Assembly: GCF_020921035.1 (NCBI RefSeq) | Contig: NC_063156.1 | Coordinates: forward strand, 1,488,001-1,552,000 | Source: Rhodamnia argentea | Lineage: Eukaryota; Streptophyta; Magnoliopsida; Myrtales; Myrtaceae | Length of the DNA: 64,000 nucleotides | Direction: 5' to 3' | Part shown: positions 1-64,000 of the stretch, in pieces | Layout of the letters: each line of letters opens with the position of its first letter | Numbering within the stretch: the stretch's first letter is position 1 | Made by a program: the position numbers and the translations under genes | The notes under the pieces: model-generated | The model's database searches: none | Told to the model about the DNA's origin: nothing | What the model saw: only the letters and a program-made list of their open reading frames with translations

Positions 1-84
1 GATACAAAATCCTGAATCTTTCAAATTGCATCAATGAAATGTACATGCATCGGCTAATCAGCATGAATGCAGGATGAAACTTAC

Positions 85-186
85 TCCCTTACGATCACTA
101 GGACGCGGAGCAAGTTCCTTCTTGGTCACGATGTGGCCCTTGTTAAGGCCCACGAAGAGGCCAGTGTTTGGCTGCTTCGGAGCCAT
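85..186 (-). CDS. RPL36: 60S ribosomal protein eL36, first coding exon (partial gene)
   Basis: This 34-codon exon begins [18 protein letters not shown] and continues through the eL36 signature [11 protein letters not shown]. The family protein is about 105-110 aa, so the remaining exons lie left of the window. The exon ends after GGA at a strong donor (GTAAGT, complement of 79-84). An acceptor CAG lies just upstream of the ATG (complement of 190-192), so the leader is probably interrupted by an intron whose donor may be near 603-608 (AG|GTAATG). eL36 is a structural protein of the cytosolic large ribosomal subunit. I chose the start at 186 because it matches the family N-terminus; an in-frame ATG at 240 would add 18 residues that do not look like eL36. 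What is seen is the exon and its splice sites; the identity rests on the well-conserved family sequence. Confidence 0.9.
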
Positions 187-649
187 TTCCTGCTTATCGA
201 AAACACGAACCCACGAATTAGTGCGTGCTTGCAGAATCAATCCTAATCAAAATACGCAGACAGTACGCCTGTGATACACCATGTTAAAGCAGGTGAAATT
301 AGCAAAACCGAAGAGTTGTAAAGAGAAGTTTTTGCCATAGAGTGCCGTGAGGAGACCGACAACAACCCCATTATCATGTGCAAATCCAAGATTTACAGCA
401 AGCAAGCAATCGATGAACGTGGGATGAACCAAAGCTACGCGAGATAAGTAGGATACAGAGACGAATCAAACATCACGAAGCTTATACGTTGAACAACGGA
501 GAGGACAAATCTAATAAACATAGAATCTGAAAACTCAAGCTTTCGATCTTCTGAAGAGTTTTCACTCTTCCTCTGTGAACTCATAAGGTCGACAGCTTGA
601 CATTACCTTTTGGCGGCCTGACAATCTGAGGCGGTCGGCTTGAAGAGGA

Positions 650-690
650 AGAACTAGGGTTAGGCGTTCAGCGTCGCCTTTTATATATCC
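650..690 (-). promoter_or_regulatory. Core promoter of RPL36: TATA box plus telo-box
   Basis: On the minus strand a TATA-like tract ATATATAAAA (complement of 679-688) is followed about 20 bases downstream by AACCCTAG (complement of 654-661). AACCCTA is the telo-box, known to be frequent near the transcription start of plant ribosomal-protein genes. Position and orientation fit the eL36 exon at 186, with a leader intron in between. The start site is inferred at roughly 650-660. Confidence 0.6.
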
Positions 691-2599
691 GCAAAATAGG
701 GCAAGGAGAAGGAGGACTGGGGAGGAGGAAGGGTAAAGTCGTCATTGCACATGTTGAAAGTTAATATTTTGAAAACACCTATTAACCAATACTAAGCATG
801 AAAATTTGTTTGCTCCTGTATGGATACACTACGAAAACGCTCATATCATGTGTGCAAAAAGAAAATATTAAGACGACACGATCATATGACATAGCTGATC
901 CGATTTGAAGTTATTAATAAGTCGCGAAAATAAATTAATAATTTTATTCGGTCGCACAAAGAACATCGAGTATACTTTTGTCAAGATACGCTTGTTTATC
1001 AGCCAAACGTTCTTTTTACGGCTATATTCACTCTCCTTGTCCCTGCAGACAATCCAAATGGATATATGAGTTAATATATGTTTTTTTCGATTGTGTGAAG
1101 TCAAAATATTAACACTCACCACGGGCATGGCGTGTTTTGTGAGAATCAAACCTTTTGGCGCTGGCGTAAGCCACTGTCAGGGATTCGAAACTCTCCCAAC
1201 GCGTTTCCCAAACTTAAGTGGGGGGTCCTTATTGGTGGGCTTCAGGGCAAGCCTCCCTCCGAGTATAGTCGCCGTTGGAAAGGGCAAAGCCCTATTACGA
1301 TTGGCGGATCCTCGATCATAAAATATATATATTAACAAATTTTCCGAGAAACTCAAAAGGATGGCTTTACTTTTGCTATGTCTAAGGAGTATATCACGTT
1401 CAAGAGAGTTGGTTTTACGAATTGCAAATATAGTGGTGATAAAAAAGATAAAGGGTAAAGTCGTCTTTGCTTGTCGAGATTTTTATATTGCAAAAGGCGC
1501 ATTGCTTTATTCGAAATGAAAACTTGTGTTTTTTTTTAAATGACATAAAAACATATGTAATTCATAGAACAAATTTGGTGTGTGTTGCGGGATTTGAATC
1601 GATCGAGAGCGGATGAAGTCGAGACGGGAGAGATGTATAATTTGAGAGATTATGCGGGGAATTATGGAGTTTTATTTTTTTCTTTTCTTTTGTCAAGAGA
1701 AAGATGTCATTCATATATCATAACAATAGTCAAGAGTTATATCTGCCAAGTCTAGTAAATTTCAAATAACTGTTGAACAAAACAAGAGTTAGAAAGCAAA
1801 TAACAAAACACAATCTACACTAGAAGCACACTATCGTTCTTCTAAAACAAATTTGTCACTGTGAAATTTTGGTGGCCGATCATCGGGAATAGCGATGAGC
1901 ACATATCGAAATCTCTCACTTCAATTGCAACGGCTTGAGTGCGCGTTTAATTTCAACGTCCTCATCACATCGTCGTGCAGAAATACCAACATCAATATAT
2001 TGAAAGAACATATATCAAATACATGAATAGAACTTTCAAATCTATATCTAGATCTAAGTTAGGGAGAGTAAAACTCCCAAATATTGACCTAAATCTAAAT
2101 CGAGAGAGGAGAGCGGTCTAATTTCGGAGAGGTTGTGGAGCCACGTCACCACTATCTTCCTCGGCGGCTATCGACCGGACGGATGGCCTAACCGATCTCC
2201 ATGTTCATTCAAGACGAGTTGCAGAAATTTATTTACGCACACAAAATAAAAGCTTCAAAGAGACAAGAGGGAAGCAAGAAGGAAATGGAGAGGGAGGGAG
2301 AGAGATAGCTTGGCGGCTGCGTTTCCAAGAAATGGAATTTGGAGCGTTGAATAGCCAAAATTGAGAGGATTATGCTCTGAATATAGGGGGAACTGATCGG
2401 AAGTAGACCTTTGATTTATGCATAGGGACCACTCTTTTGGTGTTTTGTTCCCGTTTTTTCAAACCCAACCGACGCGAGAGTGGGTGCGGATAATCCATGA
2501 ATTGACCCGGTACTCTTGAAGATTCTTGTATCTAGCTTGTGATTAATGAGCTAAATGGTGGATATGGAGATTGGATCTCCACCTTTGGATCAAAAATAG
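691..2599. other. Intergenic DNA, no gene recognised
   Basis: A/T-rich sequence upstream of RPL36. All open frames are short and match no family I know. A G/C-richer patch near 1140-1320 has no clear structure. Confidence 0.5.
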
Positions 2600-2603
2600 A
2601 ATC

Positions 2604-3112
2604 ATGGATAGCAAGTTTGTTTCACGGAAAATATTTTTTTGAAAAACATTTTCCATAATTTACAATGGAGCTGTTCCTCGACGCCGCCGAGTCCATCACC
2701 AAGGCCACCTTTGCCTTCAACTTCCTCGCTCGCCAACGGTGGCCGCTCGCTCACCAGCTTCGATCGAGGCTGAGCTCGGGACTTGCCGAGACCGGCCGTG
2801 CCTTGAGCTCGCCAGCATACGTCATGGCCGATGGTCGGGCTAAGGAAGGAGGAAGAAGCGGCGAAGGAAGGAAGAGGAAGGAGGAAAAAAGAGAAAATAA
2901 ATTAAAAAAATTTAAAAAGAAAAAAGTAAAATATAATTAAAAAATTATGTACGATGGAAATTTATTTTCCTTACCAAAGAGCTGAAAATATTTTTCAATT
3001 CGTTTTCAGATTTCAGCCAAACACCGGAAAATGTCGCTATTTTCTTAAAAAACGACTTTTCGGAAAACATTTTCCAGAAACGCTTCATTTTTCGAGAAAC
3101 AAACGGAGCCTA
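2604..3112. mobile_element. Inverted-repeat (MITE-like) element, GTTTGTTTC family
   Basis: The left end reads GTTTGTTTCACGGAAAAT followed by GAAAAACATTTTCC. The right end, read on the minus strand, is GTTTGTTTCTCGAAAAAT followed by GGAAAATGTTTTCC, so the termini are imperfect inverted repeats of about 50 bases. Between them lie a GC-rich patch (about 2670-2880) and purine-rich GGAAGGAAGAGG tracts. No transposase frame is present, so this would be non-autonomous. Shorter relatives occur near 36190-36360 and 51180-51385. The exact ends and target-site duplication are not clear. Confidence 0.6.
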
Positions 3113-3589
3113 AATAAATATACTCCCCATTTGAATTATCCGAGCAATAAAAATCTTCGTGAAAGCTCTCTCTCTCTCTCTCAAGAATTCTCTATCTTGC
3201 ACGGTTCACAATCGCAAGTATATCCGTTACATAATATGAATCGACCTGAATTAGAGATTGCACGACGCAAGGGCATATTCTAACCTTTTCAATAACGAGT
3301 TCTGCCCGAATAGAACTTGGGGCTGCCTTTGACCCATGGATTCTTCAAGACAGGATTAGGGAGGTCGAGGGATATGTCAATTGGATTACATTTCTTCCAT
3401 GTCGGAAAACACCATCTGTTTCGTCGAATGCTACCTATCCTAGTCGATCAAATGTCGAGGAAGAAGAACTAGGTTTATATATCTGAGAGTCGCTTCCATA
3501 GATCGGGGATAATAACGACTTAAATAGTCCATAAATTGTGGCTTAATTTGTAATGTGATGGTTAAAATTTTAATTTGTTCAATGTAGTT

Positions 3590-3740
3590 TGTGAATTTTT
3601 GGTACGAGTTCAATCTAATTCTTACTACATGAAAATATTCAATGTCGTCGCTTGATTAATTCCAATTCAGAGAAAATATTAAACATTTTCATGCAATTCG
3701 GGGATTAGATTCAACTCGTACCAAAAGTTCATGGCTGGGA
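3590..3740. repeat. Small inverted repeat
   Basis: The segment with TTTTGGTACGAGTTCAATCT near 3596 returns in inverted form as AGATTCAACTCGTACCAAAA near 3706-3726, separated by about 80 bases. This is foldback or MITE-like structure. A GC-rich stretch follows (3740-4080) that resembles the cores of the larger elements elsewhere in the window. Confidence 0.5.
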
Positions 3741-4465
3741 AACTTCGCAGAGGAGGTCAAGGGATGCCATCAAAGCATCACTGCTGGTCGTGAGACATCG
3801 ACAACCTTCATCAAGGGTCACTTGATGCCAAGGAACTTCGCCTGGGATCATGCGACATCGGGGACTCCATAATATGAAGCTTAAGAGAGCCACGTGCTGG
3901 AAATCTTGTGAGCGGTCTCATACCTAGATCCAGCCTAGTGATTGAACGCTCGTGCGTCGTGGCGACAACGGGGTCTTGGCCGGGGCCACACAGCCTCGTC
4001 GTCACAATGTCGCGTCGCTTGAGCTCGCTCGGCCAAGCATCGTGTCGCTCGATCAACATCATCGCTTTCGACATTACTAGAACAGTGGATGAGAAATTTG
4101 GTAACAATTCGAAAACTAGAAAGTCTTTTCTTAGCATTTAGTAATACTATCATTCTCCTTCATCGAGTAAGAAAATCCATGAAACGGGTAAAAATGAGTA
4201 ACTCATTTACCAAAGTTTATCTTTTGACTTATAATTTTGTATCTTTCATTTCGGGACGCAGAAAGATATAATATTTGGGCCCCACCAATTCAAAAGAACA
4301 AAAACGCAAATTTTACTGAAGCTTGCTGAGGAATCATCTGGATCTTTTTCTTTAAAAGGACGAAAATGCCCATGAACCCGTTACGGAAGGACGTGGGCTT
4401 TTCTGGGTAAGGGGGAGTGTCATGAGAAAAGCCAGTTCATCCCCCCCTACATTCAAAATGAACGA

Positions 4466-4473
4466 AACGGCTA
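4466..4473 (+). promoter_or_regulatory. Candidate MSA (mitosis-specific activator) core upstream of kinesin-10
   Basis: AACGGCTA lies 190 bases upstream of the kinesin ATG. AACGG followed by two pyrimidines and A is the core of the MSA element, which MYB3R factors bind in G2/M-phase plant promoters, including mitotic kinesins. An inverted CCGTT lies at about 4378. The motif is short, so chance occurrence is possible. Confidence 0.35.
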
Positions 4474-4655
4474 CTTCCCCCCGAGAATTCTCAGAGGTCG
4501 ACGCCTCCCAATTTGGCTTCTCAGCGCTTTGAATTCCCCCCAGAAATCTCTTGAATTCCGCATCCCTCCGGTCTCGATTTCGTATGCTGTCGATCGCGCA
4601 TTCGAGGTTTCGGGTCTCTCGGTCTGATTTTGGCGGCGAGGTGGAGAAGACGAAG

Positions 4656-7600
4656 ATGAGCTCGAAACCCTCTCTGAAGATCCGAGTCGTCGCGAAAATC
4701 AGAGGCCATGCGGATCGAGAGACCAAACGTTGGATCTCTGTCCACAAGCCTAGCGGAGAGGACTCGGAGACTGTCGCCTTGTCTTTTGACGCTCAATCTG
4801 CTAGGTACTCTCAGTCTCTCTGCGTGCGTGCGTGTGTCTGCCTGCCGATTTTTTTTGCGTTTTTTTGTTGCGATTTTACGTTTCCTGTACGTGAATTGAT
4901 GAAAGGAAGCTAGTGATGGTTAGGAGTCTTTTACTCCACGACTACTGTGTCCAGATTGATGTGGGATCCTGTTGACGATGCTAATTTTCTTCTGTTTGAA
5001 TTGCTGAGGATAGTGGAAGTCATTTGTGCACAAATATACACACACTATGCGAAACTATTGTCGGTCGAGAATGAGGGAAGACGATATCTATGTTATGAGA
5101 TTAGGCTTATTTTTAGTTTCCCTGAGAATGGAAAAATTGGAGCCGGTGGTTAGATTGTGACGGGGGAATGACAAGTTGAAAGGCTTTCCCTAGTCTTGAA
5201 GAGGGGAATTTATGAGAGAGAAGTAAGGTTTACATATCCTATCTAATGTCCATGAACTTTTAGCATGTGTCAAGAAGATTAGCATTTAGATTTCCAGGAC
5301 CGGATTATGCAGATAATGCTGAAATAGCCAGTCATCTTCACTTTCTTCTAGTAATATGTGGAATTGGATGGGCTAATCACCCTTCTATTGCAGTAAAAAA
5401 GAATCCCATCAAGTGCACTACTGCTACGAGCCTAATGAAGACAATGATAAGATATACATCAGAGAGATCAAGCCTTTTATATCAGAAGTTTTTGATGGTC
5501 ATAATTTCACTACCATTGCTTATGGGGCTAGAGGCAGCGGAAAGACATGCTTAATTCAGGTTAGATTTGATAGCTTTAATGTTTTTGGCCGTATTATTCA
5601 CAAATTTTAGTTCTAGCATATGCTGTGGTTATTGATATGTCTATCTTGAAGGGCTCGGGGGAGAGCCCAGGCTTGACTGCACTAGCGATTGAAGACATTA
5701 CTGAAAAAGCTGAAAGATTGGAGAGACTAGTTACAATATCATTCTATGAGATTTACCAAGAGCAGGTCTATGATCTGCTGAAATCAGAAAGGGCAGCTGT
5801 TTCAATACTTGAAGATGCCCAAGGAAAAATAAAATTGAAGGGACTTTCTCAGGCATGTCCTCTTTGTAATTAGAGAATTAGGATGTGAATTTGTGACTTG
5901 ATGTTGGCCAACTTCATTTCTTTGTGCATGTTCCGTAATATTCAGGTTCCCATAAAGACTGGCGCAGAATTTCGCAAGCTTTATTTTGGCGGTTGCAATT
6001 CCAACAGAACACTCAACAAGACGGCTTATGAACTTCCTAAAAGAAGCCATAGGGGCTTAATTATTCACGTCACATCTCTTGTTGAAAACACAGATGCACC
6101 TCTTGTTGGCAAACTGAATTTTGTTGACTTGACAGGTTTGGTTCACGCTTTTATTGTAATCCCCAAGTTCTTTAGCAAGTATAAACTGTGCTTCCCTTTG
6201 ACTTTGTCTTTATCAGGTTATGAGGACCCTCGCAGGAAAAGTAACGACGGCCTTAGCTTTGTGGAGAAGAGTAAAATTAACAAGTCACTATATGCGCTAC
6301 AAAATGTTCTTCATGCTTTGAATGCTAATGAAAATCATGTTCCTTTCCGGGAAAGCAAAGTCACTCGCCTGTTGCAAGATTCACTTGGAGGCTTAAATAA
6401 TAGGCTCACAGTCATAGCTTGCTTGGTGAGCCTGGTTGCTTCTTTGCTCTGTTTACATGTCTCATTTGCATTATTTACTTATGATAACTAGTCAATAAAT
6501 TATTCTTAATTTGCTCCTACAGAACCCATTATTTTGCCAAGATTCCATTTACATTACCAGTTTAGCTTCTCGGATTTGTCAAGGAAGTCATCAGATTGCA
6601 ATGGAATCTGCAAAGAAGGGCAAAACTTTTGAAAAACCAGTAGTGATATCCTCATCTAAGGTTAGAATCTCACAAAGTGCTTCTGGAAAGCAAATCAGGT
6701 CTCGGGTTGGTCTTCTTCGAAAGAATGCCAGTTGTAAATCAATCATGAAGGGAAAGTAAGTTGATGTTTTCCTTTTTATTCTTATGACTGTCTAAAATTC
6801 ATGTGGATCTTTATTTAAGGGGTATACATGGTTTTTTCTTCTTGCTGTGAAGGAAACTATTTGGCGAGACAAATGACATGAATAATGATGTGAAGGTACT
6901 TGACCTTCTCTTTTATATGTAAATGAAGTAGTTTATCACTTTTATCTAAACTGGCAGCTGAACAAGAATGGTTCTTTTATGGCAAGAGAGAAGAGTATCT
7001 ATTTGTAGACAAGAATGTCTAAGAATCTCACCTCTCTAATGAGCATTTTGGGTCTTGCGTATGGATTGAAGTTGACTCAACCATTTCTTTTCTCCAATAA
7101 ACCTTTGCTTTATGGCCATATTGCAGGCTAGCTCAAACACAGCTGTTGCTTCAACCGTTGAAGCTGGAGCACAAGAAGAGGTTACTTCTTTCTACATATT
7201 TCAAACAAACATATTTCTTGAGAAACATTGGTTTCCTTATCTAGTATTTTCATATATTGCAGGAAACTTCTGTATCTGCCGATGCTTCATCTTTTGAATC
7301 TTTGATGCATGGAGATGTTAGTAACCCCAAGTCTTTTGAGGTTTGAGGTTAAGAGCATATTGTTTTATAACTTAGTTCATGTCCTGATAATTTCAGGAAA
7401 AGTCCGGCTTCAGTGTTACCAAGAGTATGGTCTCATCAGAGAAGGTAATTGAGTTTTTGCTTTTTCAATGTCATTTTATGTGATTTAATTTATAAAACGT
7501 CATGAAAGATTTCTTTTTCAACAGCAAATTTCCTCTACGGTGTTGCAACATACCTTGGAAAACACTGAACCACAAAACGGGGTAATTTACATGTCAACAT

Positions 7601-8954
7601 TGTTTTCAGAAATCCTTCGAGGAAGAAAATATATGTATACATTCTCTTTTGTGTTTTAGGATGTTTCTCATCACTGCGAAGAAAATCAAGAGGAGGTTAG
7701 CTCTAATCTCAGTTGTAGAGAGGAAGCATTGCCTCTTCCAAATAGAGGTACAAATGCATTCCTTCAACTGATAGTATTCAGTTATAATTTCCCATATACT
7801 GATGGTCCTTTTTCTGAAAACATGCAGGTAGTATGGGTAAGGAAAATTGGAAATTTTTCGTCAATGAAGGTGGATCGCCACCATTAACTGCCAGATTGCA
7901 GGAGCTATCAAACAGCTTGAAGCTATTGTATTCCTCAACTCCATGCGTGAAGATGCCAAATGAGAATGTGGAAGCTCTGGAGCCAAAAACTCCAATAATT
8001 GACTCAAATGTCCAAGGAAATGAGGGAAAAAACATTGCTAACACAAATAGTCCTTGGGCTGCTTCTAGGACATGCTACCCGGCAACAAAGGTCACATTCA
8101 TCAACTCTATCCAATAAAGAAAAAGAGTGTATCTCACTGCTCAAATTCTGAATTTTTATTTTGCTAATTCACCTTCTAAAATTTTTCATGCAGAATTCCC
8201 TCATTCAAGAATATCTAAGGATTTTCAACAGTGCTAGCAAGTGAGTAAAGTATACATTTGTTTCTCTGAATAGAAAAAACTCTAGATTTGTGGTAACTAC
8301 TTGAGCCACGAAACGGTCAGACAAATTTTGAAAAATAGAACTGCACTATTTCTCAGCTGTTGGGAACAATTTTTTTTTTCATCTCAGCAATTTAGAATTG
8401 TGGACTTATGCTTGTCTCCATTTCTTCGATTTTTGTCAGGGAAGAGTTGAAGGGACTAAGGGTAAGGAATTTATTTTACAGAAAATGATTACTCTAAATT
8501 TTGTCAAGTAAGCTGCATGAATTGAACTTCTTAATTCAGGGAATCGGGGAGAAGAGAGCTACCTCCATTCTTCAACTTCGCGAAAAATCTCTGGAGCCAT
8601 TTAAGAGTGTAAGTACTTTTTGTTGTTGCAAATGTTCATTCAGAAAATTTGATTGCACATCGTCTGTATATCTATTTTGATGTGATGCTCGATTGAACAA
8701 TTTCTTTGGTCTGGCCATTATCGTCTGTCAGGTTCCAAGTGATTTAATGAGTGATAATAACTTTTATATTTGATTTCAGCTTGACGATCTTGGTAGTGTT
8801 GGACTTTCAGCAAAGCAGGTATGTCTTTCCGAGTCACCTTGTCCCCGTGCCAAATATGACAATTGAATCAAAGGAAAGATTAATTAAACGGAAGCTGATT
8901 CTACAAAGTGTTATTCATGTCACATAGGTGAAGAAGATGCTGGCAATAAAGTAG
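4656..8954 (+). CDS. Kinesin-like motor protein, kinesin-10 (KIN-10B/C-type), 18 exons
   Basis: Coding exons: 4656-4804, 5394-5559, 5652-5852, 5946-6135, 6217-6425, 6523-6755, 6853-6895, 7127-7180, 7263-7316, 7397-7444, 7525-7581, 7660-7747, 7828-8090, 8194-8240, 8440-8461, 8540-8608, 8780-8818 and 8928-8954. They sum to 1959 nt, giving 652 aa, with phase closing throughout. The N-terminal motor has KIRVVAKIRG, a P-loop GARGSGKT (residues 94-101), a reduced switch I (KRSH, about 204-207), switch II DLTGYED (233-239), then INKSLYALQNVLHAL and VPFRESKVTRLLQDSLGG. The C-terminus (about 604-650) is a helix-hairpin-helix, GLRGIGEKRA then LDDLGSVGLSAKQ, as in Kid/kinesin-10 chromokinesins. The likely role is microtubule-based movement during division, possibly with DNA contact; this is inferred from family. 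Upstream in-frame ATGs (4551, 4584) would lengthen the N-terminus; 4656 fits the family best. Intron 3 uses a GC donor. Confidence 0.88.
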
Positions 8955-8999
8955 AGTGCACCGACCATTCCTTGTGTGCAAGATAAATCTTCTATTGGC

Positions 9000-11290
9000 G
9001 ACAAGTGTTGCCTCAAAACCGGGTTTATCCGTGCGGAGCTTGTTGTGTGATATGTATTGTAGCATGTCCTCATGCGATCATGGTGATGATTCAGGATGTA
9101 AGGGGAAAGACAACTCATGGTGTTGTGTTGTTGTGTTCTTGCTTTTGGATGGGCTGCAAAGATGACCCACCATCACGAGCGGACACTTGATTTAGGTTTT
9201 CCATAAAAGGGCCGGCGAATTAGAAAGAATTAAGTTTCAATTCTCAGGCTAATAGTGAGAGGGAACTATGTGTCATGGGCCGACATTTGAGGGTCATCCC
9301 TGCAGTGAGTTAAAGCAAGAGAGGCCCTTGGATTACAATCGTTGATGTCTATCTCATTTGATATTAACAACTGACAATAAATGGAAATGTTCTTGAGAGA
9401 TGGACAATTACAGTATGGTCCGCCCTTGAGAATATTTTAGAGAGTCTTAGAAAATCTTAGGAAACCGTCGGTTGCTAAGGCACAACAAGTCTTGAGGATC
9501 TTCTCGGTCACATGAACGACCGGTCCGGCTATAAACCCTTGCGTCCGTAACATATGCATGAGCCCTTCTAATTACAATCGTAAATCTTTCGTTGATGTAA
9601 TGGTGAAGATATAATCTCCCTCATGACCTGAAAATATATATAATCTCCCTTATTCCATATGCCCATTAAATTCAAAGCACCAAAGGAGTGGTCCATCTAC
9701 ATAAGAATATCCAGTTTCTGAATTACTTTTGGCCTTGAATGATGCTGGCAATTCACGCATCTGTCCAATGGAAAAAGTACCGTGTTTTAAAGTATCCATC
9801 AGTTCTGAGAGTAACTTACTCATTAGCACATTCTACATCTTAAACCATATTCCAATCATTCCTTCAAAATAGCGCTGTACGGGACTTCATGTTTATTCCT
9901 CTTAACACAGTGGAAGAGTTCTACAGATGCACCCCTCCACATCTTGCTGATTCGCAAAGACACAAATATATTCAGCATGTGAATCAATTCAGATCTGTCA
10001 TCTTGACGGCTGTTATCTTCTACTTCAAATCACAAGTCCCAAGAATCTCTCACTCAAGCGCTCAAACGGTGCAAACGTAGCAATCAGGCACAGTATCACT
10101 AACATAATAAAAAATATTCAATAGTTGCAAAGCGCCACGTCAATCGCTGACTTGACATTCATTTTTTACTTAAATCCAATAGTAGATTGACAAATGCTTG
10201 CTGAGTTAGTATATATATATAGAGCACCATTCCATCCGGCCATTGTTGTCTCCTTCCCTTCCGGCAACCTCCTCCATCACAGAACACCACCCCGTCTGAT
10301 CACCATCCATCTCCATCCTTCTGGTGTCGCTTTCAATCGGCCCAAACTACACCTTCGTTATTGCTACAATGAAGGCGAGCAACGAAAGTCCATATCTGGT
10401 CACCAAATCCACTCCTCAATCGGATCCGCCTACACTACTGCACATCCACGTTGATCACCCTTCTGTCGTCTTTCCTCGTCCATGATCATTGCTTGCTCGT
10501 CCATGGCCGCAACAGACCTGGAGCCATAGTCAAATCTGGAACCATGCAGACCACCCCTCGGTCTTCCTTCCTAGTCCATGGCTAGGCCGCAACAAACCTT
10601 GCAGCCATGGCCGTGTTCGAGTCAGATTTGAAGGCACCGGCCATGGACGACAGAGAACTTCCAGATCTGGCAAAAACCCTGGATGGAGGTGAGCACTAAG
10701 ACTGCTAATAGCAACGGCGTAGGGAGGCCTGGTTACTCGACCTTTGTGGGCTCTTGGTGGCTGCAATGGCAGATAGAGGAAGAGAGAGATGGACTGAAAT
10801 TTTTGATTTCTTTATGTAATTCCACGTCAGTATTACATGTCACTAATTGGCTAGGAGTGAAAAAATGCACGCCATGTCAGCTAATGACGCGTCACTCGCA
10901 AACCACAGAAAAGAAGAGAGTATCGCATAAATAAGAGAAGACAAGGAGATACTAAATTGTCTAAATATACATCCACATTTGCAAAAGAATAATGACTTTA
11001 TTGGAAAAATGTCCACTCTACGGCTAATGTCCTTAAAGAAAGCCATGAGGGGGCCGAAGACAAGAAGTAAATCTGGTATGAAAACACCATCATGACATCA
11101 GCGACAACAAGAACGCTTTGTCCCTCTGTGTGTGCTCGGCCAAATTGTGTAAGAGAAAAGGAAAGGGATCATTATTGGAATTGACAATTCCTAGCAAGCA
11201 CATGATCCAGCCAAAGATCATGTATAAACTACAAACCAACCCAATAACAGAAGTAAAAAAAAGATATATAAGCAACATCTGCTTAAACTG
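9000..11290. other. Kinesin-10 3' region and intergenic DNA
   Basis: After the kinesin stop there is about 2.3 kb without a recognisable gene. The first few hundred bases are probably its 3' UTR. A C-rich stretch at 10230-10650 holds short frames with no recognised family and may be an old repeat. Confidence 0.4.
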
Positions 11291-11359
11291 CACATCAAAA
11301 CTTCGAAATACTTCCTCTGCTTTCCCGGTTTCTCATCTTCACCTTTTCTCTGACATCCA

Positions 11360-11472
11360 CTATGCCCACAGGACGATGACGGGGCTCTGGTGATGGCAAA
11401 CTAGGTATGCATGCTGGCACACTACCCACACCAGAGTATTCGAACTCCTCTCCATTGCAAGAGCAACATAGC
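11360..11472 (-). other. Possible alternative last exon of the SKP1-like gene
   Basis: A good acceptor (AAATGCAG, complement of 11473-11480) would join in phase with a strong donor GTATGT (complement of 11963-11968) inside the last SKP1-like exon. This gives 36 further residues to a stop at 11360-11362. A different frame of the same stretch stays open to 11295 and is proline-rich. Which frame is used, if either, cannot be decided from sequence alone. Confidence 0.25.
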
Positions 11473-11837
11473 CTGCATTTGCAGTAGCTCAAACAAGAAA
11501 AGGAGGCGACAATTCTGATCACTGAAAAACAACCATCTCTCTTCCACCAATTATCTTCGATCCAAACCTGCTCAAATCCATGAAGAATATAATTCAATGC
11601 TTTTCTTTGGCAGGAGCCATGTAGAAAAATGTAAAAGTACAGTAAAATCTAATAAGACGCAAACTTGCTTCCCATATAAGTCCCCAAGCCCCTAGCTTCA
11701 GAATAAGTCAAAACTTACACGGCCCACTCACCATCCCACCCACCCACACACACACACACACAGGTACTGCCCAAACTCTAAATAAGTTGAGACCGGACAA
11801 GTGAATGCTAAATCACACACGATAGTGAAAAGAGGAG

Positions 11838-14800
11838 TCATTTCAAGAGAGAAATGAGACAAGTAATCCATATGTATAACAGCGAAGAAGATGAGAATGA
11901 TAGAAATGCTATCAAGCAGCTAGATCCATAAAGTGAAGAGGGTAAAATACTCGAGGATAGGAACATACTTATGCATGCACAACTGGAACTAGTACCATTG
12001 ATATGTACTGGCAGAAGTTTACTTTCTGGGGGGCCCAAACACAACAACTCCTGCATCCTCTCAGGCCAATCTGAGTTCAATCGACGAGCAAAGTCCTCTA
12101 CCTCCCTACATAGAAGGCGACTCAAATGAGAGGTCATGCCAGGAATCGAATGTCCCTCCTTAACAAAACACCTACTATGCACTTATCATTAGAAGATGAT
12201 CCCTTCTCAACACCTTCATAGGGGTCGTCACAGACCATCACACCCAACCCATAAAGTAAAAAGATCTTCACAATAAACTTGGTTTTTAGTGCACATTTGA
12301 AGTTGTAAGGGAGGGTAAGTCACTCAAGAAAGAAAACAAGCACAGATTTAATTAATAATCATATCCTCGCTCAAAGCTATATCATAAGACCAGCAGCTAC
12401 TCTCTGAAATTAACAAATAAAGCACAAATCCTTTCCTGCAACTCACCTATCAAGCTCTTCCCTCATTGCAGGATCTAAATCATCATCCATATCACCATCA
12501 TCAAACTCAAGCTTAGGGGAAAAGGTGCCAATAAAAGAATCTCGAAGTTTCGAAGCTTTATGAGGGGAAGCCACCTCAAGGTCCTTAGCCTCACCATGAG
12601 AGCAAGCAGTGGACACAGCTTCCACTTCCTGAATAGACGAAAAAAACCAAAATATTAAACCTTGTCTAAAAAAATAAAACAGAGTGGATTTGCATGTCGA
12701 ATAGAAACTCGTCACTAACGTCGTGATCACCATTCACCTTATTTGACAAAGCATCTTTTGATGGGTCTTTTCTCCTCCTATTTTTCTTTTTGCTTTTATT
12801 AGCTCTCACTCCCTTGCCATCTGCAGACGAACATGGTCACATCTTAATTTTGGTAGTTATGGAAAAGAAGGCCACAACATTATTTAATAATCATGCATGA
12901 CATTAGACACGGAAAAAGGATGGACAGCCAAGAAGAATGTGACGGCACTTACCAATGACAAATGTTCATCAACATGATATCAACATTTTAAAATGGACAA
13001 CAGCTACATATGCATTAACGGCCAAGATTGCAGCTACTTTCTGTCCACTCAATGAGTATATTAAAATGGGCCACAATCAGGTAAACAGTATCATAAAGAA
13101 TGCAATCTTAAGCAGATAACGGATAGAACATATACTGCTGACTCAAAGCATGTATGAAGAATGGCACCATACATTCTCACCTCAATCTACCTCCATATCC
13201 TAGACAGTGTTATCTGATATGCTTACAGAATACATGAACTCCAAATTAAACCCAGTTGCTCCGAAAACTTAACATCAATGTAATTAAACAAAAGGGTATA
13301 TCCACATAAACCTCTTGTATGGCCAGCCTCTATATATTAAAAAGATCACAAGAGGGATCTTCCCACTCTAACTACTAACAGTTCAGGCAAAGCTTAAGAA
13401 GTCAGACAGACTAAGCCAACAAAAACACAGGCTTTGCAGATCACTTTGACAGTCCAAGAAATAAAAGGATTCAATGAAGTCTATAATTTGCACACTAAAA
13501 CTGTAATTTCAAATCCAAATCTCCACAGCCAACTGTATTCACTTTCTAATATATACCTACTCGCAGAAACCTCGATTGCAAAAGTTCAGAATCAAAAAAT
13601 GGCTACGGAATAAAAAAAATCAGCATCATAATCAAAATCAGCAGTGCATCCTCCATAAAGGGTGGAGATATAAGTTTAGAACCAATCAATGGGGAATTAT
13701 ATTGTCTTTCTTACAATCTAATAGCTAAAAGCTAGTTATGGCAAATTGAGATAAATTGAGAGGCCAAGAATAATGAAGTCATACCATTCACTATCATTGT
13801 GTGACCAAGTATCCACTAACATACCTCCGCTATTTATGTATGACAAGAGATCGTCAGCTGAGCGTTCATCGACACGCTCCTCCTCGGCCTCCACAGTCTG
13901 GAAAATGTGCAATTCCACTATTAGCAAGACATGCAAAGTTAGGTTGGAGCCTTGAGAATAGTATTGAAATTAAACACGTACCTTCAATTTCTCTCGCTCT
14001 TTCAACTCTTTCCTTTTTCTTGCATATAATCTATTCAACAATCGGATACGTGGATCATCCGTAATGTTTCTTAAAGGTTCCAACTTTTCCTCCTAAAGGA
14101 ACCAAAATATTATATCACATGTGACCCAAAAACCCAAATAAAACATGAGTCAACATCTATATATCAAGACTGATTAACACCTCCGTGAGATCATCAGGCA
14201 AATGAAATGTCTCCCGAATCTCCTCAGGAGTTTTTCCTTCAATAATTCGAGCAAGTGCACGACTGGTTAGATCCACCAAAGGCTTTAATTGCAGACTGTC
14301 GGCAGCAGATGTCAATTCACAGAGCTTTTTGGTATCCATTCGGATAAATTTCTCATCAAATGTTTTGCGTTCCTGGCAGTAAAAGTCAAATCAGAACAGA
14401 ACTGGATAGTTTTCTTTCTTCACTAAAATAATCTTCAAGTAGACTCACTCTAGGAGGTATGACCATAAATCATGCCAACCTTAAAATACGACAGATGAAA
14501 TGAATTTCGACAACCAAGAGGAATGAATTCTATTGACATCAAACCGGACCTTATTCGAGCGCCCCGGTATTTGATGAAATCGACAATAGTCAAGAATTAA
14601 GCCCAAGATAGGAGGATTGACCCGTTGTGGAAGTACTATAGCATAGTTTTTCGAAGACCCCATGCCAGTTTGAACTACTTCTCGGCATATCATGGGGCAG
14701 AACATGGCAACCTCCTCTTCCACTTGTTGGATTGAACCATCAGCAGTTTGGAGCCAGATGTATGACTTCATCTTGATATAAAAGAAATAAATATTAGTAA

Positions 14801-15179
14801 AAAATTTTGGTACAGTACTTAAATTCTTTAACTAGATGAATGAGTTTCCACAAAAGCCAAGATGCAACAACAAAAATAGCGCCTATAAGGATGTAAAATA
14901 AAACTCTATGAAATACGCCTCTAAAAGTTCCTTTAAATTTGGACTCAGATATGGTTCATTTGCTTCGCAATAATCCAACATAAAATCTGAAAGTTGTTGG
15001 TATCAACTATAAATAAGTTGCCAAATTTGACATTTCGAGACACTCCCAATGATAACCACTCCTTGTGTATTGCATAGGGTTGTTAATCCAAATATAAAAA
15101 ACAAACAAAAGTAACCTCTCCCGTAAACATTTAAGATACGTACCTCGGGCTTGACAACTGCCATGGCACCTTCTGACAT
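11838..15179 (-). CDS. ASK21: SKP1-like protein, ASK20/ASK21 type
   Basis: Minus-strand coding exons in order: 15144-15179, 14550-14771, 14181-14372, 13982-14092, 13825-13897, 12720-12820, 12447-12628 and 12105 to 11838 (or to 11969 if a further intron is used). The start is MSEGAMAVVKPE, followed by MKSYIWLQTADGSIQQVEEEVAMFCP, the SKP1 POZ fold. Next come LPQRVNPPILGLILDYCRFHQ, then MDTKKLCELTSAADSLQ and GKTPEEIRETFHLPDDLTEEE, the helices that bind F-box proteins. Canonical SKP1 ends near 160 aa. This protein continues with a lysine-rich segment (ANKSKKKNRRRK), an acidic one (FDDGDMDDDLDP) and a conserved tail (EVEDFARRLNSDWPERMQELL), which defines the ASK20/21 subgroup. It probably acts as an SCF ubiquitin-ligase adaptor or a divergent form of one. 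The exon ending at 12720 could instead end at 12738; both keep phase. Confidence 0.82.
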
Positions 15180-16375
15180 TTGAAGACTAAACAACTATGA
15201 CTTCTTCAGAAAGATCAACTAAGTCACGAGTTTTACAGAAGAAATGAAGGCTTCGTGATGGTCAAAAAGATGGATGCCTGAGCTGAATAAGAGAGAGATT
15301 TCAATGCTTCCCAGTACAACAAAATACCCATTTTACATGACATGTCTCTCTGCATCTCAACTGCTGCTCCCTTAAATACTGTCGCGGGGAAAAGCCAAAA
15401 AGAAGGGAGAAGAAACCATAAGTTGTTATTCCAACAATCCAAGGGACAAAATTAAGAACATGAAAATATAACCAAGACCTTTTGAAAAATATCTACATAA
15501 AAGCAAAACGAGAAGATGCATGTCAAATCAGAGTTATGCAAGCTTAGAACAGATAAGCATTCAAATCAAAGTGAAGAGTCCACCGAGGCCAACATATACA
15601 TATCCAGGAACTCAACTTTCACACCACTCGGTCCATTTTGCCGCAAAATTACTATACTTCATTTAATTTCAATCCGCACTAATCTCACTGGTCTTCTTTT
15701 TTTTCCACTTATGTGCGGCAAATGCTGAGTAACTAGTATCCATCTCTGTGATTGAATAACAAGCACCTTCGTATACGATATAGAAATTAGCGGACCAAAA
15801 TAATCCTCCTAATTCCTTCAAAAAGTCGACTCAAAAGAAAAACTATCAGCTCACTCAATTCGCCCACGCCAAACAGAAGCTAATTCCTTCAAAAAGCCGA
15901 CTCAAAAGAAAAACTATCAGCTCACTCAATTCGCCAGCGCCAAACATAAGCTAGTGGCATATAAAGCAAACCGTCAACAGAGCAACCTTATAAGAAGACA
16001 AGCAAAAAAATCAGCTCAATCCTGGAATCGAAAGACGTCACATTTTACTCAGCACCGCACGACCAATGACCAAATCACAACGCCTCAATCAAAACGACGC
16101 CAATTCAGATCTCAATTGACCGTCGAAGGGCGGAATCTACGAAACAAAGCGACGAACTGAACACGCTCGCGAGACAGGCAAGTACGACGCACAATGCACC
16201 CGCCCGATTGAAAAAAACCGACGCAGAGAGGAAGAGGGGATAGAGGCGAGGTCGAACCTGTCGAGAAATGGCGAGAAACGAGGGAGACGTCGCCAATTTT
16301 CGCAGGCGGTGCTAGGGTTTGCAGGGGTGATTGAGGGAAGAAGCACCTCTCTCTCTCTCTCTCTATCTGCCAATT
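15180..16375 (-). other. 5' leader and promoter-proximal region of the SKP1-like gene
   Basis: On the minus strand, a stretch at about 16260-16370 resembles a leader exon ending in CGACAG|GTTCGA (complement of about 16254-16265). A CT/GA-repeat lies at 16345-16365, a composition common near plant transcription starts. The acceptor just before the ATG at 15179 was not fixed. No conserved protein is encoded here. Confidence 0.4.
15809..15950. repeat. Two tandem copies of a 71 bp unit
   Basis: Two head-to-tail 71 bp copies begin CTAATTCCTTCAAAAAG at 15809 and 15880. They differ at only a few positions (for example GTCGAC versus GCCGAC). They fall in the presumed leader intron of the SKP1-like gene. 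Confidence 0.9.
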
Positions 16376-16840
16376 TTCTCTCTCTAGATTTCTGTTGGGA
16401 GCGGGCCGTCGATGGGCGCTGTTACGGATTTGTGTGCGGGGTGGGGGTGGTGGTGCTCGCTCCCTCGCACGTGACTCTAATCAGAGCTCGGGGCAACCGT
16501 TGCACGTGTTGGTAGTTAGGGTTTTTTTCTTTTTCTTTTTCTTTTTATTTTCTCTCTGGCTAATTTCGTTCGTGATCGCAACTGAACCGAAGGTGCCGAT
16601 TTGATTTCAATCGGGTTCGAACCTCTCGCATTAATTCACGGGCCGGTACTCCCCCATGAGTCGATGGGGCTCGAGCGCCACTTCTCGCGACGGTATTTTC
16701 TCTCGGATATTATTGAACGCGGTAAGATCGGGGTACTGCAATTGAAAAGTCGATCGATTAAATTGAGACACTCGAAAGCACGAAGCTATGAAAGAAATGT
16801 ACAACTCTTGAAAGCAATGTCATAAAAGAAATTACTTAAT

Positions 16841-17125
16841 CATCATATCAATTAAAATTTATGCCATTAAAAGGGCCGGTTGAGTTTAGTTTTAGTTCTC
16901 TCAATGCCTTTATCCGTGCAAAATCGCAGTTTGGTTCTTTTAAGTTTATTGTTAGCAATATCAAGATATACATTTAGTTGATTCAATATATCTTTTAAAA
17001 TATACACTATCACCTTTGCTAGTGCATATCCTTAATTGAATATATTTGATATTATATTTATCTTATTAACTTAGTTAGTCTTCTAACAAAGTTTATAAAT
17101 GAGTTCCATGTACTCTTTTCTAGAT
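16841..17125. repeat. 285 bp direct repeat, left copy
   Basis: The sequence starting CATCATATCAATTAAAATTT recurs in the same orientation at 23573-23857 with identical length and roughly 85-90 percent identity by eye. The two copies bracket the kinesin-fragment array. I see no primer-binding site or polypurine tract beside them, so calling them LTRs is not supported. Confidence 0.85.
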
Positions 17126-17350
17126 GGTAAGTATTTTCCCCTTTCTCTACTCTCGAATTAAGTTAGTTCGTGAGTACCAAATATAAAGGATGGTTAAGCT
17201 GAATTACAAGTATGTAAACATTTCGCCAAAGTATATTATCCACAACAAGACCTTGGGATAAAATGATTCTTCCACATTACTACATTCTATTAGAATTTGC
17301 ATAAGTGACTTTGCTAGTATACCACATGAATATGGAGGCTGCGAAAGACG

Positions 17351-17974
17351 GGAAAATTATCAAAAAAATCCTAAACCTATTACAATTGTGTCAATTCAGC
17401 CATAAATCATTTTTTTTTGTCAATTCCTTCAAGCCAATTTTGGCCGGCCGACGCTAACGTGGACACTATCACTTACATGGACAATTTTTGATAATATGTT
17501 GCTATTATTTCGAATTTTATATTTTTCTTTCTTTCTTTTTCTCCTTTTCTTCTTCATCTAGCAGGCTTTCGGGAGAACCGACCATTAGCAAGGTTGAGGT
17601 CAAGCCTCGCCCATAGCTCATGACCTTGTCAAGGGCGGGTGAGGGCGAACCCCGCCGTTGCTGGGTGAGGGCGTGCCTCACCATGGTTGGGCAAGGCTCA
17701 ACCTTGTTAATGGCCAATGGGGGCGAGCTTCACCATAGGCCGGCTGAAGGAATAAGGAAGAAAAAAAAGGCAAAAAGAATACTAAACAAGTCAAAAATTG
17801 TCAAAAATTAGCCATGTCGGTGTCAGCCCACGCCACTTTAGAGATTTCCAGTCAAAATTGACCGGAATGACTAAATTAGTACAAATATAAAAGGTTTATG
17901 AGTGAATTGGCCAAAAAAAAAAAAATCTGAATTGACACAATTGCAATAGGTTTAGGACTTTTTTGGTAATTTTC
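17351..17974. mobile_element. Foldback/MITE-like element with GC-rich core (family M1)
   Basis: The left terminus reads GAAAATTATC, AAAAAAATCC, TAAACCTATT, ACAATTGTGT. The right terminus, inverted, reads GAAAATTACC, AAAAAAGTCC, TAAACCTATT, GCAATTGTGT. These are terminal inverted repeats of about 45 bases. Inside, A/T-rich arms flank a GC-rich core (about 17560-17740) with GGCGAGGG-type repeats. No transposase is encoded. Confidence 0.75.
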
Positions 17975-18259
17975 TCGAATTCTCGGCATTGCGAATTTTA
18001 TCTTTGAGAAGTTCCTTTACCTCTACAAAATGCATGACTTATTGCTTTATTCGCAATATCTTGTTCTTTGTCTATGTTATCCGGCGGCGGCTTGTTGAAC
18101 TCCACCGCCCCCTTCTTCCTCGGCGATCTCTCTCTTCTGATTTGAATTTAATTGTCTTCTTTTTAATATTTTTGCAGATTTTGTTTTGGACAAAATGTCA
18201 TATTCCAGCCGCTGGAAAAATCAAGTGCTCCAAAGGCTGATGAAAATTTGATTGTCGAC

Positions 18260-21200
18260 GAGGTAATGGCACATCGGATGATTGACATTAATGGCTCGAG
18301 CGTAAAATAATTGCATAGGTCCAACACCTACTAGAAATGACAATCCGGTAAATAATTATCTATTAAGTACGCAATCATTGAATAAGAGCAAAAAAGACAT
18401 AATAAATATAAGGACTTATGTCAAAGAGTTGCGAGTCTAGTCCAAATTCGACACAGGTGATACAATCAATAAAAATAGGTGTCTTCACATTACCCCAAGT
18501 GAGTCGCTCATTAGCATTGTCAACTTAGGATTTCTATATGGAATATGAGAAGCAAAAGTAGATAAAAAATCATATGATAATCATCCAAAGCTTAGGATAA
18601 ATTTTGCTCACATTTTTCATGAAAGGTATCACAATGGACACCGATCCTCTTATGTGACACGGCTGATACTGAAATGGATATTTTATAATAATATTTTAAT
18701 ATTTTTTGCTCACATGTTTTATTTTTACTTTTTCATTTTGAAGTAATAGGACCACGGTCTTCCGTTGATGCAATAATTGAGGTAACGGCACCTCAGATGA
18801 AAAGTGTAATACAAACATTTAGCGGTCTATCCTTAAAGAAACGGATTCGATAGGAACTCAAAAACATGGAATTAACAGAAAATAATAAACGAATTAAAAA
18901 AGTAATTTTGTTTCAAATTGGAATATGCAAAAATATCCGGCAACTTCCCATAAGGAGGTGGCCGCAAGATCTACAGGAATCGTTTGCATCATCTTTTGTA
19001 AAATGCTCCTAATGCAAAAGCCAATAGTCCTTAACAATAAATAAGAAGTGAAGGCGAAAGTCATTGCATCAACAACATAACTAATGTTACAATTACAATC
19101 TACAAAAACAACTCAAAAACATTTCGCCAGTCTTCGCAGTCTCCTCTCTTCCCTGCTTGCTCCTTTCATTGCAATCATGATCGACAGTAATGGTTCAAGA
19201 ATCTACGTAGAATAGTTGCATAGTCCTAGCTCTTACTAGAAATGACAATTCAAGAAATAATTACCTCATAAGTACGTAATCGTAGAATAATAGCAAAAAA
19301 GACATAATAAATATAAGGACTTAGGTCAAAGAATTTCAAGTCTCGTCCAAATTTGACACGACATGCGATACATTGACAAACATATATGCCTTCGCAGTAC
19401 TCGAGTGAGTCACTTATTAGCATTGTCAACTTATGACTTTTATATGGGAAATGCGGAGAAAAGATAGATAAAAAAATTATCCGACAATCTTCCAGAGCTT
19501 TAAATAAATTTTGCACACATTTTCCGTGAAAGGTATCATAATGTATGCTGACCTTCTTACGTGACACCGCCGGTGCTGACGTAGATATTTTGTAACAATA
19601 TTTTACCATTTTTTTGCTGACATTTTTTATTTTTCTTGTTTCAATTTATTTTTTCATTTTGAAGCAATAGGATCATGGTCTTCCGTTGATGCAATAATCG
19701 AGCTAATGGGACATCGGATGAAAAATGAAATACAAAGATTCAATGGTCTATCTTTGAAAAAACGGATTTGATAGGAACTCGAATATATGCAATTCACCGG
19801 AAAAAATAAATAATTAAAGAAGCCCCTAGAACCTATTTTGTTTCAAATTGGAATATGCAAAAATCTCCTACAACTTTCCACAATGAGGTTGCCACAAGAT
19901 CTACAACTTTCCACAAGGAGATGGCTGCAAGATCTGCAGAATTCATCGTGTTGTGTCATCTTTTGTAAAATGCTCCTAATGCAAAAGCCAATGGTCGCTA
20001 AGAATAAGTAAGAAGTGAAGACGAAAGTCATTACATGAAGAACAGAAGTAATGGGAAGAAAACTCAAAGATATTATTCTAGCCGCCTGTTTTTAAGTCAT
20101 ATAGTCTCCTCTCTTCCCAGCTTTCTCTTTCCAATTGGCAACCACTTTTTTCAAATGCTCTACCTCTTTTGATTTTGATGAGATATTCTTGCTTGGATCA
20201 TTCCTAGCTGAACGAACTCTTCATGCATATTGTCACATATTGTTTTTTGGGTTAAGATATTGTTAGATAGTTCAAAAAGGGAAAACAACAAATCAATAGC
20301 CACTAAGAGAACTTGAAAACATGTCTACAAAGTAACAATCCATTGCGATCATGATCAACAGTAATGGCTCAAGCATCTGGTAGAATAGTTGCATAGACCA
20401 GCTGTTACTAAAACTTGGCTATCCAGTGAATAATTATCTCATAAGTGCGCAATTGTTGCATAAGAGCGAAAAAGTCATACTAAATATAAGGACTTAGTCA
20501 AAGAATTGAAAGTCTTGTCCATATTTCACACAACAGGTGATACATTGACAAACATATGTGTCTTCGCATTAGCCCCAAGTGATTCGCTCATTAGCATTGT
20601 CTAACTTATGATTTCTATATGGGATAGGCGGAGGAAAAGTACATAAAAAATCATCTAATGGTCTTCCAGAGCTTTAGATAAATTTTGCTCACATTTTTCG
20701 TGAAAGGTATCACAATGGACGCTGACCCTCTTATGTGGCACGGCCAGTCTTGACGTGGATATTTTATAATAATATTTTAATATTTTTTTGCTGACATTGT
20801 TCTTTTTTCTTTTTCTTTTTTCATTTTGAAGCAATAGGATCACGGTCTTCCATTGATGCAATAATCGAGATAATGGGACATCGGATGAAAAATGAAATAC
20901 AAATATTTAGCTGTCAACCTTTGAAAAAATGGATTTGATAAGAACTCGAAAATATGCAATTCACCGGAAAAAAAATAAATAAATAAAAGAAGTCCCTAGA
21001 ACTTGTTTCGTTTCAAATTAGAATATGCAAAAATCTCTTACAACATTCCACAACGAGGTGGCCACAAAATCTAGAACTTTCCACAAGGAGGTAGCCGCAA
21101 GATCTGCAGGATTCGTCGCGTTGCGTCATCAATTGTAAAATGCTCCCATGCAAAGCTAATAGTCATTAAGAATAAGTAAGAAGTGAATGCAAAAGTCATT

Positions 21201-23572
21201 GCATGAAGAACCAAAGTAACGTTACAACTACAAAGACAACTCAAAAACATTCTTCTAGCCGCCTGTCTCGAATCTCCACAAGATCTTCACAGTCTCCTCT
21301 CTCCCCAACTCTTCAAGATCATCACAGTCTCCTCTTTTCCCAGGTTGCTCCTTCTAGTAGGCAACCAGTTTTTTCAAACGCTCTACGTCTTTTGATTTTG
21401 ATGAGACATTCTTGCTGGGATCATTAGTGACTGATGGAACTCTTGACGCATACCTGAACATGCATATTGTTAGATAGCTTTTTTTTTTGTTTTGGTTAGG
21501 ATATTGTTGGATAGTTCAAAAAGCGAAAAACAACAAACCAATGGCCACTCAAGAAGTTGAAGTCATCAATTCTACAAACTAACAATCCATTGCAATCATG
21601 ATCGACAGTAATGGTGCAAGCTGCTACGTGGAATAGCTGCATAGACCCTCTTCCTAGAAATGACAACTCGGTAAATAATTATCTTATAATTATGCAATCG
21701 TTGAATAAGAGCGAAACAAGACGTCAAAGAATTGAAAGTCACATCCAAATTTGACACAGGAGGTGATACATTGACAAACATAGGCGTATTCACATTACCC
21801 GAGTTGCTCATTAGCATTGTCAACTTATGATTTCTATATGGGTTATGTGGAGCAAAAGTAGATAAAAAAAATCATTTGATGGTCTTCCGGAGCTTTAGAT
21901 AAATTTTACACACATTTTTTAGTGAAAGGTATCACAATGTACGCCGACCTTCTTACGTGACACAGACGTCGCTAATGAAGATATTTTGTAATGCTATTTT
22001 AATATTTTTTGCTGACATTTTTATTTTTCTTATTTCCTTTTCATTTTGAAGCAACAGGATCACGCTGTTCCGTTGATGCAATAATCAAGGTAATGGGACA
22101 TCGGATGAAAAATGAAACAAAGATTTAGCGCTATATCTTTGAGAAAACGGATTCGATAGGAACTCAAAAATATGCAATGCACTGGAAAAAAAAATAAATA
22201 AATAAAAGAAGTCCCTAGAACCTGTTTCGCTTCAAATTAGAATATGCAAAAATCTCCTCCAACTTTCCAGAAGGAGGTGGCCTCAAGATCTGCAGAATCG
22301 TCGTGTTGTTTCATCTTTTGTAAAATGATTCTTAAGTAAGAAGTCAAGGCAAAAGTCATTGCATCAACAACATAAGTACCATTACAATCTCCGAAGATAA
22401 CTCAAAAACATTGGTCTTGAATCTATTCAAGATCTTCACAAGTCTTCACCCTTTTCAGCTTGCTTCTTCAATAGGCAACTAGTTTTTTTAAACGCTCTAC
22501 GTATTTTGATTTTGATGAGAAATTCTTTGATGCATACCTGAACATGCATATTGTGAGATTGCTTTTTTTTGGGGTTGCGATATTCTTAGATAGTTCAAAA
22601 ACAAACCAATACCCATTCGAGAAGTTGAAGCCATCAATTCTACAAACTAACAATCCAAGCAATCATCGACAGTAATGGCTCAAGCATTTACATAGACCCA
22701 GCTCTTACTAGAAATGACAATTCGTTAAATAATTATCTCATAAGTACGCAATCGTTGAATAAGAGCGAAAAGGAAATAAAAAAATGTCAGGACTTACATC
22801 AAAGAATTGCAAGTCTCGTCCAAATTTGACACAATGGGTGATACATTGACAAACGTAGGTGGCTTCGCATTATCCCCGAGTGAGTCGCTCCTTAGCATTG
22901 TCAACTTACAATTTCTATATGAGATATGCGGAGCAAAAGTAGATAAAAAATCATATGATGATCTTCCAGAGCTTTAGATAAATTTTGCACACATTTTTCT
23001 TGAAAGGCATCACAATGTATGTTGACCTTCTTACATAGCACGAATGGCACCGACGTGGATATGTTGTAATAATACGTTAATATTTTTTTGTTGACATATT
23101 TTATTTTATTTTTTTCTTTTTCATTTTGAAGCAGTAGGATGATGGTCTTCCGTTGATGCAATAATCAGGGTAGTGGGACATCAAAAGAAAAAGGAAATAC
23201 AAACATTTAGCGGTCTATCTTTGAAAAAATGGATTCGATAGGAACTCGAAAATATGAAATTCATCGAAAAAATAAATAAATCCAAGAAGTCTCTAGAACC
23301 TGTTTTGTTCCAAATTGGAATATGTAAAAATCTCCTAATACTTTTCATAAGGGGGTCGAAGATCCACAAGATTGATCGCGTTTCGTCATCGTTTGTAAAA
23401 TGCTCTTATTGCCAAAACCAATAGTCGCTACGAAGACAACTAAAAAAAGTTCTTCTAGCTGCCTGTTTTTGAGTCTTTTCAAGATCTTCACAGTCTCCTT
23501 TCTTCCCAGCTTGCGCCTTCCAGTAGGCAACCAGTTTTTTCATATGATCTACCTTTGATTTTGATGAGACAA
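18260..23572 (-). pseudogene. Tandem array of decayed kinesin motor-domain fragments (five units)
   Basis: Five direct units of about 0.9-1.25 kb start near 18260, 19168, 20341, 21588 and 22654. Each carries, on the minus strand, remnants of two adjacent exons of one kinesin gene. Exon A holds the motor end: PYRNHKLTMLMSDSLG then MFVNVSP..SNLDET.NSL (about 18440-18565, 19330-19470, 20520-20625, 21715-21845, 22805-22920). Exon B reads YASRV..NDPSKN, then SSKSKDVERLKKLVAY and KEQ.GKRGD (about 19118-19166, 20098-20235, 21290-21460, 22435-22560, 23465-23572). Frames are broken by indels and stops; for example the family tryptophan codon in AYWKEQ is TAG in the 21.3 kb copy. Splice signals partly survive: AT|GTAAGT after exon A and CAG|G before exon B, in matching phase. 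Exon B sequence resembles plant kinesin-14 proteins, not the kinesin-10 at 4.7 kb. Confidence 0.8.
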
Positions 23573-23857
23573 CATCATATCAATTAAAATTTATGTCATT
23601 AAAAGGGCCGTTTGAGTTCAGTTTTAGTTCTCTTGATGTCTTTATCTGTGCGAAATCACAATTTGATTCTTTTAAGTCTATTGTTAGTAATATTAGAATA
23701 TATATTTAGTTGATTCAATATATCTTTCAAGACATACACTGTCACCTTTGATAGTGCATATCCTTAATTGACTATATTTGATGTTATATTTATCTTATTA
23801 CCTTGGTTAGTCTTCTAACAAAGCTTATAAATAGGTTCCATGTACTATTTTTTAGAT
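23573..23857. repeat. 285 bp direct repeat, right copy
   Basis: This is the partner of 16841-17125. It begins inside the last kinesin exon-B fragment, cutting it off right after the codons for SSKSK, so its left edge is a junction. Confidence 0.85.
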
Positions 23858-23981
23858 ACATCGAATTATACAATAATTCCTCTCTTTCGATATAATACTC
23901 TCAACTTTTATTTCCATGTAATCAAGTCATATATATCTCTAGAATTATAGCATCAAGCCCTCCAATAAATCACAATTTCAG

Positions 23982-24077
23982 GTTCCTTCAAGTTGGCTAT
24001 GTCGCATTACTTGGTGCAAGTTCACTGACCTTTGTCATGGTCGTCCCCTGCCTAGAGAGATCCATACAAATAGGAAT
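23982..24077 (+). pseudogene. Orphan exon-like ORF encoding a membrane segment
   Basis: This 96-base open segment is framed by a good acceptor (ATTTCAG) and a consensus donor (GTAAGT). It encodes a hydrophobic stretch including VGYVALLGASSLTFVMVVPC followed by LERSIQIG. No neighbouring exon was found. It may be a captured exon of a membrane-protein gene that I cannot name. Confidence 0.3.
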
Positions 24078-24302
24078 GTAAGTCGTTTCCTAATTTGTTG
24101 ATCAAATTTGCACATCTCTAGAAGTATCATAGATATCAAATACAAATGGCTGATCATAAGCATCAAGTGAAAGCTTTGCCCCTTTTCCCTCCACGCAAGT
24201 GCTCCCTTAGCCGAATTCGCTACAACACAATCACATCATCCAAAGTTCTATGGCGACGAAATTTGCAGTCGGAGAAATGTGTGATCATGGGCATGTTATT
24301 AG

Positions 24303-24565
24303 TTAAACAAGTGTTGAACCTACAACAATCACTATGATCCAGAAAGGGGCTCCAAACTTTAGGCGCCTCCAAAAGCTTAAGTTGTGAGCAAGATGAGGTG
24401 AGCGGCGAGCCTGCTAGCAAACAATCAAGTCAGCGGCCGAGCCTAGGAGCAAAATGTTTCCAGCCACGGTTCCAACCCAAGCCAGAATCATCCATTCCTT
24501 CTTGATATCGCCTCGCGACATGGAGAAGCTATTGGAATCTGCTAATCTTGTTCCTAGTAATAACC
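24303..24565 (-). pseudogene. Lsi2 exon-3 copy with one nonsense codon
   Basis: Exactly 263 bases, the same length as exon 3 of both intact Lsi2 genes, with a TAG acceptor and a final TAA. The frame reads GLLLGTRLADSNSF, then DIKKEWMILAWVGTVAGN and LLLGSAADLIVC. TAG (24414-24416) then replaces the GAG of the conserved CEQARRSPH. The frame beyond is otherwise intact. No exon 1 or 2 accompanies it. Confidence 0.8.
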
Positions 24566-24689
24566 CTACAATGCAAATGTTTTGCAATGAATTAAGGCTA
24601 GTTTGCAATAGAAAGTCATCATATGCTAATGACCATGTTAGTCCTTAAAAGGGAAACGAACATTATCCCCACACTTGGATGAGGCTGGG

Positions 24690-25080
24690 CTAGAGAAGAG
24701 ATCACACATTCAGTTGCCAGATTAGATGGCCATCACTGGCATCTTACAACTATAATCGAAAGGGAGCTGGTCGTGCCTTATTGGACCGAGCTTGGCCCAA
24801 TGGCGTCTTATTTTACGCGCCCCACCTCGCCATTCACTTAGTTTCCTGTGTTACTTTGCCTCAGCGTGGGACATTAGAATCCCTTGAAAAAAAAAATCAC
24901 CACCAAACAAGTCCACGAGAAACACTACCATGTAATAGCCACATCAAGCCACGTATTGGTCACAACTCGTTCGTGTCGTGCTGTTCGCCTGTTTGTAATA
25001 GTAAATGCGTAAAATTTACAACTCGTGACATGAGCGATGAGTGACGCTACATCAACATGTCATGTGATATAACCGTTAAT
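24690..25080. repeat. Direct repeat within the Lsi2 duplication tract (copy 1)
   Basis: The stretch from about ACACATTCAGTTGCCAGATT onward, including TTATTGGACCGAGCTTGGCC, recurs at about 25850-26215. It marks a local tandem duplication that carried Lsi2 exon-3 sequence. Confidence 0.75.
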
Positions 25081-25123
25081 TCAGTCAAAGTTCTATGGTC
25101 CCCAATGATTATGCCTTTATTAT

Positions 25124-25390
25124 CTAACTAATAAGTGTTGAACCTACAACTACCGCTACGATCGTAAAAAGGACTCCGAATTAACTTTAGACCCCTCCAA
25201 ATTCTTAAGTTGCAAGCAAGACGAGGCGAGCGGCAAGCATGCTCGCAAACAATCAAGTTGGAGATCGAACCCAAGAGCGAAAGGTTTCCAGCCACGGTAC
25301 TGACCCAAGCAAGAATAAGCCATGCCTTCTTGATATCGTCTCGTGACACGAAAGCTGTTGAATCTGCTGATCTTGCTCCTAGCAATAAAA
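25124..25390 (-). pseudogene. Lsi2 exon-3 copy, frameshifted, acceptor lost
   Basis: The frame encodes LLLGARSADSTAF, then [19 protein letters not shown] and LSLLGS. A 4-base insertion near 25177-25185 shifts the end of the frame. The CAG acceptor seen in the intact genes has become AAT at the matching position. Confidence 0.78.
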
Positions 25391-25552
25391 TTGGGAATAA
25401 GTTTACCCGAAATGCCATGACTTTTGTATACCGTTTACTTGGGTGCTATAACCTTTTTTTCGCTCATTCGAATGCCACAAATTTGAAAAATAGATCGCTT
25501 AAATACCATCGGCGATTTTTCTTGCTGGAATCTGATCACTTAAGTGCCATTA

Positions 25553-25713
25553 GCTGCAAACAAGATGAGGCGAGCGACGAGCCTGCTCACAAACAATCGC
25601 GTCAGCGGCCGAGCCCAAGAGCGAAATGTTTCCAGCCACCCAAGCCAGAATCGGCCATGCTTTCTTGATATCGTCTCGGGACATGAAAGCTTTGGAATCT
25701 CCTAGTAATAACC
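25553..25713 (-). pseudogene. Lsi2 exon-3 copy, truncated and deleted
   Basis: This copy starts after CAG and encodes [20 protein letters not shown], then LAWVAGN and [20 protein letters not shown]. Two in-frame deletions remove the ARFAD and STV equivalents. It stops matching after the serine-proline-histidine region. It probably pairs with the exon-2 remnant at 26826-27011 as one dead gene copy. Confidence 0.75.
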
Positions 25714-25849
25714 CTGCAATGCAAATGTTTTGCAGCGGATTAAGCCTAGTTTGCAAAAGAGAGTCGTCATATGCTAAGCCATGTTAGGCCTTAAAAGTGA
25801 AATGGATACGATCCCTGCATTCGGAAGAGATTGAACTAGAGAAGAGACC

Positions 25850-26215
25850 AATACACGTTCAGTTGCATGATTAGATGGCCGTCACTGGAATCTTACAACT
25901 ATAACTGAAAGTGAACCGGTCGTGCCTTATTGGACCGGGCTTGGCCCAATGCGTCTTGCTTTACACGCCCCCACCTCGCCATTCACTTAGCTTCCTTTGT
26001 TATTTTGCCTGAGCGTGGGACATTGCCATCCCCTAACATTTTATTTCACCACCAAACAAATCCACAAGAAACCGTGCTATGTAACAGCCACATCAAGCGA
26101 TATTGATCACAACGTATGTGCCGTTGGCGTATTTCTATCAGGAAATGCGTAAAAATTATGATATACTCAATGAGTGAAGCCACATCAACATGTCACGTGA
26201 TATAACCATTACCTA
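25850..26215. repeat. Direct repeat within the Lsi2 duplication tract (copy 2)
   Basis: Partner of about 24690-25080, sharing the segment from ACGTTCAGTTGCATGATTAG through TTATTGGACCGGGCTTGGCC to the phrase CATGTCACGTGATATAACC. Confidence 0.75.
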
Positions 26216-26825
26216 GTAGATTTTCTCCATAGATGTGAAAATGCAAATTATGGATATATTGATAGGATTTGATGGACCTAGTTTTTATTCGGATTTCATG
26301 ATTAACCCATCATTATCCAAAAGAAAGAAAACATAATTAATCTGGTAATAACGTTGTTTTCTTTAGAGTTTAGTCATTTAATAGATCCACTTACTTCTCC
26401 ACGACGTAGGCTTTTAGTAACTCCTCTCAGCGAAGCTAAAACAAAGTTCGTTAGGCATGTTAACTAAAAGGGGCTTGAGAGGAAATGTATGAAGAATTTG
26501 TAACATACGAATGATTTGGGAATCTTACAAAAATCCTTATTTGTCACTTGTTACGTGATCTGTCTATCTCAACAGGTAACACAGTTAAGAATCTCTCTTC
26601 CCCTCGCAATGCGAGAAACAATAGCTTTCTATCAAGACGCCTATTGGACCAATTCTGCATTTGAAAAGCAAGCAACAAACGACCGCTCAGGATATTAGAT
26701 GATCTTCCCACATTTCCAGACAGACTCGGTCTCACGGATGCAAAGAACGAAGAAGTCAATCTAACCCATCCGAACAAAGCATATTAGCCATTCTTTTTCT
26801 CGTTAGCAAAGAGATCATGTAAAAG

Positions 26826-27011
26826 ACATTCGAGACGAAATTGGAGAGCACAACGAAAACGAGGGCAAGAACAGCGATGCCACGCGCACTAGCGACCTGC
26901 GGGTATCTCTTCGTGTACTCCCAAAGCAAAGATGGGACCCCGGTTCTTTCGAATCCTTCGACAGAGATGAAAATCCCGCAAAAGAATACCATGAGCTAGG
27001 GAACATGAAAC
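26826..27011 (-). pseudogene. Lsi2 exon-2 copy, frameshifted, donor lost
   Basis: The frame encodes MVFFCGIFISVEGFERTGVP, then SARGIAVLALVFVVLSNFVS. A 4-base insertion near 26992-26998 shifts the frame after the preserved CAG acceptor. The terminal CCAACAG|GT of the functional exons is replaced, so the donor is gone. Intron-like DNA at 26600-26770 matches 27965-28125 inside intron 2 of the intact gene, showing that intron sequence was duplicated too. Confidence 0.78.
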
Positions 27012-27348
27012 CTGAATCAAAACAAACGTGGTCGATTGATTCACTGGCATGCTTCTAGGAAAGCGAAGAAGGCAGGAATGAACCGAACTGCGCACCGAAC
27101 AAGTAAGAGTGATTCTAATATGTATATGTAAAAACTGAAATTAATTCATGAGGATGCCTTTTGACCCCTCTGAAGCTCCCTAAAGCTCCATAAAGCAGCT
27201 GATCACAAAAACTAAGTTAAAGCTTTGCCCTTTCCCTCCGCGCGAGTGCTCCATTAGTCCAAGTCACTACAACACTCTCGTCATATGCAGTTCTATCATC
27301 AGCAAAATTTGCAGCCTCTGAGAATTGTGTGATCATACTCACTGTCAT

Positions 27349-30300
27349 TTAACTAATAAGTGTTAAACCGGCGACGGTCACTAAAATCGTGGAAGGGACT
27401 CCGAACTTGAGGTGCCTCCAAAAGCTTAAGTTGTAAGCAAGATGAGGCGAGCGGCGGGCCTGCTCGCACACGATCAAGTTGGCGGCTGACCCCAGGAGTG
27501 AGAGGTTTCCGGACACAGTACTGACCCAAGCCAGAATCAGCCATGCCTTCTTGAGGTCGTCTCGCGTCCTGAAAGCTTTCGAATCCGCGAATCTTGCCCC
27601 TAGCAGTAAAACTGCAATTGTAATGAATTAAAGCAAGTTTGCACTAGAAAAGATCATCATATGTTATGACCATTTTGAAACTTAAAAGTGATATGGATAT
27701 GATCCCTGCATTTGGATGGGGTTGGACTGGAGAAGAGATCACACATTCAATTGCTAGATTGACATTTTCATAGTTTAATAACTGTGGCAAATTGGAATCC
27801 CAGAACGACGTATTCATCTCAAAGCATGTGCGGCTAATCTATTTTTTTATTGTAAATGTGTAAAAGTCACAATAAATGATGTATTTAATTAGTGACACCA
27901 TATCAATATGCTACATGATATACGCATTGCATAATACTAATAGGCCTTTTCCAAACTTAATATAAGCATTACTTCGCGAAACAATGGTTAGTCAATTTCA
28001 AGACGCCTATCGGACCAAATCTACATTTAAAACACGACCAACAAACGACCGTGTCAAGATACTAGATGCTCTTCCCATTGTTCCAGGACGGACTCGCAAA
28101 TTACAAGAACAAGGAGCGCAATCTAACAACATGATTACCAAAACAGTCCTAAATCTATTATAATCGTTTCAATTCGGTCATAAACTTTATTTTTGCTAAT
28201 TGAGTCATGAACCTTTTGCATTTATGTCGGTTCAGTCCATTTAGCCGGTTAGCGCTAATGTGACCAAATTTTAATAATATTTTTTCAAAATTTTAATTAA
28301 ATTTTATTTTATTTTTCTTCCTTCTTTACTTTTGTTTGTGGTCGACAAGGGTTGCCGGAGCTCCTCGCATAGCCTCGCGCGATGGTCGAGGCCGTGAGCA
28401 AAGGCAACCTTGCCCACAACCGGCAAGGCCATGGCCACCTTCGCCCACCGCCGACAAGTCTCGGGTGAGGCCAATATCTCCCATGAGGCGCGACAGCCTT
28501 GCCGGCCGCTGTCGAAGGTGGCCATGTCCTTGCCGGCCGCAGGTGAGGCCGCCTTCGCTCACAGCCAGCAAGGCTATGGTGAGGTTGCCCTCTCCCCGGG
28601 CGAGGGGCCACGACCCTCACCGGCCACAAACAAGAGCAAAGAAGGAAGAAAAAGGAAAAAAGTAAGTAAAAAGTAAATAAAATATTATTGAAAATTGGCC
28701 ATGTCATTATTAGCTAGCTAAATGAAGCGAATTGGCAAAAATATGAAAGGTTTAGGACTAAATTAGCCAAAAAAAAGATTTATGATTGACAATAAATTTA
28801 GGACTGTTTTGGTAATTTTTTCCTTAGCAAGAAATCCCGTGTGTCAAACAAAGCCTTTCTTCCTTTTCTTACAGGAGAAAAACCTAGGAAAGACTCTGGC
28901 CATACAAACAACTCTGGAATAGCGCTACTTTTGGGAAATCCTAGACAAGAGAAATGGTGGCTGCAGCGATGTCTTCACATATAAAATGTAGGTGCAGGTG
29001 TCTCACAGGATTCTGCAGGTCGGGCCACTGCCACCTTCTTGTTGGATATATCCACCATAGCTTTGTTGCAGAAGTTCCCTCCCCTAATGGCATAGGCTTA
29101 AACTTGATCACTCTCTCCCTTTTAAGGATGAAAACCTAGGGTTCATCAGCATACCAGAAGCCGCGGTGAAAGCAACGACCACTCAGCCCCCCCGACTACT
29201 TATGCTTTTGGTCATTGAGCAAAATCTATGTCTAAAGTATATTTTCTACATTTAAAGTCCGAAATGCAGGAGTTTACATTGCAGTCAGATAAAAAGGTAA
29301 GTAATCTGCATTCGATTGACATATCAATCTTCCTAGTTCTTAAAGTTCCTTGTGACAACATGTTTGTTCTACGTCAACTCCGCCCATTTGAGGATAAAAA
29401 CCAAGATGTTAAAAAAAATTCAAGATGTTTCAACGTGGATCTTGGACTTATGAATGGTTGTAATGCATCATGAAATTCCGTTTTCTGCATTAAATATTGA
29501 TAGTAGGCGTGATTTTCTATGTCAATAGTGTGCTGAAGAATGCATAAGATAGTTCCTCACGAGTAAAGTGACATACCTGTTGGGACATTGGAGACAGAAT
29601 TGGAGAGGACAAGGATGACGAGGGCGAGAACAGCGACGCCTTTCGCACTCGTGACCTGCACATATCCCTCCGCAAAAGCCCAAAGCGAAGATGGGATTCC
29701 GGTTCCTTCGAATCCTTCGACGGTGATGAACATCCCGGAAAAGAATACCAAGAGGGAATATGAAACCTAAATCAAATCGAATGTGTTCAGACAAAGGAGT
29801 GAACTGTTTCACTTGCTTATTTTCACATAAGCATAAATGAAAATACACGTAACTTCTAACACACTTCAAATTAGTGGATTTGGGATTTCTTTTTTCATTT
29901 TTTGTTTTCTCATAAGGTAAAAGAACAAGAGAAGGAGCATCAACTTCCTAATTTTGTATGCAAGGAACTTATATATTTAACTTTTTTGAATTTATGGGCC
30001 CGAAAAAGAGAGAAGGTGATGACAATGTCGAACTGATGATTCATGTGCAAGTTCTATTCTGGAACTCTCGCCTTCCTCGTATCTAGAAGGATTTTGCTAG
30101 TATAGCAGTATTTAGACCACCATAAGAGTAATAGTATGTTATGAGCCACAAATCATTGAAAAAACAGACACCATAATGATTTATAATAATTTATAAATTT
30201 ACCTTTTTGTGGCCTAGAACATACTGTTATTCTCATGATAGATTAAAGACTGTCACTAGATCATTTCTCCACATAGAAATTACTATTTATCAAATCGTGA

Positions 30301-32574
30301 CAAGTTGTTAGAACTTCTATCTTCCTCACTGGACACCAATGCTACTTACTTGTGTTTAAAAACATGCAAGTCTTCGTAGTTATTAAAAGGAAAAAGCCAC
30401 TAAAAACCTTAAATTATATTCATTGTGACACATTTACTCTAAATTTTTTCTGGTGACACCAAAAAGTTCAAACTTGTATCCATGTGACTCATTTACTCCA
30501 AATTTTTTTTTTGTCGCACTAAAAATCCCAAGCTTTTACCCATGCGACACATTCACTCAATTTTTTTTGTAACATCAAAAACCCCAAATTTGTAGGCGTG
30601 TGAAACATTTATCCCAATTGGATTTTTGGGGTCAAAAAAAAAATTGGGGGTAAATGTGCCACATAGGTAAAAGCTTATGGTAAATGTGTTACTTGGGCAA
30701 GATCAGGATTTTGGGTGTCACAAAAAAAAATTGAAGTAAATTTGTCACAACAAACATAATTTAGGGTTTTTGATGACTTTTACCCTTCTTTAAAATGTAC
30801 TCCCAAGGAAAGGTAGCTAGGGGAAGGTGAAGGCGAAATTATAGGAAAATGGCTTTATAAATGACCTGTTAGATTTGAAGTGGGCAATAAATTGAGTAGA
30901 TCATATTTCAATATCCAATACTAACAGCAAAACTACCAAAAAAGTCCTAAACTCGGTTGTACTTGTGTCAAGTCATCTTAAATCCTTCAATTTGGTCAAT
31001 TTAGTCCTAAGCTGTTGCACTTGTGCCAATTTAGTCTTAAACCTTCAATTGTGCCAATTGAATTCTAAATCTTTTGACTTTTTGTAAATTTAATTCTAAA
31101 CATTTTGACGATTTGTCAAAATTAGTCAAAAAAAAGAAAGGAAAGAAAAAAAGAAAAGGAAAAAGAAAAAAAACCATTTTTTTTTTCAAAACTCATCCAC
31201 ATTTGCATCGGCCGTACTATGTAGGACGACTGGCATCGGCTGGCCCGTAACGTCAACGATTTCTTGTCAAAATTAACCGAAATGACTAAATTGGCAATCG
31301 TCAAAATGATTAGAATTAAATTAACAATAAGTCAAAAGATTTATGATTCAATTGGCACAATTAAAAGGTTCAAGACTAAATTGTTTAAGATTAAATTGAC
31401 ACAATGCAATAAATTTAGGACTAAATTAATCAAATTGAATATTTATGGCTGAACTAGTACAAGTACAATGAGCTTAGGATTTTTTTAAGTAATTTCCCCC
31501 GATAATAATGCTTTATAAATCAATCTTAGTAGACTTAGCATTATTCGAATGAAAGAAAGACACTTTTCGCGAAGGAAACTTCACCTTCGCTAGGGATGGT
31601 TGAGCGTCCTCGAAACCGAGAGCGATTAGGGCAAGAGCTGCGCCGGTCGCCGTCCATGACATATTGAGACCCATCAATAGAGAAACTAACATTCCTACCA
31701 CGACCAAATATACACAAGTCTTCCACAATATCCTCCTCCATTTCCCTGACGTGTTTTCTACAACGTCGTACTCCGACATCTCATGGACGACCAGATGTGT
31801 CGTTTCGCGTTCTTCCAAGGACACTCCGCTCTCGAGACCTGGTGTGTCTGCATGTCCCGCATTTCGGTTCTCGTTCAGGTTCGAGGGTACATGGAACATG
31901 GTGGCGGGCAGAAGCATCTGCGTGTTCACATCTCCCTCGTCCTCCTTTCGAATGGACAACACTTTCCAATACATGACCAAGAGGACGAGTGCATTCAACA
32001 CGAGCCCTACCAGCACTGCCGGAAGCATCCCTGTCATGAAGCTCCCAAAACTGAACAGCGCACTCTCGACGGCAATCACCAAGTTTTGAGGGTTCCCTAT
32101 TGGAGTCGCCGACGACCCGATATTCGCGCTCGAAGCGAGCGCTAGCAAAAGCGGGTGGGGCGGGATGTTCTCTTGCCTGGCAATCTTGAGCACGAACTCG
32201 GTCAAGACCACGCACGAAGTGTCGTTTGTGAAGAGCGCGCTCGAAACAGCAGAAACCACGCAGATTCGGCACATCAGGTCCTTTGCGCCCATGCTCTTCC
32301 ATGAGAGAAACATCCCCAAGTATTGGAACATGTCTGCTCTTTCAAGGTACACACTCACCACCATTGTCCCGAAGAGAAGAGCAAGTACTTGTAGGTCTAT
32401 CGCATCATAAGCATCGACCGGGTCTAGAATTCCAAAGACCACCATTAACAGCGCTCCAAGAAGCGAACCCGCAGTTCGTCCAATGGGAAGAAATGGAACA
32501 ACTGGAAAAACAGCCAAGACCCAGAAGATTGCAAAGGCTATTGAGCCAAGAATCACTTTGACCACAGAACTCAT
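27349..32574 (-). CDS. LSI2: Lsi2-like (ArsB/NhaD-type) efflux transporter, gene A
   Basis: Exons 31585-32574, 29577-29766 and 27349-27611 (990+190+263 nt) give 480 aa with closed phase. The product is a polytopic membrane protein starting [20 protein letters not shown]. It has the family motifs [30 protein letters not shown] and [20 protein letters not shown] (about 149-168). A hydrophilic central loop precedes WRRILWK, and the C-terminal part has [12 protein letters not shown] and CEQARRSPH. Plant Lsi2 is known as a plasma-membrane exporter of silicic acid and also moves arsenite; the actual substrate here is unknown. The length is close to the roughly 470 aa of cereal Lsi2. Both introns are large (1818 and 1965 nt) and carry transposons, unlike paralogue B. 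Three exon-level remnants lie just downstream. Confidence 0.9.
28133..28820. mobile_element. M1-family foldback element in intron 2 of Lsi2 gene A
   Basis: The left terminus is GATTACCAAAACAGTCCTAA then ATCTATTATAATC. The right terminus, inverted, is AATTACCAAAACAGTCCTAA then ATTTATT. A/T-rich inner arms flank a GC-rich core (28340-28620) containing repeated GGCCATG, GCCGGC and GGCAAGG motifs. The open frames in the core look like by-products of composition. Confidence 0.75.
30388..30787. mobile_element. Small inverted-repeat element in intron 1 of Lsi2 gene A
   Basis: Left end AAAAAGCCACTAAAAACC; right end inverted AAAAGTCATCAAAAACCC. Internally it carries several diverged copies of a 60-70 base unit built on CATTTACTC(T/C)AAATTTTTT followed by CACCAAAAA. 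Confidence 0.65.
30928..31502. mobile_element. M1-family element in intron 1 of Lsi2 gene A
   Basis: Left CTACCAAAAAAGTCCTAAAC; right inverted TTACTTAAAAAAATCCTAAG. Inner subrepeats of the type AATTTAGTCCTAAAC occur in both orientations. The GC-rich core is short here. Confidence 0.7.
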
Positions 32575-32699
32575 CGTTCTTTTGGAGCCAAATGGATTGA
32601 AAATTTCAGGCTCTTTACAAGTTCAGGATAAGGGCCCTCTCTTTGGTTGTACCATCCTAACTTTGGGAGTGAAGTTGGGAGTTTTGTGCCAAAGAATGA

Positions 32700-33900
32700 C
32701 AAAAGGCAATCAGGTTTTGAGAGACTGAGATTTCATGCCTCACCAAATGCATGTGGGAGAGATGGTGAAAAGAATAGAATGGAGCGGCAAAAACGATAAA
32801 GGAAAAGAGACAAATAAGGAAGATCTTGGCCATCAAACAACGAGGGAGATGATTATGCGACTGTTCTTAATTTATGTGAAACTAACAGTTTATTCTGGCT
32901 AAAAAAAATAAAAAATGAGAAGTTATCATTGCTTTTGGGATCCACTCCTTTAAAAATTTATACCCCACAATATACTGTCACTTTCCCAATCACCTAAAAA
33001 TTGTTACGTTGTGCAAGCCTATTCATGAACAACGGTTCTCTCGTCTTTGGATAGGCCTTCAAATGGGAATAAAGTTTGTAATCTTTCTTGGCGATTTTGA
33101 TTGGTGCGTCAACTATACATCCTAGAAGAGTTTGACATGAAAAAAAAAAGACGTTTTGTATGAGCAGGAGCAGCTAAGTGATATTCGAAATAAGACGGAC
33201 CTCATAGCTACTCGACATTGCCGCGGGGGACCAGGAATTGAGGTGAGATTGGAGCTTCCTTTACCTTCATTTTTTTTATTTTTTTTCCCGATTTTTCCCA
33301 TTCTCAGGGGAAGTTGGCCTCATGCAAGGATTGGTTCTTCCATTATTCCATATGTGGTCGTTTGGTGGGTAACGGTACGGTCGAAAGATACATGGAGAGG
33401 ACAAGAAAATATCGGGTGGTCCTGGACCGCCTCTCCACTCACGTGGGATCAATTGAAAATAAATGCTGTCACAGACCGGTGCTTCCCTGGATCCTCGGTG
33501 TGGTTACGTAAGGGTTACCTCATCAGATAAGGGAAATTTCTCTCTTACGAGGAACTTCGCGGCCCGTCCATTTATTTGATATACAGAGACAGCAGGTTCC
33601 ATGGATAAGTTCCTTATTTTTAACATGCCGATAGCCGCCCGCCTTAAGTCTCCAATTGCTGAAAGGCAGGGAATACTCTCGAAGTTTTACAAACCGTAGT
33701 TCGGACAAAATAGTTTAAAAACTTGCTTAGGTCCATCCACAAACTACCATGTGATGGACCAAAATTTTCGTGGCATATATGATTATGTTGAGCTATGTAA
33801 CTATTACAATATTTCGTCATCTAATGCAATTGCCGGTTCTATTCGGACCGTTTCACGGATGGACTTGGGGTTTGATTGTGTACATGAGGTTAGGGGACAA
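32700..33900. other. Upstream region of Lsi2 gene A, no other gene
   Basis: Presumed promoter and intergenic DNA. No convincing TATA box could be chosen. Open frames at 33156-33530 match nothing I recognise. Confidence 0.4.
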
Positions 33901-33949
33901 AGATAATCATAAACTTGTGGATGCTGAGGAGCTTCCCATCTTGGTCTGA

Positions 33950-34440
33950 ATTAGCGGTGAGCATGGGTCCATGGTAGAGTCGAAAATTGGACCGAACCGG
34001 CTATAGGAATCAGCCCCGGTTCCAGGTTTCCACGGTTATAGGTTCAATTTCCGACTCCAAAAACAGTGAAACCGGTGATTGTGCGGTTTTGTTCTCGGTT
34101 CCTAGGTAAGAACTAAATCAGGAACATTTTTATGTTGCATGTTTTGAAATTTTTATTGTCTATTTTATTTTACAAAACTATCTTTTATGAATAAACGGGG
34201 ATTTTTGTTGTTGCGTTCACTTTCGTTTTCTTAACTAAAAAATGAAACAAAAAAAAAAAAAAGAAATTTCCCAACTCTCTGGTAGACCCTAGAACCGATA
34301 GACATGGTAGGTTTCAAGTTTCAAAAACTATGAAATCGTTCCCAATAGAATAGTATCCATGTTCCATGTGAGATTTGAAACGACTCTAAAACCGCTCACT
34401 CATAATTTGAACCGAAAAACCGAATCCTTTTTTAAGAAAA
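33950..34440. repeat. Probable degenerate transposon remnant
   Basis: Repeated short motifs of the type ACCGGTT, GGTTCC and GAACCGAAAAACCG occur in both orientations, a pattern seen in old plant inverted-repeat elements. Ends are not definable. Confidence 0.35.
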
Positions 34441-35129
34441 AATAATATTTCATGTCAACCTCAAATTAAAGGTAGATAAGACATCCTGCTCAACATTGAT
34501 CAAGAGTTGTTCTGGTTTTAACCCAGTTCATCGAGCACGAGCTACCTCTGGGGGCCATTCGTTAAGCAAGAGTTTGGAGGGAGACAACATGTACGTGCAG
34601 GAGGACGTACGAAAGGGAGCAAAAACGAAATTTTTTCTTCTTGGGGCCAGACATTGAGCAAGAGAGAGCCTGGAGAGAAGATCATTTGCACGAGCAGATG
34701 GATGTTTGGCGGGTCTAACCCCCCCTCATAGAAAGTTAGTTTTGACTGGAAAGCAGCCAGACATGTTTAGCTTGTGTGAGAAAGAGAAGGGAGAGAGAGA
34801 CACACCCACAACAGATTGAAAATTGGAGTTAACAAGAACCCTCCATTTGATATATGATATCGATATAGTTGATTATCTATCTAGATCAGAGTAAACTAAA
34901 TACACATGCACAAGAATTATCCAAAAAGCCTAGACGAAATCATAAATATAATATTTGGTAGACTAAATTATTTCAATTCTTTGGACCGAAACAATTAGAG
35001 AACCATCTTCTACTCGAGATGGATATAACCAAGGCCCACGTGGCCTTATGCAATCAAATAGTTGCGTGATCTCTAGCTACCCATATATTCACATGCATCT
35101 ACTGTCTACACCTACTACTTAGCGAGCGT

Positions 35130-35735
35130 GACATGCGAGCCATCACTAAATTCAACAGCGGGGGTCAAGCCCTCCCCAAATCCGACAAGAGCGACCCTCG
35201 CCCACGTGATCGAGGATTGCTCCGACCGGATCTAGCAAGGGCTTGACCCTCGCAACCTAGGCCAAGATCGCCCTGCGTCGGGCAAGGGTCGCCATCACCG
35301 GACACTGGGCAAGGGCCTACGAGCCCTCGCTAGATCCAACTGCAGGGGTCAAGCCCTCACCAAAAGTCAACCAGGGCAATCCTCACCTGGGTGAGGATCG
35401 CCCTTGTCAGATTTAGGGAGCACTCGACCTTCGGAGCTTGGGGGAGGACTGGCATACCCTAGGCGAGGGCGACCCTCGTCGGATCTAGCGAGGGCTCCAC
35501 CCTCGCGGGGCCACAATGAAAAAATAAGATACAAAGAAAATACTAAATACAAAAGAAAATATTAAAACATTCTAAATTTTGTCCACGAGCCGCTGGCCAT
35601 CGTACATGTCACACAATTGAATTGATTTTTGGCCAAAATCAACCACGTAGATTAAATTGACAAATCGAAAAAGGATTGAATCGGCACAAATGTAACAGAT
35701 TTTGAGACTTTATTTTGTACTTTTCCCAACAGATT
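35130..35735. mobile_element. M1-like element, left end unclear
   Basis: A GC-rich core at 35160-35520, with many GGCGAGGGCGACCCTCG-type repeats, is followed by the usual M1 right arm: AAATTGACAAAT, GAATCGGCACAAATG, GAGACTTTATTTTGTACTTTT. The left terminal repeat was not found. Confidence 0.5.
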
Positions 35736-36186
35736 TAGTCTGCATGTCTAATAACATGATATTTTGAAATGTTGTGTGATTACGTACTCGAATAAAATGG
35801 TCTCTATGATGAAATCTACACAATTGGATAGGGTTATTTTAGGACGCAAATTCGTTCCAAGGTGATTGTCTTTGTCGGAGACGTAGATGATCGATATTGT
35901 CCACCGAACCATGAGACCAACTGATCCGACAGAGCTCTCGCTGTCCACGTCATAGCTCTCCGTTTCACGGCTCCACGGCCGTCGTCGTGGAGCTTATGAA
36001 GCCATGCGTGTGGGTATCTAATATTCCCTCGCTCGCCATATATGTCCATCGAGCGTAGTGCGAAGCTACGGAACATGGCTAGGGTTAGATTGTTGGATTC
36101 CCGATCCGCACACAATAGACTTCTCTAATTCGATTTTACAGGGCTAACCAACCTTTACATTGCTAAATTACCGTCGATGAGCCGCC

Positions 36187-36900
36187 TTGAATCCGTTTGT
36201 TTCGCAAAAAATCAACCTCTTAAAAAGGTTTTCCTAGAGCTAATTCATCGTATCGCTTATAAAAATATGGGAACGAAAAATATTTCCATCGTCTCGAAAA
36301 AGTTCAGATATAAATTATTGTCGGCAGTGAAAAAAAAAAATTGACTAATTATTCTAATCAACAAACCCAATCTGTTTTTTTTTTTTTTGGAAAATATTTA
36401 GATAAGAATTGATAACCTGAAATTAGTTATCAATTTAATCAAAAAGAAATTGAAAAACAACTCAAATTAAGGTTGGTAGTTTGACACGGGAGTTGGTAAC
36501 TTTTAGATGTCAGCGAGCTAAGCAAATAATAGTTGGTAAATTGAACAGATAATGATAATGTTCCAGATGACTAAATAAACAACGGTAAGTGACTCAAATA
36601 AGAGTTTGTGATCTAATTAGACAAAAAAAAGTTGGTAAACCACCGTAAGTAAAGTTGATCATTATATAGAGTTGGTAATTTCACACGTTGATAGGCTGCC
36701 CAAATAAAAGTTGATGATTGATTTGAACAGCTAAAATATTTTTAAAAAAAACAATCAAATAACTCTTGGTAATTTGAGAAATAAGGATTGGTAACTAAGT
36801 AACAAGTTATTGGACAAGCAATATACGAGCCACAACTTTTTTTTACCAACTGTTACTTGATATTTACCAATGTTTACAGAAATTTAGTGATGGGAAAGTT
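36187..36900. mobile_element. GTTTGTTTC-family end plus GTTGGTAA-rich repeat
   Basis: GTTTGTTTCGCAAAAAATCA at 36197 and the following 150 bases resemble 51180-51385. From 36410 the phrase GTTGGTAA or TTGGTAATTTGA recurs about ten times at irregular spacing. No coding potential. Confidence 0.45.
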
Positions 36901-37057
36901 TTCCATTTTTTTTTATTAAAGGGAAGAACAGAAATTTGCAACCTGATGTAGAGTCTCGCCTCTTCAGTGAATTATCAAATGAAACACACTTGTAACCAGC
37001 AGCCAGAAAAAGTTTGCCTGCGAAAAGCAAACTTCACAGGACGCATTGGGGATAATA

Positions 37058-39509
37058 TCATCTTATGAGAATCAACCCAATGGCAATCACTACAACGGTG
37101 GAAGGAACCCCAAACTTGAGATGGCTCCAGAAGGATAGAGTGTACCCGAGGTGCGGCGAACGGCGCGCTTGTTCGCACACGATCAAGTTGGCGGCCGATC
37201 CCAGCAATGAGAGATTCCCGGCCACTGTGCTGACCCAAGCCAGGATCAGCCACGACTTCTTTTCTTCGGCTGCAGAGATTGCAGCTGCAGATGCCGCGAC
37301 CCGTGCCCCTAGCAAGAGAACTGCGTGGCAACACATATCACAACAGTCAGTGCCCTGTGATTTAACTTCCACACGCAGTAACAAGTTTCGTTGATTGCAG
37401 AACTGTTCCGGAGATTAACATCAGATGACTATAAAAAAGTGGGATCAGCTCAGAGTCAGGTTCTACATGTTGCCATAAGGAGCGGCAAAGGGACAGAACA
37501 AAATGCCAATGAACAGATTCATGAGCATTAAAGGAATTGCGCACATATCGCATCTTGGATTAGTCTAAAGTACTTAAGAAGTGGGGATGCTTTGATTGGA
37601 ATGGACCGTCTGGGTTAACTGAAATACCAGGACGTCGTATAGAGAAAGAGCGCCATATGTTCTAACAGTAAGAACCGCAGGACTTGTGCATGTTTTCTAA
37701 CATTAGCCTATGTGTCCTTAATGAAAATAGATGACCTGTCTTTGCTTGTATTCTGATTTCAAATACCCTTTACAAGACTAAAAGTTGAGGGTTTCATACA
37801 CGAAGGTTCAGTCATTACACTAGCACAGCCGGTAAAACAGCTGCATTGTGATAGATTCGCAGTATTAGCATGCTTTATAAGGTTTGATGTCCCTTCCTCT
37901 TTTTTCCAACTAAGGTTGAAGTTCCTTACAAGCTAGAACAATGCACAAAGATAACCGAAATATGCTGCAAAAGGATAACAGAAGAAGAAAACAGCAAAAA
38001 CTCAACTATATCACTGTACCTGTTGGCACATTCGAAGCCAAGTTCGACAGAACAAGTATGACAGCGGCCAGAACCGCTGTCCCACTAGCACGATCAATTT
38101 TGGAATAGGGTTCCATGAGGTTCCAGAGACTGCTTGGAATTCCAGTATTATTGAATCCATCAACCGTAATGAACATTCCACAAAAGAAGATTAAAAGAGA
38201 GTAAGAAACCTGGGGAAAAAAACAGAATGGACTTAAGAATAACCATAGAGTATAATGCACTCCTGTCAGTGGACACCAAGTAAATTGAAGCGAATTGAAA
38301 TGAGAGTATAAAGGCTTGGCTTACCTTCTCTAGGCACGGCCGTGCATCCCTAAAATCGAGGACGACAAGAGCAAGGGCTGCTGTAATGGCAGTCCAAGAC
38401 ATGTTCAGACCTATTAACAACGACGCCAACATTCCTACAGTGATCAAGTAAACGCATGATTTCCACAAGAGTCTTTTCCATCTAGGGGCCAGGGTTTCCT
38501 TTGCTTGAGACTTAACCGAGAGTGCATCACTTAACCTGTCCATTGAGAGCACCCTCTCTGAAGAAGCATTCTCATTTCTTTTCTGCAAAGGTGAGTCAGT
38601 AGTGGCCTCCTTCGAGGCATTTGAATTTCTTGCTGAGTCGAGCGTGCCGCTCAGGACCCTATGGATTTCATTTTCATTTGGAGCCAAGCGGCTTCGGAGC
38701 ATCTCAATTTGAGCCAGGGAGTTTCTATTCGCGATGGGAGAGCCTTGCATATTCATGGACTCCACTCTAGAGTTCCATTCCTGAGAATTTAAGGACGAAG
38801 CATGCGACATTGTTGCAGGTGAAAAGCGATGAGAACTAACGTCCTGCTCGGCAACCACTCCAGTAGTAGCATCTTCTTCGTCCTTTTGAATGGATAATAG
38901 CCTCCAATACATGCATAGTAGAATCAAAGCATTGACGAAAACCCCCACCAGCATCGCGGGAAGAAGGCCAAAAAGAAAACTTCCGAACGAAATCTTGCTC
39001 TGGACTGCTATAACCAGGTTTTGAGGATTGCCAATTGGAGTCGCCGAAGACCCAATATTCGCACTCGAGGCAAGAGCAAGTAGAAACGGATGAGGAGGAA
39101 GGTTATGCTGCCTGGCTATTTTCAAGACAAACTCGGTCAAGACTACACAGGCGGTGTCATTGGTGAATAGGGCGCTGGATATGGCTGAAATTATGCAGAC
39201 ACGGCAAAGCAAGTCCCGGGCTCCCCTGCTTTTCCACGAGAGCAGCTTGCCCAAGTACTCAAACATGTCCGCCTTTTCAAGATACACGCTGACGACCATC
39301 GTCCCAAATAGGAGACCGAGGATCGGAAGATCGATCGCTGCATAAGCTTCATCGGGCGTTATGACCCTAAAAACGACCATAAGCATCGCCCCCAGGAGGG
39401 AGCCAGCGGTCCTCCCGACGGGCAAAACCGGGACAGCTGGGAAAACCGCCAATACCCAGAAGACTGCAAAGGCTATAGATCCCAAAACTATTTTCACTGA
39501 TGAAGCCAT
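37058..39509 (-). CDS. LSI2: Lsi2-like (ArsB/NhaD-type) efflux transporter, gene B
   Basis: Exons 38325-39509, 38020-38209 and 37058-37320 (1185+190+263 nt) give 545 aa. Exon boundaries are homologous to gene A, and exons 2 and 3 have identical lengths. Motifs: [20 protein letters not shown], then [76 protein letters not shown] and [15 protein letters not shown]. The central cytosolic loop is about 65 residues longer than in gene A and rich in Ser, Asn and Arg. The frame is open for 85 codons upstream of the chosen ATG, to 39764. I chose 39509 because it aligns with gene A. Introns are compact (115 and 699 nt). A plasma-membrane anion or metalloid exporter is inferred from family. Confidence 0.92.
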
Positions 39510-39764
39510 TACAAAATTTCCCTCTTTATGGCCGATTGATGAGAGTAAGCACCTCAGAACTAGATGGACTGAGAAAACACTAGCTACGACAACTTCACAG
39601 CCGATACGTAATTGCTTCTGTGAGCAAGATTCCCCAACAAAAACAGACCCTAAAGAAAACAATCTTCTGGCGACACGCTCATACTTTAGGCTGCTCAAAG
39701 AGGACAACAATAATGGGTGTGCCTTAAGATGCACTGACTTAATCAAATAGTCAAACGAACTCAC

Positions 39765-41970
39765 CTCAACTGAGTCTTTTTTCTACTAGATAATGTCCCG
39801 ATCGGCTCGGTCTCTTCAAGAGCGAAAACGGCCTCCGTTATCAAAACTTATCAGCACTTGAGGAGAGTTCCCTCTCGGAATACGGGAGGTGAGATCTTAG
39901 CCATTAGATAAGATAGGGATTTACGGTTGTAATTCAAGGCCCCCTACCGACAAATCAATACTACAAAAGCATTCCTCTCAGAGTCTCTCTCTAGAACGCT
40001 CTAAGATTCGAGCACTGATATAAAGGAAGCCTGAGTCTGACAACAGTCTCTAACTATGAAATCGGGACGATACCAAACTTCAGGCCCATGACAACAGTCT
40101 CTTAACAAGGCACGATTCTCAGGTCAGTCAGATCGAGATCGAATAGAACGAGCCAGATCAATCTCTGCAACCGCAATTCGTATCATATTCATGAGGCCAT
40201 TGAAGTCTCATTCTCTCTCACCAAGAAATCAGGCGTTGATCAAGAGTAACGAAACGTCTCGTTGACTTTGAGTGGGTCTCCCATTATCCAAAACTAAAAG
40301 CATCGGGATTCGGGATCAACGGTTCTTATCCACGTCCTGTATAAGTCTACATTACCCTCTTAAAATTCTTTTTTGGCACTTCATCTCCTTTTATACAAAA
40401 AGGGTCCGGATTTTCTAAATACCCGGCTAATTTCTATATGTCTGTTTATTCCATACACATTAAGAAAATGTGTAGAAAGTGTCGAAATACTGATTCGAGA
40501 TTCGGCTCATGATGTCGCTGTCAGGTGTCTAAATCTTTAACCCGTCACGATTATGTGTGATTCTTAAAAAAGGGTCTGGGCAAAAGGATCCGTTTTGATC
40601 TTGCCAAGGCAGGAACCGGACAGGCAAGGAGAAGAGACCTTTGCATTTGATTGAGGTTTAAGAATACAACGACGCCTATCATTCAACATAAATTTTCTTT
40701 AAGTCCACATCGCATGGGACAGGGCTGACGGTGCCGACGGACAAATAATGTTCTTAGTACCAAAATAGATAACATAATATATAACAGAAAGTTTAAAGAA
40801 TGTGACTACTTTTTGTTTTTAGCTTAGGTAAGCAAACAAACTTTGGTCTGAAGGAACTTCACACGGGCAATGCCGAATTTGTCGCTAATGAGTAAGCTCG
40901 AGCTGAAATTGGCAACAGGGTAATGTCCCATTTTAATGACACAAAACCACTTAAGGCAACAAACATTTGGGGAGAAACTTGTCAACCATGTAGGGTGTTC
41001 TGGGTCATCTTCTCTAAAGTTAATGACATGTCTCACGCAGACCGAGTTAAAATTTATCCATCTTTTGCAAAAAAGAAGAGTTTGGATGCCTACTAAATTA
41101 ATATTGATTTGGTTCATAAGTGCAGACAAAATCATCCGCAAGAACTCACATGGAGTAATCCGTGGCCGTTCTCTTCTCTAGTCTATGTTCTGTGTCTGGG
41201 CACGCAAGGTCGATAAGAGCAGAATAACAAAAGCTGGCATCAGTGTTTGGTAGTAAGATCATATTGTAATCAGGTGTCGCACAACACCGAATATACTAAA
41301 AAGGAACAGCCTAAAGCTTCTTTGTGTTCTTGCCATGGACGCAACTTTTTCATGCAATCGCCAAACTAGAGCCCAGCACTACAAATTCTTTTACTACCAC
41401 ATGGCTAATGCGAACTTCATCAGTCACGTCACAGGTGGCGATCATACCGGCATCAGTCTCTCGGGAAATTTAAGTGAATCCCCTTCATTTTCATCTCATA
41501 ATAGGAAATAAGTAAAGCCTGAGCTCACTCAATCTATCATCTTAATGGAATCAGATATAGAAAAAGATACCCTCGAAATCAACATGGTGAAGTCGAGCTA
41601 AAGAAGACATATACAATTACTGCATCTATTGATAGTCTCTACCATTTATTTGCATACGACATAATGAATAATGCACATAGTGCTAACTATACTTGCTACA
41701 TGTAAAAGCTATGTTCCGTAAGGTGAAAAAACTAGAAAGAATGCCCTATCGATACCAGCACTCCTACCAAAATCCTCACTTAGCATTCGCAAGTCACATG
41801 CAAACCATCTTTTCAGCAGTCACCCAAACCCAAGAAAGCAATGCTGTGTCTAATTCACATCTGGTCGTGACCTCCAGATATTATGCTTTGAATGGGGTTA
41901 GTCGATTAGTAGATCTAACTTCTAGAAGTGCAATTGCTGGCTGTTGTACATAGATGAAGCTGAGGAGGAT
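39765..41970. other. Intergenic DNA between Lsi2 gene B and the proline-rich protein gene
   Basis: Contains the presumed gene B promoter. No further gene is recognisable; short frames near 40830-41180 and 41690-41950 match nothing I know. Confidence 0.4.
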
Positions 41971-41980
41971 AAAGTAGACC

Positions 41981-44900
41981 TCAGCTGACTTCAGGCTGCA
42001 GCATTGGGAAGAATGACCAACTGCTACCAGACTTCGTATCCTTCCCAGCAACCTTGTCATTCGCCCACCACTCCGAGTTTATATTGGGCTTATTAGATAT
42101 ACCTCCATTTCTGTTGTCGAAGTTGAACTCTTTGGTTGATCCAAGCGTGATGGAACGATGCTTTTGATAGCTGTGGTCCTTCTCCATTAGACTTGACCCC
42201 TTGACAAGTTTATCATCTGTACCTTTTTCAGTACATCGTTCATTAGAATCCTCATCAACTCCCACGGTCCCACCTCTTTCAGCTGGGCCTTCAGCTGCTT
42301 CATCCTCAGGACATTTTGATAAAGTTCCAAAAGAGGTCGCAGCTTTGTTTGCAAGACAACGTGCAACATCTTCACCAGTTAATTCAAACGACACTCTAGG
42401 ATCTACTATGGTCTCGTCATGTTTAGATCCATCATCCAATCTTGGAACCGATGCCCTTATGCTGATTTGATTGCCAAAATGAAGAAAGCCTTCGCGGGAC
42501 ATAGGGCCAGTGCCATCGGGAGTCAAACATCCAGAACCCAGCCTCGATCCCATTCCCACGCCATCTGGTGTTAAAGATCCAGAACCAAGTCTGGACCATA
42601 GCCCTGCACCATCTGGTGTTATAGACCCAGAACCCATTCTTGAACCCCACTTTCGAGTGGAAAAAGTTTCAAAGCCCCATAACTTGGGAGCTTCACCCAT
42701 TCTTAACTCGATAAAGGGGTGTTTCCCAGGGAATGGCGAAGTGGTTCCCGAATATGAGACTGCTGAACCAGGTGATCTCAGGTTGCCACCTGGGCTTCCT
42801 GGATATGACTGATTAGGAAGGAATTCACAATTGGATAGTGAAAACTTATGGTTGGTCCCACCACCCCTCTGCGTGCGTTCAAGCGAAGATGTGAGTAGTT
42901 GAGCAAAGGGAACTTCAGGAGAAGAAGGTGTTGTCAAATACACAGATTCCGGAGGAGGAGTAAAAGGAGCAGTGGATGGTTCGGTGGTGAAAGTGGAAAC
43001 TACAGGTGGCGAAACTAGCTGGGTCTCATAGGCATAAGGTCCAATGGCAAAGATAGATGCAGGCCCTCTAGGAGAATAAGAATTGATGGAAAGAGAAGTA
43101 AGGGAAAGTAATCCGGTAGGTGATTGGGTCACAGAAGGAGGATCAGAAGGGAGGAACGATGCAGGAGATGAGGGAGGAGCAATAAACGGCAGCACAATAG
43201 CAGTTGATGTGGCCTGGTTCTCTGCTGCAGGAGCTGTGTTACCCAGAGCGACTGGTTCAGGGAGAAGGACGGCATGGCCAATTCGTTTGTTGCTCTTATG
43301 ATGTCCAAAGCACCAGTATAGGCTCCAGCAGCTTCCCCATCTTCTTTTCTGCATTTGAGTTGGGTGAAAAAGCAACTAAAGTTAGAAAGCATCAAAGTCT
43401 CATTGGAATAACCTTACCAAAAAAAAAAAAGTCTCATTGGAATAACGGTTATTAAAACAGTGATGGGATCAAAGATCAAACAAATAACAGTTACCAAAAC
43501 AACAATGGGAAGGGGATCAAAGATCAACCAACAAGTGTTCGTTTCAAGAAAAATCAGGCGTGTAAACAGTAAAAGCTACCACTTTCTAAGAGGCCATTTA
43601 GGTGACTCACAAGTACTAGAACTAATCCACGAGTTTTGTAAGAGAATCTACACTATTTTGATTCATTAACGTGACAATCCATAGGCACCACCACCTGACA
43701 TGAGTCATGACCAATAATTTGACCGTGAAGAGCTTTACACAAACAGAAACAAGAGTTATAAATAGCTCATATCTGAATAATAATCAATCACCTTGGACAA
43801 AACAAAAAAAAAAGGCTACTATGTAAGTGTCAAATTTTGTGAGACCACAACCTGGAGTAATTTAATAGTTAAACTTTCTAGCATTCATCTTAATGCAAAG
43901 GCTAGACTTTGGCCTAAGCCTAAAGTGTTGAATTATAAATAAGGGAGATAAATAGAAGCCAGAAACATTTGAACTCGGATCCTCCTGTGCTTATACCATG
44001 TAGCACTACCGATAGCTCTAAAAGCTTAGAATACCGGTTTTAGTACTTCTCTTAACAGTAAGAATAGAGGGACACTTCCAGTATGTGGTCCTAACTTTAA
44101 GCAGAAACTACCAGAAGTACGCACATGGGGGAAACTGAGGTGTTTCCTGGAACATACTTAGAAAACCAAATGCTAAGAAAAAGGTACAAAGCTTTGGATA
44201 CTAAAAATCACCGCTAAGTTCCTTAGTCTAAGTCCCTTTCCTACAAGTCTGCTGGGCATGAATAAACACTCTGTCACCCACATAAAGAAAAGCCCAAACC
44301 ATGAGCACCCAAACTGTGTCTACCGTGTCTTCCTTCTTTGGAGTGCTTACTGGTCAGCAGCTTGATGCAGTAATCACTTTCATTTTCACTGATCACGGAG
44401 ATTAGAGAACTATAAGTGGTTGAATTTCTTTTTCTTGGTTTAAAAGCACGAAATAAAGAAACGAAAATTCATGCAATGTGCATTGAAAATATCACAAAAA
44501 CAAACAAAAGCAAAGTCCATCTTAGCAGATTCAACTTCTTCATAAATTTCGACCAAAAGAAAAAAAACTTCATAAACAGTCTACAAGATCCCTTTATATC
44601 ACTGCTCTTAAAGCAGTCAGCGTATCACAAGCCATAAGTATAACAGCTATGCACAACTAAAATTTACAAATCTAGATCAATCTTCTCAGCGACAAATCAG
44701 GACCTAAGAAAGGAGAAAGCCCCTGCCTTTGGTGTTGACAAATCACAATACTGCCCCCATTTACTTTTCCGATTCACAACTTCGTAGCTCCAATCTAAAC
44801 AGGCGTGAAATCTCTAACCACAACTCGTCCAAAAAAACTCACAAAACAAGACAATCAAGGCACACATAATAACTTGATTCCCGCGATAAGTTGATTCGAC

Positions 44901-45242
44901 GCCAACTGGAAGCTCAAAACCAAGGAGAAAAGGCAATCTAAATAGACAAATGCAAGGCCGTGAATAGATAGAAATCCACAAATCATGTCTCGACTCCTCC
45001 TACAACCAACCTCGAGCTCAAAATCAAAAAAAGAACACGCGAAATCCAAATCAACCCACACCCGATGGGCATACGTGCACGTAAGCAAGCGCGTGTGCAG
45101 CTCAGCAGAGACGTACCCGAGCGGCGGTGGGCTGGGCGCGAGCCTCGGCGGCGACGATCGCAGTAGCAGCGGCGTTTACAGTTTCGATGCTGTAGTTGCT
45201 GTTGTTGTTGTTGTTGTGATTGTGGTTGTGAACGCCTCTCAT
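41981..45242 (-). CDS. Proline/serine-rich protein of the plant 'hydroxyproline-rich glycoprotein' family (At5g52430-like)
   Basis: Two exons, 45117-45242 (42 codons) and 41981-43348, give 497 aa; the intron is 1768 nt. Exon 1 is MRGVHNHNHNNNN then SIETVNAAATAIVAAEARAQ. Exon 2 opens KRRWGSCWSLYWCFG, then RIGHAVLLPEPV and LPFIAPPSSPASFLPSDPPS. Further conserved blocks are FAIGPYAYETQLVSPPVV, TPPPESVYLTTPSSPEVPFA and, near the C-terminus, RVSFELTGEDVARCLA. No signal peptide is evident, so despite the family name a secreted glycoprotein is doubtful. The molecular role is unknown to me. Three 16-residue repeats lie mid-protein. The ORF alone could start at a methionine inside the intron (43375), but the family N-terminus supports the two-exon model. 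Confidence 0.85.
42500..42643 (-). repeat. Three tandem 48 bp (16-residue) repeats inside the proline-rich protein
   Basis: Encodes SRMGSGSITPDGAGLW, SRLGSGSLTPDGVGMG and SRLGSGCLTPDGTGPM in succession (residues about 278-325). Confidence 0.9.
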
Positions 45243-45272
45243 TCTGTGGAAAAGCAGAGAGGCTCTCTGAAC

Positions 45273-45312
45273 ATGAAGAAGAAGAAGAAGAAGACGAAGA
45301 CGAAGAAGAGTG
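45273..45312. repeat. GAA/GAC trinucleotide tract in the leader
   Basis: A run of GAAGAAGAA and GACGAAGAC units lies just upstream of the proline-rich protein ATG; read on the minus strand it is a CTT-rich leader. Confidence 0.7.
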
Positions 45313-45403
45313 TTCGGTTTCGATCTGGAAATGGACGCTCGCAGAGAGAATGTGCAGACAGGAGAAGCAAATAATTACTCTCGGACCAGCCCAACTCTCT
45401 GCA

Positions 45404-45411
45404 TATAAATA
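45404..45411 (-). promoter_or_regulatory. Weak TATA-like candidate for the proline-rich protein gene
   Basis: TATTTATA on the minus strand, about 160 bases upstream of the ATG and just before a cytosine-thymine-rich leader. The same site reads as the better consensus TATAAATA on the plus strand, so orientation is uncertain. Confidence 0.3.
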
Positions 45412-45419
45412 TGATAATC

Positions 45420-46975
45420 TCTGATCACAACACCCAACAATCAACTACTCTCACGCCCCGGTCCGGTCCTGTCCGATCCGGTTCGATTCGGTTCTCCGCC
45501 GGTCGTTACCCTCCAATTTCCCCCACCGTTTCGCACCAAATTATCGCCACCTCTTGATCAGCATCGGAGTTTTCACTTTTCAGAGAAAATTATCATGAGA
45601 TAAAAACATTTTCTTTTTTATGTACGAAGCTTTTACCATCGCGACACGTGTGCACTTCGTGGAAAGTCGTATGTCCAATTCAAATCGCAAGTCCACCGTT
45701 TTGGAAAAGAGAAATTTTTTTCCTTTTTTGTTTTTTTTTTTCCTTCTAATTTCGCTTAAGTTTAAGGAATTGCAATTTCGTTTTCCAGGGGAGATGCAGT
45801 GAACGGACAAGCTGAGCTAAGCCGACAGCAAATTGCAGTACTCAAATCATTAATTCTCAGATAAAACATGTGACCGCATTTAATAATAATACGGTTGTAT
45901 TTCTTTTTTTTTTTTCCTTGTCGTTTCCACTGTAGTTGGAAAGTTTCCTATGCGTAATAAAATACGACAAAATACAGAGAACAGAGCCCGGCTACTGATA
46001 AGAACAAAAGGGTCGTCTACTTTGCAATAAACAAATAGGGTGGTGGGACAGATGGGCAATTATTTTAATTTTTTTCTCCATTTTTTTAAGCGGATATATT
46101 AAAAAAAAAGGAGAAAAAAAAATTTTTAAAAAAAGGGACCCACTTGGGCACTTGAGGATAAGAGTTGGACACCAGCCAGCTGTGTTATTTTATTAAATTA
46201 AATTTTATTTACTTTTGGATGCCTAATATTTTTATTTGCTTGTGATTTGGAAATGATTATCTCGTTTAAAGGTCAAACGCCCAATCGAGCAACGAAGATT
46301 TGCGCATAATTGCCCCGTTCGGCTCCCCGTGGGATTCAACTCCATTCTATTCAATCCGCCTCCAATGATTTGAGCGAGGGGTTGTAGAGGCCAGAAAGCA
46401 ATGGCCCCGTGAATTGACGGGGATCGCCCTTGAGTTGCGTCCGTATTTACTGACGATGCCACCCCTTTCTTTCCGGCCCCCCTCTTAAAAGGACCAGGCC
46501 CAGCCGAGACAAACTGAGGGAATATTTACTCCGGCCACCTAATACATGCGACTCTCGTGACCGTTGTCCGTGCTGGCCGACCGGGCGAGCCCATGGGGGC
46601 CAGGCAATGGTCAGCATTGATTCGTAGAATGCTTTCGCGTTCCGAAGGTGACTTTTTAAACACGGTGTACACAACATGTAACGGATACATCGTGATCGCG
46701 AATGAAAAAAAGAAAAATAAAAAGGTTTCTTTATGAACTCGACGTTATGTGACGGGGTCGGTATGGGTCTCGATCAAATCTTGATCCCGGACTCGTGAGA
46801 TAGATAAAACTTGCATCCTGACTTTGCTACGTGAAAGATCGATTTCGACAATCATCTTCAAACTTTAACTATCGAAAGAAGTTCCATTTTATCTCTGAAA
46901 TATGCATGAAATGCATCCCTTTCTTAGAGTCAATGACGTGAAGAAAATATAAATAAGAAAAGGATGAGATCTTGT
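45420..46975. other. Intergenic DNA
   Basis: Poly-T and poly-A tracts with a G/C-richer block at 46260-46620. No gene found; the open frames in the block match no family I know. Confidence 0.4.
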
Positions 46976-46979
46976 TTTA

Positions 46980-47840
46980 TAAGTGTACTGAAAGTCCTAA
47001 AATTTGTCCAAAAAGTGCAAGTGAATCTTAAATTTTGCAAAAAATATAATTAAGTCCTAAAACTTATCAAATTGATGTAATCGAGTCCTTCCGTTAACTT
47101 CTTCCAATTTGGTTAATGAAAAATACTTACGTGATTTTTTCATTAATCCTACGCGACGCCGACGTGGCTAAAATGACGATATTTTACTCCAAGTCCTTTT
47201 CAATATAAAATCAATTTAAGTTATATTAAAAAAGTAAAATCTAAAAAATACAAAAAAGAAGAAGGAATATGCAAGTATTCGCAGCCGTCGACCCACCATC
47301 GTCAAGCAAAAGTGGGTGAATGGTTGACAAGGATCAGTCCGACCAAGGGCGAGGGCCTGCAGGCCATCCCCAAATCTAGGTGAGCGCTGCCGGTGGTGGG
47401 GGTTACTAGCCCTCAGCCAGCCCTTAGCTGATGACTAGCCCTAGCGACCTCCGTTATCCATTCCCCACCATTGCCGTTCTCAGTAATGGGGAGAGGGAGG
47501 CGGCGACAAGGGCTATATGCTTGTTTTTTTATTTATATTTTCTAAATTTTCTTTATTTTCAATATAATTTAAATAAAATTTCCATTGAAGAATTAGATTT
47601 GGATCAAAACGAAGTCATTTTAGCCTTATGTCTCATATTTTAATCATTTCGGCGCCACGTAGAATAGGAAAAACAAAATCACGTCGACATATTCCGTTAG
47701 CCAAATTAGACGGAGTTAAGGGAATGGCTCGATTGAACAAATTTGACAAGTTTTATGACATAATTGCACACTTTGCAAGTTTTAGAACTCAATTACACTT
47801 TTGTAACAAGTTCTAAGGAATTTCGGCGCACTCATACTTT
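46980..47840. mobile_element. Large inverted-repeat element, M1-related
   Basis: Left arm GAAAGTCCTAAAATTTGTCC with AAGTCCTAAAACTTATCAAA; right arm inverted TTAGAACTTGTTACAAAAG with GAGTTCTAAAACTTGCAAAG. The core near 47280-47510 is GC-rich. Confidence 0.65.
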
Positions 47841-47849
47841 TATTGTTTT

Positions 47850-49970
47850 TCTTTTTCGGTACAATCGATTGACTGGGTACCACCTTCACTCGTACAATCC
47901 TCATATTATTATTCTTTTTCTTTAATAGAGCATAGGATGGACTTAGCTGTAAGATAATTTACTTGATTTGATAAGTTAATCGACTAATTTTTTTTAGCAA
48001 CCATCTCACGCAACAAAATAAAATAAAATTAGGTAGCTTTCCCCCAAAAGCAACCCCAAGCACAGTAAGATTCCCTCGCACAAGGTCCCGCAATTCAAGC
48101 AAAAACGCGAGGGCAGAACGGTCCACAGAATTTCCAGCTTTGCGATAAGTGGGATTAGTCGTCCCTTTTACAAGAAAGGCCTACTTCATTTTGTCAAAAG
48201 GAGTGCACGTGTGCAGATCCACTTTTCGTGCATCTCTCCTCGTGCGCAAGATAGCGACAGGCCCTCCTCTTTCTCTCTCTATGTTATTATTCTCTCCCTC
48301 GGTGTCACCCACCCCGACTTTTGTCTTAAAAAATTAATAAAAAATAAATTTAATTTGCTCGGAGGATCGAAAATACAGTCTCGTAGCATAGTTTGAGTAT
48401 GCAACATGAATCATCGTTATAATGCTCGTACTAACAACTACCATCAATTGAGAAAAGCGAGAATTGCAAAAATCCATGTTAAGTACCATCCTCATATTTC
48501 AAAACCTACGGCTGTGTCGCCCCCGTCCTAAAAAGACCAATTCGCGCTCATGCCCACCCAAATTCACACTCAATAGGCAAAATCCAGCAATCGGGGATTA
48601 GATAATTCGAGAACGAAAACGGCGACTCGGTAAATTAACGTCTGGATTAGAGACGGAACTCGAAATGCAATGCAAAACGGCGAGAACGGTACCCCATGGG
48701 TTTCGAAACGCGAGAAAGGCATCCGACATGGAGTGCAACATTAGAGGACGATGTTCGCGATTTTTCTTCGAAAGGAACATGTCTGGTTTTTTTTTATTTT
48801 TTTTATTAAGGGTTGTCCAAAACGCACTCTTCATTCACAAATTTCTACAAATATTGGGATGGTACTCATTAACAAAATCTGGATGGTAATTCTGGATTAA
48901 ATATGTAATCATGACCCCCAAAAAAAAAACATATTAACCGGAAAGATGTGTCCCCACCACCCTCTCTGTTTGGGATTTTCCTCAATCATCTCTCTTTTGG
49001 GCCCTTCCTTTTCGCGACCTTTAGAGTCCGTGTGACCTAAAAGCCCCTTTTCAGACCCAACTCCTCTCTTCTTTTTGGGGAGTTCTATGATTATTTTTCA
49101 ACCTCTTATGGGGAGTGGATCGAGCTAGACATTATTGAGGTACAGCTCCGAATCATTCTTAGCAACTTTGATAGATCTAACCTCTGTAAACCCAAAAAGA
49201 AAAAAAAATTTGAAATTGAAATTGAAAAGAAGCAATAAAGTAACTCGAAAAGCTTCTGTTAAAAGGTGCATAGGAAATGGGTCGACTTTCTTTTTCTTCT
49301 TCTTCTTCTTCTTCATCCGATGTTGAAAAGGTGTCATCAGCTTCAGTTTTAGCAAAACAAGGGGAGAAAAAGTAGGAATCAGCTTCGTAATCTTATCTTA
49401 ACACCTTTTTTTTTTTGTTTTTTCACTTTGCACCTAGGATACAGTATTTACTACCTGCTGTCGACCCCACGGGATTGACTTGATGGTCGATAAATGGATT
49501 ATCACATTATCAAGGGCTTGATTTTCTCAAAAAGATCCTCAACTTTAAATCTAATTCTAATTTTGCCTCAATTTTTTTTTGTCTAAAATAAAATAAATTT
49601 TCACTATAGTCCAGAATCTACCCCCATGTCTAAAAACCTCCACTAGTTTCTTCAAAACTATCAATATCATAGCTAGTTAGAGACGAACATGTGTCTTCAC
49701 CAACACCCTCACCTTCTAATTAAACAACGGCATCCCCCGACACTGATAATTTCTAAAAAAGCCAGTGGCGATTTTCTAATGCGGAGATAGATTCGAGATT
49801 AGAGTGACAGTTGGTAAGAGTATTTTAACGGAAAAAAGTTCATAATAGTTGAATTTTTTTTTTTCAGGGAACTAGGCCAATTATTGGGTATAGACCTTTC
49901 CATATTTGCCTTGCGTCCCCTTCGATCCATGAGATTAACGGGGCATTTCAAAGATGAGCGATGCTCCCAA
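47850..49970. other. Intergenic DNA, no gene recognised
   Basis: A/T-rich with a CTT repeat at 49293-49315 and poly-T runs. Short frames only. Confidence 0.4.
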
Positions 49971-49974
49971 ATGG

Positions 49975-50618
49975 GGCTGAAAAGTACCAAAAAAATCATA
50001 AACATATTGTATTGGTACCGATTCGGTCTTAAGCCTATTGATTGGGCTAATTTGATGATAAACATTTTCATATTGGTACCAATTTAGTCATTCAGCAAAT
50101 TTAAACTGAAAATTGCTGACGTGGACACCGATCGTCATACGTGACACGGACCATTATAATTTTTAATGAACTCTTTTTCCCTTTCCCTTTTGCCGGTGGC
50201 TAGCAAGCCACTGGCCGCAAGCCATGGCCAACAAGGGCGAGCACCGGAGCCACCCTCGTCAAGCCTCACCCGAGCGAGGGCCGGCCTTACCATATTTGGC
50301 GAGGGGGGCCTCACCGTTGCTCAACCGCGACCGACCCTTGCTTGCTTGGCGAGCCTAGCACAAAGAAAAGGGGAAGGAAAAAAAAGAAAAAAAAGATATT
50401 AAAAATTCATTAAAAAGTTATCTCGTCAACGCCAATTGTGTTACACAGTACAACCGGTGTTTACGTCGCCTATTTTCGGCCTAAATTAGTTGGACGAACC
50501 GAAATAGTACCGATGCTGAAAAGTTCAATAATAAATTGATCCAATTGAAAGATTTATGACTAAATTAATATCAATGCAATAAGATTAAGACTTCTTTTCT
50601 TTATATACTTTTGCCCCC
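49975..50618. mobile_element. M1-family foldback element
   Basis: Left AGTACCAAAAAAATCATAAA then CATATTGTATTGGTACC; right, inverted, AAAAGAAGTCTTAATCTTAT then TGCATTGATATTAAT. The core at 50195-50350 is GC-rich with GGCGAGC and GAGCGAGGG motifs. Confidence 0.65.
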
Positions 50619-50619
50619 A

Positions 50620-53600
50620 AATGGACTTAACAAAGCGCACGGGTGACATCCATTAGGCGATACGACATGATATTCTTTTGAACCTTTTAAAGAGGTGCAT
50701 AGATAGACAAAACAAAGAATCGGGAAGATCTAGGATTCTTGTGGTAAAAGAGGAGATGGGTTGAAGGGGGGGCAGGGGGGGCGTTGGGAAATTAATTTCA
50801 GGATTTGGCCCACCGGGCGGCGCATCACGAGACGGCCCCCCTCCTAACGTGGTCGTGGATTGGGGCGGGGCGGCGATCGGTCCCACGTGCAAAAGCACAG
50901 CCAAGCACACCTCATGTTCCAACTAGGTATGGAAATGAATATATATTGACAAAAACAAAGAAAGATGCTGACCAGATTTTGGCACGAGATCTTCCGTTGG
51001 AAAGATAAGGACGATCCGCAAGGAGAGTCCAAATTTAGTAAGAGGTTTGGCTCAAATCAATAAAAATGGAAAACAGCAATTGTATCGTCTTTTCGATATA
51101 TATTCATATTTGTTTCTACAGATGTATCCTGTCTTATTCAGTGTGCTTTTGTTTTGTGAAAAAACGAATGATTTCGAAAACATTTTTCTAATTGTCGTCG
51201 CTCGCATCGCTTGTAAAAATGAACGAACCAAGGAATATCTACGTTGTCTACGAAAATATTTAAACATAAATCGTTGTCAATAATGAAAATATTTTTAATT
51301 GCTCGATTATTTCAGGTGATAAGAGTATGTTTTAAGAACATATTTTCCAAATCAATCGTTTTTCGTTAAACAAACTGGGCCTTAGGTGATAAGAAGAATT
51401 GGGGGTTTCTTATCGTGGACTAAAACTTTCAGGGTTACTTTTTGGTCGACTGAACCACGTTGAAATTTTTTTTTTCTCCCTTTTCATACGTGTGGATAAT
51501 TACAAAGAAAACATATTCCTTCACGCACTTGGGATCGTTTGATTGTAACAACCTTAAAAAAAAACAAACAAAAAAAAGAAAGAAAGGGGAAAAAGTTGGC
51601 CCGTTCACAATGGGGCTCGTCTTAGGGCGAGGCCCACAATCACATGCACCAGCTGGCTCTCGAAGGGAGAAGATTCACCAACTTGGATTTGCTCTGTTGG
51701 GTTAAGAACAGATGGTTTTTTTAAGTTTCGGCGCGATTGTTCAACTTGATCTTCTAACATTTAGATTGAATACTCTTAAATGTTTTGGATTTGTGCAATT
51801 TGGTTCTCTAAAATCAATATTGTACGATCGAGTCCTCTGACTCTCTCAATAGCTTGTGTGTACCTGTCGTATCGTTTGAAAAATTGGGTGACCTGTTGAG
51901 AACAATATCGCAAGAACGCGTTCCGTACACCGAATTTCGAAAATGATAATATGCTCTTCATCTTTTCAGAAACACTTGAAGAAATTTCACGATTTTGGGC
52001 TTCCTTCGACCGTCGCTTGTTGGTCTTTTCATATTCCCATGGAGTCGAGTTTTTACTTTCGAAAATGTGGAGTTGAAAGTTCACAAAAGAGAAGAAACTT
52101 GCATGGTAAAGTAAGATTTTGTGAGTGTGAAAATAAAAAATTTGAGGGGGGATGAATTGACCCGCTCAAACAGGGCAGGCTTCTTCGTCCCCGCCATAAG
52201 TTTTGTTCAACAAAACAATAACAAGCAGTTTAACGGTCTTTAATGCTGAGAATTAACAATTGTGGAAATTCTAAGATTTTCTCCACCTTTTCCTACTAAT
52301 TATTTCAGTGAAAGATTTTCATTACGTTCTCTCAATTTCACAATATTTTTTTTTATTATTGCATAGAAAATTTCTTTAAAATAACTTAACATAGGCCAAA
52401 TAGCTCCTTGTTGTTTGGAGAAACCCTCCACTTCGACTGGTATTTTTCTTTTCACGATAAATAAACATGAGATAATAATTCCAATCTTTAACTAAAATTT
52501 CAAATAGCTATCACGAATTCAAGTAAATTATATTTCGCCTCTTACTCGGGGAAAGATGATAAAAAAATCCTCAATCATGGTCCTTGCCTTATGCCTTCAA
52601 AGGAAGAATTGGAACTCGTGAATCTCTTTGGAAAGAGGTTGTTCTCTTGGCTGGCCTATGAGGAAATCAAATCCCAAGCATACTCTGCTACTTTCAGGTT
52701 GGTTTCTTAAAAGACCTGCTCTTAGTGCGTCTTGTTAAGGAGCTTTCGTCTTTGTTAATCGAGGTGGTTTAATTCGAGTTGTCAAAAAGGAGCAGTTTTC
52801 ATTGTTTAGGTAGTCCAATTACAGTTTTGCCTAAAATTTTTGCACTTCTATTGCTTTCAAGATCATCATTTGGAGCAGGTTCAATACCCTCGATTGAACG
52901 AGACTCGTCAAATTTAATTGGGTTCCCGTGTAATAGTCACTCTCTGAAGTGGCATCTTTTTTACTTTCAAGTCTGGCTTTTCGACTTGGAGGAGACAGCG
53001 TCAGTTACATGGACAAACCTATCTTGTGCACGTATCCGTGTAGAAGTCGACATACAGGAGGCTCACATGTAGAAAAAAATTCAAAATAGGTGAATTAACA
53101 TGTTAACACATGGGATCCGTTCACCGTCAAATCTAAAATGAGGGCATTGCGTTAGTTACCCCAAGCCAGAAAATGAAAATTTGGCACCAAAGGAAATTCC
53201 AACCGATCGCAACGGCAAAGTGTGTGATGCTGAAAAACTTACGGCGAACATACCGTTCGCTTGGATTAAATTAAATTGGTGTTGAAGATTGTTTAGATTT
53301 TAACGCTTGCTTGATTTGAGCACGGCATGAATAATGAAATCTGGAAATAAACAATATGTATGACTTTGAATCAATACGATCGAATTATATTTATTCAATA
53401 CAGTATTTGTCGATATGAATAGTTAGAAAAGAATACGATAAAGAAAAAAGTATAAATAGAGCAAAAGAAGAGGAGGGGAGTGGGGAAATAAGAATTTTTC
53501 GTTTCGAAAGGCCGGAGGCCTAGATTTAAAGGTATATAATTACTAGAATAAACATCAAGAAAATGATGAATGCTAACGTGAGAAAAAGAAAATAGAATAT

Positions 53601-53698
53601 AGAGAGTGGCAAATAAAATGAGAAAATAATCCATTTCATAAATAGTGGAGGCATGGTGAAGTCCATTAAATACAACAAATGATATTTTATCGCAAAGA
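50620..53698. other. Intergenic repeats, no gene recognised
   Basis: Includes a GC-rich patch (50750-50890) and a GTTTGTTTC-type remnant (51180-51385). Several open frames under 110 codons have no recognisable product. Confidence 0.4.
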
Positions 53699-54342
53699 AT
53701 TAATACCACGAAAAACCCTAAACCGTAACACTTGTGATAAATTTTGGTCAAATTATTTTTTGATTACAAAAAACTTTAAACTACTACACTTGTAATAAAT
53801 TTATCTCAAATTATTTTTTTATCACCAAAAACCCCAAATCGGTACACATATAACAAATTCACCTCAAACCGGTATACTTGTGATAAAGTTACCCGCCGTT
53901 AATTTTTCGTTAAATTTTACCATCAAATTGTCGAGTTGCATGGCACGTGACGGTTAACGAGTGTATCGGTTTGGGGTTTTTACCCTCTATTTGTCACAGA
54001 TGTGTCGGTTTGAATTTTTTTCGTGGTACTAACCCTATTAAACGGAAATTAACGAAAAGTAAATTTGTCACATGTGTACGAGTTTAGGATTTTTAGTAGT
54101 CAAAAAAATTAATTTCTGATAAATTTATCACAAGTGTACGGGTTTGGAATTTTTTGTGATAAAAAAATAGTTTGGGGTAAATTTGTCACATGTGTATCGG
54201 TTTAGAATTTTTTTGCGATAAAAAAAATAGTTTGTGATAAATTTCTCATAATTGTATTAGTTTGAGATTTTTCATGATAAAAAAATAATTTATGATAAAT
54301 TTGTCAAGAGTGTATCGGTTTATTGTTTCTCGTGGTATTAAC
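53699..54342. mobile_element. Inverted-repeat element built of repeated 60-base units
   Basis: Left TTAATACCACGAAAAACCCT; right, inverted, TTAATACCACGAGAAACAAT. Inside, the phrase GATAAATTT(G/A)TCACA with GTGTA(T/C)CGGTTT recurs in both orientations. Confidence 0.75.
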
Positions 54343-54349
54343 TCCGTTG

Positions 54350-56110
54350 CAAAAACCATCTTTTGCTGCTCTCCCTTCAAGCCGTTTTCATGATACCATT
54401 TTGGGATAATCCTACATTGTTTCCGTAAAGCTACATCTATGATCTACCAACGATCAATATATCTTTAAGTGTTGTATTTTTGCAACGATTACGAATGAAG
54501 AAACACCGATGTATGGGGACCAGTTGGATAGGTACATGCTATGGATGATAACCTAAGCTTGGTAAGGAGTTGCAAAATGAAATGATTCAGTAGGCTCAAA
54601 ATTGTTTTGGAGTCGTCGATGCTGCGACATAAATTTACCGTCAGTGAAGTATTACCGTTCATCCCCGAAAGACAATGTTTGGGAGTTAGATATAAACATC
54701 TTACTACAATGCTCGGACAGGAGAGTCTCCAAAAACAGTTGCATAGGGTGCGCATGAAAACACTTCTCTCCGAGAAATCAACTTATGATCAGAAGTTGAT
54801 TTCTCTACTTCTCCTCAAAAGCAGAAGTTGATTTTTCTACTTACGCTCCGGATTGACTTTCGATCAGAAAAATTCGTTTGATAACAGTTGAAAATTTCTA
54901 CTTTTGAAACATTATTAACAAAATCTTCGGCGGCGATGGTCGATGGTGGCGGTGATCGGCGGCGACGGTTGTGGTCGGCGGCCGGCGGTCACAGCAACGG
55001 TGGTCGGCGGAGGCGGGTGTGGTGCAAGAAGTCATTATGGAGCCGAGAAGTAAAAATTTTTTTACTTCTCAAAATTGACCAAAAATCCTGTCAGAAGTGA
55101 AAAATCCTACCATAAGTCAATTTTTTTACTAAACAGATTTCTACTTTGATCGGGTTTTTATCAAATACATTTCTCTGCCGGAAGCTCTGGCGGATGCGCT
55201 TCCGGCGGAGAAATGGAATTTCTAAAGTGTTACCATGCGCGCCCATAGCTTCCATCTCATCGGTTGGGCTAGAGCTGCCTTCACTTTCCGTCTTTGCGCA
55301 ATTGCTCTAAAGGTTTCATTCCTTCTTTTCTCCATACGAACAGGTTCCTCCCTTGTAGGGCAATCTTTGAATTGAATTCGTACTCCCATAGAAACTCTTC
55401 AGTCGGATCTTCCCACTTTCCAATCTCGTCAACACCTAATGTGACCAACCACAATAAGACAGGACCAATCTAACTGTGTTGGAAATCATTCTGAATGAGG
55501 AATCACCCATCTTCTTCAAGTAATTCACGAGACTCCCGTGCAAAGTCCGGCGAATGGGTTTGGGGGATTGAAAGAAAAATTGGGATCTTGTAGTTGTGTG
55601 TGATTTTGGTGGACGTGAATGTCGGATGGTAGGTGAGGAGAATTGATGCATCCAAACGAATATTTTACGGAGAGCCGACAAGGAATTTCATTAATAATTG
55701 GCCGTTTTGACCATTTGGAACAACTATATGAATTTAGTAAATCTCTTTAGGAGGACCCAATGACCATAGATTGAACCTATCCAATTTTTACAGTGCGATG
55801 GTCAGCTATTTATGGATTAGCTCCTTTGACATCTCTTCATCTACAAAGAATTCTGGATGTGATTAAGAACTAACAGATTTTTCAAGTACAATTGTTTTTG
55901 TTGTCCGATCTAGCTTAAATGAAATGTGCTTAAAGTAACTTACTTGCACACTTGCTCTGCTTTATGGGCCACCACTTTGCGATAATCATTAAATTGATCT
56001 CGCCATATGTTGCAATGATGTCGTGAAATCCTCCATGCGCAACATCATTTTCATTGACATAAATGGTATTTTTCATAGATGTTGGCCATTAGAAGGCTCC
56101 TGTCGCTACA
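54350..56110. other. Intergenic DNA
   Basis: No gene recognised. A GGCGGCGGTGG-type GC-rich patch lies at 54920-55020 between A/T-rich segments containing AGAAGTTGATTT in repeated form, again transposon-like. Confidence 0.4.
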
Positions 56111-56182
56111 TAGTGAGAAAAAGAGAGTTTTGTGAATAGTACAATAAGTGAATGTGAAATTTACAGGACTTGTTGTCCCTCG

Positions 56183-56239
56183 CAAGTGGGGAAATTTATC
56201 AAAAAAAGTCATAAACCTATTATAGTTGTGCCAATTCAG

Positions 56240-56285
<46 letters not shown>

Positions 56286-57365
56286 CTAATTCAGTCCTAA
56301 ACGTTTTACAATTGTGTCAATTCGGTCTATCCAGTAAATTTTGGTCAGCCGGTGCCGACGTGGACGTCGGCCGGCCAGCGCCTAATATTTTAATAAGATT
56401 TTTTAATTTATTTTTTATTTTCTTTCTTTTTTTAACCTTCCCCTTCCCTCTCTAGCAACCTAATATTTTAATAAGATTTTTTTTTTTTTTTCTTTCTTTT
56501 TCCCCTTCCCCTTCCCCTTCCATGTTCTACCTCTACCGGATCTCTATGACCATCCCGAGAACAACCAGCAAAGCTCTCGCCAGTCTTGCCATGGTCGGGC
56601 AAGGCCTGAACTCACCGTGGCAGGGTGAGGCCAAGCCTCGCCATGGCTTGAATTCTTTTTTTCCTTAATTGTTAATTGTTGATTCTTGGGTCAACGATTT
56701 GTCTCTTCGTTAGAGTCTTCTGTAATTTGTATGTTCTGATTGTTGTTGATCGTCAAAATTTCATGAAAAGTTGAAAAGAGAAAGAGAGGGAGAGAGATTG
56801 TGATGGGTTGTTGCAAATCTACCGTCGTTTTCGAGAATTTCCATAACCTTAAGTTCATCATGGACGAGCGCCTCGCTAGCACCCTTGTCCTGGAATGCAC
56901 CGCAAAGCCCATGGACGAGTGTGGGGGATCGACCCTTGTCCTCGCCCAGCGACGACAAGGTTGATTCTCGCCTGGCCACGGCAAGGCCGGCGAGAACCTC
57001 ACCGGTCATCCTCCATGATCGTCGCCGGTCATCCTCTATGAACCTTGCTGGTTGTTTACAGTATTGGAAACTCTCATGGGCACGGTAGAACAGGAACGGG
57101 GAAGACGAAGGGGAAGAGGAAAAAAAAAAAAAGAAGAAGAAAGAAAAATAAAACATAAAAAATTCAAAAATACTTTAAAAAAATTATTAAAATATAAGGT
57201 CGCCAATGGCCAAAGATCCACATCAGCGCCTGCCGGCCAAAATTTATCGAATGGACTAAATTGGCACAATTACAAAAGATTTAAGACTGAATCGATACAA
57301 AAAAAATTATAATTAAATTGGTACAATTACAATAGGTTTAGAACTTTTTTTGATAATTTTTCCCC
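56183..57365. mobile_element. Largest M1-family element, 1.18 kb, with an (AT)n microsatellite
   Basis: Left GGGGAAATTTATCAAAAAAA then GTCATAAACCTATTATAGTT; right, inverted, GGGGAAAAATTATCAAAAAA then AGTTCTAAACCTATTGTAAT. The GC-rich core spans about 56560-57050. An (AT)n run fills 56242-56283. Flanking DNA on each side shares a 60-base direct repeat (56125-56181 and 57418-57475). Confidence 0.78.
56242..56283. repeat. (AT)21 microsatellite
   Basis: An uninterrupted AT dinucleotide run within the left arm of the M1 element. Confidence 0.95.
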
Positions 57366-57674
57366 TCGTAACTCGCAAATGTGTTGAAGTAACTGTTCAA
57401 ACTTCAAAACTCGAAACTGAGTTCCGTGAATAGTACAGTAAGCGAGTATGGAATTTATAGGACTTAGTGTCCCTCTTATGCATGCAAAAGTGTTGAACTA
57501 ACTGATCAAAACTCAAAGGGCTCCTTGATTGGACTGTCATAATGCCGCCTCTTCGTGCATTGTATCAAAGCATGCTAGGGGTTTCCTTTCATGTACATTA
57601 CAGTCATCTTAACAGTTCGTGTAGCTTTGACTAAAAGAATCAGTAATTCATTTATGGGATGCTAGACTTTAAAA

Positions 57675-57905
57675 AAAAAAAAAAGAGCAGATCTTCTAAA
57701 TGTGTGGGGAATGCTGAAAGTTTTTCTAGTTGATGATGGTTATGTTGCCCCGTGGGCCGTGTTCATGTTTAATTGGTCATGTGAAAGCCGAAAGGGCGAC
57801 ATCCGGCCGAACATCACGCCTATTCTGTTCCATATTCTTAATCTTAGAGACTCGTGTTTTATCGTGAAGTATCTAACGACGCTCTCGTTAGAAATTTTTC
57901 TTTGA
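57675..57905. repeat. Upstream copy of an HCF106 intron-2 segment
   Basis: AGCAGATCTTCTAAATGTGT and the following 220 bases match 59755-59945 in intron 2 of HCF106, in the same orientation and with moderate divergence. Confidence 0.75.
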
Positions 57906-58500
57906 TGGCATGCGATACTTAAAGCAACAATTGACACATCAGAAATCACCACGAGACACCAAAGACGAACTTTTATGTGAAACTCGCTCGAAGGTGATTT
58001 TTATTTTCGACTTTTGATGTTTTGTAAATTTTGAAGGGCATTTATACTTTGACAATCTTTTTTTTTTTTTTTTTACATAAAACACTTAATATTCAAATAT
58101 GGACCTGAAGATTTTTATATAGTATTTATTTTCAAGATTTTCTAAAATTTTTATAACTAAGTTCTTTTTTTTTTCCCCAACCGGCCCTAAGATGAACTGT
58201 TTGGTTCAGATGAGGATGCTGATTGGGCTCAACACGGATTGATTGTGCTCCGACATGATCTTCGTCCGAAACGGCCTACATTCGACATTTGGGCCTGCAG
58301 ACCAAGAGCAAATGACGAAGGATAATGATCAATGAATCTGGGTAGTCCTTTCTTTGCGGGGATAATGGGTGGCCAAGCGAATTGCAATGTATCCATCCCA
58401 ATCAGGGGGCAGGAGATAACGCCCATGTCCGCAGCTTGAAGCGAGAGCCTTCAAGATTAGTCCGCCAGTGAAGTAATCATCTCGACCGAGGCAAAGAACC

Positions 58501-61500
58501 ATGGTCGTGGCATCACCGATGCCAGCTCCAGCAGCCATTTTCTGTTCGTCGTCTCATTGCTCGAGACCAACCCTTTGTGCCTTATCATCGTCTTCTTCTT
58601 CTTCTTCTTCGTCTGTTGTCTCATGCCCCAGAGCTTCCAAATTCGGTGTCTCCATACCGTTTTCGTCTCCGAGTCTGCGCAAGTTCTCGCCATGGAATGG
58701 GCTGAAGCATCTTGGCATTTCTCTGAGGCCTAAATCTCTGAGAATGGGTGCTTCTATTCAGCCTTTTTTGGTTCTCGCTTTTGATTTACGGCCAATTAAT
58801 ATGAGGTGGGTTCATTCACAATTCTTGAATTAATGGCGATGCAGGTGGGAGGAGCAGGAGTAAAGGCATGGTTGTGTTCGCGTCTCTGTTCGGAGTTGGA
58901 GCTCCTGAAGCTCTGGTTATTGGGGTTGTGGCTCTTTTGGTCTTTGGTCCCAAAGGTCTCGCTGAGGTTAGTTGAACTAAAAGTACAACTTCGGTAGGAA
59001 TTTGCAGCGATGCTAGTTTCACTTTCTTTTAATTTTCTGGGTTGGGTGATTCTTTTTGTTGTAGCTTGAGGAGTTTTAGCAGGCAAAATTTATAGTTTTG
59101 GTGGCAAATTTCGGAGTACGCTGATCTTGGAACTACTTTGTCCAATTGTACCAATTCAGATTGATGATCGAGTTGCTCTTTTCTCAGACCTGCTAGGTCC
59201 TTAGGAAGTTCAAAAGGAAGAAACAGAATCCAACTTTTCGAATGCTGAAAACAGTTAAAAACTTTGGTATGCTTTCATTGTTTAATGGAATGCGATTAAT
59301 TATTACCGCGTCTTGAATACCACTAAAGAATTACATGATCAAGAGCCGTTGCCCTAGAACTATGTTTATCCATGTTGAGCTCCAGTGACTAATGATGTCT
59401 GTTTCAATATGAGTTTACATACATTAGCATAATGGCAATGCCCCATCCGTTTCTCCTTAATAAACAGGGCTTAGAATTGTCTTGATGAACTTCATGTACT
59501 TGGGACATTATTATCTCACAAGAATCTATTTGCCTGATATTGTATGTGGAGAAGGAGGTCTTCAGGTGATGTATTTCTGCAAGCAAGGCTTTTCTTTCTG
59601 GTACATAGCAGTCAACTTATGAATTTGTGTACTAACGAAATAGAAAAGTGAGTAGCAAAGTTATAGTGCAGTGTGATGCAGTGTGTTTAGAGAAACTGGG
59701 CAACTTTGAAGGAACTTATATTAGAATCAGTGATGCATTTATGAGACACCAGATAAAAAGAGTAGATCTTCTAAATGTGTGGGCAATGCTGAAAGTCCAG
59801 CTTCTAGTTGATATAGTCATATTGCCCCGATTTCATGTTCAAACTATCAAGTAAAGGGACAGCATCTGATTGAACATCGTTGCAGTTTCCATATTCTTAG
59901 TCTAAGAAACTTCTGTTGTATTGTGAAGCATCTAATAATGCTCTCTGTATTCCACGGGGTGAAATCACATTAATCCTGTCTTGTGTCACGGATGTATCAT
60001 ATATGATTTAATTTGATTTTTGGTTAAATCCCTCCACCCGTAGTTGTCCTGTTATTATTTCTTAAGTTATAGAATACTTTATGAGGAAATGTCAGATTTT
60101 CAAAAAATCAATGAGACACAGTAGAAGAAAAGTTGGTATTAATGTATTAAAAATTGCTACATTTCCTTTCTATTGCTAACCTGTTTTTCTTTTAGAACTA
60201 TATATGTTAGGTGTTAGAGAAGCAAATAGGTATGACAACACAATTTTCAACGCTTACATGAACAAAGTGCCTTTTGGTGCCATGGTGCTGTAGGCCCAGT
60301 GAAAAGATTTTATTATCTTTTAACTTGTGCAATTATATTTTTCACCTCTTTCATGTTTTATGCTCAGTTTTGGTAATTTATGCTATTGTGAGAGCAGAGG
60401 TGACATTGTAGCACATTTGAAAGAGATTATGCAGTTCTTTTGGGTTTCAGACAATCTAATGACTCATAATGAATGTTTATTCATCTTCTTTCATATTTAA
60501 AGCTAAGAGACCTAAATGCAGGTAGCACGAAATTTGGGGAAGACTTTGCGAGCATTTCAACCCACCATTAGGGAGCTTCAGGTTGGCAAACTATCAAATT
60601 CTTAATTTAACTATGTTTTCAAAGTAATGATGGTGAACAGCTTAATGTTTTCCATATGTAGGAAGTCTCAAGGGAATTCAAGAGCACCCTAGAAAAGGAG
60701 ATCGGTCTTGACGAAAATTCAGAGCAAAACATGCACACTTCAAGCAGGATAAGTGCTTCATCTCCTCCTACGGTCGACCATGGGAAGGAGCAGGAGACGC
60801 TGGTTGACCCTAGTGAGTCTTAAGTATTTCCAGCATCTGAAGTCTTCATTTCATATATCAGATTCTAGATTGTAAGTGCATTCCATACCGGACTGGCCCG
60901 GAATAGGTTTATAAGAGCGAACTGTGTCTCAAAGAACCATGCGGTGTTTGCTGATTTTTTTATTGTTACTTGCTCAATTACGGGGTTTCAAGAAATTCTT
61001 TTATGACAAGTTAGGGTAATGTGAGGATAAAAATATGTACAAGGGAGATATGAAAAAAAAAGGAGTCTTTAGCATTTAGGTCATATTAGTTGGAGCTGTA
61101 TAATAGTAATTAAAATTTCACATTTCAAAGCAGTTTTGACTCTTTATAACTGTTTTCAAGAATGTTGTTCAGCAAGACTTCTATGTTGAGAGCTTGGCAG
61201 AAAAATTTAGCTGGAACTGCATCAGGCTTGCATATATTGGATTTATCAGTATCTCAATATTTGGATGACTGTTGGTTCTCTTTTTAAGAGTATATATTAA
61301 ACATATTGGATTATAATAGAGGTCCTTGAATCGAGCAAGTACACGAAAAATTATTGTAAAAGGATATTAGTAGTGACATGATCATTAGTGAAGCATGAGA
61401 TTGAATAATGCTGCTCTATGAAGTGTACGATCAGAATTTTGTGCCTGTTAAGTAATGTGATGTGCATGGACTCCAATAGACTTTGGACAATTGAGATTGA

Positions 61501-62070
61501 TCAAGTCGGCAGAACTTGATTTCAGCAATAATGAATAGCCTGAGTCTCGATTAACGTTCATGTATAAGGTCGAACAAATTTGACTGCAATGATATAAACT
61601 TCCCATTTGTGGCACCTTGTGGGGAGGTTTGGTATTAGACCACTCTTTGATGTGATGCATCTTCCTTTGTACAAATTGGAAAACCGTATTTTAGGAAGCA
61701 TCAGTCATGCCCTGCAGATTCAGGTTCTTTAATCATAATGTTTATCTAAATTTGTACTCCACTGAAAAATATATGACAATTGCAGTGTGATTTGCGCTAA
61801 TTGCAGATGGCGCTTCTTCCCCCACCAGAGCTTACTCGAGTGAAGAGTACTTGAAGATTACGGAAGAGCAATTGAAAGCATCTGCTGCCCCACAGCAACG
61901 CCAGACAATGTCTTCGGAAGAAAGCAAGCCCGAACCTCAACGTAAGTCTCTCGGTCTCTGTCTCTGTCTCTCTCGATCTCTCAATTTAAACCGGATTTGA
62001 TTATGTTACTGCAGTAGAACAAACTGTAACTTCTGTACCTCCCCCCTCAAAGACTGAGAATGGAACATGA
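58501..62070 (+). CDS. HCF106: HCF106 / TatB-type thylakoid Tat translocase subunit
   Basis: Exons 58501-58747, 58845-58966, 60522-60581, 60662-60812, 61807-61941 and 62015-62070 sum to 771 nt, giving 256 aa with closed phase. Residues 1 to about 85 are a Ser-rich, acid-poor chloroplast transit peptide. Then come FASLFGVGAPEALVIGVVAL and LVFGPKGLAE, the single membrane helix and FGPKGL turn of the TatA/B family (about 94-123). An amphipathic helix follows, VARNLGKTLRAFQPTIRELQ then EVSREFKSTLEKEIG (124-158), with an acidic, flexible stroma-facing tail. HCF106 with TatC forms the receptor for twin-arginine precursors crossing into the thylakoid lumen. The TatB assignment over TatA (Tha4) rests on FQPTIRELQ..SREFKS and length. 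A second in-frame ATG at 58519 is a possible start. Confidence 0.93.
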
Positions 62071-62074
62071 AGAT

Positions 62075-63297
62075 ATGTGAAATCCCGCTTTTTGCGAAGG
62101 TTGAGACAAGGCAGCGGAAAGCCGAAAAGAAACCTAGAGTCCGGCGATAAAGAAGTTTTTCTTAGCTCATTGTTTTAGAGTGCTAGGTAGCCAGTCTATT
62201 GATACCAAGAAGTACTCATAGGTTCAATGTGGAATATGAATGGGGAAATTTTGTTCTTGGGACTATCCCAGGTCTTGATGGGTTGATGTTGTAAGGTTAT
62301 CAATTAGCGCGGTGCAAATTGTAGAGGCAAAGCAGCTTTTATTTCTCCAGAGTCTCCAACCTATGTTGGAGTTGTATATACTGTTCTGAGTTTTCTTGTG
62401 CAGCTCTATTTGGTATTTCATTCAAGTTTCAAATTCATCGGCAGCCTGACGGTATATACTGACTTAGCTCCAAGATCAAATCCATGCGTGCGATTTGACG
62501 GCATTGATGTACCAAGGCCTATCGCAAGAAATTAGAAGGTACTAAGGATACGGTGTTTATTATCGCGTCAAGATAAATTGTCAATTAATCCCGTAAGTAG
62601 GTTTACTTTCCCAGTATCAATCATAAGTTCCATCTCATCTTTCCTTTGTTGAAATTTCCTTCCTAAATCCATACGCATCTCACAACATTTATGGAGGGAA
62701 TTTCATCAGTATTGGGGACAAATCCTGGACAAGCCGCAGTGATGATGCTATGCGGGAATGTAACTTAAGCATAATGCCTAACTACTTCTCAAGAGAACAG
62801 ACTGAAAGCTACTATGAAGGCCATATTAATAGAGTTCACTTCACAACACTCAGAAATCAATAATAATCTCAAATCTAACACAGACTTAACGACACATCAC
62901 ACGAACTTACAGACCCGATATAGACAACATATAATGCATCATAGAGCCACTAGTTGCTAAAAACAAGCAAAGAAAAACTCAAAATCAATCCCTGAGGATC
63001 AATCTTAAACCCAAGTCCAAGCTGCAACTTAAAATCGTCATAGTTTAGGAGGAACTCCGGTGTTCAAATAGCTAAAATCCGGGAGGGGGATCAAAATTCA
63101 TCATGTCCTAAAATCGGAGCGCATCAGACACATGTAAACATCGTCAGATTCGCGGTAAACTGATTCCCCGCGTAGTCCAATGATATTTTCCAAGTGCCCG
63201 ATGCACACCCGATCCTCGAATTGTACGAATTTTGGGTCCCCTGAAGATAGTTTATTGAGATTAGCTACTTAAGCACTGAAGTTTTCCTTCTTTGTTT
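62075..63297. other. 3' regions between convergent HCF106 and BAHD genes
   Basis: About 1.2 kb without coding potential; it should hold both 3' UTRs. HCF106 polyadenylation may fall near 62400-62460. Confidence 0.5.
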
Positions 63298-64000
63298 TTA
63301 GTAAGCGACATAAGGCTCGAGAAACTCCTTGTCCATCTCCAACTTTTCCATGGCCCCAGCCTCAAGAGTGATCTCCACATCAATGCTCCTCCCGCCACCC
63401 TTCCCCTGGTACAAGTACACCATCCCGTCGAACCGGTTGTTCGACCCGCTCCGCACCCCCTCGGGTCTCCCCCACCCGAAGTCCACACCGTACACCTTGA
63501 ACCTTGGCGAGCTCCCGACTGCCACGCAGTTCACCCCCGCGTCCTTGAACTGGAATATCTTGGGCTGGCTCTCCCACTGCATGTTCCGCCCCTCGATGGC
63601 CTTGGCGTCGTGCGCGAGGATGGCCTTCTGTATGATCCCCGCCCCGAACTCCGGCGGGTTCGCCATCAGGAGCCCCGCCGCGGTGCCGGTGAAGATGGCC
63701 TGGATGAGGTTTCCGAAGTAGGTCTCCGGCATGGGTGGGTCGACCCGCTTCCGGCAGTCGGCGAACACGGTGAAGATGGTCACGTCCTCGGGCTTCAACT
63801 CGCGCGCCTTGGTGACGTGGCGCCAGATGTGGACGGACAATGCCTGGAAAGTGGAGAAAGGCATCGAGCCGTCCGACGGCGCGCTGGCGTTGATCGCCGA
63901 CTTGATCTTGTCGATGGACGATTCGGAGAAGCGGAAGACCTTCTCGCGGAGCAGGGGGGCCGGCGGGGAGGGCTGGGCGTGGTCGCCGTTGGACGACTGG
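63298..64000 (-). CDS. BAHD acyltransferase, C-terminal part (runs off the window)
   Basis: The open frame enters from the right edge and ends at TAA (63298-63300), giving about 233 residues. The BAHD structural motif DFGWG is present in FKVYGVDFGWGRPEGVRSGS. Other family blocks are FRFSESSIDKIKSAIN, LSVHIWRHVTKAR, FADCRKRVDPPMPETYFGN and DGMVYLYQGKGGGRSIDVEI. The catalytic HxxxD lies upstream, outside the window. The closest subgroup I recognise is the uncharacterised At3g50280/EPS1-like clade; substrate unknown. These enzymes transfer acyl groups from CoA thioesters to alcohols or amines in the cytosol. High G+C here contrasts with the surrounding DNA and may reflect a compact, intron-poor gene. 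Confidence 0.9.
   Translation of the reverse strand, partial: QSSNGDHAQPSPPAPLLREKVFRFSESSIDKIKSAINASAPSDGSMPFSTFQALSVHIWRHVTKARELKPEDVTIFTVFADCRKRVDPPMPETYFGNLIQAIFTGTAAGLLMANPPEFGAGIIQKAILAHDAKAIEGRNMQWESQPKIFQFKDAGVNCVAVGSSPRFKVYGVDFGWGRPEGVRSGSNNRFDGMVYLYQGKGGGRSIDVEITLEAGAMEKLEMDKEFLEPYVAY

Follow-up and report, generated by a model that had tools for sequence, protein, structure and literature searches.

A head-to-tail array of KCBP kinesin gene fragments between two copies of a 285-bp target duplication in Rhodamnia argentea

Layout of the array

The DNA analysed here (the window) is a 64,000-bp stretch of the Rhodamnia argentea genome (C7:1488001-1552000), and genome searches were made in its own assembly (346.7 Mb, 74 contigs). 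Positions 18260-23572 of the window hold five head-to-tail units on the minus strand, each 0.9-1.25 kb long and each with the motor-end exon (exon A) and the neck exon (exon B) of a kinesin. Unit 1 (18278-19176) has exon A at 18422-18565, a truncated exon B at 19118-19165, pieces of earlier exons at 18561-18623, 18797-18945 and 18945-19052, also on the minus strand, and a dispersed-repeat piece at about 18633-18742. Unit 2 (19177-20350) has exon A at 19327-19471 and exon B, with one stop, at 20104-20229; unit 3 (20351-21597) has exon A at 20499-20625 and exon B, also with one stop, at 21285-21452. In unit 4 (21598-22661) exon A (21725-21865) is free of stops and frameshifts, and exon B (22411-22530) has lost its 5' end and contains internal stops. 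Unit 5 (22662-23572) likewise has an exon A without stop or frameshift (22797-22946), and the 5' end of its exon B (23463-23570) is cut at the edge of the insertion described below. What is left of a sixth unit on the same strand, 21 bp recognised by eye (18260-18280), agrees with the unit consensus at 20 of 21 bases.

The reality of the five direct repeats, which an earlier sequence-only reading had reported, is borne out by several comparisons. Among the 20 direct-repeat families listed, six are represented by five copies spaced about 0.9-1.25 kb apart across 18.3-23.4 kb; self-BLAST reveals the array diagonals at 74-78% identity, the longest of them aligned over 3481 columns; and no match off the diagonal on the same strand arose at E <= 1e-3 in any of 20 mononucleotide shuffles of 14-27 kb. 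Tandem Repeats Finder, for which the longest period given was 500, reported no array of unit-length period. A separate alignment of the units, with 23469-23572 included, gave 81-84% identity between them. The bounds of 18260 and 23572 also fit, the former being the start of the sixth-unit remnant as read by eye and the latter the end of the last unit. The description of the unit as a pair of exons is correct in that exons A and B are present, but incomplete in that earlier-exon and 3' UTR pieces of the same gene are present as well.

Parent gene and content of the unit

KCBP is a motor of trichomes and cell division that combines MyTH4, FERM and kinesin motor domains in a single gene and represents the kinesin-14 class with MyTH4-FERM. 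Exon A of the 22.8-kb copy matched KCBP chains first in PDB (1.2e-13 and 3.2e-13; next match 2e-8) and the Kinesin family in Pfam (6.7e-10). For exon B of the 20.1-kb copy the PDB matches were to KCBP alone (two of two sequences at E up to 1; 2.9e-9 and 5.4e-8). By these matches KCBP is the kinesin to which the array exons are closest. The translations of both exons thus match a kinesin, as had been proposed, and since PDB ranks KCBP first for each, the source does differ from the kinesin encoded locally (a Pfam Kinesin match at 5395-6425 of the window), which is ruled out as the parent.

The parent KCBP gene lies on the minus strand of contig C11 at about 14.826-14.834 Mb, with its stop at 14826191, and was read exon by exon. 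Its exons matched MyTH4 (5e-15 and 8.1e-7) and Kinesin (1.1e-39 and 5.2e-22) in Pfam, a predicted combination of MyTH4 and kinesin motor that marks the gene as KCBP. Four of the ten pieces in the Pfam set gave no family: two array exon B pieces, and two parent pieces from the exons that are presumably FERM. With unit 1 as the genome query, 35 matches were found among the best candidates scored: five in the array, three at C11:14830614-14831347, and 27 others, every one of them located in the dispersed-repeat piece of the query (positions 364-473). The last two exons of the parent, searched in the same way, gave seven matches: the parent, five in the array and one of 96 bases in another kinesin-containing locus on C9. 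Neither search found further copies of the array among the best candidates scored.

To judge from its alignment with the parent, the unit reproduces the 3' half of KCBP in colinear order, riddled with deletions, and comprises a FERM-region exon, a coil exon, the motor end, the neck exon and a piece of 3' UTR. In unit order the corresponding C11 blocks are 14831347-14831237, 14830962-14830806, 14830662-14830600 and then directly 14826863-14826237, with edges that vary slightly among units and with some pieces truncated. Missing from every one of the five units are about 275 bp of the FERM region and a stretch of about 3.7 kb that separates the coil from the motor end, and in all five an insert with the dispersed-repeat piece replaces part of the coil exon. 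The same piece of the A-B intron is missing from all three units that keep that part of the intron, and the four exon B copies in which the site is preserved all share a two-codon insertion that the parent lacks. Because the 3.7-kb gap is common to the five units, the founder that was amplified was already broken. The 3' UTR piece is a 31-bp match after the neck (84%, E 0.003), which none of 100 mononucleotide shuffles equalled in score. The A-B and FERM-coil introns are both kept relative to the parent; the copying therefore took place at the DNA level, as the sequence-only reading had argued, and a processed pseudogene is ruled out. The unit consensus also matches C11:14823037-14823108 in the opposite orientation (72 columns, 71%, BLAST E 3e-6).

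Coding state

Searches with the exon peptides of the parent recover exon A in all five units and exon B at all five places, of which those in units 1 and 5 are short and that in unit 4 is without its 5' end. The stretch of exon A from PYRN to NSL is an unbroken frame in two of the five units (21.8 and 22.9 kb). The copy at 21.7-21.85 kb, singled out earlier as reading through from PYRN to NSLT, is indeed open from PYRN to NSL, with a 6-base deletion. Every exon B copy carries a stop or a truncation. A complete motor in open frame, as a functional kinesin gene would have, is absent: most of the motor is missing, the frames are mostly broken, and no unit encodes a usable motor. The array as a whole is presumably without function.

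The insertion and its flanks

The array lies within a larger insertion bounded by a 285-bp sequence, D8, that is present twice in direct orientation at 89% identity. The left copy (16841-17125, plus strand) is joined to the left flank, a combination also found at C3:31392441-31392915, and the right copy (23573-23857, plus strand) is joined to the right flank. Between the left copy and the array lie four segments. The left end of the insertion (17126-17348, about 220 bp) matched only itself in a genome search, which gave no source for it. The dispersed element with inverted ends at 17349-17977, which may be MITE-like, has an inverted self-match of 60% over 695 columns and many matches in the genome. 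An 81-bp fragment at 17979-18059 on the plus strand is 79% identical to C9:6744489-6744569, an exon of exportin-2 (CAS/CSE1) that matches 'importin alpha re-exporter' in PDB (4.8e-27). The piece at 18171-18249 is an 80% match to C9:1825533-1825610. Pfam named no gene behind 17956-18310, giving no family for any of the four frames sent. The right edge of the insertion falls within a truncated KCBP exon. A second local repeat family adjoins at 24.1-27.8 kb.

A relative of this locus at C3:31392270-31392915 carries both flanks and no array. Its left part corresponds to the left flank and most of D8 (window 16539-17010, 89%), and its right part, 11 bases on, to the right flank (window 23922-24081, 97.5%); it is without the last part of D8 and without 23858-23921. 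D8 belongs to a dispersed family. Among the dispersed relatives listed, 36 of 39 extend beyond the end of the right D8 copy into the right flank (39 being what is left of 43 matches among the best 40 of 100 candidates once the two C7 matches, to this locus, and the two C3 matches, to its paralogue, are set aside), and none of the seven listed extends more than one base past the end of the left copy. Because the left copy is whole leftward and the right copy whole rightward, 17126-23572 is a 6.4-kb insertion with a long target duplication, which probably arose through repair. An LTR retrotransposon with D8 as its LTRs was rejected, each D8 copy being continuous with its own flank and the C3 relative being free of the array. 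A three-way comparison over 210 columns, some of them poorly aligned, gave 39 differences between the left and right copies, 28 between left and C3, and 35 between right and C3; the uneven paralogue does not settle the order of events.

Divergence and history of the units

For distances and the tree each unit was trimmed where exon B ends, which left out 23469-23572; the parent columns aligned to the insert were also omitted. Kimura two-parameter (K2P) distances between units range from 0.183 to 0.226 (mean 0.205), and the maximum-likelihood tree is nearly a star, with internal branches amounting to 1.9% of its total length and bootstraps of 31, 36 and 39. This shape suggests one burst of multiplication and not the turnover of a satellite. 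The star is imperfect because a 33-bp tandem duplication is restricted to units 2 and 3, which mildly suggests conversion or nested duplication. Over the introns, the distance from parent to founder is 0.181 and those from founder to units are 0.067-0.148, which suggests that the time in which the founder was a single broken copy, ahead of the burst, was the lesser share of its history.

Origin of the array

The most probable reading (about 0.75) is that the array is an inert set of pseudogene fragments produced by DNA-level copying, one burst and insertion at a repaired break. A KCBP segment that begins in the FERM region and reaches the 3' UTR would have been copied as DNA, and would have become a pseudogene fragment by internal losses (one of about 275 bp, one of about 3.7 kb, and lesser ones) and by gain of the dispersed-repeat piece. 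The broken founder would then have multiplied head to tail, apparently in one burst, into at least five units, possibly by a rolling circle or by replication slippage. The block, with the exportin-2 exon fragment, would have entered C7 as the 6.4-kb insertion; the long staggered ends of a break, filled in and joined with extra DNA, would have left the flanking 285-bp target duplication, and the units would have decayed independently thereafter. Amplification and insertion as a single event fit poorly, because the D8 copies and the units should then be equally diverged, yet the D8 copies are less so (K2P 0.121 +- 0.023 versus about 0.205; 0.111 versus 0.166 without CpG sites). Either the array is older than its landing on C7, or D8 has undergone conversion.

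As a biological object the array is ordinary, though unusually easy to read. The order in which a segment was copied, suffered internal deletions, multiplied in a burst, was inserted with a 285-bp target duplication and decayed can apparently be read from it, and it may serve as a test case for the way in which plant genomes amplify pieces of genes and put them back. It resembles a duplicated, unprocessed gene-fragment pseudogene in its retained introns, internal deletions, stops and frameshifts, and distance from the parent, and differs from one in its five-fold head-to-tail multiplication after the internal losses. In rice, insertions attributed to break repair are described that come with duplications and draw on ectopic donors (Vaughn and Bennetzen 2014, as summarised in PMC7407515); the present insertion is like them in its extra DNA, ectopic donors included, and in the duplication of the site, but those in the summary measure 10-1000 bp, whereas this one is 6.4 kb long, contains a tandem array and has a duplication of 285 bp. 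Among the open-access papers listed, no title or opening of an abstract describes a tandem array of KCBP or kinesin fragments.

A more specific version of events, in which the rearranged KCBP segment closed on itself and gave rise, in a single round outside the chromosome, to a rolling-circle concatemer that was patched, together with the exon of a second gene, into a long staggered break on C7, is tentative, and the odds are somewhat against it. Like eccDNA concatemers, the array has head-to-tail units of similar age, ends cut at different points and the colinearity of a segment closed on itself; it differs in being known from the end product alone, the circle being putative. Truncated and chimeric circles occur in Arabidopsis, and little has been described of how circles re-enter plant genomes (PMC10462705). 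If a circle was involved, the array would be a legible fossil of amplification by way of a circle and of its return to the nuclear genome of a plant.

Alternative explanations

Growth on site, by stepwise unequal crossing-over from one inserted fragment over a long time, is unlikely: it would be expected to leave nested groups unless very fast, and the similar pairwise distances and minute internal branches of the tree speak against it, although the 33-bp duplication shared by units 2 and 3 is what such growth might produce and the neighbouring repeat family may indicate a locus that favours tandem duplication. Still less probable is that a gene-capturing transposon (a Helitron, Pack-MULE or other Pack-TIR element) gathered and moved the block. 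Capture would account for the intron-bearing fragments of two host genes, KCBP from C11 and exportin-2 from C9, in one insertion; it is common in plants (PMC13317346), and the array shares with such captures more than one host gene, included introns and a single insertion, but differs from them in its long target duplication, its single place and the absence of any element ends found. The edges of the insertion have no terminal inverted repeat (at best 11 of 20 positions agree among the offsets tried), which, with a duplication of 285 bp where none or a few bases would be expected, speaks against Pack-MULEs and other Pack-TIR elements. Helitrons begin with TC at the 5' end, end with CTRR at the 3' end and make no target duplication; here neither the TC start nor the CTRR end is found and the duplication is present, which speaks against a Helitron. 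The position of the right edge inside a truncated exon also argues against capture.

Three fates had been offered by the sequence-only reading, of which a simple relic is the best supported. That of a satellite in formation is hardly credible: the units are head to tail and of similar length, but there are five of them at the one site found by the two genome searches (best candidates scored), their distances are about equal, they have decayed independently with no sign of homogenisation, and the ends of the array are truncated. The other fate, a source of small RNAs acting on the parent KCBP, is very doubtful as judged from sequence matches. The longest exact match, to exon B of KCBP, is 27 nt (23516-23542, in unit 5), and of 912 parent 21-mers, taken from five exon stretches around the copied pieces rather than from the whole gene, 15 occur exactly in the array and 237 within three mismatches, compared with none within four mismatches in one shuffled control. 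In maize, gene pieces that have been captured can give rise to siRNAs directed at the donor genes (PMC13317346). Exon matches of this kind, however, follow from common descent and indicate only that such action is possible, and self-BLAST of both strands found no inverted unit match except a 78-column dispersed-repeat piece at 20751-20827. Small RNAs from the array, if ever found, could bear on KCBP.

Sequences neighbouring the kinesin array

A second local repeat family adjoins the kinesin array (18260-23572) and occupies positions 24149-27760 of the window. Its copies form the pairs 24149-24723 and 27198-27760, 24380-25078 and 25552-26211, and 24296-24563 and 25117-25388, with 76-79% identity between copies, and the divergence of this family is similar to that of the array. 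When 24140-25400 was used as a genome query, three matches were obtained, none of them outside its own locus.

Both flanks of the insertion that carries the array are present, without the array, in a 646-bp copy on contig C3 (31392270-31392915), which matches the window with uneven identity (89% and 97.5%). Beyond this copy, only short matches resembling dispersed repeats were found in the 26 kb of C3 compared. Within the insertion, the end of the MITE-like element is followed at once by an exportin-2 exon fragment (17979-18059).

Elsewhere in the window, 142 bp (43861-44002) have 69% identity to C11:14828584-14828728, within the region of the parent KCBP gene, possibly due to a dispersed repeat common to both. 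A 71-bp tandem duplication (94%) lies to the left of the array at 15809-15953, and a tandem array with reported periods of 60 and 118 is located at 54060-54322.
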